Shown here: positions 1 through 64,000 of the stretch, in pieces
Layout: every line of letters starts with the position of its first letter
Numbering within the stretch: the stretch's first letter is position 1
Source: an uncultured Dehalococcoidia bacterium
Lineage (GTDB): Bacteria > Chloroflexota > Dehalococcoidia > Lucifugimonadales > GCA-2712585
Reading direction: 5' to 3'
NCBI GenBank assembly: GCA_958295715.1
Contig: OY282371.1
Span: forward strand, 1,969,697 to 2,033,696
Length of the DNA: 64,000 nt
Made by a program: the position numbers and the translations under genes
Notes under the pieces: generated by a model
What the model saw: only the letters and a program-made list of their open reading frames with translations
Databases searched by the model: none
Told to the model about the DNA's origin: nothing

Positions 1-782
1 CCGGGGCCACCGTCGCAGTAGACTAGGTACAGCTTCAACCACTCATCCACGCTCAGGGTTCCCGGCCGGCGGCTCGGCTCGATTCCCGCCCTGTCCAAAA
101 GCCCTCCGGCCTCACCGGGCGGCGTCGACAGACCCAGGGCAAGCGAATTCCTAAGCTGCTTGCGCGGAGCGGCAAAGCCGGCCTGGGCCAGCTTAAAGAA
201 CCGCGGCGCCTGGTCCGGCCCCAGCTTGGGGCTAGGGAACACGTCTATCCTCACCACGGCGGACTCCACCTTGGGCGGGGGCCGGAAGGCGCCGGGCGGC
301 GCGACGCACACCACCGAGGGCGCGCCGTAGAGCTGCACCGCCACCGATAGGAGGGTCATCCTGCCCGGCGGGGCCGCCATGGCCTGGGCAACCTCCTTCT
401 GCACCGTCACCACCATGAGGCGGGGCTTGACCGGCGCCTCCAAGAACCGCCGCACCAGGGGGTTGGCGGCGTAGTAGGGCAGGTTAGCCACCACCTTGTA
501 GCCCGGTGGCAAGACTCCCAGGTCCGCCGTCCGAGCGTCGGCGTGGACTACGGTGAGGTTTGAGGGATTCCCCAGGATGGAAGGCAGGGCCGCGGCCAGG
601 ATTGGGTCTATCTCCACGGCCGTCACGTGTCCGGCCCGCCGCGCCAGTTCCCGGGTGAGGACGCCGCGGCCCGGTCCCACCTCAACCACGGCGTCTCCGG
701 GGGACAGGTCGGCAGCCTCGATGATGCGGCGCAGGACGCCCCGGTCCGCCAAAAAGTGCTGGGCTAGGGCCTGACGCGGCAT
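1..782 (-). CDS. rsmA: 16S rRNA (adenine(1518)-N6/adenine(1519)-N6)-dimethyltransferase, 3' end cut by window edge
   Basis: RsmA/KsgA dimethylates two adjacent adenines in the 3'-terminal helix of 16S rRNA during small-subunit maturation, using S-adenosylmethionine. The translation from ATG at 782 begins MPRQALAQHFL, the family's N-terminal signature. It shows the SAM-binding loop VEVGPGRG (residues 34-40), an acidic VEIDP and the catalytic motif NLPYY (100-104). About 260 residues are visible without a stop; the family is usually 260-290 residues, so little is missing. The gene lies downstream of the SRP RNA on the same strand. No alternative assignment is likely. Confidence 0.95.
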   Translation of the reverse strand, partial: MPRQALAQHFLADRGVLRRIIEAADLSPGDAVVEVGPGRGVLTRELARRAGHVTAVEIDPILAAALPSILGNPSNLTVVHADARTADLGVLPPGYKVVANLPYYAANPLVRRFLEAPVKPRLMVVTVQKEVAQAMAAPPGRMTLLSVAVQLYGAPSVVCVAPPGAFRPPPKVESAVVRIDVFPSPKLGPDQAPRFFKLAQAGFAAPRKQLRNSLALGLSTPPGEAGGLLDRAGIEPSRRPGTLSVDEWLKLYLVYCDGGP

Positions 783-864
783 ATCGGCCCTGCGGAGGGG
801 GTTGGTAGAGGCCGTGCACCTTCCTTCGACACAATCATCGGACTTATTCCACTGGTCAAGCTCA

Positions 865-962
865 GGTCAGGCGCTCCCACGGCGCCCGAGGGTGTCTGCT
901 TACCGTTGCTTCCTTCCGGACCTGGCGGGATTCACAGGCCCTCGCCGCGTGGGACCCAACCA
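865..962 (-). ncRNA. ffs: Bacterial small signal recognition particle RNA (4.5S type)
   Basis: Read on the minus strand, the segment contains the conserved apical loop of SRP domain IV, with the GGTCCGGAAGGAAGCA core around 906-921. It is flanked by arms that pair: CCCACG..CGAGGG on the 5' side with CCCTCG..CGTGGG on the 3' side. This is the Ffh-binding hairpin used for co-translational targeting of membrane proteins. The ends are placed at the limits of visible pairing and could move by a few bases. rsmA starts about 80 bases downstream on the same strand. Confidence 0.93.
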
Positions 963-1174
963 TCAACGCCCTTGCAGAGGAGCAGGGGTCCTCTAACCTA
1001 GCCTGGGGAAGGGGTTCAGCCCCGCTGTAGCGGATTGCGAGTACAGGGCACCGCTAGCTCCCCGCCTAGCACAGCCTCCCTTTAATGGTAGAGGGAAGGG
1101 CGGGATGGTGTCAAATAGGTTGGCCAATAGGTTGGATGGATGGACTGCCGTTAGAATCCCCAGGCCCGGCGGTG

Positions 1175-1180
1175 TAGAAT
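1175..1180 (+). promoter_or_regulatory. -10 box (TAGAAT) placed for a leaderless transcript
   Basis: TAGAAT ends 6 bases before the ATG at 1187, so a typical initiation point would fall on or next to the start codon. There is no Shine-Dalgarno sequence in between. This suggests leaderless translation of the nuclease-like gene. No clear -35 hexamer is seen. Confidence 0.45.
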
Positions 1181-1186
1181 AGGCCC

Positions 1187-1879
1187 ATGCCCACGGCAGA
1201 TGGGCGTGGAGGCGGGGACGACGTGACCAGACTTCGCGGTGGACCCTACGTGTGGATAACCTGGCTGTCTAAGCTGGCGGCCGGAGAGACCCAGTGCCAA
1301 TGGGCGCCCTGGTTCCGCACCCACCACGCCGACTACCAACGGGCGCCATCCGACTTCCAACTGGCCTCCTGGACGGCCCAGCACACCCGGATGGTGGACC
1401 TGCTGGCCCATGAGCGCGAGGCCGCCGGGGAGGGCGTGTTCAAGGAGGAGCAGAACCGGTTCCGCGTAAGACGGCCCTCGGGCCTGGTCATAGCCGGCAA
1501 GCCGGACCTGATAACCTTGGGCGAGGATGGCGCGGCCACGGTCTACGACGCCAAGACCGGGAAGCCCCGGCAGAGCGACGTTATTCAGGTGATGCTGTAC
1601 ATGATGTGCCTCCCCTACGCCTACCCCCTGTACAGGGACAAGCGGCTTCAGGGACGGGTGGTCTACAAGTCGGGGGATGCCGTCCCCATACCCGCCGGGG
1701 CCATAGACGAGGAGTTTCGAGGGGTGGTCACCTACTATCTCGACCTGTTGGAGTCAGAAAGCCCCCCGTCCAGGACCCCCAGCGCCGTGGAGTGCGGCTT
1801 TTGCGACCTCACCGCCCACGACTGCCCCGACAGGATGGACCCGGAGGAGTTGGCCGAGGCCCCGGAGATGCCAATCTAG
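1187..1879 (+). CDS. PD-(D/E)XK nuclease-family protein, Cas4/RecB-like with possible Fe-S cluster
   Basis: This 230-residue protein carries the PD-(D/E)XK core: GKPD (104-107), then YDAKTG with D121 and K123, then a QxxxY-type helix beginning QVMLYM (134-139). A cysteine at 37 and a C-terminal cluster C203-x2-C206-x6-C213 match the spacing of Cas4/AddB-type nucleases, where four cysteines hold a [4Fe-4S] cluster. It therefore probably binds Mg and cuts or trims DNA ends. No CRISPR array or cas1/cas2 lies nearby, so a CRISPR role is not supported. It stands alone between SRP RNA and galU. Solo Cas4-like proteins often remain annotated only as RecB-family. Confidence 0.75.
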   Translation: MPTADGRGGGDDVTRLRGGPYVWITWLSKLAAGETQCQWAPWFRTHHADYQRAPSDFQLASWTAQHTRMVDLLAHEREAAGEGVFKEEQNRFRVRRPSGLVIAGKPDLITLGEDGAATVYDAKTGKPRQSDVIQVMLYMMCLPYAYPLYRDKRLQGRVVYKSGDAVPIPAGAIDEEFRGVVTYYLDLLESESPPSRTPSAVECGFCDLTAHDCPDRMDPEELAEAPEMPI

Positions 1880-2269
1880 CCCCCGCCCCCCGCCGCCCAG
1901 CCGTTGCAGCCGTAACGCGCGCCGCGACCCCCATCCACCCGTCACTCCCGCCTTCTTATCCGTCATTCCCGCCGACCCTCCCGTCATTCCCGTGAAAACG
2001 GGAATCCAGGAAGACCCCATAGCAAGACGGCCAATGTGTCGCTCTCACGCCCTCCCGGCCCAACCCGGCGGTCTGTCAAAGAAAGGACGATGGCGCTAGA
2101 AGCGAATCGGGAAAGATGGATTCCCGCCTACGCGGGAATGACGGAAAGGGAGAGGATGGGAATGACGGACGGGTGTAGCGAGGCGGGAACCCATCCCCTC
2201 CCCACTGCGCCGGGGCAACCGCGCAACGACGCGCGCGCCCATCCCCTGCCACCGCCGCGCCGTTGATGG
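1880..2269. repeat. Intergenic stretch with two copies of the dispersed inverted repeat
   Basis: About 390 bases without a gene. One repeat copy at 1982-2009 has an 'ATTCCCGTgaaaACGGGAAT' hairpin core; a second in the opposite orientation at 2117-2144 has the core ATTCCCGCctacGCGGGAAT. A half copy, GTCATTCCCGCC without its inverted partner, lies just before the first. Short open frames here encode only the repeat (GNDG/SRLRG-type peptides) and are not genes. Confidence 0.85.
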
Positions 2270-2275
2270 TAGAAT
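2270..2275 (+). promoter_or_regulatory. -10 box (TAGAAT) for galU, leaderless arrangement
   Basis: TAGAAT ends 7 bases before the ATG at 2283, which favours that start and again suggests a leaderless mRNA. The in-frame ATG at 2274 overlaps this box and would lie upstream of the predicted transcription start. Confidence 0.45.
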
Positions 2276-2282
2276 GCGCCCT

Positions 2283-3161
2283 ATGGAAGCGTCCCTGCCA
2301 GTCAAGAAGGCCGTCATACCCGCCGCCGGCGTAGGCGCCCGGTTCCTGCCCGTCACCAAGGCCGTCCCCAAAGAGCTGCTGCCCCTCTTCGACAAGCCCC
2401 TCATCCAGTACGCCGTTGAGGAGGCCGCCGCCTCGGGAATTGAGGAGGTGATTCTGGTCACGTCCCAGGGCAAGGAGGCCTTGGAGGGCTACTTCGAGGG
2501 CAACGACGCCTTGGAGCGGTTCCTAGAGCAGAACGCCAGCCCCGACGTCCTCCAAGGCGTCCGGCGGCTGGCCTCCCTGGCCCGGGTGTCCTACGTCCGG
2601 CAAGAGCGGCCCTTGGGGTTGGGCCACGCCGTCCTCACGGCCAAAGAGTTGGTTGGAAACGAGCCCTTCGCCGTCATACTCCCCGACGACGTTATCCTTT
2701 CTGGCAGGCCGGCCTTGGCCCAGCTCCTCGACGCCCGCCGCGGCCCCACGGACGGGGTGGTGGCCGTGGAGGAGGTCCCATCCCATCTGGTGGGAAGCTA
2801 CGGCGTCATCGCGCCGGAACCCCTGTCCGGCGGGCTATGCCGGGTGCGTGGACTGGTGGAAAAGCCGGCCCCGGAGCAGGCCCCCTCCAACCTGGCCATC
2901 GTTGGAAGATACGTCCTGCCGCCGGAGACCTTCGATTGCCTGGAGCGGACGCGTCCCGGGGCCAAGGGGGAGATTCAACTCACCGACGGCCTGGCCCTGC
3001 TGTTGGAGACCCGGGATCTCTACGCCTGTAGGTTCGAGGGCCGTCGCCACGACGCCGGCGTCCCCCTCGGCCTTCTGAAGGCGTCCCTGGCCGTGGCCCT
3101 GGAGCGGGAGGAACTCCGCGGGCCATTGCTTGAAGCGATGAGACAGGTCCTTCCCAACTGA
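2283..3161 (+). CDS. galU: UTP-glucose-1-phosphate uridylyltransferase
   Basis: GalU makes UDP-glucose from UTP and glucose-1-phosphate for cell-envelope glycans. The N-terminus has the nucleotidyltransferase signature KAVIPAAGVGARFLPVTKAVPKE, with K-E-L-L following. Family motifs continue with QYAVEEAAASGI, a PLGLGHAV segment and ILPDDVI, then a conserved VEKP and GEIQLTDG near the C-terminus. The length, 292 residues, is normal. The start at 2283 is chosen over 2274 because of the -10 box position. It appears monocistronic; the DinB-family gene follows after about 70 bases with its own ribosome-binding site. Confidence 0.95.
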   Translation: MEASLPVKKAVIPAAGVGARFLPVTKAVPKELLPLFDKPLIQYAVEEAAASGIEEVILVTSQGKEALEGYFEGNDALERFLEQNASPDVLQGVRRLASLARVSYVRQERPLGLGHAVLTAKELVGNEPFAVILPDDVILSGRPALAQLLDARRGPTDGVVAVEEVPSHLVGSYGVIAPEPLSGGLCRVRGLVEKPAPEQAPSNLAIVGRYVLPPETFDCLERTRPGAKGEIQLTDGLALLLETRDLYACRFEGRRHDAGVPLGLLKASLAVALEREELRGPLLEAMRQVLPN

Positions 3162-3230
3162 CCCCGCGCCGCCGCCAACCCGGTTATACTGTCCCAAACA
3201 CTAAACTCGCGCCGCCTAGAAGGAGGAGCC

Positions 3231-3725
3231 ATGACAACCTTGAAGGAGTCTATATTGCAGTCCGCGAAGGAGGTCCGGGGGGAGCTTGACGCCGCCCTGG
3301 AGGGAATGGACTACTGCCTGGACTGGAAGGCCAACGACGACGAATGGTCGGCCAGGGAGGTCCTGTGGCACGTTCTGGAGGACCCGGAGGGCGGCATCCC
3401 CAAGGCGGTGGGGGGCATCCTCAACGGCTCCCTGACGGAGCTTGTCATCATCGCCGACGAGACCCACCTGAACCCGGAAAGGGAGGCCATGGACCTTGAC
3501 GAGATACGGGCCGCGCTGGAGGGCTTCTTCGCCGACCTGGAGGAGACCCTCCGCGACGCCGGCGACGACATGATAAGCGGCCGCAGCGTATCCTGCTGGT
3601 TCCCGCGCCGCAGCCACCGGGAAGACCGGACGGCCCAGGACCTGCTGGAGGGGCTTTTCATCCGCCACTGGCGCGACCACGTGGGCCAGCTGCGCGACAT
3701 CCGCGAGGCCCTCGGCCTGGGCTGA
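3231..3725 (+). CDS. DinB-family protein
   Basis: A 164-residue protein with the four-helix layout of the DinB/YfiT-like superfamily. It has WSAREVLWHVLEDPE near residue 40 and a C-terminal HWRDHVGQLRDIREALG helix. Histidines at those two sites usually form part of a metal site in this superfamily, which includes thiol-S-transferases and DNA-damage-induced proteins of unknown function. A strong AAGGAGGAGCC ribosome-binding site precedes the ATG. No neighbour suggests a specific substrate. Confidence 0.75.
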   Translation: MTTLKESILQSAKEVRGELDAALEGMDYCLDWKANDDEWSAREVLWHVLEDPEGGIPKAVGGILNGSLTELVIIADETHLNPEREAMDLDEIRAALEGFFADLEETLRDAGDDMISGRSVSCWFPRRSHREDRTAQDLLEGLFIRHWRDHVGQLRDIREALGLG

Positions 3726-3754
3726 CGGGGATCAACCTCGGCTTTGGTGGGGGG

Positions 3755-4117
3755 TTATGGGCCTATGGGTTCCAACAGTCGCCTAAGCTTAGGCAACAGG
3801 TCAGGGATATCGGTCTGAACGATGTCCCAAACAACGTCATCATCTATGCCGAGATAGGCGTGGGCCAACCGGTTTCGAGTCCCTATAATAGTCCGCCATT
3901 CAATCTCCGGGCTCATGTCGCGAACGACGCCGGGGATGTGCGATGCCGCTTCCCCCATTAGCTCTATGTTTCGCATGGCAGCGTCGTATGTGCGCCTATC
4001 GGCTATGAATCCTTGCTGAGACAGCCCCTCCGTATAGGACAGGACCGCTTCAGCGAATTCTATCATGTCCTGAACGTAGAAACGCCACTCACGCCCTTTT
4101 GGGTCTAAGTCACACAT
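3755..4117 (-). CDS. hepT: HEPN-domain RNase toxin, HepT-like
   Basis: A 120-residue helical protein with the HEPN-toxin motif RNRLAHAY (R-x4-H-x-Y), typical of HepT. It also has the MRNIELMGEAASHIP segment that precedes that motif in the family. HepT is an endoribonuclease, neutralised when its MntA partner AMPylates a tyrosine near the active site. Its start (ATG, 4117) overlaps the end of the nucleotidyltransferase gene by 8 bases, the usual arrangement for this pair. It is the last gene of a minus-strand island running from 6711. Confidence 0.92.
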   Translation of the reverse strand: MCDLDPKGREWRFYVQDMIEFAEAVLSYTEGLSQQGFIADRRTYDAAMRNIELMGEAASHIPGVVRDMSPEIEWRTIIGTRNRLAHAYLGIDDDVVWDIVQTDIPDLLPKLRRLLEPIGP

Positions 4118-4400
4118 CTATGGCCTCTCGTTCCACGTAGGGGCGAAACCGCGGCCGCAAGGCCTTGTCCGTAACCAGGTCTACCCGCCGACCCAGCAGG
4201 TCTTCTATGTAGAATTGGAGGCCGAAGTAGGTCTTTGAGGTCGCAGGCCCGTCGAAGCGGACCAGGATATCCACGTCGCTGCTCTCGGTGGCCCGGCCCC
4301 GGGCAAAGGAGCCAAACAGCATGAGGCCGGCCGCGCCAAAGCGCGCCGCAAGGATGGGCTTGTGCCTTCGGAGCGTATCCAGTATCTCATCTCTGGTCAT
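4110..4400 (-). CDS. mntA: Minimal nucleotidyltransferase antitoxin, MntA-like
   Basis: A 96-residue protein with the polymerase-beta-type nucleotidyltransferase motif GSFARGRATESSDVDILV (G-S-x10-D-x-D). This is the catalytic site that transfers AMP to HepT in MntA/HepT modules. The ATG at 4400 starts MTRDEILDTL, giving the normal family length. A longer in-frame opening to 4514 would run into the upstream gene and is rejected. The gap to the preceding deoxyribosyltransferase-like gene is only 32 bases, so these genes may be cotranscribed. Confidence 0.92.
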   Translation of the reverse strand: MTRDEILDTLRRHKPILAARFGAAGLMLFGSFARGRATESSDVDILVRFDGPATSKTYFGLQFYIEDLLGRRVDLVTDKALRPRFRPYVEREAIDV

Positions 4401-4432
4401 TAGAACTTTATCTTCTCTAAGGCCGGGCGCGG

Positions 4433-5410
4433 CTACCTTGGCAGGGGTCCCTCTCCCACTCGGGCCAGGATTCTGTTTTGCAAACGCTGGCACAAGTCTT
4501 GAGGGGTTTCCCAAACGATATGGGCGTATTGACGGGTGTCGAAGTGAAGTTTTTTCACCGTGTCCTTGTCGCAGGTGTAAATCACGGGCAGCCCCAGGCC
4601 GTGGGCAAACCCCGCCTCAAAATACACGCCGCCCCTTGCGCCACCGGCTCCCTGGGTGAAGTCGGCCACCAGAAAGCGGGAACGCCGGATTTCCGCGATA
4701 ATCTCATCGTGAATTTTGTTGACGTCAGGTTTCTGGTCTATCCTCAAAGGCTTGTAGCCGGCCTTTTCAATTGCCGGCTTGATGCCCTCCTCGTAAGCCT
4801 CATTCGTACTCTCGTCAAACCACATGGCCACAAAGGCTTGCGATGAATCAACGTTGGTCGCCTGCTCAGCGATATGACTGTGCCCCTCCACCGTGACCCC
4901 AACAATGCTATAGATTTTGTATCCTCCAGCGGTAGTGAGACTCGCTTCGCCGCTCGGAGCCAGCCAATTTTTATTGACCAGATAGTCGATAAAATAGTGG
5001 ATCTCACTCACGCTGGTCGACTCGGACCAAGCGTAAGCGGCGGGATCTTCCGGTCTAGTGCCATACCCTGCGCCAATAGCTGTCTTTTTAGCGATGAACC
5101 TAAGCAGTCTCTCGGCGCGCTCTGCAACTGGCAAGGGTTTTTTAGATTTCGCTTCCTGGACGAGGGCTTTTGTAATTTTTGGAAGTGCAATTCCGAGTTC
5201 CCTCTGGTCAATAAGCATAGTTGTCAGCCGAGCTTTGACCGCATCGTCCAAGTTAGGTACCCAACCCTTTGTTTCATCGTCTATGATGTAACCTCCACCC
5301 GTGCGAGGAGAGTCCCGATAGCCTTGGCTAGAATCACGCTGGATGGGTTCGGTTCCCTGGTACTTACGCCAAATGAAACACAGATCATCTAGCGGTTGGT
5401 CTGTTGTCAT
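4433..5410 (-). CDS. Nucleoside 2-deoxyribosyltransferase/TIR-like domain protein in a defence context
   Basis: A 325-residue protein. Residues 130-175 look like a winged-helix (SVSEIHYFIDYLVNKNWL, then a beta hairpin). The C-terminal domain (about 188-320) begins QAFVAMWFD and contains RSRFLVADFT and GGVYFEAGFAHGLGLPVIY. These are the fold features of nucleoside 2-deoxyribosyltransferase-like proteins, which resemble TIR domains. E265 in YFEAG is the likely catalytic glutamate. Related domains act as NAD- or nucleotide-cleaving effectors in bacterial immunity, but the substrate here is unknown. The start ATG at 5410 has an AAGGAGGA site and overlaps the hsdS stop as ATGA, so translation is coupled to hsdS. 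Confidence 0.7.
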   Translation of the reverse strand: MTTDQPLDDLCFIWRKYQGTEPIQRDSSQGYRDSPRTGGGYIIDDETKGWVPNLDDAVKARLTTMLIDQRELGIALPKITKALVQEAKSKKPLPVAERAERLLRFIAKKTAIGAGYGTRPEDPAAYAWSESTSVSEIHYFIDYLVNKNWLAPSGEASLTTAGGYKIYSIVGVTVEGHSHIAEQATNVDSSQAFVAMWFDESTNEAYEEGIKPAIEKAGYKPLRIDQKPDVNKIHDEIIAEIRRSRFLVADFTQGAGGARGGVYFEAGFAHGLGLPVIYTCDKDTVKKLHFDTRQYAHIVWETPQDLCQRLQNRILARVGEGPLPR

Positions 5411-6711
5411 TGATTTCTTCCTCCTTTCGCTATGTCTCCCCCCACCCGCACCGCGCCGGACACCAACCGCGGCAGCAGGGCGTCTCGCAACGCGGCCAGG
5501 GCGCGGGACTCGTGAATGTTGGCGATGATTTTGTCTATCATGGGTTGCGCCATCCTCTGAAAGGCGGCGACCACCTCGCTTGCGGGCAGACAGATTTCGT
5601 ATCCGCTCATAGTTTTCCAACTCGTGCGCGGCATTCTCGTGCCAGTAGATGTTTGGTCCGTGTACTCAATAAAAGCGTCGGTTGAGATAGATAATAGTAC
5701 AAAGGCCGACCACGCGTCCCCCTTCGGCGATAGGACGGCTATATCCGTGGAGCATATCCCATCTACGGGAGCAACCCCAACCTTGTAGAAATACGACCTC
5801 AGCCTGCCAAACAGAAGGTCGCCTTTCACAAAAGCCCACTTACTGCTCGTTACCGTGTTCGCTTTGTCCCATCGGATGAGGGCGATTGAGCGTCGTGGCA
5901 TGTGTTCAAGTCCTATGTATGGCGTATCTGGCGGGAGGTCTGCCGGAGACACACCCCTTCTTGAAGAGCCGGCTATATCCCCAAGCGCCCCAGCCCGCCA
6001 GCCCGCCGGGAGGTCGCCGAGGTCGGAGGCCGCCAGGCGGGCGGGGAAGAGGGCGGCGAGGTCCGGGGGGAGGCCGGGGTCCCGGCCCTCCATCTTGGCG
6101 CGGACGGGGTCGAAGTCCACGAACCATGACTTGAACAAGGCCCGCGCCATCCCCTCCAGCGTCTCGTTCATGCGCCGGTTCAGTTCTATCTTGTCGTCCA
6201 GACTCCCCAGGACTTGGGCGATGGCCCGCTGCTCAGGCAGCGGCGGGAGGGGGATTTTCACCAGACCAATGTCGGACTTCCTCAAGCTAAATCGAGTTAT
6301 CCCGTTTGCGTATGAATGGAACTGCCGTTGTGTATCGTCCACGCTCAACGCATAGAATAGATAAGGGCCGTCTATCTCCGGTGAGCAAGGGCGAAGAATT
6401 GCCAGATGGTAACCGCACACCAAGTTGGGAACTTCCTCTCGAACCAGCGCGGGAACGCCGATGTCGTCATATTTTTCGGAGTCTTTCGTTATAACGACAT
6501 CCCCTGGAAACAGTGAACACTTGGCTATCTCTCGCTCAGTAGCAGTGGCGCTCATGAAATCCATATTGGCGTTTATGAAGCTGTTCTTGTACACGTCCGT
6601 GTAGTTGCAAAGCTGAACGCCGTGTTCATTTGCCTTCGACTTCTTGTCCACGCTGCTAAGCCTTAGGTCGATCACATCATTCAAGGCCACCTCGCGCCAT
6701 TCCTCCGGCAT
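5407..6711 (-). CDS. hsdS: Type I restriction-modification specificity subunit, orphan HsdS
   Basis: HsdS reads the bipartite DNA target of type I restriction-modification complexes. This 434-residue protein has both halves. Target-recognition domain 1 starts PEEWREVALNDVIDL. The central conserved helix contains PLPPLPEQRAIAQVLGSLDD, NRRMNETLEGMARALFKSWF and the VDFDPVRAKMEGR spacer. Domain 2 starts LPAGWRAGALGDIAG. The ATG at 6711 is chosen because upstream codons do not resemble the family. Neither hsdM nor hsdR lies in the window; upstream is nrdR on the other strand. It may work with a methyltransferase encoded elsewhere, or be adapted to the coupled downstream gene. Confidence 0.9.
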   Translation of the reverse strand: MPEEWREVALNDVIDLRLSSVDKKSKANEHGVQLCNYTDVYKNSFINANMDFMSATATEREIAKCSLFPGDVVITKDSEKYDDIGVPALVREEVPNLVCGYHLAILRPCSPEIDGPYLFYALSVDDTQRQFHSYANGITRFSLRKSDIGLVKIPLPPLPEQRAIAQVLGSLDDKIELNRRMNETLEGMARALFKSWFVDFDPVRAKMEGRDPGLPPDLAALFPARLAASDLGDLPAGWRAGALGDIAGSSRRGVSPADLPPDTPYIGLEHMPRRSIALIRWDKANTVTSSKWAFVKGDLLFGRLRSYFYKVGVAPVDGICSTDIAVLSPKGDAWSAFVLLSISTDAFIEYTDQTSTGTRMPRTSWKTMSGYEICLPASEVVAAFQRMAQPMIDKIIANIHESRALAALRDALLPRLVSGAVRVGGDIAKGGRNQ

Positions 6712-6834
6712 GTCATGTCCTCCAACGCCGCTCCTGCTTTCGTAAGTATACACAATGGAAACGCGGCGTCCCGCGCGCGGCGACGGGCGGGGAAACGCGC
6801 CGGAATTCGCGCGCCGTTTCCTCCCTAAAGGGGG

Positions 6835-6863
6835 GTGACAAGCCGCGCAAAGTGTTATATTAT
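6835..6863 (+). promoter_or_regulatory. Sigma-70-type promoter of nrdR (GTGACA-17-TATTAT)
   Basis: A -35 GTGACA at 6835-6840 and a -10 TATTAT at 6858-6863 are separated by exactly 17 bases. The first NrdR-box-like site starts at the next base, so a bound repressor would cover the initiation point near 6870. Confidence 0.65.
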
Positions 6864-6910
6864 GCACAACATCTTGTGTTCTATGCGAGGTCGGATACAA
6901 AATCTAGCAC
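6864..6910 (+). promoter_or_regulatory. Tandem NrdR-box-like operators
   Basis: Site 1 (6864-6879, GCACAACATCTTGTGT) matches the NrdR consensus acaCwAtATaTwGtgt at 13 of 16 positions, including all the most conserved ones. Site 2 (6895-6910, ATACAAAATCTAGCAC) matches at 10 of 16, again with the core C, A, AT, T and G. The starts are 31 bp apart, about three helical turns, the geometry expected for paired NrdR boxes. The operators sit between the promoter and nrdR, implying autoregulation and, if the transcript continues, control of the reductase at 8087. Confidence 0.65.
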
Positions 6911-6932
6911 ATGGTCCCAACGCGTCAACACC

Positions 6933-7490
6933 GTGCAATGCCCCTACTGCGCCAGTCCCGACTCCAAGGTAACCGACTCCCGGTCGGTGGAGGAGAGCGT
7001 GCGGCGCCGGCGGGAGTGCGTGCGCTGCGGCCTCCGCTTCACCACCCACGAACGGGCCCAGAGCGGCGCGCTGCTGGTGGTGAAACGGGACGGGCGGCGT
7101 CAGGAGTTCGACAGGAATAAGCTCCTATCCCGCATAGTCACCGCCTGCGCCAAACGGCCCATCCCCCACCACAAGATGGAGCGCATGGCGCAGGACATTG
7201 AGGGGCGGCTTCAGGGACTGGGTCGCGCGGAGACCCCGTCCTCATCCATCGGAGAGATGGTCATGGAGCAGCTCCGCAGGTTGGACCCCGTGGCCTACGT
7301 GAGATGGGCCAGCGTGTACTGGGACTTCCAAGACTTGGAGGGTTTCGAACGGGTGGTCAAGGACCTAAAGGAGAAGGCCGGTGAGCCGCAGGACACCAAG
7401 CAGCTTAGCCTGCTGGACGATGGGCCTGTTAAGCAGAGCCGCCCCGCAACGCGGCGTCGCAGGCGTCGCGCCGGCTCTTCCCCGCCCTGA
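6933..7490 (+). CDS. nrdR: Transcriptional repressor NrdR
   Basis: NrdR senses ATP/dATP through an ATP-cone and represses ribonucleotide reductase genes. The N-terminal zinc ribbon reads CPYC..SKVTDSRSVEE..RRRREC..C, followed by GLRFTTHE and the ATP-cone beginning VVKRDGRRQEFDRNKL. A GTG at 6933 starts directly before QCPYC, as in the family; an in-frame ATG at 6852 would precede the operators and is rejected. The 185 residues include an extra basic tail, RRRRRR near the end. It lies upstream of the class II reductase, matching its known regulon. Confidence 0.93.
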   Translation: MQCPYCASPDSKVTDSRSVEESVRRRRECVRCGLRFTTHERAQSGALLVVKRDGRRQEFDRNKLLSRIVTACAKRPIPHHKMERMAQDIEGRLQGLGRAETPSSSIGEMVMEQLRRLDPVAYVRWASVYWDFQDLEGFERVVKDLKEKAGEPQDTKQLSLLDDGPVKQSRPATRRRRRRAGSSPP

Positions 7491-7529
7491 GAGACGCCAA
7501 ACAACCCTTGAGAGGCGCCGCCGATTGAT

Positions 7530-7778
7530 ATGAGAAAAGGCCGAGCGACGATGATAGACGCCATGATACCCCTGGTTGTGCCCGAGGAGGGCATTACCCG
7601 GGGGGAGTTGGCGCGCACCCTGAAGATAACCTACGCCGAGTCGACCCGGGCCTTGGAGCGGCTGTGCCAACACCGCCTCCTCCGGCGGGGCATCCGCAAG
7701 TCCCAGTACGTCTACCGGCTCACGGGTTCGCGCATCTCCCTAAGCATAGGCGCCCCCAACGCCATATTCCCCAACTAG
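7530..7778 (+). CDS. Small winged-helix DNA-binding protein
   Basis: An 82-residue protein with the pattern ITRGELARTLKITYAESTRALERLCQHRLLRRGIRKSQYVYRL. This looks like a helix-turn-helix followed by a wing, as in MarR/ArsR-like or replication-initiator-like small regulators. Starts at 7530 and 7551 are both possible and neither has a strong ribosome-binding site. It sits between nrdR and the ribonucleotide reductase gene on the same strand, so it may be cotranscribed with them. Its target and ligand are unknown. Confidence 0.6.
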   Translation: MRKGRATMIDAMIPLVVPEEGITRGELARTLKITYAESTRALERLCQHRLLRRGIRKSQYVYRLTGSRISLSIGAPNAIFPN

Positions 7779-7796
7779 AAAGGCCCGCCATGACCA
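7778..7796 (+). repeat. First copy of a 19-bp perfect direct repeat spanning the reductase start region
   Basis: The sequence GAAAGGCCCGCCATGACCA occurs here and again at 8075-8093, where it is the ribosome-binding region and first codons of the reductase gene. This copy opens a 55-codon frame (7790-7957, MTSHLMQKAQ...) that resembles nothing recognisable. The 297-base offset suggests a duplication or an insertion between the copies. Confidence 0.7.
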
Positions 7797-8074
7797 GCCA
7801 TCTAATGCAAAAGGCGCAAAAGGTTGGAACCGCTTTCACGGCCCGCCCGCTCATGGGCGGCGGCGCCGCGGCGGGAACGCCACCCAAGGCCCTCGCAAGG
7901 AGGCGCCCTCAAGCCTCGCCGCCCCTGGCTTGGAGGAGTCAGCACAGACTCCTCTGAAGGCCGGAGCCGGACGCCCCGAATCTATTCCACCGGCTCACCG
8001 GCCCATTGGCCACCGGCGACCCGTCCCGCCGTCGCCCCCGTAACAGCTATATTAACTATACTGAATGAGAGAGA
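7797..8074. other. Leader region of the ribonucleotide reductase gene
   Basis: About 280 bases lacking a convincing gene. A hairpin AGGAGTCnnncacaGACTCCT lies near 7935-7954 and a TATACT -10-like box at 8057-8062. I looked for a cobalamin riboswitch, because the downstream enzyme uses B12, and did not find the conserved B12 box. Confidence 0.4.
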
Positions 8075-8093
8075 GAAAGGCCCGCCATGACCA
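8075..8093 (+). repeat. Second copy of the 19-bp direct repeat
   Basis: Identical to 7778-7796. It contains the AAAGG ribosome-binding site and the ATGACCA start of the ribonucleotide reductase gene. Confidence 0.7.
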
Positions 8094-10342
8094 CGTTGCA
8101 ACTGACCAAAAACGCTGAAATCGTTCTCAAGACCCGCTACCTCCTGGGAACCGAGACGCCGGCAGACCTGTTCTGGCGGGTGGCCCGCGCCATCGCCGAG
8201 CCGGAGCCTGGCGCCACGGCCCCCGGCCAGGGCCGCGACTACTGGGCGCAGGAGTTCTACGACCTGATGACTTCCTGCCGGTTCGTACCCAACTCCCCCA
8301 CCCTGTTCAACGCGGGCACGGGCCAGGGGACCCTGTCGGCCTGCTTCGTGATACCCGTCGAGGACACCATGGAGAGCATCATGGAGGCGGCCACCACCTC
8401 GGCCATGATTCAGAAGTTCGGCGGCGGCATCGGCTACGCCTTTTCCAAACTGCGGTCCCGGGGCAGCCACATATCCACCACCCACGGCAAGGCCTGCGGC
8501 GCCGTGGCGGTGCTGAAGATGCTCAGCGCCCTCAGCGACATGATTACCCAGGGGGGGAAGCGCCACGGCGCCAACATGGGCATCCTCCACGTGAGCCACC
8601 CGGAGATACTCGACTTCATTCATCTGAAGGACGGCAACAGCGAGGCCCAGAACTTCAACGTTTCGGTGGCCATCACCGACGATTTCATGGAGGCGGTGGA
8701 GCAGGACCGGCCCTGGGACCTGGTGGACCCCGCCAGCGGCGAGACGGCCGACACCGTCCCGGCCCGTCGCATATGGGACGAGATTATCGACTCGGCGTGG
8801 AAGACGGGAGACCCGGGCCTCTACTTCATCGACGAGGCCAACCGCGGCAATCCCACCCCCCACCTGGGCAGCCTGGACAGCACCAACCCCTGCGGCGAGG
8901 TGCCCCTGCTGGGCTTTGAGGCCTGCAACCTCGGTTCCATCAACCTGGCCAAGTTCGTTAGTGACGGCGAGTTTGACTACGCCGGCCTGGATGAGGTGAC
9001 CCGCAAGGCCACCCGCTTCCTGGATAACGTGGTCACCGTCAACAGCTTCCCCATCCAGGCCGTGACCGACGCCGTGGAGAAGACCCGCAAGATCGGCCTT
9101 GGGGTCATGGGCTGGCACGACGCCCTCATCAAGATGGGCGTTCCCTACGACTCGCCCCGGGCCTTGCAGATAGCCGACAGGGTTATGGGCCGCATCAACC
9201 GGGTGGCCCGCGACGCCTCCATAGAGTTGGCCAAAGAGCGGGGGGCCTATCCCGAGTGCCGGGAGGCGACGCCCGTCCGCAACTCCACCCGCACCTGCAT
9301 CGCCCCCACGGGCAGCATCAGCGTCATCGCCGGGGCCTCCAGCGGCATTGAGCCAATCTTCGCCGTCGCCTACGTGAAGAACGTGCTGGACGGCAAGCAG
9401 CTTAGGGAGGTGAACCCCTACTTTGTGGAGATGGCCCACGCGCGGGGCTTCTACAGCGAGGAGCTTATGGATGAGGTGGCCCGCGCCGGCTCCGTGCAGG
9501 ACATCAACGCGGTTCCCGACGACGTGAAGGCCCTCTTTAAGACCTCATTGGAGATAGACTACCAGGCCCACGTGAACACCCAGGCGGCCTACCAGAAGCA
9601 CACCGACTTGGCGGTGAGCAAGACCATCAACATGCCCAACGACGCCAGCCGCGACAACGTGGAGCAGGCGTACCTGACGGCCCACCGGTCCGGGTGCAAC
9701 GGCATCACCATCTACCGGGACGGCTCCAAGCCCACCCAGGTGCTGGAGGTGCCCATGCGCCGCGCCGAGGGAGAGGGAAGCCCCGCCGCGTCCGTCGTGA
9801 CGCCCCGGGCCCGGCCCCACGAGATGACCGGCGTCACCGAGCGCATCCGCACCGGCCACGGCAACATGTTCGTGACCGTCAACTTCGGGGAGGACGACCG
9901 GCCCTTCGAGCTCTTCTCCACCCTGGGCAAGGCGGGGGGATGCGAGTCCGCCAGCCTGGAGGCCATATCCCGCCTGGTATCCATGGCCCTAAGGGCTGGC
10001 ATCGACGCCATGACCATCGTCGAGCAGCTGCGGGGCATAACCTGCGTGCCCGCCTGGGACCAGGGCGTTCTGGTGGGGTCGCCGCCCGACGCGGTTGCCA
10101 AGGCCTTGGAGCGCCACGCCCGCGGGGCCTCCGCGTCCCACGGTCCGGGAACCGTTGGCGCGCAGTTGAAGCTCGACACGACGGCCTACGCTCAGCCCCA
10201 CCCGGCGGGGACCAACGGCAACGGGGCCAGCGCCTCCCACGGCCACGGCGCGGGGGTGCGGTGCCCCGACTGCAACACCACCCTGGTCTTCCAGGAGGGA
10301 TGCCTGGCCTGCCTCTCCTGCGGCTGGAACCGCTGCGAGTAG
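8087..10342 (+). CDS. nrdJ: Vitamin B12-dependent (class II) ribonucleoside-diphosphate reductase
   Basis: This enzyme reduces ribonucleotides to deoxyribonucleotides using adenosylcobalamin to make a thiyl radical. The 751 residues show PNSPTLFNAGT, the cysteine C86 in SACFVIP, FGGGIGYAFSKLR and STNPCGEVPLLGFEACNLGSINL (C269/C280 region). They also show CIAPTGSISVIAGASSGIEP. The C-terminus has a TSCPD-type domain (ELFSTLGKAGGCESASLEAISRL) and ends in a cysteine-rich tail (about 725-751, CPDC, CLSC and a final C) that likely binds zinc or relays electrons. It is the likely target of NrdR, and its cofactor need fits the cobalamin-type importer at 23-26.6 kb. Confidence 0.95.
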   Translation: MTTLQLTKNAEIVLKTRYLLGTETPADLFWRVARAIAEPEPGATAPGQGRDYWAQEFYDLMTSCRFVPNSPTLFNAGTGQGTLSACFVIPVEDTMESIMEAATTSAMIQKFGGGIGYAFSKLRSRGSHISTTHGKACGAVAVLKMLSALSDMITQGGKRHGANMGILHVSHPEILDFIHLKDGNSEAQNFNVSVAITDDFMEAVEQDRPWDLVDPASGETADTVPARRIWDEIIDSAWKTGDPGLYFIDEANRGNPTPHLGSLDSTNPCGEVPLLGFEACNLGSINLAKFVSDGEFDYAGLDEVTRKATRFLDNVVTVNSFPIQAVTDAVEKTRKIGLGVMGWHDALIKMGVPYDSPRALQIADRVMGRINRVARDASIELAKERGAYPECREATPVRNSTRTCIAPTGSISVIAGASSGIEPIFAVAYVKNVLDGKQLREVNPYFVEMAHARGFYSEELMDEVARAGSVQDINAVPDDVKALFKTSLEIDYQAHVNTQAAYQKHTDLAVSKTINMPNDASRDNVEQAYLTAHRSGCNGITIYRDGSKPTQVLEVPMRRAEGEGSPAASVVTPRARPHEMTGVTERIRTGHGNMFVTVNFGEDDRPFELFSTLGKAGGCESASLEAISRLVSMALRAGIDAMTIVEQLRGITCVPAWDQGVLVGSPPDAVAKALERHARGASASHGPGTVGAQLKLDTTAYAQPHPAGTNGNGASASHGHGAGVRCPDCNTTLVFQEGCLACLSCGWNRCE

Positions 10343-10410
10343 GGACGGGGGGGCTCAAAATAAACCATCTAGAAACACTCTGGAACCAAATTATACGGAG
10401 AGGTGAAAAA

Positions 10411-10857
10411 GTGCCTTTCAAAGACAAAATTCAACCGTATGTGAAGAAGTACATAGATTCTCAGGGGGAAGCGCGTGGGAAGGCTCTCGAAAAACTCAGT
10501 GCTCTGGTAAGAAAAACCGTTCCCGACTTCAGCACAGCTCGCCTTGTAAAGTTATTGCAGGGATATCGCCCTCGTGATAAAGAATTGGATGCATTGGGTG
10601 CAGCGCTGGGTGTTTCGCCTGCCAGATTCATTGATGTTCCCGATTCATTCACCCCTGATGAGAATCGCAGGAAAATTCGCGTAGTCCTTAAGCGAATTGA
10701 CAAACTCCACCTGACTGACGAATTCGAGAATTACGTAGCTAATCAACCCAGACGTGCGACTCCAAATGGTGAATGCGACTTACTAAATTTTGACGAGATT
10801 AACGAACTGCTATCGTACTTCTTAAAAGATAAAGAAGGCGAGGTTGACATTTGGTAG
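10411..10857 (+). CDS. XRE-like helix-turn-helix protein, partner of the downstream ImmA/IrrE protein
   Basis: A 148-residue protein starting at GTG 10411 after a GGAGAGG site. Residues 45-75 (LVKLLQGYRPRDKELDALGAALGVSPARFIDV) have the spacing of a Cro/XRE-type helix-turn-helix, though the match is loose. The stop overlaps the TTG start of the peptidase-like gene by 7 bases. Such pairs resemble ImmR/ImmA or XRE-COG2856 modules, in which the peptidase cleaves the repressor. Codon use is clearly AT-richer than in the flanking genes, suggesting transfer. Confidence 0.6.
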   Translation: MPFKDKIQPYVKKYIDSQGEARGKALEKLSALVRKTVPDFSTARLVKLLQGYRPRDKELDALGAALGVSPARFIDVPDSFTPDENRRKIRVVLKRIDKLHLTDEFENYVANQPRRATPNGECDLLNFDEINELLSYFLKDKEGEVDIW

Positions 10858-11630
10858 CTACCATAGTTAAACAAATCAAAGATGATCTCGAACTGCATCG
10901 GCTAGTCCCTCCCGTAAATGTGGAGGTTTTCGCCCGTAGCTTGGGGGTTACGAGAATTAAACGGAGTTCCATCAAGGCCAGCGGAATGCTTATCGCTGGG
11001 AAATCTGGTTACTCAATGCTGCTAAATGAAGAGCATAGTTGGAAGAGGCAGCGGTTTTCATGCGCGCACGAGATTGGTCACCTCCTCCTAAAAAAACTCG
11101 GGCTCGCAAATCCTGGGGTTTCTGAGGCTCGTTTCCAGAGCCCGTCCAGCGCCAGAAAAATTGAAGAGACCATCTGTGACCAAATAGCGGCGGAGATACT
11201 TCTTCCGGAGCTTCACTTCACTAAAGACGCGGAAGGGAGCAACTGGTCCCTAGAGTCAATAGACCAACTAGTCAGAAAATATCAGGCATCCGCTGAGTCG
11301 GTCGCAATTCGCTTAGTAAAACTCATGCCCAATGCTTCCATCCTGGGCGTTTGGAGACCTACGTCAATACGAAAAATGCGCATGAAGTTAGAAAAGGTTA
11401 TCTCAAATACGGCAAGGTACAAACTGCCTAATCACGTTAATCCAGCGACTTTCTGGTTTCTTCGTCGGGCGCTTTTAGGGGAAGGTTTAGAGCATGGGTC
11501 TAGCGCCGTTATAGACTTGTACCCTCATCCTGCTTTGAAAGAAATCCCCGCGGAAGCCATCGGATTGTATCCGCCAAGTTTCCGAAGAGTCATGGCCCTT
11601 TACTTTCCGGAGCCAAAAGATCCCCTTTAG
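10851..11630 (+). CDS. ImmA/IrrE-family metallo-endopeptidase
   Basis: A 259-residue protein with the zinc-peptidase motif HEIGH at residues 73-77 (CAHEIGHLLL) and a downstream CDQIAAEILLP segment (D110/E115) that supplies the third ligand in this family. ImmA/IrrE proteases cleave partner repressors in response to stress, phage induction or DNA damage. The TTG start overlaps the end of the XRE-like gene, and the stop overlaps a possible GTG start of the lipoprotein gene, so the three genes form a tight unit. The C-terminal 100 residues are not assigned. Confidence 0.85.
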   Translation: MVATIVKQIKDDLELHRLVPPVNVEVFARSLGVTRIKRSSIKASGMLIAGKSGYSMLLNEEHSWKRQRFSCAHEIGHLLLKKLGLANPGVSEARFQSPSSARKIEETICDQIAAEILLPELHFTKDAEGSNWSLESIDQLVRKYQASAESVAIRLVKLMPNASILGVWRPTSIRKMRMKLEKVISNTARYKLPNHVNPATFWFLRRALLGEGLEHGSSAVIDLYPHPALKEIPAEAIGLYPPSFRRVMALYFPEPKDPL

Positions 11631-12202
11631 TGAAAGAAGCTTCCCAAAGAATGCACAAAACAATCATAATTACGATGGCCGCGGCAGTAGCCTTTTTGAC
11701 CATCGGATGCAACCAACCCCAGGGACTCACAGAAGAGGACGTTAGACGGATAGTCCAAGAAGACGCTAGTCCCAAAAGTGAACAAGAACCTACAGCCTTA
11801 AGTGTGCCCAATGATGAACTATGCCCCAGTGGAGTAGGGGGAGGAGATTCAGACTCCTTAAGAGTTAATTTAATAGAAATTTCCGGTTCGGGCACCGAGG
11901 TTAAGCGTTTTTACCTACCTCAAGGTTACTGGAGGGTTGATATATGCGTATCAGGTAACGAGATTTGCACCTTTGGCAGCTGCGCAGCAACCCGCTTCGT
12001 CGCACAAATGGAGTCTGTTGGACAACATGAGCCCCCGTATGTGCTATTAGCGAACACCACCGCAAGATTTTGGCAAGGAGGCCAGAGTCTATCTTCTGGA
12101 TTTACCGGCCGGGTTTCTAGTGGATCTAGACTCATACCAGGGAGTCAGGTGTTAAGTGTAACTGCTGAGGGCGATTGGATACTGTTTTTTGTCAGGTTGT
12201 AA
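11630..12202 (+). CDS. Putative lipoprotein of the XRE/ImmA cassette
   Basis: A protein of up to 190 residues with a lipoprotein signal: a basic start, then TIIITMAAAVAFLTIGC with the lipobox LTIGC, so it is probably anchored outside the membrane. A short acidic helix follows (LTEEDVRRIVQEDA). The rest looks beta-rich and is not recognised. Two starts are possible: GTG 11630, overlapping the peptidase stop, or ATG 11651, which gives a more typical signal peptide. It shares the AT-rich composition of the two genes before it. Confidence 0.6.
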   Translation: MKEASQRMHKTIIITMAAAVAFLTIGCNQPQGLTEEDVRRIVQEDASPKSEQEPTALSVPNDELCPSGVGGGDSDSLRVNLIEISGSGTEVKRFYLPQGYWRVDICVSGNEICTFGSCAATRFVAQMESVGQHEPPYVLLANTTARFWQGGQSLSSGFTGRVSSGSRLIPGSQVLSVTAEGDWILFFVRL

Positions 12203-12262
12203 GACAACCTGGTCCGTTCTGGGTCACCCCGCCGTGCAGAAGTAGCCTCCACCCGCCCGTGA

Positions 12263-12268
12263 TATAAT
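12263..12268 (+). promoter_or_regulatory. -10 box TATAAT upstream of pdxA
   Basis: A perfect TATAAT 30 bases before the GTG start. The -35 region is poorly conserved. Confidence 0.5.
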
Positions 12269-12298
12269 CGGGGTAGCCCTCAGAACCGGGGAGGCGCC

Positions 12299-13330
12299 GT
12301 GGCCCGTTCCCATAGACCCGTCATCGCCATAACCCTGGGCGACCCGTGCGGCATCGGCCCGGAGGTGACGGCCAAGGCCCTGTCCCTGGAGGGGCCGGCC
12401 ATCCATCAACTCTGCCTCCCCTTGGTGGTGGGCAGCCGCCACGCCTTGGAGGAGGCCGTCAACCTCGTTGGCGCGTCCCTGAAGACCCGGGCCGTCAATG
12501 ACGCCGATGGCCTTGAAGACTCCCCCGGCGTGGTCAACGTCCTTGACCCTGGCAACCTTGACCCCGCGGAGATAACAATCGACCGCGTCTCCCCGGCCTG
12601 CGGCAAGGCGGCCATGGAGTGGGTGGAGGCGGCGGCGCGGCTGGCCATGGCGGGCCGGGTCCAGGGGCTGGCGACGGCCCCGGTGAACAAGGAGGCCGCC
12701 AGCCTGGCCGGATACAAGGCCATCGGCCACATGGAGCTGCTTCAGCAGATATCCGGCGCCGGGCAGGTGGCCACCATGCTGATATCCGGCGGCCTGCGGG
12801 TGGTCCACCTCACCACCCACCGCTCCCTGCGGGTCGCCTGCGACTACGTCACCAAAGAGCGGGTGCTGTCGATGCTGGAACTGACCCATCGATGCTTCAA
12901 GGAATGGGGCGTCCCGGAGCCTCGCATCGCCGCCGCCGCCCTGAATCCCCACGCCAGCGACGGCGGGCTGCTGGGTTCCGAGGAGGCCGAGGCCATCGCG
13001 CCGGCGGTGCGGGATGCCCAGGAGCGGGGCGTCAACGCCGAAGGCCCCATCCCGGCCGACGTGGTCTTCCACCAGGCCATCCGCGGCCGCTTCGACGTGG
13101 TCCTGGCCATGTACCACGACCAGGGCCACATCCCCATCAAGGTTCACGGCTTCGAGGAGAGCGTCAGCGTAAACCTGGGGCTGCCCTTCGTGCGGACGTC
13201 GGTGGACCACGGCACCGCCTTCGACATCGCCGGCAAGGGGGCCGCAGACCACACGAGCATGGTTGAGACTGTGCGCTTGGCCGCCGCCCTCTGCACGGGA
13301 AGGGGCCTTGCCAAGGGGGCCGGCGGCTAG
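12299..13330 (+). CDS. pdxA: 4-hydroxythreonine-4-phosphate dehydrogenase
   Basis: PdxA oxidises 4-phosphohydroxy-L-threonine in the deoxyxylulose-5-phosphate-dependent route to pyridoxal phosphate. The 343 residues begin ARSHRPVIAITLGDPCGIGPEV, the family's opening motif. They include TAPVNKEA, GHMELL, LTTHRSLR, LAMYHDQGHIPIK and VRTSVDHGTAFDIAGKG, which hold metal- and substrate-binding residues. The GTG start at 12299 follows a GGGGAGG site. The gene is alone; proC follows only after a repeat-filled gap. Confidence 0.95.
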   Translation: MARSHRPVIAITLGDPCGIGPEVTAKALSLEGPAIHQLCLPLVVGSRHALEEAVNLVGASLKTRAVNDADGLEDSPGVVNVLDPGNLDPAEITIDRVSPACGKAAMEWVEAAARLAMAGRVQGLATAPVNKEAASLAGYKAIGHMELLQQISGAGQVATMLISGGLRVVHLTTHRSLRVACDYVTKERVLSMLELTHRCFKEWGVPEPRIAAAALNPHASDGGLLGSEEAEAIAPAVRDAQERGVNAEGPIPADVVFHQAIRGRFDVVLAMYHDQGHIPIKVHGFEESVSVNLGLPFVRTSVDHGTAFDIAGKGAADHTSMVETVRLAAALCTGRGLAKGAGG

Positions 13331-13909
13331 GGCGCGATTAGACGCGCGCCGGTTAGCGCGAAAGGCGCGGTTGCCTCGGCGCAACGCCGGCGGAGGGGAT
13401 GGATTCCCGCCCCCTCTTATCCGTCATTCCCGCGCAGGCGGGAATCCAGGAAGGCCCGTCTAGAAGCAACGCCCCGAATCGCGGGGCCGCCTGCCTTCAT
13501 CCCCCGTAGGGGCAGCGTGTGCGGCGCTCCGTCCCTTCCCCTTAGCGACGGGTGGAGCGCGCGCCGGTTAGGGGCCTCAGCGCAACGCCGACGGAGGGGA
13601 TGGATTCCCGCCCCCTCTTAATCCGTCATTCCCGCGTAGGCGGGAATCCAGGAAGGCCCGTCTAGAAGCAACGCCCCGAATCGCGGGGCCGCCTGCCTTC
13701 ATCCCCCGTAGGAGCGTGTGCGGCGCTCCATCCCTTCCCCTTAGCGATGGGTGGAGCGCGCTCCGATGTCCGGTTGCCTCGGCGCAACGCCCACGGAGGG
13801 GATGGATTCCCGCCTGCGCGGGAATGACGGATAGGGGGGGCGGCGGCGGCGCCTCGGCAATGGGCCGTTTCACGAGTTCAAACCTTTGGGGATATGGGCC
13901 GCAGGATGC
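13331..13909. repeat. Tandemly duplicated intergenic block containing the dispersed inverted repeat
   Basis: About 600 bases without a gene. A unit of about 200 bases occurs twice in near-identical form (roughly 13366-13560 and 13577-13765), with a partial third at 13769-13830. Each unit opens CTCrGCGCAACGCC, carries the inverted repeat, then a conserved run with GAATCGCGGGGCCGCCTGCC and a terminal CCCTTCCCCTTAGCGA. The inverted-repeat core differs between copies (GCGCAGGCG versus GCGTAGGCG), so the duplication is not brand new. Confidence 0.8.
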
Positions 13910-13915
13910 TATAAT
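13910..13915 (+). promoter_or_regulatory. -10 box TATAAT of proC
   Basis: TATAAT lies 28 bases before the proC ATG, with a weak TTGGGG at 13886-13891 as a possible -35 (18-base spacer). Confidence 0.55.
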
Positions 13916-13943
13916 CCAGGGCAGTTCTATCTGAGAAGGGCTT

Positions 13944-14747
13944 ATGAAGCTGGCATTCGTCGGTGGGGGGGCCATGGCCGAGGCCATCATTCGCGGGGTC
14001 CTTTCCGCGTCTCTGGCCCAACCCCAAGACATATCCGTGGGCGAGATATCGGAGGAGCGGTGCCGCTACCTGACGAACGAGTATCGCGTCTACGCCACCA
14101 CCACCAGCAGGAAGGCCGTGAGCCAGGGCGACCTGGTGGTCCTAGCAGTCAAGCCTCAGAACTTCCACGACGTCGCCCAGGACCTGGAGGGCGCCTTGTC
14201 CGGTCATCAGACCGTCCTATCCATAATCGCCGGCCTGCCCATGTCCACGCTGATGGAGTCGCTGAACCATAGCTCGGTGATACGGGTCATGCCCAACACC
14301 CCGGCCCAGATAGGCGCGGGCATGAGCGTGTGGCTCTGCTCCTCCCCCGTGGACGACGCCACCGCCGCCCAGGCCCAGTCCATCCTCCAGACCCTCGGCG
14401 ACGAGATGCGGGTGGATAACGAGGAGTACATAGACATGGCCACCGCCTTGAGCGCCAGCGGCCCGGCCTACTTCTTCACCTTCATCGAGTCGCTCATCGA
14501 CGCCGGGGTCTACCTGGGGATGCCCCGGGCCATGGCCGCCAGACTAACCCTGCAAACGGCCCTGGGCAGCGCGCGCCTGGCCCAGGAGTCGGGGAAGCAC
14601 CCCGCCGAGCTCCGGAACCTGGTCACCTCCCCGGGCGGCACCACCGCCGAGGCCCTGCTGTCGCTGGAGGAGGGCAAGTTCAGGGCCACGGTGATTAACG
14701 CCGTGGTCGCGGCCTACGAGAAGTCCCTAGACCTCGCCGAGGAGTAG
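13944..14747 (+). CDS. proC: Pyrroline-5-carboxylate reductase
   Basis: ProC reduces pyrroline-5-carboxylate to L-proline with NAD(P)H. The 267-residue protein opens with the Rossmann motif FVGGGAMAEAI. It contains LAVKPQ, IIAGLP and IRVMPNTPAQIGAGM, and the C-terminal signature LVTSPGGTTAEALLSLEEGKFRATVINAV. Length and motifs are canonical. A yggT gene follows after 10 bases, so the two are likely cotranscribed, an association common in bacteria. Confidence 0.96.
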   Translation: MKLAFVGGGAMAEAIIRGVLSASLAQPQDISVGEISEERCRYLTNEYRVYATTTSRKAVSQGDLVVLAVKPQNFHDVAQDLEGALSGHQTVLSIIAGLPMSTLMESLNHSSVIRVMPNTPAQIGAGMSVWLCSSPVDDATAAQAQSILQTLGDEMRVDNEEYIDMATALSASGPAYFFTFIESLIDAGVYLGMPRAMAARLTLQTALGSARLAQESGKHPAELRNLVTSPGGTTAEALLSLEEGKFRATVINAVVAAYEKSLDLAEE

Positions 14748-14757
14748 CGGGCAGGCC

Positions 14758-15018
14758 ATGGACGTTATCCAAGCCATTCTGTACCCCCTCTACTTCTTCC
14801 AAATCGCCATCTTCGCCAGGGTCATAGTCTCCTGGATAGCCCCGCCCCAAAGCGGCGGCCTCGAGAACCCCATAGTCAGGCTCATCTACCAGGTAACCGA
14901 ACCCATCCTCAGCCCCTTCCGGATGATAATCCCCCGGGTGGGGATGTTCGACTTCACCCCCCTGTTCGCCATGCTGACGCTGTTGGCCGTCATCGGCATC
15001 CTAGAAAGCCAAAGGTAG
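14758..15018 (+). CDS. yggT: YggT-family membrane protein
   Basis: An 86-residue membrane protein with two hydrophobic segments (about 3-28 and 66-84). The conserved YggT loop NPIVRLIYQVTEPILSPFRMIIPRVGMFDFTPLFAML lies between them. The family's exact role is not settled; it is linked to cell-envelope biogenesis and osmotic tolerance and is often next to proC, as here. Confidence 0.9.
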   Translation: MDVIQAILYPLYFFQIAIFARVIVSWIAPPQSGGLENPIVRLIYQVTEPILSPFRMIIPRVGMFDFTPLFAMLTLLAVIGILESQR

Positions 15019-15029
15019 CCGTCGCCGCC

Positions 15030-15059
15030 TTGACTGTCTTTGACCGCCACGGGTACAAT
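15030..15059 (+). promoter_or_regulatory. Promoter of the padR operon (TTGACT-18-TACAAT)
   Basis: TTGACT at 15030-15035 and TACAAT at 15054-15059 with an 18-base spacer precede the PadR gene by 75 bases. Confidence 0.6.
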
Positions 15060-15134
15060 GCAGGCAGTAATGGGGCAGGCTCTAACAGGGCAGATGCGCC
15101 CACGGGCCGCAAGCGTTAAGGGGCTGGACAGCGT

Positions 15135-15467
15135 ATGTATCAGAAGGAACTCCTAAAGGGAAACACCGAGACCCTCCTCCTATCCCTCCTGACCGATGAG
15201 CCGATGCACGGCTACCGCATCGTCAAGGAGATTGAGCGCCGCAGCAGCGGCTACTTCCAGTTCAAAGAGGGCACCCTGTATCCCGCCCTCCACCGGCTGG
15301 AGGCGGCGGGGCTGATAAGCGGGCATTGGGGCCTCAGCGACACCGGTTCCTCCCGGCGGTACTACTCGGTGACGCCCAAGGGCAGCCAGGTGTTGGAGGA
15401 GCGGTTGGAAGAGTGGCGCCGCTTCTCCACGGCGGTCAACCGAATCATGCCGGCCTGGGCCTCCTAG
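15135..15467 (+). CDS. PadR-family transcriptional regulator
   Basis: A 110-residue winged-helix protein with the PadR pattern LLSLLTDEPMHGYRIVKEIERRSSGYFQFKEGTLYPALHRLEAAGLI and a basic wing with SRRYYSVTPKG. PadR proteins are usually repressors that respond to small molecules and often control an adjacent membrane protein. The next gene starts 7 bases after the stop and encodes such a membrane protein with a HAAS-type N-terminus, a recurrent pairing. Confidence 0.92.
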   Translation: MYQKELLKGNTETLLLSLLTDEPMHGYRIVKEIERRSSGYFQFKEGTLYPALHRLEAAGLISGHWGLSDTGSSRRYYSVTPKGSQVLEERLEEWRRFSTAVNRIMPAWAS

Positions 15468-15473
15468 CCTCCC

Positions 15474-16493
15474 ATGGGAAGAACGGAAACGGGAACGCGG
15501 CGCCACGGCTGCCTCCTGAGCTTGGCCAAGCGGCTAAAGCTGGAGCCGGCGGCCAAGAAGGACATCCTCCGCGAGCTTGAGGGCCACCTGGAGGAGAAGA
15601 CCGCGGAGTTGGAAAGGGACGGCCTCCCCTCGCAGGAGGCCCGCAAGCAGGCGGCCATGCACCTGGGCCGCTTGGACGTGATAGCCAAGGACATGTATTC
15701 CGTGCACAGCAAGGGCGCATGGCGAGAGATACTGCTGGCCACCCTGCCCCATCTCCTCCTGGCCGCCCTGTTCGCCCTTCACCTCTGGACCGAACTGCTG
15801 GCCCTCATCATCACCATGGCCGTGTTCACCTTCATAGCCTACAGGGGCTGGAAGAGCAGCGGGGCCCGGTGGACCTACTCATGGCTGGGCTACTCCCTGG
15901 CCGCGCCCACCATCTCCTGGCTCATGGCCTTCATGGCCTTGGGATACGCCGGTTGGAGCTTCATCACCACGGGGAGCCTCCCCTTCAGCGTCCCCGTGCT
16001 CATCCTTCTTGCGGCCTACGCCCCCTTCAGCCTGTGGATACTGGCCAACGTCACGCTGAGGGTGGTTAAGCGGGACTGGCTCCTGGCCTCCCTCACGGCC
16101 CTGCCCTTCCCCTTCCTCACCTCCTGGATACTCTTTCTCAACTGGCAGGGCGGCCTCTGGACCGGTTCCAGCAAAATTCAGGAGACCGACAGCGACCGGG
16201 TCGTGGTGTTTCTGGCCCTGGCCGTCACCACCGCCGTCTTCTTTAAGGTTGGAAAAAGGCTGGTGCAGATAGGGCTGCTCACCCTGTCAACCGCCCTGCT
16301 GGTGGTGTACACCGTGGCGGCCATTCCCCTGACCTTCGGGATACTGGCCGTAACGCTGGTCATCCTCTCGTCGGTGGCCTTCCTGCTGAGTCCCGCCATT
16401 CTGGAGGCGTGGCTGTCAAAGCGACTGTCGAACCGTTCCGCCTTCAAAGAACGGGGGGAGGTGGTTACTCATTGGTTCAGCGTTCAAGGGTAG
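15474..16493 (+). CDS. HAAS-domain multi-pass membrane protein
   Basis: A 339-residue protein. Residues 15-75 (LAKRLKLEPAAKKDILRELEGHLEEKTAELERDGLP...A...LG) match the helical HAAS/DUF1700-type domain found next to PadR regulators. The rest contains about eight hydrophobic segments separated by short basic loops. Its transport or signalling role is unknown. It is very likely cotranscribed with padR, and its end overlaps the TTG start of the following DegV gene. Confidence 0.75.
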   Translation: MGRTETGTRRHGCLLSLAKRLKLEPAAKKDILRELEGHLEEKTAELERDGLPSQEARKQAAMHLGRLDVIAKDMYSVHSKGAWREILLATLPHLLLAALFALHLWTELLALIITMAVFTFIAYRGWKSSGARWTYSWLGYSLAAPTISWLMAFMALGYAGWSFITTGSLPFSVPVLILLAAYAPFSLWILANVTLRVVKRDWLLASLTALPFPFLTSWILFLNWQGGLWTGSSKIQETDSDRVVVFLALAVTTAVFFKVGKRLVQIGLLTLSTALLVVYTVAAIPLTFGILAVTLVILSSVAFLLSPAILEAWLSKRLSNRSAFKERGEVVTHWFSVQG

Positions 16494-17341
16494 CCGTAGT
16501 CGTCGATAGCAGCAGCTGCCTGCCCCGCGAAATCCTACAGGACTCCGGGATCCTGGTCGTGCCCCACCAACTGATAGTGGGCGGCCGGGTCTACCGCGAC
16601 GGGGTGGACATTGACACCTCCACCTTCTACCGGCTGCTGAAGAGCAACGGCGCCGTCACCACCACCTCCGGCCCCACTCCCCAAGCCTTCCTCGACGCCT
16701 TTCAAAGGGCGGGTGAGGAAACGAACGAGGTCATCTGCATAACCCTGTCGCCCAGGTTCAGTCCCACCACCTACAACTCGGCCAACATAGCCGCCCGGAT
16801 GGCCCGGGAGGAGCGGCCTGACCTGGAGATACGGGTCCTCGACAGCCGGGCCGTCGCGGGTTCCCAAGGGTTCATAGCCCTGGAGGCCCACCGGGCATCT
16901 CTCCGAGGCGAGGGGCTGGAGGAGATTATTTCGCGAATCGAGGCCCTCATCCCCAGGCTCCAGCTTCTGGCCTTCCTCGACACCCTCCACTACCTGGGCA
17001 GGAGCGGCAAGATACCCAAGGCCTGGGCCTGGGGCGGCAACCTGTTGGGATTCAAGCCCCTGGTTGAGCTCAGCCAGGGCGAGGCCCTGCGGATAGCCAG
17101 GCCCCGGAGCCGCGCCAAGGCCATGGATGGGCTTCTGCGCATCGCGGCGGAGCGCATGGATGGCCGCCCGTGCCACGTGAACGTGATGCACGCCAACGCC
17201 CCGGAGGACGCTCAAGACCTGCAAGAACGGGCCCACGGGCTGATGAACTGCCGCGAGATACTGGTTAGCGAGTTCACGCCGGTCATGGGGGCCCACACCG
17301 GGCCGGGACTCCTGGGCATCGCCTACTACTCCGAACCCTAG
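16472..17341 (+). CDS. DegV-family fatty-acid-binding protein
   Basis: A 289-residue protein with the DegV signature: an N-terminal VAVVVDSSSCLP, an early TTTSGPTPQAFLDAF, a central LSPRFSPTTYNSA and VLDSRAV. The C-terminal half has LDTLHYLGRSGKIPKAWAWGGNLLGFKPLVELSQG and ends MGAHTGPGLLGIAYY. Members bind a fatty-acid chain and, with FakA, feed exogenous fatty acids into lipid synthesis. The start is placed at TTG 16472, 8 bases after a GGGGGGAGGTGG site. An ATG at 16409 is possible but would add a tail unlike the family. Confidence 0.88.
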   Translation: MVQRSRVAVVVDSSSCLPREILQDSGILVVPHQLIVGGRVYRDGVDIDTSTFYRLLKSNGAVTTTSGPTPQAFLDAFQRAGEETNEVICITLSPRFSPTTYNSANIAARMAREERPDLEIRVLDSRAVAGSQGFIALEAHRASLRGEGLEEIISRIEALIPRLQLLAFLDTLHYLGRSGKIPKAWAWGGNLLGFKPLVELSQGEALRIARPRSRAKAMDGLLRIAAERMDGRPCHVNVMHANAPEDAQDLQERAHGLMNCREILVSEFTPVMGAHTGPGLLGIAYYSEP

Positions 17342-17356
17342 ACCGGGGGTGGGCCT

Positions 17357-17586
17357 ATCCGTCATTCCCGCGCAGGCGGGAATCCATCCCCCGCCCCCGG
17401 CGCACCGGGCCACGCCACGCGCCGACCCTCTTCCCGTCATTCCCGCCCCCCTTTCCGTCATTCCCGCGCAGGCGGGAATCCATCCCCCGCCCCCGGCGCA
17501 CCGGGCCACGCCACGCGCCGACCCTCTTCCCGTCATTCCCGCCCCCCTTTCCGTCATTCCCGCGCAGGCGGGAATCCATCCCCCCA
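17357..17586. repeat. 96-bp tandem repeat array, about 2.3 copies
   Basis: The unit recurs exactly every 96 bases (inverted-repeat starts at 17365, 17461 and 17557). Each unit holds one full inverted repeat (GTCATTCCCGCGCAGGCGGG...), a CGCACCGGGCCACGCCACGCG run and one half copy (GTCATTCCCGCCCCCC). The copies are identical over their length, so the duplication is recent. Confidence 0.92.
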
Positions 17587-17629
17587 CATCTCAAAACCGG
17601 CGACTCAAGTTCCAGGGCTACCCACAGAG

Positions 17630-17706
17630 GCGTCTACCGGGGACATCCCCGTCTCTCTCCCTAACGAGGGGTGGAGACCTTAAGCCGGTCTGGCCGTAAC
17701 AAGACT
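17630..17706. repeat. Second dispersed repeat family, copy 1
   Basis: About 75 bases containing CCCTAACGAGGGGTGGAGAC, then CTTAAGCCGGTCTGG. The same sequence, inverted and diverged at several positions, lies at 36184-36254. It is distinct from the inverted repeat but in both places sits beside copies of it. Confidence 0.75.
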
Positions 17707-18017
17707 AGCTGGCACTGATGATCCGCGACGCCATGCAATTGCCTTGGGATAATAGAGGGGAAAGATGGATTCCCGCCTGCGCGGGAATGACGGATAAGAG
17801 GGCGGAAATGCAGACGCCCCTGCGTTTGAAAGCCGGCGCTCATCAAAACAAAGTGGGCGCACGCGCCCTTCCCGCCTACGCGGGAATGACGGTAGGGCCG
17901 GCCTGAGCGCGCCTTCTGGATAATCAGCAGTGAATCCATTATCATTGCTACCATAAGCGCCACGGCCACCACGCCGTGGCAAAGAACCCAAAACGCCAGT
18001 CCAAACAGGAGAAGGGC
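17707..18017. repeat. Intergenic stretch with inverted-repeat copies upstream of pepA
   Basis: A simple inverted-repeat copy lies at 17764-17792. A larger form at about 17825-17891 carries the GTGGGCGCACGCGCCC palindrome next to the hairpin. No gene is visible. Confidence 0.8.
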
Positions 18018-19523
18018 ATGAACATACGAGTCATAAACGAAGACGTAACGCGAGTGAAAACCCCGGCCCTCATCATCAACCTCTTCCAGGGCGTCAAGTC
18101 GCCCGGCGGGGCCACCGGCGCGGTGGACACGGCCTTGAACGGCGCCATCAGCCGCCTCATCGACGAGGGCGAGATGACTGGAAAGGCGGGGGAGCTGACC
18201 CTGATTCACACCTTCGACACGATTGGGGCCGACAGGGTACTGGTGGCGGGCCTCGGCAAGAAGGAGGACTTCTCCGCCGACACCGTGAGAAAGACCATGG
18301 GTAACGCCTGCCGCTTCCTGCGGGACCGGAACGTAACCGCCGCCTGCGCCATCGCCCACGGCGCGGGGATAGGCGGCCTCGACCCCCGGTCGGCGGCCCA
18401 GGCCATCGCCGAGGGGTCGCTGCTGGGCCTCTACCGCTTCAGCCAGTACCTGGCCGGCAACGGGGATGGCAAGGCCCTTGAAGACCTGGCCATTGTCGAG
18501 GCCAACCCGGAAAAGACCGCCTCCCTGAAGGAGGGGATCCGCGTTGGAAGGATAACCGCCGAGGCCGCCATGCTGGCCCGGGACATGGCCAACGAGCCCG
18601 CCAACGTTCTGACTCCCACCCGCATGTCGGAGATAGCCAGGCAGATAGCCGACTCCGACGGCCTGGAGGTGGACGTCCTAGACCGGGGGCGGATGGAGCA
18701 GTTGGGCATGGGCGCCCTCCTGGGCGTGGCCCAAGGGAGCCACCAGCCGCCCCAACTCATCGTGCTAAAGTACGTGGGCAACCCCGACAACCCTTCCGAC
18801 AACCTGGGGATAATCGGCAAGGGCATCACCTTCGACACCGGCGGCATCTCCCTAAAGTCCGCCGGTGGGATGGAGCGGATGAAGGGGGACATGTCCGGCG
18901 CCGCCTCGGTCATCGGGGCCATGCAGGCCCTGGCTCGCCTGCGTCCCAAGGTGAACGTTACGGCCTTGGCCCCCGCCACGGAGAACATGCCCGGCGGCGA
19001 GGCCCAGAGACCCGGCGACATCGTCCGCACCATGAACGGCAAGACCGTGGAGGTCATCAACACCGACGCCGAGGGGCGGCTGGTCCTGGCCGACGCCATG
19101 GCCTACGCCAAGGAGATCGGCGTGAGCCGCATGGTAGACGTGGCCACCCTCACCGGGGCCATCATCGTATCCCTCGGCAAGACCTGCTCCGGCATCATGG
19201 GCAACAACCAGGGCCTCATCGACCATGTGGTCCGCGCCGGGGAGGAGACGGGGGAGCGCGTGTGGCAGCTGCCCATGTTCGACGAGTACAAGGACACGCT
19301 GAGGAGCAGCGTAGCCGACATGCGAAACGTGGGCGTCAGCCGGGACGCCGGGTCCATAACCGCGGCCAAGTTCCTGGCGGAGTTCAGCGGCGGCCTCCCC
19401 TGGGCGCACCTGGACATTGCCGGAACGGCCAACAGCACAGCGGACAAGGGGTACGCGGTGAAGGGCGCCACCGGTGTTCCCGTGCGAACCCTGGTGAGCC
19501 TGGCCTTGGCGGGAGATGGCTAA
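18018..19523 (+). CDS. pepA: Leucyl aminopeptidase (M17 family)
   Basis: PepA removes N-terminal residues from peptides with two metal ions in a hexameric cytosolic enzyme. The C-terminal catalytic domain shows GKGITFDTGGISLK, the metal-binding MKGDMSGAASV and the family signature NTDAEGRLVLADA, then TLTGAIIVSLG. The 501-residue length is typical. The start at 18018 follows CAGGAGAAGGGC; an in-frame ATG at 17976 would add a basic stretch absent from the family. Confidence 0.95.
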   Translation: MNIRVINEDVTRVKTPALIINLFQGVKSPGGATGAVDTALNGAISRLIDEGEMTGKAGELTLIHTFDTIGADRVLVAGLGKKEDFSADTVRKTMGNACRFLRDRNVTAACAIAHGAGIGGLDPRSAAQAIAEGSLLGLYRFSQYLAGNGDGKALEDLAIVEANPEKTASLKEGIRVGRITAEAAMLARDMANEPANVLTPTRMSEIARQIADSDGLEVDVLDRGRMEQLGMGALLGVAQGSHQPPQLIVLKYVGNPDNPSDNLGIIGKGITFDTGGISLKSAGGMERMKGDMSGAASVIGAMQALARLRPKVNVTALAPATENMPGGEAQRPGDIVRTMNGKTVEVINTDAEGRLVLADAMAYAKEIGVSRMVDVATLTGAIIVSLGKTCSGIMGNNQGLIDHVVRAGEETGERVWQLPMFDEYKDTLRSSVADMRNVGVSRDAGSITAAKFLAEFSGGLPWAHLDIAGTANSTADKGYAVKGATGVPVRTLVSLALAGDG

Positions 19524-19575
19524 GGGGTTTATAGTTACTGACCTGACCTTCCGATGACCCCCCGGCGGTCAACGC

Positions 19576-19653
19576 GGTGAGCGTAGCCAAGAGGTCTAAG
19601 GCGCCTGGCTGTGGCCCAGGAGATCGTGGGTTCGAATCCCATCGCTCACCCCA
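19576..19653 (+). tRNA. tRNA-His (anticodon GTG)
   Basis: The 7-bp acceptor GTGAGCG/CGCTCAC is preceded by a genome-encoded G(-1) that faces C73, the identity mark of tRNA-His. The anticodon stem CCTGG/CCAGG closes the loop CTGTGGC with anticodon GTG. The T-arm reads GTGGG-TTCGAAT-CCCAT, and the 3' CCA is encoded. Confidence 0.95.
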
Positions 19654-19675
19654 TTGCCCATCGTTAGATATCCGC

Positions 19676-19751
19676 GCGCCCGTAGCTCAACGGATAGAGC
19701 GCTGGGCTTCGGACCCAGAGGTTGCAGGTTCGAATCCTGTCGGGCGCGCCA
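19676..19751 (+). tRNA. tRNA-Arg (anticodon TCG)
   Basis: Acceptor GCGCCCG/CGGGCGC, D-arm GCTC..GAGC and anticodon stem CTGGG/CCCAG closing the loop CTTCGGA with anticodon TCG. The T-arm is GCAGG-TTCGAAT-CCTGT, and G73 is followed by encoded CCA. It lies 22 bases after tRNA-His and is probably cotranscribed with it. Confidence 0.95.
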
Positions 19752-19800
19752 GAACCGCCCCGCGTCGGAAGGCTAAACTCAGAATTGGCATGGAAACGCA

Positions 19801-21519
19801 GTGAACAAGAAGCTAATCGCCGCCGTCGCCCTCGTGTTCGCCATGGTCGCCGTGGCCGCAGCCGCCTACGCGGGCCTCATCCCGGCCCCCGGCAGGCTTT
19901 CAACGCCGGAGGACTCCGCCCGCTACTACCCCGGCGACGCGGTGGCCTACGCCTCGTTCACCATCCACCCGCCCGAGGAACAGCGGCTCCACGCGCTTGA
20001 TGTCTGGGAACGGCTCAACCGCCTGCCCGAATTTGAAGATCTGGTGGACGGGTTCGAGGAGTATCTTTGGGAGGACGCCGGCGTGGACCTCCGGGAAGAC
20101 GCGCTGCCATGGATGGGGCCGGAGGTGTCCCTGGCCGTCCTGGACTACGACGCGGCTATGACGGTGGACGTGCGCGACGGAGACGCCGCCGCCGAGTTCA
20201 TCGCAGGCCTGTTGGAACGCGACGACGACTCCCAGACCGTCGTCCACCAACCTGGCTCCTACCGCGCCTTCGACACCTGGCTGAGCGGCGACGAGTCTTG
20301 GAGCCTGGCCCTGGGCGGCGACCTCCTGGTCATCGCCACCGCGGAGGCCGCCCTCCATGATGTTATGGACGCCATCTCCGGCGACGCCAGCGGCAACTCC
20401 CTAGCTGAGAACCCCGATTTCCAAGAGGCCCGCGGCGTCCTGCCTGAGGACCGCTTCGCCTCGGTATACGTCGACCTCAGCCGCGCCCTAGACACCGCTG
20501 GCAACGACCTCCTCCCCCTGGACTCCATGACCGGCGCCTGCGGCGGCGATGTCTTGGACGACCCAAGCTGGCTCATGGCCTCGGCGGGGTGGGTGGAGAA
20601 CGGCGTGGTCATAGAGATGACTACCCCGACCTCCGGCGGCCCCTGGCCCGGCGCCACGGCCACGATGGACCCCGCCGCGGCCCTCCCGTCCGGCGTCACC
20701 GCCTTCGCCGCCATGACCTTCGACCCCAACGTTGACCGGTGGCGGGAGGCCCTGAGCCAATGCCCCATCGCCGGCATCATCCCCGGCGACCTGCCCGACG
20801 ACCTGATGGAGGGGCTTAACGCGATGGTCCCGTTCACCGGAACCGGCGGCGCGCCGTTCCTTGACGAAAACGCCACCCTCGCCGACGCCCTAGACGCGGG
20901 CCTTCTGATGGCAGCCCTCCTCGTTGGCGTCGACCTGGAGGCGGGATTCCTAGACCACCTGGGCGGCGAACTGGTCGTCGCGGCCCGCGAATTGAACGTT
21001 GAGTCTCTGCTCTCCGGCGGCGAAAAGCCCATCGAACTCATGGCCCTGCTCTCCCACAACCCCGGGGCTGAGGCGGCCATCCAGTCCACCTTAGACCGCG
21101 TCATGGAAAGCCTGCTCCCCCTTGGCGTTGAGCGGGTTAACCTCGGCGGCGCGGGGGACGCGCTCGTGCTGAAGGGCGAACTCCTGGAATCCACCGGCTA
21201 CTCGCCGGGGCTGGTCCTTCACGATGGATACCTAACCCTGGCGACCACCGAGGGCCTACTGGAAACCATCGTGGGGCTGCGAGATGGCGGCCCAAGCGAC
21301 ACGCTGGCATCCTCCGCCCGGTACCGGCAGGCCGCGGCCCACCTCCCCGAAGACCCCCAGTACATGGCCTACGTCGACCTTCACGCCATCGCGCGGTCCT
21401 TGGGGTTGGACAAGGGGCTTCCCGGCGTTGAAATCATCGGGGCCGTGGCCGCCAGCGGCTCCATCGGCCCCGAATACGCCAAAAGCGCCCTGGTCGTGAC
21501 CCTCAACCCCGAGAAGTAG
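19801..21519 (+). CDS. Secreted DUF3352-type protein
   Basis: A 572-residue protein with an N-terminal signal or anchor (KKLIAAVALVFAMVAVAAAAYAGLIP). It then has the pattern of DUF3352 proteins: repeated segments with YYPGDAVAYASF, a LPWMGPEVSLAVLD stretch, FASVYVDLSRAL and a late YMAYVDLHAIARSLG. The composition is acidic and rich in Ala, Leu and Asp. It probably lies outside the membrane. No catalytic motif is visible and the family function is unknown. The GTG start at 19801 follows the tRNA pair by 49 bases. Confidence 0.75.
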   Translation: MNKKLIAAVALVFAMVAVAAAAYAGLIPAPGRLSTPEDSARYYPGDAVAYASFTIHPPEEQRLHALDVWERLNRLPEFEDLVDGFEEYLWEDAGVDLREDALPWMGPEVSLAVLDYDAAMTVDVRDGDAAAEFIAGLLERDDDSQTVVHQPGSYRAFDTWLSGDESWSLALGGDLLVIATAEAALHDVMDAISGDASGNSLAENPDFQEARGVLPEDRFASVYVDLSRALDTAGNDLLPLDSMTGACGGDVLDDPSWLMASAGWVENGVVIEMTTPTSGGPWPGATATMDPAAALPSGVTAFAAMTFDPNVDRWREALSQCPIAGIIPGDLPDDLMEGLNAMVPFTGTGGAPFLDENATLADALDAGLLMAALLVGVDLEAGFLDHLGGELVVAARELNVESLLSGGEKPIELMALLSHNPGAEAAIQSTLDRVMESLLPLGVERVNLGGAGDALVLKGELLESTGYSPGLVLHDGYLTLATTEGLLETIVGLRDGGPSDTLASSARYRQAAAHLPEDPQYMAYVDLHAIARSLGLDKGLPGVEIIGAVAASGSIGPEYAKSALVVTLNPEK

Positions 21520-21784
21520 CGCGCCGGCGCCGGGCCGCGTCCGTGGCCGGCTGAGAGGGCAAGCGACGGCGCCCGACTAGGGTGAAATGGCCCTTTTGCT
21601 TGTATGAAGACCCATTGCGTTCTTGACAAAATCACACTTCTCACACTATTCTTTGATGAGTAGGGAATTGGTGTGTTGCTTGATTCGCAACCCCGCGGGT
21701 CGCCAAGGGCGAAGTCCTGTGTTCCCAGTTGGGTTCCAGAGTCGCTACAGCGACCGCCAATTCCCGGAACCTTTAGAAAGAGAC
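21520..21784. other. Intergenic, AT-richer stretch with an unassigned promoter
   Basis: No convincing gene. A near-consensus plus-strand promoter (TTGACA 21623-21628, 18-base spacer, TATTCT 21647-21652) points into the 3' end of the minus-strand DUF3800 gene. The composition resembles that gene rather than the flanking chromosome. Confidence 0.45.
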
Positions 21785-22540
21785 TCAGACCACGGTCTGG
21801 GTCTCTTGTTGTCTCAGGTCTTCGAATCTGAATCCACGCCTCGGGACATCCTCTTCTTGTGAGTTGCTGCGCCATTCCAACTCTCGGATGCGGTCACATA
21901 TGTATTTGATGTCCGTGCGGCCTTGGTTTTGCTGAGCAAGGGCGTAGGCCACCAGGTCAGCCAACTGTATCCCTATAGTCGCTTTAGAGCTCACGAAGAA
22001 GGGCGTTTCAACGATATACGACAACTTCCGACCCAATGCATTTCCGTAGAGAAAATTGCCGAAGGCTCGCGCTCGCTCAGTATCCTTCTTCTCATCCTGC
22101 GAGTCTAACGCGACTATAGCCATGCCATCCCGACACTCTTCAGACATCATGGCATTTACCCGCTCTAAAAGCCGGCTGTATGCTCGATATACAACAGGCT
22201 CAGTCAATTCGTCAGAAACCGTTGTGCCGGCGTTCTTCAGGCCTACTGCGAAAGCCTTGACCTTGTTCAGCTTGCAGAGACTCAGAAGTTCTTCACAGAA
22301 CTCTACCTTCTTGGGGCTAGTTACGGCTCTCTTGTTGAGAAGGCGTCGTCCTTTCATCTCGAACTCATACGGGTTTGAGACTTTCCAGAACTTACGCGTC
22401 AAATTGAAGACTTCTCGAAAGAATTCTCTGCTGATTTGAGGGTTTACGGCTATAGCCCCCCATACGGTGAATCCACTTGGATCTTTGGGGCGTGGCCATT
22501 CCGATTCATCAACGAAGATTAGCACTCCCGCACTCCACAT
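21785..22540 (-). CDS. DUF3800-domain protein
   Basis: A 251-residue protein with the DUF3800 pattern: an N-terminal FVDESEWP acidic motif, a middle ALDSQDEKKD and a C-terminal IGIQLADLVAYALAQQ. Conserved acidic residues in this order are thought to form an RNase H-like site, but activity has not been assigned here. Composition is AT-rich compared with its neighbours. It is a single gene, with no integrase or partner. Two palindromes lie just upstream (22547-22564 and 22590-22603). Confidence 0.75.
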   Translation of the reverse strand: MWSAGVLIFVDESEWPRPKDPSGFTVWGAIAVNPQISREFFREVFNLTRKFWKVSNPYEFEMKGRRLLNKRAVTSPKKVEFCEELLSLCKLNKVKAFAVGLKNAGTTVSDELTEPVVYRAYSRLLERVNAMMSEECRDGMAIVALDSQDEKKDTERARAFGNFLYGNALGRKLSYIVETPFFVSSKATIGIQLADLVAYALAQQNQGRTDIKYICDRIRELEWRSNSQEEDVPRRGFRFEDLRQQETQTVV

Positions 22541-22546
22541 AAAACG

Positions 22547-22603
22547 TAGACTTGTTTAAGTCTAGCACGATACGGCGAGGGACACATCGTTGCGATATCG
22601 CAA
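22547..22603. promoter_or_regulatory. Two perfect palindromes upstream of the DUF3800 gene
   Basis: TAGACTT-GTTT-AAGTCTA spans 22547-22564, 7 bases before the start codon. TTGCGATATCGCAA, a 14-base perfect palindrome, lies at 22590-22603. Both have the shape of dimeric repressor operators. No regulator is encoded next to them, so the binding protein is unknown. Confidence 0.5.
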
Positions 22604-22662
22604 TCCATATCAGCTAAATGGAGATGTTCGTGAAGGGATGCGCCAGCAGGGCCGCCCGGGCC

Positions 22663-22691
22663 TTGACACCCCGCGTACGTGAGCCTATACT
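22663..22691 (+). promoter_or_regulatory. Promoter of the cobalamin-riboswitch operon (TTGACA-17-TATACT)
   Basis: TTGACA at 22663-22668 and TATACT at 22686-22691 have a 17-base spacer. The start point near 22698 leaves the full riboswitch within the transcript. Confidence 0.8.
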
Positions 22692-22714
22692 CCCGTCCAA
22701 AATCTAATTAGGCG

Positions 22715-22892
22715 TCCTATCAGGAGCCTCAACGCGAGTTGGGGAGAATAGGGAAGGCGGTGAGAAGCCGCCGCGGTAGCGCCACTGTAAGCGGAACTGC
22801 CGAGCCGACGTCCACTGGCCCTCCGGGGCGCGGGAAGGGCGCCGGCGCACACGAGACCGCGAGCCAGGAGACCTACCTGATACGGACCGGTG
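22715..22892 (+). promoter_or_regulatory. Cobalamin riboswitch
   Basis: The conserved elements occur in order: GGGGAGAATAGGGAA, the GGTGAGAAGCCGCCGCGG arm, GCCACTGTAAGC, and the B12-box-like GCGAGCCAGGAGACCTACCT near 22860-22879. This aptamer binds adenosyl- or other cobalamins and normally lowers expression of uptake or synthesis genes. The downstream genes encode a three-part importer of the cobalamin/iron-complex class, so the substrate is very likely a corrinoid. Confidence 0.9.
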
Positions 22893-22951
22893 AAAGCTCT
22901 TCGCGTTAAGGAGCGTAGCCGGGAGTCCCTGCAATCTCAAGGCTCCTACTT

Positions 22952-22987
22952 AAGGCCTCCGGCGATGAGCGAACAGCCGGAGGCCTT
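22952..22987 (+). terminator. Terminator-like hairpin of the riboswitch expression platform
   Basis: A 12-bp perfect stem, AAGGCCTCCGGC / GCCGGAGGCCTT, with a 12-base loop lies between the aptamer and the first gene. Only a short T-rich tract follows. It could terminate transcription when cobalamin is bound. Confidence 0.6.
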
Positions 22988-23018
22988 TGCTTGCGCATAC
23001 AAGCGAAAGGAAAACGAG

Positions 23019-24443
23019 ATGAGGAGACCCCGCCCCGCCCGCGCCATCACCCTAACCCTAACCGCCCTTCTGACGCTGGCCGTCGTCCTGCTAACCGCGG
23101 GATGCTCCGGCTCCGCGCCACCGCCACCGCCCACGGCTACACCCGCGCCATCCACGGCCACACCCGCGCCATCCACGGCCACGCCTGCGCCATCCACGGC
23201 CACTCCCGCGCCATCCACACCCACGGCCACACCTGCGCCGCCCACGGCCACGCCCGCGCCACCCACGGCCAGACCTGCGCCGCCCACAGCCACGCCTGCG
23301 CCGCCCGCGACTCCCACCCCGTCGGCAAACCTCACCGGTGGCTGCATAGACGACTTCAGCCCCAGCGTGGACTACTTCCCCCAGAAGTCAAGCCCGGAAT
23401 TCGCGGGCAACTTCACCATCGAATATCACAAGAGCTACAAGCTACTCACCGTCAAGGAACCCTTCACCGGGGGCAGCCCCCGGTCCTACCTGCTGGCCCA
23501 ATGCGGGGCGCCGGTTCCCCAACTAGAGGGCCGGTGGGCCAACGCCCCCGTCATCCGGATACCCGTTGAGACCATCTTCACCGGGTCCACCACCCATCTG
23601 CCGATGCTGGCGGCCCTGGGACGCGTGGACTCCCTGACGGGGGTGGCCCAAACGGGCTACGTGTCGTCCCAACCCGTTCTGGACAGGATAGCAGCGGGTC
23701 TGGTGGCGGAGTTCGCGCCCACCTTTGAGATAGACGCAGAGGTGGTCATCGAGGCCTCCCCCGGCGTCCTCCTAGCCAGCGACGCCGGGCCGAGCCAGGC
23801 CCACGACACGCTGGCCAACGCCGGGATAGGCGTTGTGTGGAACGGCGAGTGGCTTGAGGAGACGCCCTTGGGACGGGCCGAGTGGCTGAAGATGGTTGCG
23901 GCGCTGTTCAACGAAGAGGCCAAGGCCAACGAGCAGTTCGAGAACATCGCCGGCAGCTACAACGCCCTGGCGCAGAAGACCGGCGGAATCCCCGAAGCCC
24001 AGCGCCCCACGGTGATGACCGGCTTGGAGTTCGGCGGCGTCTTCTACGCCTCGGGCGGACGGAGTTTCGCGGCCCAGCTGATAGACCACGCGGGCGGCTC
24101 CTACGTTTGGGCCGACGACGACGGCTCCGGCAGCATTGAGACCGACATCGAAACCCAGCTTGAACGGGCCGGCGACGCCGACTTCTGGATTAACGCCGGG
24201 GCCTTTTGGCACACGCTGTCGGACGTGGCCGGGGCCGACGAGCGGTACACCCACTTCAAGCCCTACAAGACCGGGCAGATTTGGACCAACAACCTGGCCC
24301 TCAACGACGCCGGGGCCAACGACTACTATGAGCGCGGCGTCACCAGGCCCGACCTGGTCCTGGCCGACCTGATAAGCATCTTTCATCCATCCTTGACAGA
24401 GGAGCGCGAGCTGCAATTCTACAAACAGCTTCAGGCCCCATAG
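23019..24443 (+). CDS. Cobalamin-type ABC transporter substrate-binding lipoprotein
   Basis: A 474-residue lipoprotein: signal RAITLTLTALLTLAVVLLTAGC with lipobox LTAGC, then about 70 residues of tandem TATPAPS/TATPAPP repeats forming a flexible tether. A periplasmic-binding fold follows (PVIRIPVETIFTGSTTHLPMLAALGRVDSLTGVA...). The order fits the BtuF/FepB class that feeds FecCD-type permeases. The ATG at 23019 follows GAAAGGAAAACG; an ATG at 22890 lies inside the riboswitch region and is rejected. The upstream riboswitch points to corrinoid uptake. Confidence 0.85.
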   Translation: MRRPRPARAITLTLTALLTLAVVLLTAGCSGSAPPPPPTATPAPSTATPAPSTATPAPSTATPAPSTPTATPAPPTATPAPPTARPAPPTATPAPPATPTPSANLTGGCIDDFSPSVDYFPQKSSPEFAGNFTIEYHKSYKLLTVKEPFTGGSPRSYLLAQCGAPVPQLEGRWANAPVIRIPVETIFTGSTTHLPMLAALGRVDSLTGVAQTGYVSSQPVLDRIAAGLVAEFAPTFEIDAEVVIEASPGVLLASDAGPSQAHDTLANAGIGVVWNGEWLEETPLGRAEWLKMVAALFNEEAKANEQFENIAGSYNALAQKTGGIPEAQRPTVMTGLEFGGVFYASGGRSFAAQLIDHAGGSYVWADDDGSGSIETDIETQLERAGDADFWINAGAFWHTLSDVAGADERYTHFKPYKTGQIWTNNLALNDAGANDYYERGVTRPDLVLADLISIFHPSLTEERELQFYKQLQAP

Positions 24444-24493
24444 ACCCGGAACCGCCGCGCCCGCCGGATCCCGGGGAGGACGTCGAGTCCCTC

Positions 24494-25546
24494 ATGCCCC
24501 TGGCGCGGGTCAGGGGCTGGCAGTGGGCTGTCTTCGGCGGTCTGCTGGCCGCCCTGGGGGTGATGTTCTTCCTGGGCATTGCCCTTGGCTCCGTGGTCAT
24601 ACCCCTCGACCAGGTCTTCGCGGCCCTCACGGGGGGCCAAACGGATAAGGCCAGTTGGGAGGTGATAATCGAGAGCGTGCGGGCGCCCAGGTCCATCACG
24701 GCGGTTCTGGCCGGGGCCGCTTTGGGACTGGCCGGGCTTCAGATGCAGACCCTCTTTCGCAACCCCTTGGCCGACCCGTTCATACTGGGAATCACCGCCG
24801 GGGCCGGCCTTGGCGTGGCCGTCGTCGTGCTTCTGGCCGGCGCGGGAGGCCCCACCTTCACGGCGGGACTGGGGAATTTGGGGAACGTTGGAATAGTCGC
24901 CGCGGCCTTCGCAGGCGCCGCCGCTACCCTCGCCCTGGTCCTCCTGCTCTCCGCCCGAATACGAAACTACGTCACCATCCTAATCATTGGGCTGATGTTC
25001 AGCTACGCCGTCGGCTCCCTGGTCACCGTAATGATAGCGGCCGCCGACGCGCGGCAGATAGAGCTTTTCGTCGCCTGGGGATTCGGCAGTTTCCGCGGCG
25101 TCACGTGGCAGGAGATGCGGATATTCGCGCCCGTGGTCGGGGCCGGCATCGTCCTCGGAGCGCTGCTGGCCAAGCAGCTAAACGCCCTGCTTCTGGGCGA
25201 GGCCTACGCGCGGTCCATGGGCCTGAACGTCAAGCGGATGCGCCTCCTCACCATGTTGGGCGCGTCGGCCCTGGGGGGCGTCGTCACCGCCTACTGCGGC
25301 CCCGTCGCCTTCCTGGGCGTGGCGACGCCCCACCTGGCGCGGGCCCTCCTTGGCAGCTCCGACCATCGCCTGCTCATTCCGGCGGTCATCCTCCTGGGAG
25401 GGGTGGTCGCGCTCTTCGCCGAGTTGGTGGCCCAGCTTCCGGGTCAGACCGCCGCGTTGCCCCTCAACGCCGTCACCTCCTTAATCGGCGCCCCGGTGGT
25501 CATAGCCGTCCTGATGCGCAGCCGCCGGGGGGCCTTCGCGTCGTGA
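24494..25546 (+). CDS. btuC: FecCD-family ABC permease, cobalamin-type
   Basis: A 350-residue integral membrane protein with the BtuC/FecCD landmarks: RAPRSITAVLAGAALGLAGLQMQTLFRNPLADPFILGITAGAGLG in the first third, and FWGFGSF-like AWGFGSFRG in the middle. Later come GEAYARSMGLNVKRMR, which contacts the ATPase, and GPVAFLGVATPHLARALLG near the end. About ten hydrophobic segments are visible. The gene lies 50 bases after the binding-protein gene, and its stop overlaps the ATPase start as GTGA. The symbol rests on the riboswitch context, not on unique residues. Confidence 0.9.
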   Translation: MPLARVRGWQWAVFGGLLAALGVMFFLGIALGSVVIPLDQVFAALTGGQTDKASWEVIIESVRAPRSITAVLAGAALGLAGLQMQTLFRNPLADPFILGITAGAGLGVAVVVLLAGAGGPTFTAGLGNLGNVGIVAAAFAGAAATLALVLLLSARIRNYVTILIIGLMFSYAVGSLVTVMIAAADARQIELFVAWGFGSFRGVTWQEMRIFAPVVGAGIVLGALLAKQLNALLLGEAYARSMGLNVKRMRLLTMLGASALGGVVTAYCGPVAFLGVATPHLARALLGSSDHRLLIPAVILLGGVVALFAELVAQLPGQTAALPLNAVTSLIGAPVVIAVLMRSRRGAFAS

Positions 25547-26577
25547 CAAACGGCCAGCCGGTCCTGGAGTCCCTGGACCTGTCCGTCGGATACAGGTCGA
25601 GGCGTCGGGTCAGAAGGGTGTTGGAAGGCCTGAACCTCACCGTGAGCCGCGGCGAGTTCATAGCCCTTCTCGGCCCCAACGGCGTTGGGAAGTCCACCCT
25701 GCTGAAGACCTTTTCCGCCATTCAACGGCCTCTGGCGGGAACGGTGCGGCTGGGCGGCCGGCCCCTGAGCCGCCTCAAGCCGGCGGAGATAGCCAAGGGC
25801 CTTAGCGTCGTCCTCACCGACCGGCTCGACGTCGGCTCCCTCTCCGCCTACAAAGTGGTGGAGCTTGGACGGCACCCCCACACCGGGTGGGGCGGCCGCC
25901 TCACCGCCTACGACCACCGGGTGACGCGCTGGGCCATCCTCTCCGTTGGCGCCGTGGACCTGGCCCACCGGGACGTCAACGAGTTGAGCGACGGCGAGCG
26001 GCAGCGGGTCATGGTGGCCCGGGCCTTGGCCCAGCAGCCCCGGGTTATGCTCCTAGACGAACCCACCGCGTACCTAGACGTGTCGTCGCGGGTGAAGCTC
26101 ACCGGCCTGCTCAGGCGGCTGGCCAGGCGGAATAATCTCGCGGTAGTCTTCTCCACTCACGACCTGGAGATAGCTCTCCGCACCGCCGACACGGTATGGC
26201 TGCTGGCCCCGGGAGGCGAGCTCCACGTGGGCGGCCCGGAGGACCTGGTCTTGGGGGGACAGGTGGCCCGCGCCTTTCAGGGCGACGACCTGGCCTTCAA
26301 CCCCCTTGAGCGGTGCTTCCGCCTCCAGCAGGAAAGCGCGGGCCGCGCCCTGGTTCGGGGCAACGGCCTCACGGCGGCCCTAGGCCGGGCAGCCCTGGAG
26401 CGCGAGGGGTACGAGGTGGCGCGCGCCTCCGAGGGGCCGGCGGACATATCCGTCACCATCTCCGAAACGGGGGGCGCCCTCTGGGAAGCGGAAAGCGGCG
26501 GCCTCTCGCGAAGGGGCGACTCCCTGGCCCAGTTGGCCGCCTTCGCCCGCGCCGGGAGCCGCCGCGACCCAGGCTAA
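25543..26577 (+). CDS. btuD: ABC transporter ATP-binding protein, cobalamin-type importer
   Basis: A 344-residue ATPase with Walker A LLGPNGVGKST, signature LSDGERQRVMVARAL (LSDGE in place of the canonical LSGGQ), Walker B VMLLDEPTAYLD and the H-loop STHD. It energises the FecCD permease. The GTG start overlaps the permease stop. The C-terminal 90 residues after HVGGPEDLVLGG form an extra domain (RALVRGNGLTAALGRAALEREGYEV...) not found in minimal FecE/BtuD proteins. It might have a regulatory role. Confidence 0.9.
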   Translation: MTNGQPVLESLDLSVGYRSRRRVRRVLEGLNLTVSRGEFIALLGPNGVGKSTLLKTFSAIQRPLAGTVRLGGRPLSRLKPAEIAKGLSVVLTDRLDVGSLSAYKVVELGRHPHTGWGGRLTAYDHRVTRWAILSVGAVDLAHRDVNELSDGERQRVMVARALAQQPRVMLLDEPTAYLDVSSRVKLTGLLRRLARRNNLAVVFSTHDLEIALRTADTVWLLAPGGELHVGGPEDLVLGGQVARAFQGDDLAFNPLERCFRLQQESAGRALVRGNGLTAALGRAALEREGYEVARASEGPADISVTISETGGALWEAESGGLSRRGDSLAQLAAFARAGSRRDPG

Positions 26578-27480
26578 CGGCCGCCCTCCTGCCGCAGAGC
26601 GCGCCGCATAACAGCCATTGCCGCCGTCCTCTCCTCCCGTCATTCCCGCGCAGGCGGGAAGGGCGCACGATGAAGGCGGCTAGGCCCTGCCCCCGGATGT
26701 CATTCCCGCGCAGGCGGGAAGGGCGCGTGCGCCCCCTTAAGTTTTGAAGAGCGGTGGTTCTGCGTTGAAGGCTACCCCGCGTTCCCGCCCTCTTATCCAT
26801 CATTCCCGCGCAGGCGGGAAGGGCGCGTGCGCCCACTTAAGTTTTCAAGAGCGTTGGTTCTGCGTTGGAGGCTTCCCCGCGTTCCCGCCTCCCCTCCCGT
26901 CATTCCCGCTTCTCCCCTCCGTCATTCCCGTGAAAACGGGAATCCAGGAACCTTACATCCCAAAGCCAACGCCCCAAGCTCCGGGGCCACCCGTAGGCGC
27001 TCCCCTAACGCGAGTGCGGCCGTAATGACCCCGGCCCTTGCCGGCGTGGGGCGCTGTGCCCCTGTCGCAACGGCGGTAAGAAAGATGGATTCCCGCCTGC
27101 GCGGGAATGACGGAGGGGGAGGACGGGAATGACGGATAGGTGGGAAGGGAATCCAGAAGTCCACAACACACAACCAACGCTCTTCAAAACTTAAGTGGGC
27201 GCACGCGCCCTTCCCGCCTGCGCGGGAATGACGGAGGGGAGAGGCGCGGGATGCCGCCAAGGGGCCGGAGGGCGTCCACTGGCGCCAAGGATGGGGGCGG
27301 GCCGGCGGGGTTTCGCGGGGCCCTCGCCAAAGCCGGTGGCGTCGCAAGAGGGGCTGGGTCTTTTTGCCGAAACCGCTTCATTTTCTGCCTGTATTCTTCT
27401 TTAGCGGCGATATTATGTAAATTATAGGCGTAATTAGCCATCAGAAGGGGGAGGCCGCGCATCCAATTTAAGCCCATCCA
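26578..27480. repeat. Large repeat-filled intergenic region upstream of proV
   Basis: About 900 bases without a gene. Inverted-repeat copies lie at 26636-26668, 26699-26770, 26800-26872, 26920-26949, 27084-27114 and 27165-27234. Those at 26699, 26800 and 27165 are the extended form: hairpin, GGGCGCGTGCGCCC palindrome, CTTAAGTTTTGAAGAGCG and a TTCTGCGTTG tail. The 27250-27480 stretch becomes AT-rich towards its end and shows no recognisable gene. Confidence 0.85.
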
Positions 27481-27509
27481 TTGACTTATTCCGCCAAGAC
27501 TGTTATAAA
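27481..27509 (+). promoter_or_regulatory. Promoter of the proVWX operon (TTGACT-17-TATAAA)
   Basis: TTGACT at 27481-27486 and TATAAA at 27504-27509 with a 17-base spacer, in an AT-rich stretch. The untranslated leader to the ATG at 27631 would be about 115 bases. Confidence 0.7.
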
Positions 27510-27630
27510 ATACCTTGCTTTATCCACATACCATAGTGGCCGGTAGCAGGACGCCGCGTCCCCTTAAACACAGTCCTGTCCATGGGCCCTCATCAAATCG
27601 TGGCTCCACCAGCAACAACGAGGAGCGACA

Positions 27631-28833
27631 ATGGAAAACGGCGACGCCAAGATACAAGTTAGGGGACTTTGGAACATCTTCGGCTACCCGCCAAAGCGGG
27701 GCATCCCCGACGCGTGGCGGGAAAAGAGCAAGGCCGAGATCCAGGCCGAGAGCGGTTGCGTCCTGTCCCTTAGAGACGTGAACTTCGACGTGGCCCCGGC
27801 CCAGACCTTTGTGGTTATGGGCCTCTCCGGCAGCGGCAAGTCCACCCTGGTGCGCGGCCTCATACGGCTCATTGAAGTCACCGAGGGCCAGGTCTTCTTC
27901 GACGGCGAGGACGTTCTCACCTACACCCCGGAGCAGATGATACAGTTCCGGCGCGGCAAGGTGTCCATGGTCTTCCAGCACTACGGCCTCCTGCCCCATC
28001 GCAGGGTCATGGACAACGTGGCCTACGGCCTGGAGGTGCAGGGCGTCGACAAGGACACCCGGTACGAGCGGGCCTCGGAGGTCATTGAGACCGTGGGGCT
28101 CAAGGGCTGGGAGAACTACTTCCCCAGGGAGATGAGCGGCGGGATGCAGCAGCGCGTGGGCCTGGCCCGCGCCCTGGCCGTGAACCCCGACGTGCTGCTG
28201 ATGGACGAGCCTTTCAGCGGCCTGGACCCACTGATACGGCGGGAGATGCAGGACGAGCTCATCTCCCTTCAGACCACCCTTCACAAGACCATCGTTTTCA
28301 TCACCCACGACCTCAACGAGGCCCTCAAGCTGGGAGACCGCATCGCCATCATGCGCGACGGCGCCATCGTCCAGGAGGGCACGCCGGAGAACATCGTCAC
28401 CCTGCCCGCCGACGACTACGTGACCGAGTTCGTGCAAGACGTGTCCAGGGCCAAGGTCATCCAGGCCAACGCCATCATGAAGAACCCCGACGCCATCGTG
28501 TACGAGTGGCAGGGACCCCGGGCCGCCCTGCACATGATGAGCACCAACGACATGGGCAACATCTTCGTCGTGGGCCGCAACCGCGTCCTCAAAGGGGTTC
28601 TCACCGACGTGCAGGCGGCCCTCATGGTGCGCCAGCGCAGGGAGCGGCTGGAAGGCATCGAGTTTGAGGAGGTCCTCACCACCGGCCCGGACTCCTTCAT
28701 TGAAGACATCATCCCCATGGCCGCTCAGACCGAATACCCCATAGCCGTGGTGAACGAGGACAAGCGCCTCCTGGGAGAGATCCACCGCGGCGCCCTGCTT
28801 GCCGGGATGTCCGAAGTGGAAGAGGGGCGATAA
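27631..28833 (+). CDS. proV: Glycine betaine/L-proline ABC transporter ATP-binding protein
   Basis: A 400-residue ATPase of the ProV/OpuAA group. It opens VRGLWNIFGYPP, has Walker A GLSGSGKST, a Q-loop VFQHYGLLPHR, signature MSGGMQQRVGLARAL and Walker B LLMDEPFSGLDPLIR, then ITHDLNEA. The C-terminal 120 residues resemble a pair of CBS domains (VVGRNRVLKGVLTD..., PIAVVNEDKRLLGEI...), which sense ionic strength in related osmotic transporters. A GAGGAGCGAC site precedes the ATG. It starts a three-gene osmoprotectant operon. Confidence 0.95.
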   Translation: MENGDAKIQVRGLWNIFGYPPKRGIPDAWREKSKAEIQAESGCVLSLRDVNFDVAPAQTFVVMGLSGSGKSTLVRGLIRLIEVTEGQVFFDGEDVLTYTPEQMIQFRRGKVSMVFQHYGLLPHRRVMDNVAYGLEVQGVDKDTRYERASEVIETVGLKGWENYFPREMSGGMQQRVGLARALAVNPDVLLMDEPFSGLDPLIRREMQDELISLQTTLHKTIVFITHDLNEALKLGDRIAIMRDGAIVQEGTPENIVTLPADDYVTEFVQDVSRAKVIQANAIMKNPDAIVYEWQGPRAALHMMSTNDMGNIFVVGRNRVLKGVLTDVQAALMVRQRRERLEGIEFEEVLTTGPDSFIEDIIPMAAQTEYPIAVVNEDKRLLGEIHRGALLAGMSEVEEGR

Positions 28834-28834
28834 C

Positions 28835-29899
28835 ATGGCTCAAAGCGAAGGTTCAGCCTCCAGCCGGACCACACAACTGCTCAACGCCGCGGCCCCCTTC
28901 TTCAAGCGCCACCTGCTCTTGTTCGCCGGGACGGCCCTCGTGCTGGTCGCGCTGCTGATAACCCTGCTGGTGTGGGGTTCGGGAATGGAATACCCCACCA
29001 CCGTCTCCACCTCCACCGTCGCCGCCGGCGCCGACAGCACCATCACCCTGGAAAGGTCCCTCCGCGAGGTGACCGCCGACGGCATAGACAGGGCCGTCGA
29101 CTGGATAACCCTACGGGGCAGTTGGCTCTTCGACGGCCTCAGCACGGCCGTAACCTACACCCTGGTGTACCTGGAAACGTGGCTGAAGTGGGTGCCCTGG
29201 CCCGTTATGGTGCTGGCCATCGCCCTAATCTCCTATGTCGTCGGCCGAACGGCCCTCATGGTCTTCTCCGCCTTGGCCCTGCTGGCCATAGGGTTCATGG
29301 GCCTTTGGGAAAACACCATAGACACCATAGCCCTAATGGTGGTGGCGGTGACCGTGTGCGTCGCCATTGGGCTGCCCCTGGGGGTGGTGGGCGCCCGGAG
29401 CCAGATGGCCGACCGGATAATGCGTCCCATTCTGGACGGGATGCAGACCATGCCCAGCTTCGTGTACCTGCTGCCGGGCATTCTTTTCTTTGGACTGGGA
29501 CAGTCGGCGGGCATATTCGCCACCATCATCTACGCGACCCCGCCGGTGATACGCCTGACCAACCTGGGAATCCGCCAGGTCTCCGGGGAGGCGGTGGAGG
29601 CGGCTCGTTCATTTGGAACAACCCCCCTCCAGCTGCTGACCAAGGTGCAGGTTCCCATGGCCATGCCGACCATCATGGCGGGCATCAACCAGACGACCAT
29701 GATGGCCCTATCCATGGTGACCATAGCCAGCATGGTGGCCGCCGGGGGACTTGGCGACAACGTCCTCCGCGCCCTCCAGAAGAACGAGCCGGGGAACGGC
29801 GTAATCGCCGGGCTGGCCATCGTGGTCATGGCCATAGTCATAGACCGGCTCACCCAGGCCCTGGCCCAGAAGCGGCAGGAGGCCCTAACCGTTGGATAG
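28835..29899 (+). CDS. proW: Glycine betaine/proline ABC transporter permease
   Basis: A 354-residue membrane protein with a binding-protein-dependent transport domain. The conserved loop reads EAARSFGTTPLQLLTKVQVPMAMPTIMAGINQTTMMALSMVTIASM, carrying the EAA motif that docks on ProV. An N-terminal segment of about 100 residues before the core (one hydrophobic helix, then a soluble part) resembles ProW. The ATG follows the proV stop by one base, after AAGAGGGG. Confidence 0.95.
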   Translation: MAQSEGSASSRTTQLLNAAAPFFKRHLLLFAGTALVLVALLITLLVWGSGMEYPTTVSTSTVAAGADSTITLERSLREVTADGIDRAVDWITLRGSWLFDGLSTAVTYTLVYLETWLKWVPWPVMVLAIALISYVVGRTALMVFSALALLAIGFMGLWENTIDTIALMVVAVTVCVAIGLPLGVVGARSQMADRIMRPILDGMQTMPSFVYLLPGILFFGLGQSAGIFATIIYATPPVIRLTNLGIRQVSGEAVEAARSFGTTPLQLLTKVQVPMAMPTIMAGINQTTMMALSMVTIASMVAAGGLGDNVLRALQKNEPGNGVIAGLAIVVMAIVIDRLTQALAQKRQEALTVG

Positions 29900-29996
29900 C
29901 TGTTGTTTGAGCAGGATCCCGAGAAAACCGCCTTAGCAAGGCGCCGTTTGAGTAGACCGTTTGAGTAAACCAGAAAACAATCTGAAAGGAGCACGC

Positions 29997-31478
29997 ATGA
30001 AAGGTATCAAAGCAACAAGGTCTTTACTGCTAATGGGGGCCCTTATGGCCGTCTTCGCCATCGTGGCCATCGGCTGCGGTTCGGCGGCGACACCCACCCC
30101 CGCGCCCGCCCCAACCATTGATGAGGGCAGGCTGCGGAGCATAGTGTCGGACGCCGTGGCGGCCTCGGCCCCCCAACAGCAGGAACAGGTGAGCGGTGAA
30201 GAGATTCAGGCCATGATTCAGACCGCGGTCACGGAGTCGGCGAGGGACACGGCCGGTTCACAGGTCACTGCCGCCGAGATCCAGGCCATGGTCGCCGCCG
30301 CCGTTGAAGGCGCGGCCGCCGAAGACGCGTCGCCGGAGGAGATTCAAGCCATGGTGTCCGCCGCCGTCGCCGCCGCCAGCGCCGACGACATCACCGCCAG
30401 TGACGTTCAGAGGGCCATCAACGAGGCGGTGACAGGCGCTCAGGCCAACATAGTGACCACCGAAGACATTCAGACCGCCGCCGCCGCCGCCGCTTCCTCC
30501 GCCGTCGACGAAGCCCTAATGCGGCAGCAGGCCGCCGACCGAGCCGCGCAGACCGTCATCTTCAGCGACCTGAACTGGCCCAGCGCGCAGATTCAAAACC
30601 GCATAGCCCAGTACATTGTGGAGAAGGGCTACGGCTACGGCACCGACGTTAAGTTCGGTTCAACCCTCCCCCTCTTCCAGGGGCTGATACGGGGCGACAC
30701 CCACGTGACCATGGAGATATGGCTGCCCAACCAGAATGACCCTTGGAACGCCGCTCTCGCCGACGGTTCCGTTGTCTCCGTGGGCCGAAGCCTCGGCAGC
30801 GACTGGCAGTCGGCCTTCATCATCCCCAAGTACCTCCAGGACCAGTACCCCGACCTGGACAGCGTTGAGGACCTGAAGGAGGACCGGTTCAAGGCCCTTT
30901 TCGCCACCCCCGAAACCGGTGGGAAGGCCCGCCTGGTCTCCTGCGTAATCGGTTGGTCCTGTGAAGTGGTCAACGCCGCGCAGATAGAGGGCTACGGGCT
31001 GGACGACCACGTGCACGTTGTGAACCCCGGTGACGGGGCGGCCGCGAACGCCGACCTGTACGGGGCCTACGAGAGGCAGGAGCCCTGGCTGGGCTACCAG
31101 TGGGGCACCAACGACCCGGCCCTGAAGCTCGACCTGGTCCGCCTGGAAGAGCCTGCCTACACCGCCGAGTGTTGGCTCACCACCAAGGCCTGCGCCTACG
31201 AGGACGCGACCATCCTAATAGCGGTGAACCCCACCGTGACCCGCATAGCCCCCGACGTAGTCGACATGCTGCGGAAGTGGGACTTCAACATCGAGGTCTT
31301 CAAGACCGTCATCGCCTGGCAGGATGAGAACCCGTCGGCCGACACCCACGACGCCGCCATCTGGTGGCTGAACAGCAACAAGAACGTTTGGCGCAACTGG
31401 GTTACCGTTGAGGCCGCCAACGGCATCAACGAGGCCCTCAGCAACAACGAAATCCCGGACGGCTGGCCTACCTCTTAG
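29997..31478 (+). CDS. proX: Glycine betaine-binding lipoprotein with helical-repeat linker
   Basis: A 493-residue lipoprotein: signal with lipobox VAIGC, a Pro-rich stretch, then about 140 residues of alanine-rich amphipathic repeats. EIQAM recurs (EEIQAMIQTAV, AEIQAMVAAAV, EEIQAMVSAAV) with diverged copies DVQRAINEAV and DIQTAAAAAA. The binding domain then starts near VIFSDLNWPSAQIQNRIAQYIVE and continues LPNQNDPW and a WLTTKACAYED loop, as in ProX/OpuAC-type proteins. The start at 29997 follows a GAAAGGAGC site. The repeat presumably forms a stalk or coiled coil holding the domain away from the membrane. Confidence 0.9.
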   Translation: MKGIKATRSLLLMGALMAVFAIVAIGCGSAATPTPAPAPTIDEGRLRSIVSDAVAASAPQQQEQVSGEEIQAMIQTAVTESARDTAGSQVTAAEIQAMVAAAVEGAAAEDASPEEIQAMVSAAVAAASADDITASDVQRAINEAVTGAQANIVTTEDIQTAAAAAASSAVDEALMRQQAADRAAQTVIFSDLNWPSAQIQNRIAQYIVEKGYGYGTDVKFGSTLPLFQGLIRGDTHVTMEIWLPNQNDPWNAALADGSVVSVGRSLGSDWQSAFIIPKYLQDQYPDLDSVEDLKEDRFKALFATPETGGKARLVSCVIGWSCEVVNAAQIEGYGLDDHVHVVNPGDGAAANADLYGAYERQEPWLGYQWGTNDPALKLDLVRLEEPAYTAECWLTTKACAYEDATILIAVNPTVTRIAPDVVDMLRKWDFNIEVFKTVIAWQDENPSADTHDAAIWWLNSNKNVWRNWVTVEAANGINEALSNNEIPDGWPTS

Positions 31479-31512
31479 TTCCCGCCAGTCCACAACCAAA
31501 CTCAAACACAGC

Positions 31513-31550
31513 AAAAAAGAGAACGGCCCCGCTGAGCGGGGCCGTTCTCT
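31513..31550 (-). terminator. Intrinsic terminator for the minus-strand genes
   Basis: Stem AGAGAACGGCCCCGC / GCGGGGCCGTTCTCT (31518-31532 and 31536-31550) with a 3-base loop. On the minus strand it is followed by TTTTTT, so it should end the transcript from the flavoprotein region. On the plus strand there is no U tract, though the stem may still attenuate read-through from proX. Confidence 0.85.
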
Positions 31551-31559
31551 ACCCCTGTC

Positions 31560-31707
31560 ACTCCCGCGCCCCCCATCCCGTCATTCCCGTGAAAACGGGA
31601 ATCCAGGAAGGCCCCGCCGCAGAACCACGACCCCATAGACCGCGCCCCTGCTCTCCCCCACCAGCGGGTGGGCGCTCGCCATCCGTCATTCCCGCGTAGG
31701 CGGGAAT
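31560..31707. repeat. Inverted-repeat copies next to the IS30 remnant
   Basis: One copy with the GTGAAAACGG core at about 31578-31608 and another with the GCGTAGGCG core at 31683-31707. The second directly abuts the transposase fragment and supplies its stop codon. Confidence 0.85.
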
Positions 31708-31890
31708 GTGAATTCACATTTCAAGTGCAACACCTTGTTCCGGAAAGTTTCGGCTGGGGTCCGGTAGTCCAGACACTTGCGAGGGGTGTGGTTGTAGGCT
31801 TGGACCAGTTGGGTGAAGCGCTCCTGGGACACCGCCGCCAGGTCGGTCTTGCGGGGCAGGGTGCGCCGCAGCCGGCCAATGGCGTATGCC
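31686..31890 (-). pseudogene. IS30-family transposase, C-terminal fragment
   Basis: The minus-strand frame reads RLRRTLPRKTDLAAVSQERF, TQLVQAYNHTPRKCLDYRTP, AETFRNKVLHLKCEFT. This is the conserved C-terminus of IS30 transposases (LP..TDL..VS, N.TPRKCL.Y.TPAE.F). Only about 65 residues remain. The catalytic DDE core is missing because the neighbouring flavoprotein gene begins where it should be. The reading frame ends inside a repeat copy, so one end was truncated there. Confidence 0.85.
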
Positions 31891-31904
31891 GGGCGCGGGC
31901 GCCC

Positions 31905-33086
31905 TTAGGAGGAGTGGCGGAGCATCAGAAGCTCGTCGTCCAAGCCGAGCTCCGACTTCCCCACAATCTCCAAGCTGCGGTCCGCGTTGGGCGGCATGAG
32001 GGTGCAGGTGCGAACGTCCCGGTAGAGGCGTTCCAAGGGGTAGCGTTTGTGGGCCACCCGGCCGCCGCCGACCTGAAGGGCCTTGGACGTGACCATCAAG
32101 GCCACGTCGGTGGCCAGGTACTTGGCCCGGGCCGCCAGGATGGCCCTGCTTATGGGGTCGCTCTTATCGTTCCACCGGCTGGCGGCCCCGTACAGGACCA
32201 TCCGGGCGCCCTCCAGGGCCAGGGACATCTCGGCCACGGCCCGCTGGACCACCAGGCTGTGGCACAGGAAGTCCGGGTCCGGGGCGTAGCGGTGGGTCTT
32301 GCTGTGGTCGATGGTGAACTCCAGGGCGCGGGCGGCGGCCCCCAGATACACGGCGGCGTATCCCAACCCGAATCCCTGGCCGACGCCCACCCTCTCGGCC
32401 AGGCCGGGCCTCCCCAAAACCGCGCTGCGGTCAACGCGGCACTCCTCAAAGGACACGCTGGGGCTCACCGTTCCCCGCATTCCCAGGGTATTCCACTCGC
32501 CCGTTATCCTCAGCCCCGCCGCGTCGTGAGGCGTCATGGCCATGAGCACGCCCCCGGAGCCTTGGCCGCCATCCACGGTGCAGTGAACCATGTACCGGTG
32601 GGCGCCCCCCGCCATGGTGCAGAAATGCTTCTGCCCGTTGATGACGTAGCCTCCACCGGTGGGGGAGATTATCGTTTGGACGACGCCGGAACCGCCGCGG
32701 CGCCCCGGCTCGCTGCCCCAACTTCCGAAAAGCCTCCCCTCCTCGACCACCTCCGGATAAAGGGCGGCCTTCTGCGCCGGGGAAGCGAGGGCGTCTATGT
32801 ACCGCTGCACCACCGAGTGCATGTGAACGGTCATGGCGGTGTTCGCGCAGCCCTGAGCCAGGGCCTCGATGACCATAACGTAGGTGAGCATGTCGAGGCC
32901 CAGGCCCCCGTGCTCCCGCGGGACCGCCATGGCAAGGAGTCCGTGCTCCCAAACGTCGCGCCAACTCTCCACAGGATGACTGGCCGACTCGTCGTAGTGG
33001 GCCGCCCTCGGCTCCAGGCAGTCCCTGGCCACCCTCCGGGCGTTGGCCACCACCAGTCGCTGCTCCTCGGTAAGCATAAAGTCCAT
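31905..33086 (-). CDS. Acyl-CoA dehydrogenase-fold flavoprotein lacking the usual catalytic Glu
   Basis: A 393-residue protein with the acyl-CoA dehydrogenase fold: N-terminal helices (MLTEEQRLVVANARRVARD), FGSWGSEPG, GYVINGQKHFCT and a C-terminal helical bundle (ALQVGGGRVAHKRYPLERLYRDVRT). Where dehydrogenases have YEGTSE after YRD, this protein has LMPPNADR, so the usual catalytic glutamate is absent. The alternative glutamate of the long-chain/isovaleryl group is not evident either. It may instead be an FMN-dependent monooxygenase of the DszC/N-hydroxylase type. The ketopantoate reductase-like gene ends 46 bases upstream on the same strand. Confidence 0.75.
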   Translation of the reverse strand: MDFMLTEEQRLVVANARRVARDCLEPRAAHYDESASHPVESWRDVWEHGLLAMAVPREHGGLGLDMLTYVMVIEALAQGCANTAMTVHMHSVVQRYIDALASPAQKAALYPEVVEEGRLFGSWGSEPGRRGGSGVVQTIISPTGGGYVINGQKHFCTMAGGAHRYMVHCTVDGGQGSGGVLMAMTPHDAAGLRITGEWNTLGMRGTVSPSVSFEECRVDRSAVLGRPGLAERVGVGQGFGLGYAAVYLGAAARALEFTIDHSKTHRYAPDPDFLCHSLVVQRAVAEMSLALEGARMVLYGAASRWNDKSDPISRAILAARAKYLATDVALMVTSKALQVGGGRVAHKRYPLERLYRDVRTCTLMPPNADRSLEIVGKSELGLDDELLMLRHSS

Positions 33087-33132
33087 TTCGGTTCCAGACC
33101 TCCAGTGTGGAATTTATGGGGGAAGCGGAAGG

Positions 33133-34062
33133 CTACCCCGGCGGGGCGCCGCCGCCGTTGACGTGGGGCTTCAGGGCCAGATACAGAAACCTGTTCACCG
33201 GGGTATCCACCCCCGCCTCGGCCCCCAGCCGCGCCACGGCCCCGTTGAAGACATCCAGTTCAAGGCGGCGTCCCCGCTCCAAGTCCGTGTGCATAGACGC
33301 CTTGATATCCCTTGCCGCGCCATCAACGTACCCCATGGTCTGCGCCACCACGTCGTCATCCAGAAGGACGCCGCGAGCGCGTCCCACCGCCTCAATCTCC
33401 TTCATGGCGGCCACCAGCAGACCCCTGTGCTCCGGGTCCTTCAGAAGGGACCCCAAGCCGGCGCGGCAGGCGCTGGTGACCCCGGCGACGGCGGCGATGA
33501 ACAGGAACTTTGTCCACAGCGTTTTCACCACGTCCGAGGACAGTTCCCCATCGATGCCGGCCTGCCGCAGCGCGTCGCCTATCTCCCCGGCCCTCTGGCT
33601 CTGCGCCCCCGTAGCCTCGCCAAAGACGATTCGCGCCACCTCCCCCGTTTGCACGACCACGCCGGGCGAATCGATGCGGCTTTCGACGTAGGCCGCCCCC
33701 GGCAGCGCCCTGCCCTGGCCCAAGGCCTCGTCCAGCGTCCGGTGGCTGTCCACGCCGTTTTGGAGGGTAAGAACGGCGGTGTCCCCGGCCAACAGGGGCT
33801 TCATGGCGGAAATGGCGGAGTCCGTATCGTAGGCCTTCACCGTAAACAGGACCAAATCCACCCGGCCAACGTCGCCGGGGTCATCCGTCGCCTCCGCGGC
33901 CACGGTGAAATCGCCTCCACTGTGAGACACCCTCAAGCCGCTGTCCCTAATCGCCCTCAGATGCTCGCCGCGAGCTATGAAGGCGACCGGGTTTCCGGCC
34001 TTGGCCAACATCCCTCCAAAATAACCGCCCACCCCGCCTGCGCCCATCACGGCTATCCTCAT
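33133..34062 (-). CDS. 2-dehydropantoate 2-reductase-family protein
   Basis: A 309-residue protein with an NADP-binding N-terminus, MRIAVMGAGGVGGYFGGMLAKAG, LFTVKAYDTD and LTLQNGVDS, and the C-terminal domain SSDVVKTLWTKFLFIAAVAGVTSA with its catalytic lysine region. Ketopantoate reductase makes pantoate for coenzyme A. The family has several paralogues acting on other 2-oxoacids, so the PanE function is not certain. The ATG at 34062 is chosen because the upstream extension lacks family features. It may be cotranscribed with the flavoprotein that follows. Confidence 0.85.
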   Translation of the reverse strand: MRIAVMGAGGVGGYFGGMLAKAGNPVAFIARGEHLRAIRDSGLRVSHSGGDFTVAAEATDDPGDVGRVDLVLFTVKAYDTDSAISAMKPLLAGDTAVLTLQNGVDSHRTLDEALGQGRALPGAAYVESRIDSPGVVVQTGEVARIVFGEATGAQSQRAGEIGDALRQAGIDGELSSDVVKTLWTKFLFIAAVAGVTSACRAGLGSLLKDPEHRGLLVAAMKEIEAVGRARGVLLDDDVVAQTMGYVDGAARDIKASMHTDLERGRRLELDVFNGAVARLGAEAGVDTPVNRFLYLALKPHVNGGGAPPG

Positions 34063-34163
34063 GGCTGCCCTCCAACGAATATCCAACCCAAAGTATCCCA
34101 CCGCACACCCCTACGCAACCCCTAGTTCACCTTGCGGGACAGTGAGGGAAGGAACGCGCCGCC

Positions 34164-34192
34164 TTGTGCCCCGGCGATAGGCCGCCTACAAT
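34164..34192 (+). promoter_or_regulatory. Promoter of the ThDP-enzyme gene (TTGTGC-17-TACAAT)
   Basis: TTGTGC at 34164-34169 and TACAAT at 34187-34192 with a 17-base spacer. The start codon at 34220 follows a GGGGGAGG site. Confidence 0.55.
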
Positions 34193-34219
34193 GAACCTCA
34201 CCTGAACGGGGGAGGACTC

Positions 34220-35917
34220 ATGGCCAAGCTCACCGGAGCGCACCTGGTAATGCGATGCCTGAAGCTGGAGGGGATCAAGCGGGTCTTCACCATCGTGGGA
34301 GACACCATCCTGCCCCTCTGCGACGCCGCCGTTGACGAGGGAATACAGCTTATCGACACGCGCCACGAGGCCGCCGCCATGGGCATGGCCGACGCCTGGT
34401 GCCGCATTACGGGGGAACCGGCGGTCGCCATGGTCACCGGCGGCCCCGGCTTCGCCAACGCCATCTCCGGCCTCCCCAACGTTTACACCTCAGAAAGCCC
34501 CGTCATATTCATAGCCGGCGCCAGCGAACTCCCGGAGCACGGGATGCACTCCTTCCAGGAGATAGACCAGGTCGCCATGGCGCGCCCCGTCGCCAAAGGC
34601 TCATGGCTCGCCCACCACCACCACCGCATTCCCGACATGGTGGCCACCGCCTTCCGGACCGCCCTGTCGGGCCGCCCGGGCCCCGTCCACCTCACCGTGC
34701 CCATCGACGTGCAGGAGCGCTCAATCCCCGAGGAGGACTTCCCAAGATACACGCCCTCGCGCTACCGGCACCAGGGCCAAAATCCCGGCGACCCCGGCCT
34801 GGTCAAGGAGGCCGCCGGGCTGCTGAGCCGCGCGGATAGGCCCATCCTGATAGCCGCCAACGCGTCGCGGTACTCCGTGGAGCCGGAGTCGCTGCGCCAG
34901 CTTGTAGAGACCGCCGGCCTGCCCGCCTTCACCGTTGAGCAGGCCAGGGGGCTGATTTCCGACGACCATCCCCTCTGCTTCGGATACGCCGACGCGTCTC
35001 TGAACCCGGCCGCCCGGCGCTTCCGGCAGGCCGACGTGGTCCTGCTCCTGGGCAAGCGGCTCGACCACCGCTACCGGTACGGGATGCCACCCTTCTTCAG
35101 CCCCAACGCCCGCCTGATTCAGGTTGACCCGTCGGCGGAGGAGTTGGGACGCAGCCGCACCCTCACCCTGGGAATCCTGGGCCACCTCAACGCCGTGGTC
35201 GAGCAGTTGACCGCCGAGGCCGCCCGCCGGCCCCGGAGCGACATCTCCTCATGGACGCAGGCCCTTGAGTCCGACCGCCGCTCCCACCTCAAGGCCTTGG
35301 AGTCCCACGCGGTGGACGACCCGCCCCTCCACGCCATGCGCGTGTTCAAGGAGGCGCAGAACTTCTTGGACGACGACTCGGCCCTCATTTTCGACGGCGG
35401 CGACTTCGTCCAGTGGGGCCGCGGCTACCTCAAGGCGCGAAGGCCCGGGCGCTGGCTGCGCCTCGGCCCCCTCTCCCACCTCGGCTTCGGACTTCCCTAC
35501 GCCCTGGCCGCCAAGCTGGCCCTTCCCAACTCCAAGGTCTTCCTGTTCATCGGTGACGGCTCCCTGGGCTTTTACGCCATGGAGTACGACACCGCCCTAC
35601 GCCACAACCTGCCCTTCACCGCAATTTTGGGCAACGACTCGGCTTGGAGCATCGACAAGAACTTCCAGCTGGCCTACTACGGGCGCGCCGTGGCGACGGA
35701 CTTACGGCCGGTGCGTTACGACAGGATTGTCGAGGCCATAGGCGGCCACGGCGAGCGGGTTGAGGAGGCCCGGCAGCTGGCCCCGGCCATCAAACGCGCC
35801 GTGGACTCCAACCTGCCGTCCCTCGTCGACGTGGCCATCCGGCCCGCCCAAAGCCCCCTGGCCGACGCCATGATAGCCCGGCGGCTGGACGCCCGCCGCT
35901 CCGCCCCCGCCCTCTGA
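34220..35917 (+). CDS. Thiamine diphosphate-dependent decarboxylase/synthase, acetolactate synthase-like
   Basis: A 565-residue enzyme with all three domains of the family. The PYR domain has VFTIVGDTILPLCDAA and the catalytic glutamate in TRHEAAAMGMADAW, then GGPGFANAISGL. The central Rossmann-like domain follows. The C-terminal PP domain has the ThDP/Mg motif GDGSLGFYAMEYDTALRHNLPFTAILGNDSAW. Such enzymes include acetolactate synthase, oxalyl-CoA decarboxylase and benzoylformate decarboxylase. Residues alone do not fix the substrate, and there is no ilvN partner. Lone catabolic or promiscuous members are common. Confidence 0.85.
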   Translation: MAKLTGAHLVMRCLKLEGIKRVFTIVGDTILPLCDAAVDEGIQLIDTRHEAAAMGMADAWCRITGEPAVAMVTGGPGFANAISGLPNVYTSESPVIFIAGASELPEHGMHSFQEIDQVAMARPVAKGSWLAHHHHRIPDMVATAFRTALSGRPGPVHLTVPIDVQERSIPEEDFPRYTPSRYRHQGQNPGDPGLVKEAAGLLSRADRPILIAANASRYSVEPESLRQLVETAGLPAFTVEQARGLISDDHPLCFGYADASLNPAARRFRQADVVLLLGKRLDHRYRYGMPPFFSPNARLIQVDPSAEELGRSRTLTLGILGHLNAVVEQLTAEAARRPRSDISSWTQALESDRRSHLKALESHAVDDPPLHAMRVFKEAQNFLDDDSALIFDGGDFVQWGRGYLKARRPGRWLRLGPLSHLGFGLPYALAAKLALPNSKVFLFIGDGSLGFYAMEYDTALRHNLPFTAILGNDSAWSIDKNFQLAYYGRAVATDLRPVRYDRIVEAIGGHGERVEEARQLAPAIKRAVDSNLPSLVDVAIRPAQSPLADAMIARRLDARRSAPAL

Positions 35918-36183
35918 GGGCCACCCACAACTGACGCATTCCGTCATTCCCGCCCCCCTTTCGTCATTCCCGCGCAGGCGGGAAGGGCGCGTGCGCCCAC
36001 TTAGTTTTGAAGAGCGTTGGGTGGCTTCTGGATTCCCGCCACCCATCCGTCATTCCCGCCCCCCCCCCTTTCGTCATTCCCGCTCTCTCCCCTCCGTCAT
36101 TCCCGCGCAGGCGGGAATCCATCTTCTCCCCTCCATTACGCCAGGGCAATCGGGCAACGGCGCGAATCACCGGCAAGGGCTAG
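35918..36183. repeat. Intergenic repeat cluster after the ThDP enzyme
   Basis: Half copies (GTCATTCCCGCCCCCC) alternate with an extended copy at about 35962-36022 and a simple copy at 36093-36123. No gene is visible. Confidence 0.85.
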
Positions 36184-36254
36184 GCTAGTTGCGACCAGAC
36201 CGGCTTAAGGTCTCCATCCCTCGTTAGGTGGGGAGACGGGAGTGTCCCAGGCAG
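36184..36254. repeat. Second dispersed repeat family, copy 2 (inverted)
   Basis: Inverted relative to 17630-17706: GACCAGACCGGCTTAAGG, then TCTCCATCCCTCGTTAGG and a GAGACGGG..TGTCCC end. Several substitutions separate the two copies. Translation yields nothing recognisable. Confidence 0.75.
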
Positions 36255-36474
36255 ACTTCTCATGCGGTTGGCCGCAGCGCAACGCGCCGGGGGGATGGAT
36301 TCCCGCCTGCGCGGGAATGACGGAAAGGAGATGGGAGGCGGGCCCTCATGCGGTTGGCCCTGGGGCTTGAGGCGTCGGCTCTACGACGTGGCCTTCCTGG
36401 ATTCCCGTTTTCACGGGAATGACGGGAGGGTGAAGGGCTTCCACGCCCCACGCGCGCCCATACATGGCCGCGGC
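36255..36474. repeat. Intergenic stretch upstream of argF with inverted-repeat copies
   Basis: Copies lie at 36294-36324 (GCCTGCGCGGG core) and 36397-36424 (GTTTTCACGGG core), both in the minus orientation. Confidence 0.8.
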
Positions 36475-36504
36475 TTGAAGGTGTATACTCTTCTAAGTTA
36501 TGAT
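36475..36504 (+). promoter_or_regulatory. Promoter of argF (TTGAAG-18-TATGAT)
   Basis: TTGAAG at 36475-36480 and TATGAT at 36499-36504, 18 bases apart. A TATACT at 36484-36489 lies within the spacer and could be an alternative -10. No clear arginine-repressor palindrome was identified. Confidence 0.5.
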
Positions 36505-36522
36505 TCTGTGCGGAGAACCCAC

Positions 36523-37443
36523 ATGCCCGACAAAAACTTCCTCTCAATCACCGACCTGAGCGCCGCTAAAATGCTTGGCTTGGTCGAAAGGGCCGCGAGC
36601 ATGAAGGCCGGCAGCCACTGCAAGGCCTTGGCCGGCCGCTCCGTGCTCCTCCTCTTCGAGAAGCCATCCCTCCGCACCAGGGCCAGCTTCGACGTGGGCA
36701 TAAACCAGATGGGCGGCCACTGCCTTTACATGGGCGCGCAGGAGGTGGACTTGGGAATCCGGGAGCCCGTCGCCGACGTGGCCCGGGTGGTGTCCCGGTA
36801 CGTGGACTGCATCGTCGCCCGCGTAAACGCCCACGACTCCTTGAAGGCCCTGGCCCAACACGCCTCGGTTCCCGTGGTAAACGCCCTCTCCGACTGGGAA
36901 CACCCCTGCCAGATAATCGCCGACCTCCAGACCATCATGGAGGCCAAAGGCCGGCTGTCGGGCCTGACGGTGGCCTTTGTGGGTGACGGCAACAACGTGG
37001 CCCGGAGCCTGGCCCTCGGCGTGTGCTCCGTGGGCTCCAACTTCGTCATCGCATCCCCCGAGGGCTACGGCCTCGACCCGGCCTCCCTGGAAACGGCGCG
37101 GAAGCGGGCCTCCAACCACCACGGGGCGGTCAAGACCACCACCGACCCCCGGGAGGCCGTGGCCGGCGCCGACGTGGTCTACACCGACGTATGGATAAGC
37201 ATGGGTGACGAAGCCGAACGCGCCGCCCGGATGAAGGCCTTTCAAGGCTACACCGTGAATCCTGACCTCATGTCCCTAGCCCGTCCCGACGCCATCTTAA
37301 TGCACGACATGCCCGCGCACTACGGCGAGGAGGTCTCCCCCGGGATGCTGGACGGCCCCCAGTCCGTGGCCTTCGACCAGGCGGAAAACCGCCTCCACGC
37401 CCAAAAAGCCCTGCTGGAATACATCCTTGGGCCGGAGGGGTAG
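36523..37443 (+). CDS. argF: Ornithine carbamoyltransferase
   Basis: Transfers a carbamoyl group from carbamoyl phosphate to ornithine to form citrulline in arginine synthesis. The 306 residues show the carbamoyl phosphate loop FEKPSLRTRASF, the HPCQIIADLQT motif, GDGNNVARSL and the ornithine-loop motif DVWISMG. The other ornithine-binding signature, normally HCLPA, reads HDMPAHYGEE, so the usual cysteine is aspartate. The fold and remaining motifs still favour ornithine. The start at 36523 is set by the promoter and the MPDKNFLSITDLS beginning. der follows after about 50 bases. Confidence 0.88.
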   Translation: MPDKNFLSITDLSAAKMLGLVERAASMKAGSHCKALAGRSVLLLFEKPSLRTRASFDVGINQMGGHCLYMGAQEVDLGIREPVADVARVVSRYVDCIVARVNAHDSLKALAQHASVPVVNALSDWEHPCQIIADLQTIMEAKGRLSGLTVAFVGDGNNVARSLALGVCSVGSNFVIASPEGYGLDPASLETARKRASNHHGAVKTTTDPREAVAGADVVYTDVWISMGDEAERAARMKAFQGYTVNPDLMSLARPDAILMHDMPAHYGEEVSPGMLDGPQSVAFDQAENRLHAQKALLEYILGPEG

Positions 37444-37494
37444 GGCCGTCTCCAACCCCCAGGCCGGAGGGAGCGCGCGCCCACCGCAGAAGCC

Positions 37495-38808
37495 ATGACC
37501 AAACCGTTGGTAGCAATAATCGGCAGGCCCAACGTGGGCAAGTCCACCCTGTTCAACCGGCTGGTGGGCCGGCGGGAGGCCGTGGTCACCGACGTGCCGG
37601 GCACCACCCGCGACCGCATTTTAGGGGAGGTGGAGTGGGACGACCACGCCTTCACCGTCGTCGACACCGGAGGGCTTGAGCCGCCGGGGGAAGACCCCCT
37701 CAAGGGAAAGGTCAGGTCCCAGGTGGAAACGGCCATCGACGATGCGGACCTGCTCCTCTTTTTGGTGGACGGCATTGACGGGCTGAACCCCATAGACCAG
37801 GATATCGCCCTCCAGGTGCGGCGCCGTGAAAAGCCCTGCATAACGGTGGTCACTAAGGTGGACAACCAGCAGAGGGAGTTGTCAGCCGCCGAGTTCTACC
37901 GCCTGGGCATGGGCGAACCCTTCTTAATTAGCGCGTACCACAACCTCGGCATCCACGACCTGGTGGAGCGCGTAATCGCCCTTCTTCCCCCCGCAGAGGT
38001 CGAGGAGGAGGAGGCCGGGGTTCCTAGAATCGCCATTCTGGGCAGGACCAACGTGGGCAAGTCTCAACTGCTGAACGCGATACTGGGTGAGGAACGGGCC
38101 ATCGTCAGCGAGATAGCGGGAACGACCAGGGACAGCCTGGACACCCGCTTTGATTTTGAGAACAGCCCCATGGTTCTGGTGGACACCGCGGGGGTACGCC
38201 GCCGCGGCCAAGTGCGTCCGGGCATCGAACGGTACAGCGTCCTGCGGGCCTTCCGCGCCATAGAGCGTTCCGACATCGCCTTCATGGTCATGGACGCCAC
38301 GGAGTTGGCCACGGCCCAAGACGCCCACGTCTTCGGCTACGCCGCCGACTCCTTCAAGGGGATGATAGCCGTGGTCAACAAGTGGGACCTGGTCCCATCC
38401 AAGGACGGCGCCGAGATGGAGGAGGCCATCTGGACGGTGCGCCGCCGGTTCCACTTCATGCCCTACGTGCCCATAGCCTTCATCTCGGCCCTGAAGAATG
38501 AGGGCGTGAGCGACCTGCTGCGCCTGGCCCTCGACCTGTACCAAGAGCGGAACCGGGTGGCGCCTCCCCACCAGCTCAAGCGGACGCTGACGGAGGCCTT
38601 GGCCGACAAGCTGCCCGCCTCCACAGGACCCAGGCAGGTGTCCATTCGAGACGTTAGGCAGGTGGGCGTCAATCCACCCACCTTCATCTTCAGCGTAAAC
38701 GACCCAAAGGTGCACTTCTCCTACCGGCGCTACCTGGAAAACCGCATAAGAAGGGCCTTCGACTTCCGGCACACCCACTTGAGGCTCGTCTTCAAGCGGG
38801 GGAAGTGA
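37495..38808 (+). CDS. der: Ribosome-associated GTPase Der (EngA)
   Basis: A 437-residue protein with two tandem GTPase domains and a C-terminal KH-like domain. The first domain has GRPNVGKST, DVPGTTRD, DTGG and TKVD. The second has GRTNVGKSQ, AGTTRDS, DTAG and NKWD. The KH-like end reads NPPTFIFSVNDP...SYRRYLENRIR. Der is needed for large-subunit assembly. The gene overlaps plsY by 4 bases (GTGA) and heads a der-plsY-gpsA cluster, a common bacterial arrangement. Confidence 0.97.
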   Translation: MTKPLVAIIGRPNVGKSTLFNRLVGRREAVVTDVPGTTRDRILGEVEWDDHAFTVVDTGGLEPPGEDPLKGKVRSQVETAIDDADLLLFLVDGIDGLNPIDQDIALQVRRREKPCITVVTKVDNQQRELSAAEFYRLGMGEPFLISAYHNLGIHDLVERVIALLPPAEVEEEEAGVPRIAILGRTNVGKSQLLNAILGEERAIVSEIAGTTRDSLDTRFDFENSPMVLVDTAGVRRRGQVRPGIERYSVLRAFRAIERSDIAFMVMDATELATAQDAHVFGYAADSFKGMIAVVNKWDLVPSKDGAEMEEAIWTVRRRFHFMPYVPIAFISALKNEGVSDLLRLALDLYQERNRVAPPHQLKRTLTEALADKLPASTGPRQVSIRDVRQVGVNPPTFIFSVNDPKVHFSYRRYLENRIRRAFDFRHTHLRLVFKRGK

Positions 38809-39527
38809 CCGTGCGGCTGGCCGTTATCCTCCTCGCCCTGCCACCGCTGCTGGCGGCCTACGCGGCGGGAGTGGTCCTGACCTTCGACACGTCCCAAACC
38901 CTGCCCCAGTACCTTTTGCTGATACCCTTGGCCTACATGCTCGGCTCCGTGCCCTGGGGCTTCCTGCTAATAAGGCTCACTCAGGGCGAGGACATCCGGG
39001 AGAGCGGCAGCGGGGGCATCGGAACGTCCAACGTCCTGCGGAGGGGCGGGACCAAGGTCGCCGCCGCGGTGCTGGTCCTGGACATGAGCAAGGGGGTTCT
39101 CGCCGTCCTACTGGCCGTTGCCATCGCAGACACCGCCGCCGCCGAGGTGACCGCCGGCCTCATGGCGTTGGTGGGCCACAACTGGCCCGTATTCCTGAAG
39201 TTCAAAGGCGGCCGCGGCATAGCCACCGGGGCCGGCGCCCTGGGTCTCATTAGCCCCATAGCCCTCGCCGCCAGCGTGAGCGTGTTCGCTATCACCGTCT
39301 ACGCCACCCGGTACGTCTCCCTGGGGTCCCTCCTCTGCGTCATAGCGGCGGTGGTCGTCACCGCCCTTCAAGCCGCTATCTGGGGCCACCCGTCCATCAC
39401 CCTAATTTACACGGGCGTAGGCGGGGCGATGATATTCTGGCAGCACCGGGGCAACATCCACCGCCTCCTGAACGGCTCAGAACGACGCCTGGGCGAGCCT
39501 AACGGCAAGGCCCCTGAGCGAGCGTAG
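38805..39527 (+). CDS. plsY: Acyl-phosphate:glycerol-3-phosphate acyltransferase
   Basis: PlsY acylates glycerol-3-phosphate from acyl-phosphate, the first step of phospholipid synthesis. The 240-residue membrane protein has its three cytosolic motifs: GSVPWGFLL...GSGGIGTSNVLRRGG, GHNWPVFLKFKGGRGIATGAG and a late WQHRGNIHRLLNGSE. Several hydrophobic segments separate them. The GTG start overlaps the der stop. A second GTG at 38811 is possible. gpsA, whose enzyme makes the substrate, follows directly. Confidence 0.95.
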   Translation: MTVRLAVILLALPPLLAAYAAGVVLTFDTSQTLPQYLLLIPLAYMLGSVPWGFLLIRLTQGEDIRESGSGGIGTSNVLRRGGTKVAAAVLVLDMSKGVLAVLLAVAIADTAAAEVTAGLMALVGHNWPVFLKFKGGRGIATGAGALGLISPIALAASVSVFAITVYATRYVSLGSLLCVIAAVVVTALQAAIWGHPSITLIYTGVGGAMIFWQHRGNIHRLLNGSERRLGEPNGKAPERA

Positions 39528-39533
39528 CGGCCC

Positions 39534-40532
39534 TTGGCTCGGGCGGCCATAGTAGGAACCACCACCTGGGGAGTCACCCTGGCTATTCACCTTAGCCGGA
39601 ACAAGGCGTCCACCACGCTTCTGGCTAGGACGTTGGAAGAGGCCCAACGCCTCGGCTCCGAGCGAGCGAGCCCCCGCCTTCCCGCCGGAACGCGCCTTCC
39701 CGACGCTCTGGCCGCGACCCACCGGCCAAACGAGGCCCTACGCGGCGCCACGGTGGTTATCCTGGCGGTTCCATCCCACCGGTTCCGGCAAAACCTCCTT
39801 TGGATACGGGACTCGGTGGAACCGGGGGCCATACTGCTGAGCGCCACCAAGGGCCTGGAGTTGGACGGCGGCAAGACCATGGGCGAGGTGGTGGCGGAGC
39901 TGATGCCCGAGGACGCCGTCCGGCGGTACGCCGTTCTATCGGGGCCGAATCTGGCCGCGGAGGTCCTGACCCGGAAGCCCGCCTCCACCGTCGTCGCCAG
40001 CAGGGACAGGGACGCCGCGACGCTGGTCCAGACCATGTTCATGTCCCCCGCCTTCCGGGTTTACACCAACGAAGACGTGATAGGGGTGGAGTTGGCGGGG
40101 GCGCTGAAGAACGTTATCGCCTTGGGCTGCGGCATATGCGACGGGCTGGGCTACGGCGATAACGCCAAGGCCGCTTTCATCACCCGCGGCCTGGCGGAGA
40201 TAACGCGCCTGGGCGTGCGGGCCGGCGCCAGTCCCCTGACCTTCGCGGGGCTGGCGGGTCTGGGCGACGTGGTGGCCACCTGCTTCAGCCCCCTCAGCCG
40301 GAACCGGTTTGTTGGCGAGGAGTTGGCCAAGGGGAGGCCCTTGGACGAGATTCTGGCCGCTATGAATAACGTGGCGGAGGGTGTGTACACCACCTCAGCC
40401 GCCCTGCGAATGGCCGAGTCGCTGGGGGTGGAGGCGCCCATAACCCGCGCCATTTACCAGACCCTCTTTGAAGGACTGGACCTGAAGCGGGCAATAACGA
40501 ATCTAATGGGCCGTCCGCCCCGGCGCGAGTAG
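39534..40532 (+). CDS. gpsA: NAD(P)-dependent glycerol-3-phosphate dehydrogenase
   Basis: GpsA reduces dihydroxyacetone phosphate to sn-glycerol-3-phosphate for the adjacent PlsY. The 332 residues include LSATKGLE, LSGPNLAAEV, the catalytic-lysine motif GALKNVIALGCGICDGLGYGDNAKAAFITRGLAE and FAGLAGLGDVVATC. The start must be the TTG at 39534, because the in-frame codon at 39525 is the plsY stop. The nucleotide-binding turn, normally G-x-G-x-W-G, reads G-T-T-T-W-G: the middle glycine is lost. Otherwise the gene is intact. Confidence 0.92.
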   Translation: MARAAIVGTTTWGVTLAIHLSRNKASTTLLARTLEEAQRLGSERASPRLPAGTRLPDALAATHRPNEALRGATVVILAVPSHRFRQNLLWIRDSVEPGAILLSATKGLELDGGKTMGEVVAELMPEDAVRRYAVLSGPNLAAEVLTRKPASTVVASRDRDAATLVQTMFMSPAFRVYTNEDVIGVELAGALKNVIALGCGICDGLGYGDNAKAAFITRGLAEITRLGVRAGASPLTFAGLAGLGDVVATCFSPLSRNRFVGEELAKGRPLDEILAAMNNVAEGVYTTSAALRMAESLGVEAPITRAIYQTLFEGLDLKRAITNLMGRPPRRE

Positions 40533-40574
40533 TCCCGGCGCGCCTTAAATTCCCGCGAACTCCCCGGCGCGCCG

Positions 40575-41432
40575 TCATTCCTTGGAGCACACCAGCGTCA
40601 CCCAGTCATCTATGGCGCGGCGGCTCCGCAGCGTGAACCCCACCTCCCGCAGCCGCTCGGCTACGCCCTGCTCCTGCCGGTCCAGAAAGCCGCCCGCCAC
40701 CAACCGGCCGCCCCTCACGAGACAGGCGAACAGGTCACCGGCCCTGTCCTCCACCACCTTGGAGCTAATGTTGGCCGTGGCAAGGTCAAAGGCGTTGGCC
40801 GGCGCCTTGCCGTTGGGAAGGGTCCCGCGAACCAGCCTCACCCTGTCGTGCACGCCGTTTCGCTTCAGGGCCTGCCGCGCCGCCTTAACCGCCGTCGGGT
40901 CCACGTCTAAGGCCACCACGTGACTCGCTCCCAACCCGATGGCCGCGATGCTGAGGATGCCGGAACCCGTCCCCAGGTCCAAGACCCGCGTCCCGGGACG
41001 CGTCAGGTTCTCCAACTCCTCCAAGCACATAAGCGTGGTGGGATGGTGGCCCGTGCCGAAGGCCAACCCCGGGTCTATCTCCATGACCAACTCGCCGTCG
41101 CGGGCGTCGTAGGATATCCACGGCGGCCTAATCACAAGGCGGCGGCCCGCCCTCAACAGGGTGAACTGCTCCTTCCAGGCCTCCTGCCAGTCCACCCCGT
41201 CAAGCTCCCGAACGCAGAGGTCGCCAATAGGCTTGAGGGAGCCTATCAACTTCACTCCAACCTCTATCCGCGCCCGCTTCTGCTTGGAGGTTGAGGTCAG
41301 ATAAGTGCGCAGCAGGGCCTGGCCGCCGCCAACGTCTTCAATAGAAAGCCCCTTGCCGTAGCGCCCGAAGAGGTAGGACACCGGCTCAACAAACTCCGAT
41401 GGGACTTGAACGCTGAGCTCCAGCCACTGCAT
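40575..41432 (-). CDS. prmA: Ribosomal protein L11 methyltransferase
   Basis: PrmA methylates lysines and the N-terminus of ribosomal protein L11 with S-adenosylmethionine. The 285-residue protein has an N-terminal substrate-recognition domain. The methyltransferase core follows: DPGLAFGTGHHPTT, VLDLGTGSGILSIAA, VALDVDPTAV and ATANISSKVV (the NI motif). It is the third gene of a minus-strand hrcA-dnaJ-prmA operon, 66 bases after dnaJ; dnaJ-prmA linkage is common in Gram-positive-type and Chloroflexota genomes. Confidence 0.94.
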   Translation of the reverse strand: MQWLELSVQVPSEFVEPVSYLFGRYGKGLSIEDVGGGQALLRTYLTSTSKQKRARIEVGVKLIGSLKPIGDLCVRELDGVDWQEAWKEQFTLLRAGRRLVIRPPWISYDARDGELVMEIDPGLAFGTGHHPTTLMCLEELENLTRPGTRVLDLGTGSGILSIAAIGLGASHVVALDVDPTAVKAARQALKRNGVHDRVRLVRGTLPNGKAPANAFDLATANISSKVVEDRAGDLFACLVRGGRLVAGGFLDRQEQGVAERLREVGFTLRSRRAIDDWVTLVCSKE

Positions 41433-41498
41433 GGGCTAACTATACCAAAACGGCCAAGGGATTGGCTCCCTAGGCCCGCGCGCATAGCGGCTGACCGG

Positions 41499-42629
41499 CT
41501 AAGTTCCGGTGAAGGCGTCCTTCAACTTATCCAGTATGCCCTTGTCCTTGCCGTCCTGGTGGTCGTTCCAAGACATCGCCCTGGCCAGGTCGTCCAAGGC
41601 CTCTCGCTGCTCAGCGTTCAGTTTGGTGGGAACCTCCAGGGTCAGCCGCACGAGAACGTCGCCCCGCCTGTGGTTCCTAATGTGGGGCATACCCTTGCCC
41701 TTTATGGAAAGCACGCTGCCCGGCTGCGCGCCCGCCGGCACCTTGATGGACTCGCTGCCGCCGATGATGGGAATGGTGACCTCGGCGCCGAGGGCCGCCT
41801 GAGCGAAGTTGAGGGGCAGGTCCATGAGCAGGTCGGCGCCCTGGCGTCGGAAAACGGGATGAGGGTCGACGGACACCTCTACGTACAGGTTCCCCGGCGG
41901 CCCCCCGTTGACGCCCATTTCGCCCTCGCCCGTGAGGCGCACCTGCATACCGTCCTCGATGCCTGCGGGGATGTTCACCGCGCGGCGGGTCCTGCGCCGC
42001 TCGGAGCCGGCGCCGCGGCAGTTAAGGCAAGGCTCCTCAACTATGCGCCCCTGACCCTTGCAGGCGGGGCAGGCCACCACCTGGACGAACTGGCCGAAGA
42101 GGCCCCGTTGGGAGCGCCGGACCTGGCCCCGCCCGTTGCAGTCCGCGCACCGGGAAACGTCGGCCCCCGGCTCGCTGCGGCTGCCCTCGCAGCGGTGGCA
42201 CCTCTCGGAGCGGTTGAGGACCAACTCCTTTTCCGCGCCTGAGTAGGCCTCCTCAAAGCTGAGAACCACCCTCTGACGCAGGTCGCCGCCCCGCCGGGGG
42301 GCGTTCCTGCCCTGGGCCGTAAAGTCTCCAAAGAAGGAGTCGAAGATGTCGCCAAGGCCGCCAAAGATATCCGACCCTTCGAAATCCCTGGCGAAACCCG
42401 CCTCCGGCCCCAACCCGGCGTGGCCGTAACGGTCATACCTGGCCCGCTTCTCCGGGTTCATCAGAATCTGGTAGGCCTCGTTGACCTCTTTGAACTTCTC
42501 CTCGGCCCCGGGGGCGCTGTTGCGGTCGGGGTGATACTCCAAGGCCTTCTTCCGAAAGCTCTTACGTATCTCCTCCTCCGACGCGCCTTTCGACACCCCC
42601 AGAACCTCGTAATAGTCTAGCTTGGCCAA
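41499..42629 (-). CDS. dnaJ: Chaperone DnaJ
   Basis: The Hsp40 co-chaperone that stimulates DnaK. The 376-residue protein has a J domain ([33 protein letters not shown], with HPD), a Gly/Phe linker and four zinc repeats: [24 protein letters not shown] and CLNCRGAG. The first repeat lacks its last two glycines. A long C-terminal substrate domain follows. Translation starts at TTG 42629 after an AAGGGGCGG site. A TATACT at 42663-42668 on this strand, with a weak -35, could be an internal promoter. Confidence 0.96.
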
Positions 42630-42727
42630 GACCGCCCCTTACGCAAAGGTTTGAACTTTACTAGTATACATGGAAAATATGGCGATTGGCGCAAGACTTC
42701 CATCCGGGGAAGTCCCGGCCGCCGGGA

Positions 42728-43768
42728 CTAGTAGCGGCCGGAGGCTATCAGGTCGCCCATGTAGGAGGAGAGGAACCTCACGCCGCCTATGACGCTGGAA
42801 TACTCCAACCGCGTAGGCCCGATAACGGCCACCACCCCGGCCGCCTCCTCCGGGAGGCCGTACTGGCACAACACGATGCTGAAGGGCTTCAGGCTCTCCT
42901 CCGCGTTCTCCTCGCCAATGTGCACCGCAATCTCCCCCGTCTCGGGGACCTCGGAAAGGATGCTGTTGACCAGGATGTTCTCCTCCAAAAGCTCCAGCAC
43001 CTCCTGGGCCTTGCCCCGCCGGTCGAACTCCGGCTGCCGCAGCAGCAGGCGCAGCCCGTCGATGCTGTGCTCCTTGGCGGCGCTCTCCGTGTCCTGCCTC
43101 AAGACGGCCAGGGCGTCGCGGGCGACGGCCCGCTCGAAGGGCGTCAACCCCACGGCCTCCTTGGGCGTCTCCCGGTGGGTGAGGCCGGCCAAAGCGGAGG
43201 TCAGCTTGTTGGCTGAGGTGGTCAGGTCGTCCTGGTCCACGGGGTTCTCCAACGGTATCAGGCGCCTCTTGAGCCGGGCCTCCTCCAGCACCACTATCAG
43301 CAGGGCGAGGAACTCTTGGAGCAGCACCAGTTGAACGTACTTGATGCGGGAGGCCGCCATCCGGGGGTGAGTCACCAGGGCCATGTTCTGGGACAGGTCG
43401 GAAAGGGCCGCGGCGGCCAGGCTTATCCACGCGTCCGACTCCCTCTGGGACTGGTCGAACCGGGTCAGAATCCGACGCCTCACCTCCGCCGACGGCTCCG
43501 GGTCCTCCCCCAGCGTCTCAATGTAAAAGCGGTATCCCTTGCTGGACGGCACCCCGCCGGCGGACACGTGGGGCCGCACGATGTAGCCCTCCTCCTCCAA
43601 CTCCGCCATCTTGTTCCGCACCGTGGCGGAGCTCACCTTCACCGGCGACCGGCGGGCTATCATCTCCGACGCCACCGGGACCGCCGTTCCGATATACTCC
43701 TCAACCAGCGTCCTCAACACCGTGGAGGCGCTCTTGCCGGGGGCCGCGCTGCTTTGCGTCTTTGCCAT
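42728..43768 (-). CDS. hrcA: Heat-inducible transcription repressor HrcA
   Basis: HrcA binds CIRCE operators and represses chaperone genes, releasing on heat stress. The 346-residue protein begins with a winged-helix domain (VLRTLVEEYIGTAVPVASEMIARRSPVKVSSATVRNKMAELEEEGYI, then RPHVSAGGVPSSKGYRFY). It ends with the family's EYSSVIGGVRFLSSYMGDLI. The ATG at 43768 follows GGGAGAGC. It is first in the operon, with dnaJ 98 bases downstream. A CIRCE-like site lies between its promoter and start. Confidence 0.96.
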   Translation of the reverse strand: MAKTQSSAAPGKSASTVLRTLVEEYIGTAVPVASEMIARRSPVKVSSATVRNKMAELEEEGYIVRPHVSAGGVPSSKGYRFYIETLGEDPEPSAEVRRRILTRFDQSQRESDAWISLAAAALSDLSQNMALVTHPRMAASRIKYVQLVLLQEFLALLIVVLEEARLKRRLIPLENPVDQDDLTTSANKLTSALAGLTHRETPKEAVGLTPFERAVARDALAVLRQDTESAAKEHSIDGLRLLLRQPEFDRRGKAQEVLELLEENILVNSILSEVPETGEIAVHIGEENAEESLKPFSIVLCQYGLPEEAAGVVAVIGPTRLEYSSVIGGVRFLSSYMGDLIASGRY

Positions 43769-43796
43769 CTCTGCTCTCCCTGCCGTGGGTGGGACT

Positions 43797-43823
43797 CTAG
43801 CGCCCACGCCTTAGGGGTGTCAA
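43797..43823. promoter_or_regulatory. CIRCE-like operator upstream of hrcA
   Basis: CTAGCGCCC-N9-GGGTGTCAA matches the CIRCE consensus TTAGCACTC-N9-GAGTGCTAA at 12 of 18 positions, with the exact 9-base spacer. It lies in the predicted 5' untranslated region of hrcA, 28 bases before its start codon, where CIRCE is usually found. The degeneracy leaves some doubt. Confidence 0.5.
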
Positions 43824-43827
43824 GGCG

Positions 43828-43856
43828 TTGACGACGCCTGAGCATGGAATTATACT
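43828..43856 (+). promoter_or_regulatory. Promoter of the bioY-like gene (TTGACG-17-TATACT), overlapping the hrcA -10 box
   Basis: TTGACG at 43828-43833 and TATACT at 43851-43856 with a 17-base spacer drive the plus strand. On the minus strand, TATAAT at 43854-43849 is a perfect -10 box for hrcA. The two -10 elements share bases, so the divergent promoters probably compete. Confidence 0.7.
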
Positions 43857-43894
43857 TCTACGGCTGACGCTCTATTCTCACCCGGGAGGACTGC

Positions 43895-44758
43895 TTGATA
43901 GCCCAGGAAAGAACAGCCGTTATAGCCCGCCCGTCCTGCGCCGGGCCAAAGGCGTCCGTATTCTGGGCCTTGGCCTTTGGGCTTGGAATCACCGGGGCCA
44001 TCTTTGAAGCCCTCTTCCCCACCGGCTTCAGCCTCCTGACCCCCTTCTCCTGGGGGGCGTTCCTGAGCGACGCCGCCAAGAACCTGGGCATAGTCCTATC
44101 CTTTGGCGTTGGGCTGGCCTACCTCAGCCGATTGGCCATGGCCGCGGCGACGGAGACATCCTCCAAGCCAATGCCCCAGGCCCTTGTAGGGCTAGTCGCC
44201 GCGCCCGCCTCCCGCACCGCCGTGATGCGCGACGCGGCTCGAATCATCGGCTTCAGTCTGCTTATAACCCTCTTCGCCCGCGTATCCATCCACTTTGGCG
44301 ATAACCCCGTGCCCATAACCGGCCAGACCCTGGCCGTGCTCCTCACCGGGGCCGCCCTGGGCAGCCGCCTGGGTCTGCTGACCACCGTCATGTACCTGGC
44401 CCAGGGATCGGCGGGAATGCACGTCTACGCGGGCGGCGGCTTCGGCCACTTTTGGCAGTTGGCCAGCGGCGGATACATCATCGGCTTCGCCGCCGCCGCC
44501 TTCCTGGTAGGCTTCCTGTCCGAGCGGGGTTGGAACCGGGGGACGCCCCTCCTCGTGGCCATGCTTATCGGCAACGCCATAATCTACGTGCCGGGACTCA
44601 TCCAGTTGGGACTCTTCGTGGGTTGGGGCAATGCCCTGAACTTCGGACTCTACCCCTTCATACCGGGGGACCTGGCCAAGCTCTACGTGGCCTCGCTGAT
44701 GGCCCCCGCCGCCTGGTCCCTGCTGCGCGCGCAAGGAAGGCCCGCCCTATGGAAATAA
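43895..44758 (+). CDS. bioY: BioY-family transporter with an N-terminal membrane extension
   Basis: Residues 110-280 match BioY, the substrate-binding membrane component of biotin ECF transporters: NPVPITGQTLAVLLTGAALGSRLGLLTTVMYLAQGSAGM, GGYIIGF, LIGNAIIYVPGLIQLGLFVG and PFIPGDLAKLY. The first 100 residues add two hydrophobic segments (about 20-60) and a hydrophilic linker not found in minimal BioY. No biotin operon or ECF ATPase is adjacent. Translation starts at TTG 43895 after GGGAGGA. The end overlaps the next gene by 10 bases. Confidence 0.85.
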   Translation: MIAQERTAVIARPSCAGPKASVFWALAFGLGITGAIFEALFPTGFSLLTPFSWGAFLSDAAKNLGIVLSFGVGLAYLSRLAMAAATETSSKPMPQALVGLVAAPASRTAVMRDAARIIGFSLLITLFARVSIHFGDNPVPITGQTLAVLLTGAALGSRLGLLTTVMYLAQGSAGMHVYAGGGFGHFWQLASGGYIIGFAAAAFLVGFLSERGWNRGTPLLVAMLIGNAIIYVPGLIQLGLFVGWGNALNFGLYPFIPGDLAKLYVASLMAPAAWSLLRAQGRPALWK

Positions 44759-45399
44759 CCTGGCTTGCCCACTCCTGCTTCCGGCTGCGCGGCGCCGCCG
44801 TATCCATCCTCACCGACCCCTTCCCGGCCTCTCTCGGCGGGACGGTGGCCGGCGTGGAGCCCGACATCGTGACCGTTAGCAGCATCCACCCCAACCACAG
44901 CGCCGTGGCAAGCGTCGACGGGGATTTCCGGCTGCTGGAGGGGCCGGGTGAGTACGGCGTCGCGGGGGTCTACGTCAACGGCGTCATGACCCCACCGCCC
45001 ACCAACCCCGACACCCCGCCCCCACCCCGCAACACGGCCTATCTCTTCGAAATGGAGGGCCTCCGCCTCTGCCATCTAGGCGACCTGGCCCACCCCCTTT
45101 CCAACAAGCTGGTCGACGACCTGACGCCCCTAGACGTTCTTTTCGTGCCCGTGGGCGGACGCGGCACCCTGCCCCCGGACCGGCTGAGCGCGCTGATTCA
45201 TAGCATTGAGCCGCGTATCGTGATACCCATGCACTACCGGGTTCCCGGGGCCGCCGTGGAGTTGGATACCATTGACGCCTTTCTCCGGGAGATGAGCGTG
45301 CGGGACGCCGAAGAGAGGCCCCGCCTCAGCGTCACCACCACCACCCTACCCGCCAACACAACCGTCACGCTGCTAAAACCCACCGCCCTCCCCTCCTAG
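44749..45399 (+). CDS. Metallo-beta-lactamase-fold protein with a degenerate metal motif
   Basis: A 216-residue protein resembling the UlaG/UPF0173 branch of the MBL-fold hydrolases: an N-terminal MEITWLAHSCFRL, an ILTDPFP strand, GPGEYGVAGVYV, LCHLGDLAHPLS and a C-terminal VIPMHYR. The usual HxHxDH motif reads HPNHSA here (IHPNHSAV), so at least one metal ligand is altered; GD and MHY sites remain. Its ATG lies inside the end of the bioY-like gene, so the two are coupled. Substrate unknown. Confidence 0.8.
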   Translation: MEITWLAHSCFRLRGAAVSILTDPFPASLGGTVAGVEPDIVTVSSIHPNHSAVASVDGDFRLLEGPGEYGVAGVYVNGVMTPPPTNPDTPPPPRNTAYLFEMEGLRLCHLGDLAHPLSNKLVDDLTPLDVLFVPVGGRGTLPPDRLSALIHSIEPRIVIPMHYRVPGAAVELDTIDAFLREMSVRDAEERPRLSVTTTTLPANTTVTLLKPTALPS

Positions 45400-46005
45400 C
45401 CCGGCCCCCCCTTCAGGCTTTTTCCGTCATTCCCGCCCTCCTTCCCGTCATTCCCGCGCAGGCGGGAAGGGCGCGTGCGCCCACTTAAGTTTTGAAGAGC
45501 GTTGGCTCTGCGTTGGGGTCTTCCCGATTCTGGCCCGCCAGCCGTCATCCACCTCCTTTCCGTCATTCCCGCGTAGGCGGGAATCCATCCCCCCCTTCCC
45601 TCGCCAGTGTTGCGCCGGCACAACCCGCGCCACGGCGCGCCACACCCCCCTCGCCATCCGTCCGTTCGGCAAGGGGCCGGGCTCGCTAAAGTCGGAGCCT
45701 GTCATAGCGATGTAGCCTTCCTGGATTCCCGTTTTCACGGGAATGACGGAAAGGAAGGGGGGAATGACGGATAAGAGGGCGGGAAGGACTAGACGGGAGG
45801 GGGAGCCAGGAATGGCGGGTGGCCCCACGCAACCGACCCGGAGGGGATGGATTCCCGTTTTCACGGGAATGACGGAATCGAGGCGGCGGCCAGGAATGGC
45901 GGGCGGTCCCACGCAACCGACCCGGAGGGGATGGAGGCACGCCTGCGCGGGAATGACGGAAAGGAGGGGCGGGTGGGCGGACGCCGCTCGGCCGCCCACG
46001 CCCCC
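45400..46005. repeat. Repeat-filled intergenic region
   Basis: About 600 bases without a gene. It contains an extended copy (about 45448-45512), a GCGTAGGCG-core copy near 45562-45590 and two GTTTTCACGGG-core copies (about 45722-45750 and 45847-45876). A damaged copy lies near 45935-45961. A 50-base direct duplication (CGAGGCGGCGGCCAGGAATGG and GGAGGGGGAGCCAGGAATGG, each followed by CGGG and CCACGCAACCGACCCGGAGG) lies around 45795-45930. Confidence 0.8.
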
Positions 46006-46010
46006 CACTG

Positions 46011-46049
46011 AAAAGGGAAGACCCCCCGGTTGGGGGGTCTTCCCTTTTT
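46011..46049. terminator. Bidirectional intrinsic terminator
   Basis: Stem AAAAGGGAAGACCCCCC / GGGGGGTCTTCCCTTTTT with a 4-base loop, T tracts on both strands. It should end the minus-strand transcript of the 1162-residue protein and any plus-strand transcript from the MBL-fold gene. Confidence 0.9.
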
Positions 46050-46073
46050 GGCTTACTTATGCAGCCCGGAGGG

Positions 46074-49000
46074 TTAGGGGATTATGACCCCGTCCTCGTT
46101 GGCGTACACGAAGTACCCTTGTCCGACTTCCAGCATCCTGCTGGGGTCATCCGTGGTTCCGGCGGTCTTCGTAACCTTGGCGAAGATCCCCGCCACGGTG
46201 TCGTAGCCGTAGGCCACGTCCCAGTCGATGTTGGCGAAGTAGTCGTTGGCGGGTACCGTCGCGCCCACCGCGCGCTGCTGCACGTCCACTATCGGAACCA
46301 GGTTCCAGCCCTTGTAGACCTCTATGGCCGGAGGCAGCACCGTGAGTTCGCTGGATGCCGGGAGCAGTATCTCCAGGTCCAGTTGGTCATCGGACACCAC
46401 CCAGTAGGCGTGCCGTGAGTCGATGGTCTCCAGGTTGCCCGTGAACTGCCCGTCGCTGCCGCGCCTGGCCACCTGCCACAACCCGGTGGGGTTGTCGTAG
46501 GTCATTACCAGGCTTATGGCCGTCTCTGCTCCGAACACGTCGTTCACGTCGCCGCTGGCCGGGTTGGCCGGTATGGAAACCAGGTTGGAGCCGGGGTCGA
46601 TGTGGACCTTGTAGGGCTTGCGCTCCGTCACCTTAAAGGCGCTGGTCCAACTCTGGGTGTTGCCCGCCGCGTCGCGTCCCGTCACCTTCAGGGTGTAGGA
46701 ACCCAACTCCAGGCTGCCGGGCCTCCAGATGTGCAACACGTTGTCTCTGCTGCTGAAGTTCTCCATGACGTCGGTCGTGTCGTATCCGGGGCCGTCCAGG
46801 GTAGCCTTCGTCAGCGTCACCGTGGCGCTGGTGTCAAAGTCGGTGGCGATGTTGTCGGAGACCGTGGTGTGGTCGCGCCTCGGGAAGTCCTCTTCGCCGT
46901 CGGCGATCGCGTCCAGACCGTATTCCTTGCCCTCGTTGGTGAAGGCTATCTTAAGGAACACGTTGGGGTCGTCGGTCTCGCCCTTGTCCTCCGGGGTAAA
47001 GGTGGGGGTGGGTATCCCCGTGTCCACCTCAATCAGGATGGGGTTGTCGTCAGCGATGGACTCGTTGTCGAAGTCCGCCGGGGCCACGCCCTTAACGCTG
47101 TCGATGCTGCCGCCCTGGTCGGTGCCGGTGACGTACACGTTGTACAGTCCGGCGGTGGTCAGTTCCACCTCAAACTCCCACTCGTTGGCCGTTCCTGTGG
47201 GTCTGCCCGTGCCGGAGGCCTTGTTTGCCCCGGTGCTGGTCTTGCACGGGTCGGTGTCGGCGGCCTCATCGCCGGATGACACGAGACAGTAGTCGTCGAA
47301 GACCTGGTTAACTTCAACGTTGGGCCTGCTTCCAAGCCTCTCGTCCGATTCAATGGTGACCGTAACGGTCTCGTCCGTCACTGGGCGGGAGCCGGGCATG
47401 GCGGTGCCGGTAACCGTCACCGTCAGAATCGCGGGCATCCCATCCTCGGCCGTTTCCACGTCGTCATCCAACTCGTTGCCCGCCAGGTCGGTAACGGTGT
47501 CCACCACCTCAACCCTGGGGGTGTCGTCCGGGTCCATCTCGGAAACGGTCAGGAAGACCCGGTTTTTGTGGTCCGCATGGCAGGTGACGGCGCTGGGCTC
47601 GTCGTTGTCAACCTCAAAGTCAGAGGTCGAAAAGCTGGCGCAGTCCATGTTCTCGCTGAACATCGCCATGACGCTGGTCCTGATGGCGTCGGGGCCTTCC
47701 TTAATGGTCTTCCCGTCAAGCCAGGGGCCTGCGGTGGCGCTCACGAGTCTGGGGTCCTCCTCGTCCACCCTGACCACGTAGGGGTCGCAGCCGGCCAACG
47801 CGTCCATGTCGTCTTCGTTTGCTGAGGCGTTATCAATGGGCAACCTCAGGTCCGACTGGAAGGGCACGCAGACGCCCTTGGTGGCGGTCTGGCTCGATCT
47901 GGTAAGGGTGAACTTCCTGTCAACCGTCAGGGTCTCTTCGTCGGTAATCGTCTCCACTATCCGGGTCTGGCCGGCGATGGTGAGGGTGTCACCAACGGAA
48001 AGGTCGGCGGTGAAGTCCGTATTGCTGGTGCCTTCAACCTCATCGCTGTCATTGGTGATTTTCATGCGACCGGCGATGGTCTCCTGGCCCTTCTGGTCGC
48101 TGAGGCCTATGTTGCCGGCCTGGTCCACGGCCCTAACCCACCAGTGGATCTCGTACTCGTCGTTGTTCGCCGGGTTCAGGTCGTCGCTTGTGCCTGAGCC
48201 GCTTCTGAAGCTGGCCGTAACCTCAAACCCGTTGGTTATGGAGTCCTCATTTTCAAAGTCCCCGCGCGTCACCTCAAAGGGGCCGTCAATCCAGCCCCCG
48301 TCCGTGTCGTACAGGGCGAAGATGAAGCTCATGCTGTCGTCGTCGTCGTCGTCGTCGAGAATCTTGGACTCCCCATCCCTGACCTCCACGGTGAAGTCCG
48401 GGTCGTCTTCAGTGCCCGCGGCGTTGTGGCCCGGGTTGAAGCCGTCAAAGGCCGGGGTAGCCGACTCAATGGTGACGGTGTCGCTGCGGGTGCCACTGGG
48501 GCTGGCGTCCCTGTACTCCACCCTCAAGGTGTCGCCCGACCCGTTGACCGCTATGATGGGAACGTCTGAACCGTCGGGGCTGCTTGTGGGGCTGGTCCGG
48601 CAGCCGCTCTCCGCCTCATCGCAGATGTTCACGGCGAGGCCGAAGACGCCGGTGGTCCGCCCGGTCTCCGTCAACGTGACGCCGATGCCTGTGCTGTCCG
48701 CGTTGCTCTTCAGTATCACCTCAGACCTCTTTTGGGCCGGGGTTGCGTCGTCGTCGTCCGCGGTGAACTGGGTGCCCACGGTGTTCGCGGCGCTGTGCCA
48801 GAAGAACACCTTAAACACGCTGTTGGCTCCTATTGCGCTGGTGTCCCCAATGTCCACACGCCCGTTGGCGATGTCTATCCTGACGGTGTATGTGGAGGGA
48901 AGCGACTTGCCATCAACGGTCGTCACCTTCACGTCCGAAGCGTTCACCAGACCGTCCGTGGAGCCGGTGAACCTTTTTCCGTAGTCCTGGTCGCCTTCCT

Positions 49001-49562
49001 TGGAAGAGTCATGGTCGGTATCCGAGCGGGCGTCGGAGTTGGCGGTGCCAAGAAAGGCTTCCGGCACTGTGTTCACGGCGCTGGTAAAGGAGCCCAAACC
49101 GCTGTCCACCGTGTATTGGAGGTTAGGCACTACGAAGGAACCCGTAGCGTTAGCCAATATCGCACCGGTGGTGATCGTTTCCGCATCCCTGCAGACGCCG
49201 CAGTTTTCGAGAAGGCCGCCCGCGGCAATCTCATCTTGCGCGGGGTCGGTAGGTGACGAGCCTAGGTTGCCCATCTTTAGACCTATCGCCTTAAGGGGGA
49301 CGTTTAGGTCTTGGTCCTCCACCTCCACCCAAACCCTAGCGTAGTCGGTGGTGTCGCCGTCAGCGTCTATCTCGTAGGGCGACGCATAGGGGCTGGCGTG
49401 GCTGATGCTGCCGCCGCGCCCGTCGCTAGGAGTAACAGCGCGGAACTCCGCGCTACCTCTGTCTGCGCTGGAAGGGGCCGCCAAAATGGGCAGAGCCCAC
49501 ATTAGCCCCGCCAGCAGGGTTACCAGTAATCCGGGGATTATCCAGGTCGTTTTGCGTGTCAC
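46074..49562 (-). CDS. Large secreted acidic S-layer-like protein
   Basis: A 1162-residue protein with an N-terminal signal peptide (TTWIIPGLLVTLLAGLMWALPILAAP). It is strongly acidic and rich in Thr, Asp and Gly, with a run of eight aspartates near residue 405 that could bind calcium. Several segments look like bacterial Ig-like folds (DPRLVSATAGPWLDGKT..., VDEEDP, SYTLKVTGRDAAGN). The C-terminal 150 residues carry two GWNLV-type modules (PGSNLVSIPANPASG, YKGWNLVPIVDV). No catalytic motif is seen. The GTG start at 49562 overlaps the stop of an 18-codon ORF. An S-layer or adhesin role is inferred from composition and size. Confidence 0.7.
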   Translation of the reverse strand: MTRKTTWIIPGLLVTLLAGLMWALPILAAPSSADRGSAEFRAVTPSDGRGGSISHASPYASPYEIDADGDTTDYARVWVEVEDQDLNVPLKAIGLKMGNLGSSPTDPAQDEIAAGGLLENCGVCRDAETITTGAILANATGSFVVPNLQYTVDSGLGSFTSAVNTVPEAFLGTANSDARSDTDHDSSKEGDQDYGKRFTGSTDGLVNASDVKVTTVDGKSLPSTYTVRIDIANGRVDIGDTSAIGANSVFKVFFWHSAANTVGTQFTADDDDATPAQKRSEVILKSNADSTGIGVTLTETGRTTGVFGLAVNICDEAESGCRTSPTSSPDGSDVPIIAVNGSGDTLRVEYRDASPSGTRSDTVTIESATPAFDGFNPGHNAAGTEDDPDFTVEVRDGESKILDDDDDDDSMSFIFALYDTDGGWIDGPFEVTRGDFENEDSITNGFEVTASFRSGSGTSDDLNPANNDEYEIHWWVRAVDQAGNIGLSDQKGQETIAGRMKITNDSDEVEGTSNTDFTADLSVGDTLTIAGQTRIVETITDEETLTVDRKFTLTRSSQTATKGVCVPFQSDLRLPIDNASANEDDMDALAGCDPYVVRVDEEDPRLVSATAGPWLDGKTIKEGPDAIRTSVMAMFSENMDCASFSTSDFEVDNDEPSAVTCHADHKNRVFLTVSEMDPDDTPRVEVVDTVTDLAGNELDDDVETAEDGMPAILTVTVTGTAMPGSRPVTDETVTVTIESDERLGSRPNVEVNQVFDDYCLVSSGDEAADTDPCKTSTGANKASGTGRPTGTANEWEFEVELTTAGLYNVYVTGTDQGGSIDSVKGVAPADFDNESIADDNPILIEVDTGIPTPTFTPEDKGETDDPNVFLKIAFTNEGKEYGLDAIADGEEDFPRRDHTTVSDNIATDFDTSATVTLTKATLDGPGYDTTDVMENFSSRDNVLHIWRPGSLELGSYTLKVTGRDAAGNTQSWTSAFKVTERKPYKVHIDPGSNLVSIPANPASGDVNDVFGAETAISLVMTYDNPTGLWQVARRGSDGQFTGNLETIDSRHAYWVVSDDQLDLEILLPASSELTVLPPAIEVYKGWNLVPIVDVQQRAVGATVPANDYFANIDWDVAYGYDTVAGIFAKVTKTAGTTDDPSRMLEVGQGYFVYANEDGVIIP

Positions 49563-49615
49563 TTCGCCTCCCTATCAATCTGAGTTTCAAGAACCAACCT
49601 GCCGGTATCTGTCAT
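49559..49615 (-). CDS. Candidate 18-residue leader peptide, coupled to the S-layer-like gene
   Basis: The frame reads MTDTGRLVLETQIDREAK, starting at ATG 49615 after an AGGAGGA site. Its TGA stop overlaps the GTG start of the large gene as GTGA. A strong ribosome-binding site on a tiny coupled frame suggests translation coupling or attenuation. It might be a chance frame; conservation in relatives would decide. Confidence 0.4.
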   Translation of the reverse strand: MTDTGRLVLETQIDREAK

Positions 49616-49865
49616 AGACCATCCTCCTATAGTCTGATGCTTTTTCGCACCAGTGAGGGGTCGGGTTTGATGTGAAAACAAAGGAAAAAAGAGTATTCCA
49701 TCCTTGTCCCCCCCTGGCGCGGAGTTCCCCAAGCCGCTGTGTGTCATTCCCGTTGACACCTTCCATAGATTATAAGGGCAAGCGGTGGGTTTAGCCACCT
49801 GCCCCTAATTAGTCCATCGGTACTCTACACAACCTTAATTGCCGTTGTCAAGTGGTATTTCCCAA
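49616..49865 (-). promoter_or_regulatory. Leader and promoter region of the S-layer-like gene
   Basis: On the minus strand, TTGACA (49851-49846) and TAGAGT (49827-49822) with an 18-base spacer form a good promoter, giving a leader of about 250 bases. A second TATAAT at 49774-49769 has a poor -35. The leader is AT-richer than its surroundings. No known riboswitch was recognised. Confidence 0.55.
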
Positions 49866-50454
49866 GGCTTTTGCAAGATTATACGCCTATTTTCGCCCTA
49901 TGCCACCCCCCTTTGGACGCGTCTTTTGAGGGAAAGGGGGCCGCTCCCTATCGCCGCCCCGCCAGCCTCTGCCCCTGCCCGCCATGCCGGCCATCGGCCC
50001 GCCCCGCCCGCCATACCCGCTCTTGCCCCGCCTCGTCATTCCAGCCTTCTCTTATCCGTCATTCCCGCCCCTTCCTATCCGCATTCCCGCCCCCTCTTAT
50101 CCGTCATTCCCGCGCAGGCGGGAAGGGCGCGTGCGCCCACTTTGTTTTGAAGAGCGTTGGTTCTGCATTGGGGTCTTCCTGAATTCCTGCCCCTTGTCCG
50201 TCATTCCCGTGAAAACGGGAATCGCGAAACCCTACATATCTATTATAGAGGTATGACTGTAACCGGCCAGGCCCTTAGGGACAGGAATGAGGGGAGGGGA
50301 GGGGGGATAAGGCCGGGATGAGGGGCAACCGGCCGCCTTTTGATTTTTGGCCGATAATCCCTTACTATTAAATATGCAGCGACACGGGCGGGTTTCCCCA
50401 CGCGGCCGCCCTTAGGCCGCGCAGAACACATTCAGGACGTGGATTGACACTATA
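49866..50454. repeat. Intergenic region upstream of ftsH with repeat copies
   Basis: Half copies begin near 50036. An extended copy lies at about 50101-50165 and a GTGAAAACGG-core copy at 50199-50222. The 50330-50380 stretch is AT-rich (TTTTGATTTTTGG, TACTATTAAATATG) and may hold the ftsH promoter. A TTGACACTATAATG run immediately before ftsH has no proper spacer and is probably not a promoter. Confidence 0.65.
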
Positions 50455-52397
<1,943 letters not shown>

Positions 52398-52401
<4 letters not shown>

Positions 52402-52664
52402 TCCTCCGACTCCTCCAAGGGCATCTGCCGGTAGTAGACGCCCCATCTCTGCATTAGGGCCTCCACCCGCTCATCCCTCTGGGCCGTGAGCTCGCCAAGG
52501 AACCCGGCCAGGGCGTGGCCCGGCAGCATCTCCTCAGAGCAGACCCAACTCTTCTCCGCCGGGGCCACGTAGACAAGGCCCCGCTGGTGCTTGCAGCCCA
52601 TCATAATCCTGGTCATGCCCTTGCCGGGCATTATGTTCAGTCCGTGGTTGGCCTCAGATGGCAT
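52398..52664 (-). CDS. Small unassigned protein convergent with ftsH
   Basis: An 88-residue protein starting MPSEANHGLNIMPGKGMTRIMMGCKHQRGLVYVAPAEKSW and ending in an acidic tail. Nothing in it matches a family I can name. The start at 52664 has a GGAGG site 10 bases upstream. Its stop overlaps the ftsH end by 4 bases on the opposite strand. Two cysteines (MGCKH, VCSEE) might be functional. The methyltransferase gene lies upstream on the same strand. Confidence 0.55.
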
Positions 52665-52781
52665 GGCTGGTAAACCTCCAACTATTGCGAATGCGCCTGC
52701 GGAGGCCGCCGTCTCCCCGCCCCCCGCGGCGTTATAAACCCCACTTTGCCGCCTTCCAGCGCGTTGTCGCCGGTGTAACAC

Positions 52782-53666
52782 CTAACCGGCAAGCGGATTA
52801 TCCTCATCCATAGGCCGCCGTCCGCAGAACACGTGGTAGCGGCCCACCAACTCCGGCTCATAGTCCCCGCCGCCCGCCAACTCGCGCATCTCAGCCGTCT
52901 TGTCCCTGTACGGGACCGTGAAGCCGAAATACTGCGAGCAGTCCGCCGGCATCCCCGCCGCGCTCAGCATTATCACCCAACGGCCCCCTGGCTTCACGCA
53001 CACCAGCAGCTTCCGGACGGTCTCAACATCCACGCCCTCCAACCCGCCGAACATAGAGACCACCAGGTCATACCGGCACTCAGGGTAGAAGTTCTCTGCG
53101 CTACAGCAGAGGACCCGCCGCCGGTGAGCGGGAAACTTGGCCGCCAACTCCCGCAGCATCCCCTCCGAGCTATCGATGCCCGTGTACCGCTCCGGCATAA
53201 GCTCAGGCGCCATCTCCAGCAGAAGCCCCGTCCCGCAACCCACGTCCAAGACATCCAGCCCCTCCATAGAGCCGATGACGCTCATCACGCTGGCGATCTC
53301 GTCCGGGTGGCGCAAGTCCCGGCAAGAAGCGTCGTAGAGATGCGCGTACTCGTCCCACGGGTTCTCATAACGCCTGCGCTTCCGGTTTATGACCTCCGTC
53401 ACCGGCGGGGCAGCCCCCATGGTCCAGTAGTAGTATCCGTTAAGAGATAATTCCGTGTAGTTGTAATCCCCATAAAAGGCCCGCTCGCCCTCCGACTGGA
53501 TTACGCTTGCCGCGGCAGTGAACGCGTTATTGTCCGGCCAGCGCCTCCGGGTCGTGTAGAAGTGCGGGTTGTCTGCCATCGTCTTCGCAAACACGTACTC
53601 CGCATTCAACAAATTCCGCGCGGCGCCAAAAATGCGCCCCTGAACATCCTCCCAAACTCTACTCAT
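52782..53666 (-). CDS. Class I SAM-dependent methyltransferase
   Basis: A 294-residue protein. After an N-terminal region of about 110 residues, the Rossmann-fold core has LDVLDVGCGTGLLLEMAP (motif I), YTGIDSSEGMLREL, then YDLVVSMFGGLEGVD and LLVCVKPGGRWVIMLS. This is the pattern of type-11 methyltransferases, which act on small molecules, lipids or proteins. The N-terminus (FYTTRRRWPDNNAFTAAASVI, YYYWTMGAAPPVTEVINRKR) is aromatic-rich and unusual. A TATAAT box lies about 48 bases upstream on this strand. Substrate unknown. Confidence 0.82.
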   Translation of the reverse strand: MSRVWEDVQGRIFGAARNLLNAEYVFAKTMADNPHFYTTRRRWPDNNAFTAAASVIQSEGERAFYGDYNYTELSLNGYYYWTMGAAPPVTEVINRKRRRYENPWDEYAHLYDASCRDLRHPDEIASVMSVIGSMEGLDVLDVGCGTGLLLEMAPELMPERYTGIDSSEGMLRELAAKFPAHRRRVLCCSAENFYPECRYDLVVSMFGGLEGVDVETVRKLLVCVKPGGRWVIMLSAAGMPADCSQYFGFTVPYRDKTAEMRELAGGGDYEPELVGRYHVFCGRRPMDEDNPLAG

Positions 53667-53699
53667 ACACTTCTCCCGGCCTGCTTGCCCATTCTAGCA

Positions 53700-54358
53700 G
53701 ACTAAATCACAGTATTATATTGTAGGAAGGGGTCGCAAGATTACCCGCCGAATCCCGGCGCCTGTTCCCGACCTCCTATCCGTCATTCCCGCCCCCCCCT
53801 TTTCCGTCATTCCCGCGAAGGCGGGAATCCATCTTTCTTACCGCCCCTGCGACAGGACCACAGCCCGCCTGCGCGGGAAGGGCACGCGTGCCCACTTAGT
53901 TTTGAGAAGCGCTGGTTTTGGGATGTCGCCTTCCTGGATTCCCGTTTTCACGGGAATGACGGATGGGAGGCGCCTCTCAAAGGCCGCGCCGCCCGGATGG
54001 ATTCCCGCCTGCGCGGGAATGACGGAGGGGAGAGGGGAGTGCCGCCCGGAAAGGCCGCCTATCGCGGCGTTATAAACCCCACTCTGCTACCTTATTATAT
54101 GATAGGGGAAGGGGTCACAAGATTACCCGCCCAGGCCCGCCGCCTGTTCCCGCCGTTGAGGGCCGGCCTGGCGAAACCGAGGCCGGGGATGGATTCCCGC
54201 CTGCGCGGGAATGACGGAAAAGGGACAGCGGGAATCCAGAAGCCTCAACGCTGAACCAACGCTCTTCAAAACTAAGTGGGCGCACGCGCCCTTCCCGCCT
54301 GCGCGGGAATGACGGAGGGGAGGGGCGGGGGCGCCCGGAAAGGCCGCGGCCCTTGGCG
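53700..54358. repeat. Repeat-rich intergenic region with a duplicated AT-rich segment
   Basis: Two copies of a segment with ATTATAT, then GGAAGGGGTCrCAAGATTACCC and GGCGCCTGTTCCCG-like ends lie at about 53712-53770 and 54092-54150; a related GTTATAAACCCCACT piece also occurs at 52731-52745. Inverted-repeat copies are near 53803-53830, 53858-53905 (extended, diverged), 53935-53960, 53997-54025, 54190-54217 and 54250-54313 (extended). No gene is visible. Confidence 0.75.
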
Positions 54359-54388
54359 TTGACACCCACGGGGCCAACGGTCTATAAT
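54359..54388 (+). promoter_or_regulatory. Promoter of pyrG (TTGACA-18-TATAAT)
   Basis: Perfect consensus hexamers at 54359-54364 and 54383-54388 with an 18-base spacer. The 5' leader to the ATG at 54521 is about 125 bases. Confidence 0.85.
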
Positions 54389-54520
54389 CCCTTGGTCAGT
54401 CGCCTTGAGACGGGTTCCACGGCTTGAGGCAGAAGGTTCCCCAGGCGCGAAGGCCTGTCTTCAATTCAGTTCCCAAAACACCTTGATGTTCCCCAATGAT
54501 TAAGGTCTAACAGTTGGCCT

Positions 54521-56203
54521 ATGACCGCTAAGTACATCTTTGTCACGGGCGGAGTGGTCAGTTCCGTCGGCAAGGGGGTTGGGGTCGCCTCTATTGGACG
54601 CATCCTCAAGAGCCGCGGGGTGTCGGTGTCGGTAATGAAGCTAGACCCCTACCTGAACGTAGACCCCGGCACCATGTCGCCCTACCAGCACGGCGAGGTG
54701 TTCGTGACCACCGACGGCGGCGAAACGGACTTGGACCTGGGCCACTACGAGCGGTTCATCGACATCGAAGTGACCCGCGCCTCCAACCTCACCGCCGGCC
54801 AGGTGTACCTCTCCCTCATCGCCAAAGAGCGCAGGGGGGACTTTTTGGGGGGAACCATACAGGCCGTGTCCCACCTCACCAACGAGATAAAGGGACGCAT
54901 CCGCGCCCTCGCCGAGGAGTCGCGGGCCGACGTGGTGGTGGTGGAGGTGGGGGGCACCGTGGGAGACATCGAGGGGCAGCCCTTCCTCGAAGCCATCCGG
55001 CAGATGCGAAACGAGGTGGGCAGGGAGAACGTCTTCTTCATCCACCTAACCCTCCTGCCCTACATATCCGCCACGGGGGAGTTGAAGACCAAGCCGACCC
55101 AGCACAGCGTCAAGGAGCTGCGGAGCATCGGCATACAGCCCGACGCCATCATCTGCCGCAGCGACCACCCGGTTCCCGACGGCATCCGGGAAAAGATATC
55201 CCTATTCTGCGACGTGGCCAGGGACGCCGTTATCCCCCTCCTCACGGTGGACACCATCTACCGGGTCCCGCTGATACTGGAGGAGTGGGGCCTGGGCGAC
55301 CTGGTGACCCGCGCCCTCGGCCTCAAGGCCGCCGCCAGGGACATGCAGGACTGGGCCTCTATGGTGGAGACCATGCGCTCCCTGAAGGGGCGGCTCCCCA
55401 TAGCCCTGGTGGGAAAGTACGTGGAGCTTCCCGACTCCTACATATCCGTCAAGGAGGCCCTGCAACACGCCGGGCTCCACCACGGCCAGGAGATAGACGT
55501 GCGGTGGGTCCACGCCGAGGAGGTGGAGGAGAAGGGCCCCGATTCCCTCCTCAAGTCGGTCTGCGGCATCGTGGTGCCGGGGGGATTCGGGCCACGCGGC
55601 GTCGACGGCATGATAAAGACGGCCCGGTACGCCCGGGAAAACGGGGTGCCATACCTGGGCCTCTGCCTCGGCCTTCAGGTGATGGTGGTGGAGTACGCCC
55701 GCAACGTGCTGCACATGGCCGGGGCCAACTCCAGCGAGATGGAGCCGCGATGCCCCGACCCGGTGGTTCATATAATGCCGGAGCAGCAGTCGCACACCGA
55801 CAAGGGCGGGACCATGCGCCTCGGCGCCTACCCCTGCCGTCTGATGGAGGACACCGTGGCGCGGCGGGCCTACGGCGCGCCGGATATCGTGGAACGCCAC
55901 CGCCACCGGTTCGAACTGAACAACGCCTACAGGGAGCCGCTGGAGAACGCCGGGCTGCTGGCCAGCGGCCTCTCCCCCGACGGCGGGTTGGTGGAGATAT
56001 CGGAGGTTGACGGGCACCCCTTCATGGTGGGCGTGCAGTTCCACCCCGAGTTCCTTTCGCGCCCCAACCGGCCCCACCCCCTGGTGCGGGAGTTCGTCGG
56101 AGCGGCCATCGAGACCCTCCGAGAGGGGCACCAGCCATCCCTGCCCCTGGGCCGGGAGCAGATACCCGCGCGGCGGGAGTCCGCCGTTTACGCGGACAAC
56201 TGA
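54521..56203 (+). CDS. pyrG: CTP synthase
   Basis: PyrG aminates UTP to CTP with ATP and glutamine. The 560 residues open [18 protein letters not shown] (P-loop), then [24 protein letters not shown] and a synthetase domain with [12 protein letters not shown]. The glutamine amidotransferase domain has the catalytic cysteine in LGLCLGLQ and the late VGVQFHPEF. Motifs are complete and length is normal. The aldolase/transaldolase gene follows about 50 bases downstream. Confidence 0.97.
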
Positions 56204-56254
56204 CGGAAAGGCCGTGACTATTTCAGCTATGCTGTGCTACCGTGGCGGACAATA

Positions 56255-56914
56255 ATGAAGCTATTTCTTGATACGGCAGACGTGGATGAGATTCGCCGCG
56301 GCGCCCGTTTGGGCGTCGTGAAGGGCGTGACCACCAACCCCTCCCTGGCGGCCAAGGCGGGAGTCGGCGGCATGGAGGGCTATAAGGCCGTGGTCCAAGA
56401 GATAGCGTCCATCATCGACGGCCCCATATCCGTTGAGGTGGTCAGCCCCGACGTGGAGGGGATGATAACCGAGGGCAAGGAGTACGCCACCTGGATACCC
56501 AACCCTTGGGTGAAGCTGCCCAGCACCGCCGCCGGCTTCGAGGCCATGAACGCCCTGTCCCGGGAGGGCATAGAGATAAACCAGACCCTCTGCTTCTCAG
56601 TCAACCAGGCCCTGTTGGGAGCCCAGGCGGGGGCCACGGCGGTCAGCCCCTTTGTGGGCCGCATGGATGACATCGGCCAGCGGGGGATGGGCCTGGTCGG
56701 CGAGATAGTCGCCGTGTTCCGTCAGCACGGCATCAAGACCCAGGTGCTGGCCGCCAGCATCCGGCACGCCTTCCACTGCGTCGAGGCGGCCAAGGCCGGC
56801 GCCCACATCGCCACCGTGCCCTATCCCGTTCTGGCGCAGATGGCCAAGCACCCCCTTACGGATATTGGCCTAGAGCGTTTCCTGGAAGACTGGCGCAGAG
56901 CGAACGCCCCCTGA
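56255..56914 (+). CDS. fsa: Fructose-6-phosphate aldolase/transaldolase, TalC type
   Basis: A 219-residue TIM-barrel enzyme of the short transaldolase group. It has [21 protein letters not shown], the Schiff-base lysine K87 in WVKLPST and the late [21 protein letters not shown]. It cleaves or forms sugar phosphates by dihydroxyacetone transfer; aldolase versus transaldolase activity cannot be settled from sequence. The ATG at 56255 is preferred over the upstream in-frame start at 56234 because family members begin MKLFLDTA. Confidence 0.92.
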
Positions 56915-56959
56915 CGGAATCCCGCCCCAACCGCGGTTAAGCAAATTTTTGGAGAAAAC

Positions 56960-58288
56960 GTGACCCAAGTGACCACCACCAGACAGACCCTAGACGTATC
57001 GGAACTAGGACAGAAGAGCAAGGAAGAGCTGACGGACATCGCCCGGAAGCTGGGCCTGGAAAACGGCGCGGCATTCTCCGGCCTCCGCAAGGAGGACGTG
57101 GTCATCCGCATTGTCCACACCTTCGCCGACCAGCAAAACCTCCGCGGATGCGGGGTGCTGGAGACCATGAGCGACGGCTACGGCTTCCTCCGTCAGAACG
57201 GCCTCAAGGCCGGGCCGGGGGACATCTACGTCTCCCAGTCGCAGATCCGGCGCTTCGGGCTGCGGAGCGGCGACTCGGTGCGGGGACAGGTCCGGTCGCC
57301 CAAGGGCGGCGAGCGGTACTTCGGCCTGGTGCGCGTGGACCACGTCAACGGCCTCAAACCGGAGCAGGCCCGGGCGAGACCCGCCTTTGAGGAGTTGACC
57401 CCCATTTTCCCCGACCATCAGATAATCTTGGAAACGGTCCCCGATAACCTGACCACCCGCATGATAGACCTCTTCTCCCCCATCGGCCGGGGGCAGAGGG
57501 GCCTGATAGTGTCGCCCCCCAAGGCGGGCAAGACCACCATCTTGAAGCAGATAGCCGGCGGGGTCACGGCCAACGCCCCCGACATTCATATAATGGTGGT
57601 CCTCATCGGCGAGAGGCCGGAGGAGGTGACGGACATCCGGCGCTCAGTGAAGGGGGAGGTCTTCGCCTCCACCTTCGACGAGTCGGTGGAGGACCAGGTG
57701 CGGGTGGCGGACCTGGCCTTGGAGCGCGCCAAGCGCCTCGTCGAGTCCAACAACGACGTCCTTATACTGATGGACAGCATTACGCGGGCCACCCGGGCCT
57801 ACAACCTGGCCCTGCCCAGCAGCGGCCGGACCCTATCCGGCGGCATTGACCCCGTGGCCCTGTACCCGCCCAAGAAGTTCTTCGGCGCCGCCAGAAACGT
57901 GGAGCACGGCGGCAGCCTGACCATTATCGCCAACTGCCTGGTGGACACGGGCAGCAGGATGGATGAGGTTATCTACGAGGAGTTTAAGGGCACGGGCAAC
58001 ATGGAGTTGCACCTGGAGCGGAAGCTGTCGGAGCGGCGGATATTCCCGGCCATCGACATCGGACGGAGCGGCACCCGGCGGGAGGAACTGCTCTTTGACG
58101 AGACCACCGTCAAGAACATCTGGCTGCTCCGCAGGATGGTTGGCCTGCTGCTGGGAGACACGGGGAACTTCACCGACATTATCGAACGCGTGCAGGAGCG
58201 GCTGTCTAAGAGCAGGGGGAACGCGGAGTTCTTGGCCCGCCTGGCCAAGGAGGCCATGGAGGGCCGGGTCAGCGCCCGGCAGGGGTAG
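56960..58288 (+). CDS. rho: Transcription termination factor Rho
   Basis: A 442-residue helicase that ends transcription at Rho-dependent sites. It has the N-terminal Rho_N helices ([18 protein letters not shown]), the RNA-binding cold-shock-like domain ([20 protein letters not shown]...[25 protein letters not shown]) and the ATPase with P-loop PPKAGKTT. Also visible are [17 protein letters not shown], the Q-loop region [20 protein letters not shown] and the R-loop [23 protein letters not shown]. The start at 56960 follows a GGAGAAAAC site. It may be cotranscribed with the aldolase gene. Confidence 0.97.
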
Positions 58289-58902
58289 CCGCCTAGCCGT
58301 CACGCCCGCGCCCCTAGCCGGTCGTCACTTCCCGCCGCTTTTTCCGTCATTCCCGCGTCCTTATCCGTCATTCCCGCGCAGGCGGGAATCCAGGAAGGCC
58401 ACGTCGCAAAGCCGACGCCTCAAGCCCCGGGCCTCGCTCGCCGGAGTGTCACTTCCCGCCGCTTTTTCCGTCATTCCCGTTTTTCCCTCCCGTCATTCCC
58501 GCGCAGGCGGGAATCCAGGAAGGCCACGTCGCAAAGCCGACGCCTCAAGCCCCGGCCCCTTATCCGTCATTCCCGCGCAGGCGGGAATCCATCCCCTCCC
58601 TCTAATCATATGAACGGCCAACCCAAACCCCTACGAGCAGCGGGCCGGAGGGCTGCCCACAAGGGCAACGCTTGGGGCTGAAGCGCTGGTTTTGCCATGA
58701 GGGGTTCCTGGATTCCCGTTTTCACGGGAATGACGGAGGGGAGAGAGGGAATGACGGAGGGGGGAGCCGGTCCCGCTTTGGAGCGGCCCCCTCCCATTGA
58801 CGAAAGGGGCCATGGGCGCTATTTTACTAACCCATTGTCCCTCCACTAGCCTCCGGCCAAGACGGGCCATCCACCCACACCCCCTTGGCCTAGTTAACCT
58901 AA
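58289..58902. repeat. Repeat-filled intergenic region with a duplicated block
   Basis: A block starting GTCACTTCCCGCCGC, containing an inverted repeat and ending CACGTCGCAAAGCCGACGCC, occurs twice (about 58322-58435 and 58448-58558). A GCGCAGGCGG copy follows at 58565-58592 and a GTTTTCACGGG copy at 58707-58735. No gene is visible. Confidence 0.8.
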
Positions 58903-59994
58903 ATGAGGCGGGATAGCATGTTCAAAGCCAGGGCCCTCATAATCTTGGGGTTCATTCTCCTGCTGAGCCTGCCCCTCGCCGCCGTTCAAGGGGCAGGCCA
59001 CTCATTGGCTGAGGCTAAGGGAAGCATAACCGTTTCCGACTACATGGCCTTCAGCGACCGCGTAACCTTCGACATCCAGGGCGCGGTTTCGCCGGGCGCC
59101 GGCAAGACCTTGGAGGGTTGGCTGGTCGCAAGCGAAAGCGGCGACAGGGTCAGCGCCGGCGTGATGACGGCCGGCCCCCGCGGCAACATCAGGCATTCTT
59201 GGAACTCCCCCGGTGGGGAGAACCTCTTTGAACAGGGATACGACACGGTGATTATAACCGTGGAGCCGTCGCCGGACACCAACGCCGCCCCATCGGACGA
59301 GGTGGCCTACTCCTACACCATCCCCGGCCACACCCTAACGGTGGCGCGCCACCTCGTCTCCCACGGCCCGCCGCCGGACAACGACCCGGAGGCCCCCGGC
59401 CTGCTCACCCTCTTGCAGGACGAGTTGTCGGCCGCCCTAGCCCTGGCCAGGACCGCCAAGAACGCGGACACCCTCGAATCCATGAAGACCTCCGTCCAAC
59501 AGATAGTTGACATGATAGAGGGGGACGAGGGAATCCTGCGCCATGAGACCGAGGTCCACACCGAAGCCCTGAGAGAGCGGTCAAACGACCCGGTGGTCCT
59601 CGCCAACCTGGACTTGGTGCACGCCTATGAAACCAACGCCGAGACGTGGACACTGGAAGCCCTAGACCATGCAAAGGTTATCCTGGAGGAAACCCGCCTG
59701 GACATAGCCAAGATCTTCATAAACATCGTCATCGGCAACCTCGAGGCCGCAAGAAACGGGGCCATGGGCGGCAAGGGCGGCATAAAGCAGGCCTACCAGG
59801 CGGCTCAGAAGATAGCGACCTTCAGCGTTCCCGCCTACGCGCTGCCCACGCCCCCGGCTCCCCCGCCGCCGCCCGACACGGGCGACACGCCCTTCTCCAC
59901 ACTGGCGCAGGCGACCTTGTTGATTGCCCTGGCGACCCTTGGCTTAGGCGCCCTCCTCTATTGGAAGCGGCCCTCGGCGGCCGACGGCGCCTAG
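58903..59994 (+). CDS. Secreted protein with C-terminal membrane anchor
   Basis: A 363-residue protein with a signal peptide (ALIILGFILLLSLPLAAVQGAG). A beta-rich first domain (TFDIQGAVSPGAGKTLEGWLVASESGDRVSAGVMTAGP) loosely resembles the C-terminal domain of RskA-type anti-sigma factors. A helical middle follows (about 170-290). The end is a Pro-rich stretch, PPDTGDT, a hydrophobic helix (ALATLGLGALLYW) and a short basic tail. That end looks like a sortase-type sorting signal, although not a canonical LPXTG. A second start at 58918 is possible. Function unknown. Confidence 0.65.
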   Translation: MRRDSMFKARALIILGFILLLSLPLAAVQGAGHSLAEAKGSITVSDYMAFSDRVTFDIQGAVSPGAGKTLEGWLVASESGDRVSAGVMTAGPRGNIRHSWNSPGGENLFEQGYDTVIITVEPSPDTNAAPSDEVAYSYTIPGHTLTVARHLVSHGPPPDNDPEAPGLLTLLQDELSAALALARTAKNADTLESMKTSVQQIVDMIEGDEGILRHETEVHTEALRERSNDPVVLANLDLVHAYETNAETWTLEALDHAKVILEETRLDIAKIFINIVIGNLEAARNGAMGGKGGIKQAYQAAQKIATFSVPAYALPTPPAPPPPPDTGDTPFSTLAQATLLIALATLGLGALLYWKRPSAADGA

Positions 59995-60021
59995 GCGCGG
60001 CGTCAAACCGCAGAAACTCGC

Positions 60022-60054
60022 GAGGGGCTGTCCGCCGGGGGTGGATAGCCCCTC
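60022..60054 (+). terminator. Hairpin between the anchored protein and the dihydropyrimidinase gene
   Basis: GAGGGGCTGTCC / GGATAGCCCCTC pair with a 9-base loop, one G-U pair. A weak T run follows on the plus strand. It lies between convergent genes and might act on both strands. Confidence 0.55.
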
Positions 60055-60084
60055 TCAGTTATTGAAAGCGACAGCGCGTGACCC

Positions 60085-61521
60085 TTAGCACACCGGCCTT
60101 GCCAGGACCTCCGGCGCGACCCGGCGGCTGAGCCACCGCCCGTCGGACGAACTGCCCACCAGGGCCCCGTCCTCCACGATGACCTTGCCCCTCAACATAG
60201 TCAGCGTGGGATAGCCCTGACACCGGAACCCCTCCCAAATGCTGTAATCGGAATCAGCGTGGAGGTCATCCAGGGTGAGGGTCTTATCCACGGCGGGGTC
60301 TATAAACACCAGGTCGGCGTCGCTGCCGGCGGCGATGACCCCCTTGCGCGGGTAGAGGCCCAGGATCTTCGCCGCGTTGGTGGAGGTGATGTCGGCAAAC
60401 CGGTTCAGCGACATCCCCCCCTGGGAAACGAACTTGGTGAAGGCCACGGGCAGCCTCGTCTCAATGCCGTTATGCCCGCCGCACACGGATTCCACGGTCT
60501 GCCCCCAGAACTTCACGTCCTTATAGGTGGTGTACTCGTCGGTGGCCGTAGTGGACACCCGCCCATCCTCCAACCCCAACTTCAGGGCGTCGCGGTCAGA
60601 GGCGTACTTAATGGCGGGGTAGGTGTGTATCCTAGTGCCGTTGGGCTTCCTGTAATCGTCGCAGGTGAACTCCAGATAGTTGTGAAGGGCCTCGCCGTAG
60701 ACCGGCTGTCCCCGGTCCCGGGCCTCCCCCACGGCGGCCACCCCCTCCTTGGCGGTGACGTGAACAAAGTAGACGCCCACCTCGGCGTGCTCAGCCATGC
60801 GTATGACCTTGCGGAAGGACACGTCCTCGGAGATATTGCTGTGGACCAGGTGCAGGTTGTAACCCTGGTCGCGGCCCTCCCGCTTCAGCTTCTCCTCCAT
60901 GTAGACAACCATGTCGTCGTCCTCGGCGTGAACGGCCATGATGCCGCCCTGCCGTCCCACCTCTTGGAAGATGGCCTGGAGGTGGCCGTAGGGAACCCTG
61001 CCGGCGAAGGTGGTGAATATCTTGAAGCTGGCTTGGCCGCTCTGGACGGCCTCCCCTATCTCGCCAATGGTCTGAGGCCCTACCTGCCCCGCCAGGATGT
61101 AGTGGTAAGCGAAGTCGGTGTAGCTGTGCCCGTCGAAGGCCTGCCGCCGGGACTCCAGCTGGCGCATAATCGGGTCCGTGGGAACGGGAACGTCGGGGGT
61201 CACGGGAAGCGAGCCTGCGAAGTCCAACAGGGTGGTGACGCCGCCGAAGGCCGCGGCGCGGGTGGCGGCCTCCGGGGGTTGGGTGAACACCTCCGGGCGT
61301 CCGGCCCACCGCTCCGGCACCGGGATGCCGATGTGGGTGTGGGGCTCAATGCCGCCGGGCAGCACAATCTTGCCCGTGGCGTCTATGACCCGCCGGGCCT
61401 CGGCCTCCAAAACGCCCGGGTGGGCCAACGCGGCTATCTTCCCGTCCAGAATGGCCACGTCCACGTCCGACACACCCTGGGGCGTAACCACCCTTCCTCC
61501 TCTGACTATGGCGTCTAGCAT
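60085..61521 (-). CDS. Dihydropyrimidinase/hydantoinase-family amidohydrolase
   Basis: A 478-residue cyclic amidohydrolase. It has LPGGIEPHTHIGIP with the HxH pair, a carbamylated-lysine motif SFKIFTTFAG, AVHAEDDD and YFVHVTAKEGV. The C-terminal STNAAKILGLYPRKGVIAAGSDADLVFIDP is the usual amidohydrolase ending. Dihydropyrimidinases open dihydrouracil or hydantoin rings. The exact substrate is uncertain and an allantoinase- or phenylhydantoinase-type role is possible. The ATG at 61521 follows a GGGAGGTGGGC site. The NAD synthetase gene diverges 154 bases away. Confidence 0.88.
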   Translation of the reverse strand: MLDAIVRGGRVVTPQGVSDVDVAILDGKIAALAHPGVLEAEARRVIDATGKIVLPGGIEPHTHIGIPVPERWAGRPEVFTQPPEAATRAAAFGGVTTLLDFAGSLPVTPDVPVPTDPIMRQLESRRQAFDGHSYTDFAYHYILAGQVGPQTIGEIGEAVQSGQASFKIFTTFAGRVPYGHLQAIFQEVGRQGGIMAVHAEDDDMVVYMEEKLKREGRDQGYNLHLVHSNISEDVSFRKVIRMAEHAEVGVYFVHVTAKEGVAAVGEARDRGQPVYGEALHNYLEFTCDDYRKPNGTRIHTYPAIKYASDRDALKLGLEDGRVSTTATDEYTTYKDVKFWGQTVESVCGGHNGIETRLPVAFTKFVSQGGMSLNRFADITSTNAAKILGLYPRKGVIAAGSDADLVFIDPAVDKTLTLDDLHADSDYSIWEGFRCQGYPTLTMLRGKVIVEDGALVGSSSDGRWLSRRVAPEVLARPVC

Positions 61522-61675
61522 AAAGCCCACCTCCCTTCCGTTGATATTTGGATGTTATGTCCGCAGGCCATCCGCGTCAAGCTGGGCGGGGAACCGGTTA
61601 ATGGGATGGGGCCGCCGTGCTATACTCTTGGCGCAATTCGCCGGACGAAATTCGCAGGAAAAGAGGAGCGCGCCC

Positions 61676-63319
61676 ATGTTTCGCGTGGCCCTAGCCCAAA
61701 TGAACTCCGCCGTGGGAGACCTGGAGGGCAATACGCAAAAGATCCTCCGGTTCGTGGAGAAGGCCAGGTCCCGGGGGGCCGACCTGGCGGCCTTCCCTGA
61801 AATGGCCGTCACCGGCTACCCGGCCGAGGACCTTCTCTTCAACGCCGCCTTCATCCAGGACAACCTGAAGGCCGTGGAGCGGGTCGTCCAAGGCTCCAAG
61901 GGGTTGGCCGTGGCGGTGGGACACGTCGACTCCGGCGACGGCATCTACAACGCCGCGGCCGTGGCCCGCGACGGCCGGTTGGCCGGGGTGCACCACAAGA
62001 TGCTGCTTCCCACCTACGGCGTCTTCGACGAGGACCGCTACTTCCGCCGCGGCTCCGCCTGCCCCGTCTACGCCATCGGCGGCGTGACGGTTGGGGTGAA
62101 CGTCTGCGAGGACGGCTGGTTCGCCGAGGGGCCAATGCGGTATCAAGGCGAGGCCGGCGCCGCCCTGGCCGTCAACCTCAGCGCCTCCCCCTACCACGTG
62201 GGAAAGCAGCGGGAACGGGAGGCGGTGATGTCCGCCCGCGCCGTGGAGAACGGCTTCTACGTTGCTTATGTCAACTCCGTGGGGGGACAGGACGAGTTGG
62301 TGTTCGACGGCGGCAGCGTCGTCATCGACCAAAAAGGGAGGCTCCTGGCCCGCGGCAAGCAGTTCGAGGAGGACCTGGTCATCGTGGACCTGCCCCTTGA
62401 CGGGGCGGCGCCTGACCCCGGGGAACGCCCCGCCCCGCAACCGCCGCCAGTCCACCAACTGCTGGAGGAGGAGGCCGAGGTCTACGGCGCCCTGGTGACC
62501 GGCCTCCGCGACTACGTGAGAAAGAGCGGCTTCTCCACGGTGATAGTCGGCCTGTCGGGAGGGATTGACTCGGCCCTGACCGCCTGCATCGGCAGGGACG
62601 CCCTGGGGCCGGAGGGCGTTAAGGCCCTGGCCATGCCCTCCCGCTACTCCAGCAGGGGAAGCCTGTCAGACGCCGAGGCCCTGGCTCAGAACCTGGGCGT
62701 GGAGCTTTGGACCATTCCCATCGAGGCGGGGCACCGGGCCATGCTGGAGATGCTGGAGGAGACCTTTCGCGGCACCGAGCCAGGCGTGGCCGAGGAGAAC
62801 GTGCAGTCGCGCATCCGCGGCAACCTGCTCATGGCCGTCTCCAACAAGTTCGGATGGCTGGTCCTGACCACGGGCAACAAGAGCGAGATGGCCATGGGAT
62901 ACGCCACCCTCTACGGCGACATGGCGGGCGGTTTCGCCGTCCTCAAAGACGTTCCCAAGACCTTGGTGTACCGGCTGGCCCGTTGGCGCAACCGGGGAGG
63001 GCATCCTTCCAACGTCATCCCCCAAAGCGTCATGGACAAGCCCCCCAGCGCCGAGCTTAAACCCGGCCAGAAGGATGAGGACACGCTGCCTCCCTACCCG
63101 GTCTTGGACGGGGTGATTAAGGCGTACGTGGAGGAGGCGCGGAGCTACCAGGAGATTGTGGGCCTGGGCTACGACCCGCAGGTGGCCAGGCAGGTCATCG
63201 CCGCCGTGGACAGGAGCGAGCACAAGCGGCGTCAGGCCCCGCCGGGGGTGAAGATCACCCGCAAGGCCTTCGGCAAGGACCGCCGTCTGCCCATCGTCAA
63301 CCGCTACCGCCAGTTTTAA
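61676..63319 (+). CDS. nadE: Glutamine-dependent NAD+ synthetase
   Basis: NadE converts nicotinate adenine dinucleotide to NAD+, using ammonia from its own glutaminase domain. Residues 1-250 form a nitrilase-like domain: AFPEMAVTGYP (Glu), HHKMLLPTYGVFDE (Lys) and VNVCEDGWF (Cys). The synthetase domain has the P-loop VGLSGGIDSALT, LTTGNKSEMAMGYATLYGDMAGGFAVL and the end FGKDRRLPIVNRYRQF. The 547-residue length is normal. The ATG at 61676 follows AAGAGGAG. A TATACT at 61621-61626 could be its -10 box. Confidence 0.96.
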   Translation: MFRVALAQMNSAVGDLEGNTQKILRFVEKARSRGADLAAFPEMAVTGYPAEDLLFNAAFIQDNLKAVERVVQGSKGLAVAVGHVDSGDGIYNAAAVARDGRLAGVHHKMLLPTYGVFDEDRYFRRGSACPVYAIGGVTVGVNVCEDGWFAEGPMRYQGEAGAALAVNLSASPYHVGKQREREAVMSARAVENGFYVAYVNSVGGQDELVFDGGSVVIDQKGRLLARGKQFEEDLVIVDLPLDGAAPDPGERPAPQPPPVHQLLEEEAEVYGALVTGLRDYVRKSGFSTVIVGLSGGIDSALTACIGRDALGPEGVKALAMPSRYSSRGSLSDAEALAQNLGVELWTIPIEAGHRAMLEMLEETFRGTEPGVAEENVQSRIRGNLLMAVSNKFGWLVLTTGNKSEMAMGYATLYGDMAGGFAVLKDVPKTLVYRLARWRNRGGHPSNVIPQSVMDKPPSAELKPGQKDEDTLPPYPVLDGVIKAYVEEARSYQEIVGLGYDPQVARQVIAAVDRSEHKRRQAPPGVKITRKAFGKDRRLPIVNRYRQF

Positions 63320-63440
63320 GGCCGCCGGCCCCGGACTCCCCGCTTCCGCGGAAACGCCCGGTGGCGCGAATATCTCTGCTTGTTGACTGCGCGGCCTGAT
63401 GGTAACATCCTCATAACAAACAACTGCATGGAGGCGTCTG

Positions 63441-64000
63441 ATGACCGCCGTCAAGTACTCGCTGGAAGAGTTTATTCACGACATGGACGCCCTGATTGAG
63501 GAGAACCCCGGCCATGAGCGCATTTTGGAACGGGGGGCCTCCTGCCTCGAGCGGCTGATACGCAACCCGGAGGCCCTCCCGGAGGAGTACCGCCGGCCAA
63601 CGGGACGCGGCCCACGCCCCAGCCACGGGACCTACGCCCTTCACCAGGGAGACAACGGCCTGTCCGTGTCCTCGGTGGTGTGGGGTCCCGGCGACCACGT
63701 AGACCCCCACGACCATCACACCTGGGGGATGATAGGCGTCATGGAAAACTTCCTGGCGGAGACCCGTTTCCGCCGCCTCGACGACCGGTCTCAAGAGGAC
63801 TACGCCCTCCTCGAAAAGGAGCGCCTGGCCATCTCAAAGCCCGGCCAGGTGTCCCTCCTCGTTCCGGAGGTGGACGAGATACACCAGATCGACAACGAGA
63901 CCGACCGGCCAACAGTGGAGATCCACGTCTACGGCCACCCCCTGGCGGGGTTGAAGCGGTGCAGGTTCGACCTGGCGACGGGAAGGGTGACCGCCTTCAC
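63441..64000 (+). CDS. Cupin-fold metal-dependent protein, cysteine dioxygenase-like (3' end cut by window edge)
   Basis: The frame from ATG 63441 runs off the window after 186 codons. It contains a cupin barrel with the metal motif PHDHHTWG near residue 96, a glutamate-containing EIHQIDNE and a later EIHVYGHPLAGLKRCRFD. Cysteine dioxygenase-like proteins and the COG5553-type cupins share this layout. Substrate unknown: the motif binds Fe or Mn in relatives. A GGAGG site lies 7 bases before the start. Confidence 0.75.
   Translation, partial: MTAVKYSLEEFIHDMDALIEENPGHERILERGASCLERLIRNPEALPEEYRRPTGRGPRPSHGTYALHQGDNGLSVSSVVWGPGDHVDPHDHHTWGMIGVMENFLAETRFRRLDDRSQEDYALLEKERLAISKPGQVSLLVPEVDEIHQIDNETDRPTVEIHVYGHPLAGLKRCRFDLATGRVTAF

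Follow-up and report, generated by a model that had tools for sequence, protein, structure and literature searches.

The window, by which we mean the whole analysed stretch of 64,000 nucleotides from an uncultured Dehalococcoidia bacterium, carries on its minus strand a large S-layer-like gene preceded by two short open reading frames, ORF1 and ORF2 (Table 1). The position of the predicted promoter would place the transcription start about 250 nt 5' of the GTG start codon and about 200 nt 5' of ORF2. The 18-codon ORF with its AGGAGGA site and the GTGA overlap with the large gene, both reported in the original prediction, were found at the positions given for ORF2. ORF1 had been overlooked.

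Table 1. Features of the S-layer-like locus, in window coordinates
Feature	Coordinates	Strand	Remarks
Predicted sigma-70-like promoter, TTGACA-18-TAGAGT	49822..49851	-	10/12 matches
Purine-rich Shine-Dalgarno-like site of ORF1, AGGGGGGG	49708..49715	-	
ORF1, 24 codons, MEYSFFLCFHIKPDPSLVRKSIRL	49627..49701	-	Profile model match and comparison with relatives
Hairpin AGACTAT-AGGAGG-ATGGTCT with the ORF2 Shine-Dalgarno site in its loop	49616..49635	-	Suggestive, three genomes only
Shine-Dalgarno site of ORF2, AGGAGGA	49622..49628	-	Overlaps the ORF1 stop TAG (49629-49627)
ORF2, 18 codons, MTDTGRLVLETQIDREAK	49559..49615	-	TGA stop overlaps the main start as GTGA (49562..49559)
Shine-Dalgarno site of the S-layer-like gene, GGGAGG, within ORF2	49567..49572	-	
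S-layer-like gene, 1162 codons, GTG start at 49562	46074..49562	-	
C-terminal domain, conserved; all-beta fold with an internal duplication	46077..46646	-	Predicted structure
Terminator-like perfect inverted repeat, 3' of the S-layer-like gene	46008..46051		Strand not assigned

The 1162-residue protein has, by inspection, a signal-peptide-like N-terminus and is predicted to be secreted, and relatives are present in 133 of the 250 genomes of the order. No known S-layer or SLH domain scored above the Pfam or NCBIfam cut-offs, either in the whole protein or in its C-terminal domain. The structure of this domain was predicted with a mean pLDDT of 89.7, and it has no match in Pfam, NCBIfam or PDB (best PDB E 0.014, TM below 0.25). 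Sequence features described earlier were recovered in part: the supposed octa-aspartate run contains seven Asp (residues 403-409), the Ig-like parts correspond to weak Big_5 (E 0.0039) and Big_13 (E 0.046) matches, all under the Pfam cut-offs, and the GWNLV modules come down to one GWNL (1085), the other copy reading GSNL (991). An S-layer wall without peptidoglycan is reported for SAR202 members (PMC11994032), and the protein is large, multi-domain, predicted to be secreted and widespread in this clade. By inference only, we call it S-layer-like.

Among 90 extracted leaders, 16 with an unsure start or a short leader were dropped before counting. ORF1-type ORFs were recognised in 21 of the 74 usable leaders of SAR202-type Dehalococcoidia (12 of 35 families) and lie 128-147 nt 5' of the S-layer-like genes; the other 53 leaders have no recognised ORF1. 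The consensus of the relatives is R-A-D-P-S-x-V-P-R, at residues ~9-17, with D-P-S as the most constant stretch. The window copy reads K-P-D-P against R-A-D-P in the others, and G-P or S-P replaces D-P in some leaders. Column identity follows codon phase, with means of 0.80, 0.89 and 0.57 at positions 1, 2 and 3. Moreover, substitutions differ between the two parts of the ORF. In the pair G146/G147, codons 1-18 show eight synonymous and one non-synonymous change, against three and 12 in codons 19-44 (Fisher p 0.002), and in the pair G248/G249 the conserved segment shows three and none, against none and nine in the tail (Fisher p 0.005). This comparison establishes ORF1 and selection on its predicted peptide sequence.

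Trained on 12 leaders other than that of the window, a sequence model gave the window ORF1 as its best match across the window's own genome (E 0.017), and its two best matches in genome G002 were the leaders of that genome (E 0.095). It also yielded a new family (G198). Nine other weak matches, read by eye, contained no D-P-S ORF led by a Shine-Dalgarno site, and most lay within longer open frames. A second model, built for the family of G198, placed only G198, itself a training member, above noise. Outside the order, no model match reached E 0.001 in 294 genomes, and the strong match of the own genome in that search was a training sequence. In a set of 20 loci, five gave no start. ORF1 was found in none of the five held-out leaders from within the order that had a usable start.

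The position, length, Shine-Dalgarno site and GTGA overlap of ORF2 are kept in all four same-genus leaders compared (three genomes), and the ORF is absent from two other genera. Lack of the leader ORF in close relatives, which would have spoken against the original prediction, is thus not seen within the genus but does occur within the family, where G005 and G006 have no ORF2. The ORF2 peptide itself drifts, with 0-2 synonymous versus 9-12 non-synonymous codon changes between species at unchanged length and overlap. Both stem sides of the hairpin around its Shine-Dalgarno site are altered in G001 and G002, which is suggestive on three genomes. In most families ORF1 has 42-49 codons and is open toward the S-layer start, whereas in the window it is shorter and is followed by ORF2. 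Of 20 leaders in which an ORF1 was recognised, 19 have a chain of short ORFs whose end falls no more than 12 nt from the main start, against a mean of 9.6 and a maximum of 14 in 500 shuffles, so that translational coupling appears well supported; G006 has ORF1 and no chain to the S-layer start. By family, all 11 representatives chain (shuffle mean 6.3, 0 of 1000 shuffles reaching 11). Promoters resembling TTGAC..GTAnA are found upstream in 44 of the 74 leaders. The comparison thus bears out the chain of predicted ORFs and the conservation of the putative promoter and start site, an A after GTG being partly expected, since the residue next to the start is K, R, S, N or T. Control by translational coupling, as originally proposed, is supported by the chain but gives an incomplete reading, since the 18-codon peptide is not conserved and the conserved element is the earlier ORF1.

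Similarly to the reinitiation leader genes described in PMC4833913, a short ORF stops here near the start of a structural gene; unlike in that description, the peptide of the first ORF is conserved here, and some families have a relay of two ORFs in place of one. Two short leader ORFs are also present in the ErmBL/ErmBL2 attenuator, where the described stall falls early, at the Asp codon in position 10 (PMC8274638). However, that system is a drug-induced translational attenuation, and neither a drug signal nor an RNA switch was seen here.

A list of SecM/RAPP-class motifs derived from the literature (PMC10987492; the single entry ending in a stop left out) matches 18 of the 74 leaders, from 10 of the 35 families, and does not match the window copy. 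Shuffled leaders gave a mean of 0.62 matches and a maximum of 4 (300 shuffles), a reversed list 2, a swapped list 3, and the other frames 3 and 3. This list superseded a first regular expression, R.[DGS]P (18/62, shuffles 0.5), which had been devised after viewing the data. SecM, ApcA, ApdA and ApdP share an R-A-x-P core. Among the leaders, the variants R-A-D-P, R-A-G-P, R-A-S-P, L-A-G-P and T-G-P-P occur, all of them queries listed by Fujiwara 2024, where L-A-G-P, R-A-D-P and R-A-S-P are described from uORFs clustered with SecM (PMC10987492). Peptides of this class are described as needing an N-terminal localisation signal and a spacer of over 30 residues (PMC10987492); in the tabulated leaders the arrest-like core already comes at residues 9-12, and such a signal with its spacer was not found. 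The SAR202 ORF1 differs from the class in having no export signal and a chain too short to exit the ribosome, in preceding a gene for a secreted wall-type protein instead of Sec or YidC machinery, and in the D-P-S-x-V-P-R segment that extends past the core. The window copy moreover lacks the Arg, which is described as irreplaceable in ApcA, ApdA and ApdP (PMC12992588). Ribosome pausing on ORF1 is something we only infer, because the window copy has Lys-Pro for Arg-Ala and folding shows no switch; translation of the ORFs, reinitiation and any signal are likewise putative.

We consider it fairly probable that a leader-peptide relay, with probable pausing on ORF1, sets the translation of the S-layer-like gene. 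Ribosomes would enter at ORF1 and synthesise a short peptide whose amino-acid sequence is under selection. After termination they would pass directly to the S-layer start where ORF1 is long, as in most families, or, as in the window, via ORF2, which ends at GTGA and from which they would reinitiate on the S-layer-like gene. The conserved ORF1 segment probably causes the ribosome to slow down or stall some 100 nt 5' of the S-layer start, and this would set both the number of ribosomes reaching the wall-protein gene and the lifetime of its mRNA. More tentatively, the main wall protein of SAR202-type bacteria may be controlled by a family of minimal arrest peptides, with a SecM/RAPP-like core 9-12 residues from the start, pausing triggered by a small signal and a relay feeding the S-layer gene; some lineages, including that of the window, would have lost the Arg and kept the relay only.

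A constitutive role, in which ORF1 and ORF2 merely recruit ribosomes and, through reinitiation, increase S-layer translation, with neither pausing nor signal, is somewhat unlikely. It agrees with the chain reaching the start in 19 of the 20 leaders with a recognised ORF1, with a stop-start spacing like that of reinitiation as described in PMC4833913 and with the lack of an RNA switch in the leader modelling, but it leaves unexplained the match to arrest motifs and the peptide-level constraint on codons 1-18 of ORF1 next to a drifting tail.

Quite improbable is translation abortion, in which the early Asp-Pro would destabilise the ribosome, the aborted ribosome leaving the downstream site open. 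Intrinsic ribosome destabilisation has reportedly been proposed for a Salmonella leader ORF 5' of a Mg2+ transporter gene. The constancy of D-P-S fits this explanation, and a translation-aborting small ORF is already known (PMC8092293); however, the G-P or S-P variants do not fit it, and if ribosomes left early, one would not expect frames that, in most families, stay open as far as the S-layer start.

A structured RNA at the conserved block, either a riboswitch or a protein site, with the ORFs incidental, is highly improbable and largely refuted, because conservation follows codon phase. In the genus, the ORF1 Shine-Dalgarno site and the GACCCCTC block can pair, and the hairpin displays AGGAGG; however, the whole-leader folding z-score is only -1.8, and on the leader strand the only Rfam match was to a CRISPR repeat, at chance level (E 3.2) and outside the leader. 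Neither a described riboswitch or cis-regulator family nor structural covariation was found. A candidate element in the genus, with a CCAGGRGRGG stem pairing with CCCTC.CTGG and a possible ATGC/GCAT pseudoknot, was dropped, the block being codon-phased. The SLH motif, a riboswitch candidate described in Synergistaceae and Firmicutes (PMC6429828), is likewise a conserved leader element 5' of S-layer-type genes, but it is an RNA structure, whereas the element here is coding and has no Rfam match. In an attenuator model, masking 33 nt around the D-P codon shifted the predicted exposure of the ribosome binding site in both directions over 17 leaders, and therefore no RNA switch is claimed. Least probable of all, chance ORFs in a GC-rich leader are contradicted by the arrest-motif, model-search, chain and synonymous-change results, even though the stops that GTGA and GGGGGTAG supply close to the start, in two frames, let about half of the shuffled leaders chain as well.

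SAR202 bacteria are abundant in the ocean, and the literature searched held nothing on the control of S-layer synthesis in them. With a leader peptide constrained in its amino-acid sequence 5' of a wall gene, how wall-protein output is set could be tested directly and cheaply. If the proposal is true, the range of arrest-type leader peptides would come to include very short chains as well as a target that is structural and non-Sec.

The original prediction placed an 18-codon leader ORF ahead of the S-layer-like wall-protein gene, and such an ORF (ORF2) is indeed present at 49615..49559, with an AGGAGGA site at 49628..49622 and a GTGA overlap with the main gene. When leaders of the genus and the family are aligned, one block stands out as better conserved than its flanks; read in frame, it forms an earlier leader ORF (ORF1). 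Its TAG stop overlaps the AGGAGG of ORF2, so that the window harbors tandem leader ORFs, ORF1 and ORF2, followed by the gene. The counterparts of ORF1 read MHYFLFVRHSRADPSAVRVSIRR in genome G001 and MDSIVLHLPRADPSLVPRS in G006. Judging from the position of the promoter-like element, the leader would be about 250 nt long.

Features of the leader region and other annotated elements of the window
Feature	Position	Strand	Remarks
ORF1	49701..49627	minus	24 codons, MEYSFFLCFHIKPDPSLVRKSIRL
S-layer-like gene	49562..46074	minus	GTG start, 1162 codons
Shine-Dalgarno (SD) GGGAGG of the main gene	49572..49567	minus	inside ORF2
Promoter-like TTGACA-18-TAGAGT	49851..49822	minus	
Cobalamin riboswitch	22705-22894	plus	
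Bacterial large SRP RNA	812-1074	minus	

Members of the S-layer-like protein family are found in 133 of the 250 genomes of the order. Out of 90 extracted leaders, 16 were excluded (start unsure or leader short), and the 74 used represent 35 families. ORF1-type leaders account for 21 of these, in 12 families, with ORF1 starting 128-147 nt upstream of the gene, for example MYSSSGFSVPPRADPSLVPRSGP (G051), MDLSSFVRILARADPSRVPRR (G053), MDLSRHLSRADPARVPGRARSPGV (G170), MFLASYHSRAGPKRLSW (G038) and MHYSSYGTFRLDPSVVPRAR (G063). ORF1 was recognized in none of the remaining 53 leaders, nor in any of the five held-out loci of the same order with a usable start. The main start itself has a GTGA in 63 of the 74 leaders and a GGGGG at most 22 bases upstream in 60. 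The ribosome binding site (RBS) is also unusual, with GGGGGTAG between -22 and +4 in 34 of 74; together, this composition places stop codons in two frames next to the main start. In another order of the class (L161, L164 and L181-L183 from G341, G313 and G255; L165 from G376), S-layer-like genes follow a different conserved SD-led ORF, MH(S/A)(Q/R)EPWQSRSPTG, which could instead be an N-terminal extension in L161 and L164 (G341 and G313), where ORF and gene share a reading frame.

The translation coupling put forward in the original prediction gains support from these sequences. For 20 ORF1 leaders, we asked whether ORF1 ends within 12 nt of the gene start, either alone or through an SD-led ORF starting near the ORF1 stop. 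Such a chain reaches the main start in 19 leaders, G006 being the sole exception, against a mean of 9.6 and a maximum of 14 in 500 shuffles of the region from codon 20 to the RBS. With one leader per family, the count is 11 of 11 (shuffle mean 6.3; none of 1000 shuffles reaching 11). Fourteen chains are direct and five are relays through a second ORF (the window, G001, one G002 copy, G052 and G170). Two tandem S-layer paralogues with nearly identical leaders lie in G002 (L016), and a single extra base in the other copy fuses ORF1 and ORF2. The peptide of ORF2 is not conserved (0-2 synonymous versus 9-12 non-synonymous codon changes between species), whereas all four same-genus leaders compared agree in its length, SD, start and GTGA overlap, a count omitting the third G002 gene (L015) for its divergent upstream region. 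Such a pattern is expected if ORF2 acts as a coupling device and not through its peptide. The 18-codon ORF is thus kept in close relatives as far as these four leaders go, but is missing from G005 and G006.

In ORF1, codons 1-18 are conserved as a peptide while the remainder is merely kept open. Between G146 and G147, codons 1-18 show 8 synonymous and 1 non-synonymous changes versus 3 and 12 in codons 19-44 (Fisher p = 0.002), and between G248 and G249 the head shows 3 and 0 versus 0 and 9 in the tail (p = 0.005). The G248/G246 pair behaves alike (3 and 0, then 0 and 8) without being independent of G248/G249, and G249/G246, of the same family and likewise not independent, has two differences only. 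A synonymous count restricted to RADPS-only sequences was set aside, since the choice of sequences biases the figure. Moreover, we scanned the first 30 residues of SD-led ORFs for the 25 motifs of arrest peptides that Fujiwara 2024 gives in its methods (PMC10987492), and 18 of 74 leaders in 10 of 35 families match. Dinucleotide shuffles (n = 300) reached 4 leaders at most, with a mean of 0.62; the motif list gave 2 when reversed and 3 when swapped, and each of the two remaining frames gave 3.

When a model using sequence alone was trained on 12 leaders, the window excluded, its best match in the window's own genome was exactly the window ORF1 (E 0.017), and its top two in G002 were the two leaders of that genome (E 0.095 each). 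A weak full-length match led to G198, where MHVGVFCFISLLLDPSMVPRPQQELYM lies 206 nt upstream of a different signal-bearing protein, in a family for which the protein search listed no match; the ORF1 leader may therefore move between wall-protein genes. This ORF1-type leader (L216) occupies about 413-487 on the minus strand, upstream of the secreted protein. In a scan of 294 genomes, the matches listed below E 0.001 include none from outside the order. A weak match in L221 (G091; about 1024-1063, minus strand), MHSIFSIPPRADVSLPSLLDS, is near the ORF1 consensus but lacks an SD-like site and D-P.

We propose that ribosomes would load at ORF1, synthesize the conserved peptide and terminate, and would then be handed on to the wall-protein gene at the stop-start overlaps. 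The conserved segment resembles the core of SecM/RAPP arrest peptides, in which stalling occurs while proline occupies the ribosomal A site (PMC10951299); L-A-G-P, R-A-D-P, R-A-S-P and T-G-P-P, all in the motif list, are present among these leaders. However, the core lies only 9-12 residues from the ORF1 start, which precludes an ordinary secretion monitor. Closer in geometry is ErmBL, described in PMC8274638 as stalling at codon 10 (Asp) and acting with a second leader peptide. The window ORF1 reads K-P-D-P at this position, and since arginine is irreplaceable in ApcA, ApdA and ApdP (PMC12992588), its lack counts against arrest in this copy. A modelled stalled ribosome gave no consistent change in the predicted exposure of the S-layer RBS across 17 leaders. 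For these two reasons, pausing on ORF1 is something we only infer. Such cores can also serve non-secretory signals, as shown by CruR, a uORF with an R-A-P-P core that senses copper (PMC9426467).

The label "S-layer-like" for the window protein is reasonable but unproven. Domain searches gave neither SLH nor any other S-layer domain in it; SAR202 bacteria reportedly have S-layer walls and no peptidoglycan (PMC11994032). The C-terminal 190 residues (46077-46646) are predicted to fold into an all-beta domain with an internal duplication (mean pLDDT 89.7) and no relative in Pfam, NCBIfam or PDB, Kelch_1 matching weakly in 2 of 20 members (best E 0.0028). This domain also matches archaeal and WOR-3 genomes. 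The aspartate run, claimed to be of eight residues, counts seven, and of the claimed GWNLV modules one segment reads GWNL and the other GSNL. Short repeats, both inverted and direct (TTCCGTCATTCCCGC...), occur as families in both gene flanks (45420-45981 and 50037-50226) and resemble scattered palindromic or MITE-like elements.

No description of these leaders was found in the papers searched, supplements aside, on S-layers, leader peptides, uORFs, coupling, ribosome stalling and arrest peptides, or on SAR202, Chloroflexi and Dehalococcoidia in connection with such topics. Control by leader peptides and translation coupling are already known; the peptide family, its target and the two-ORF relay make up a new form of such control.
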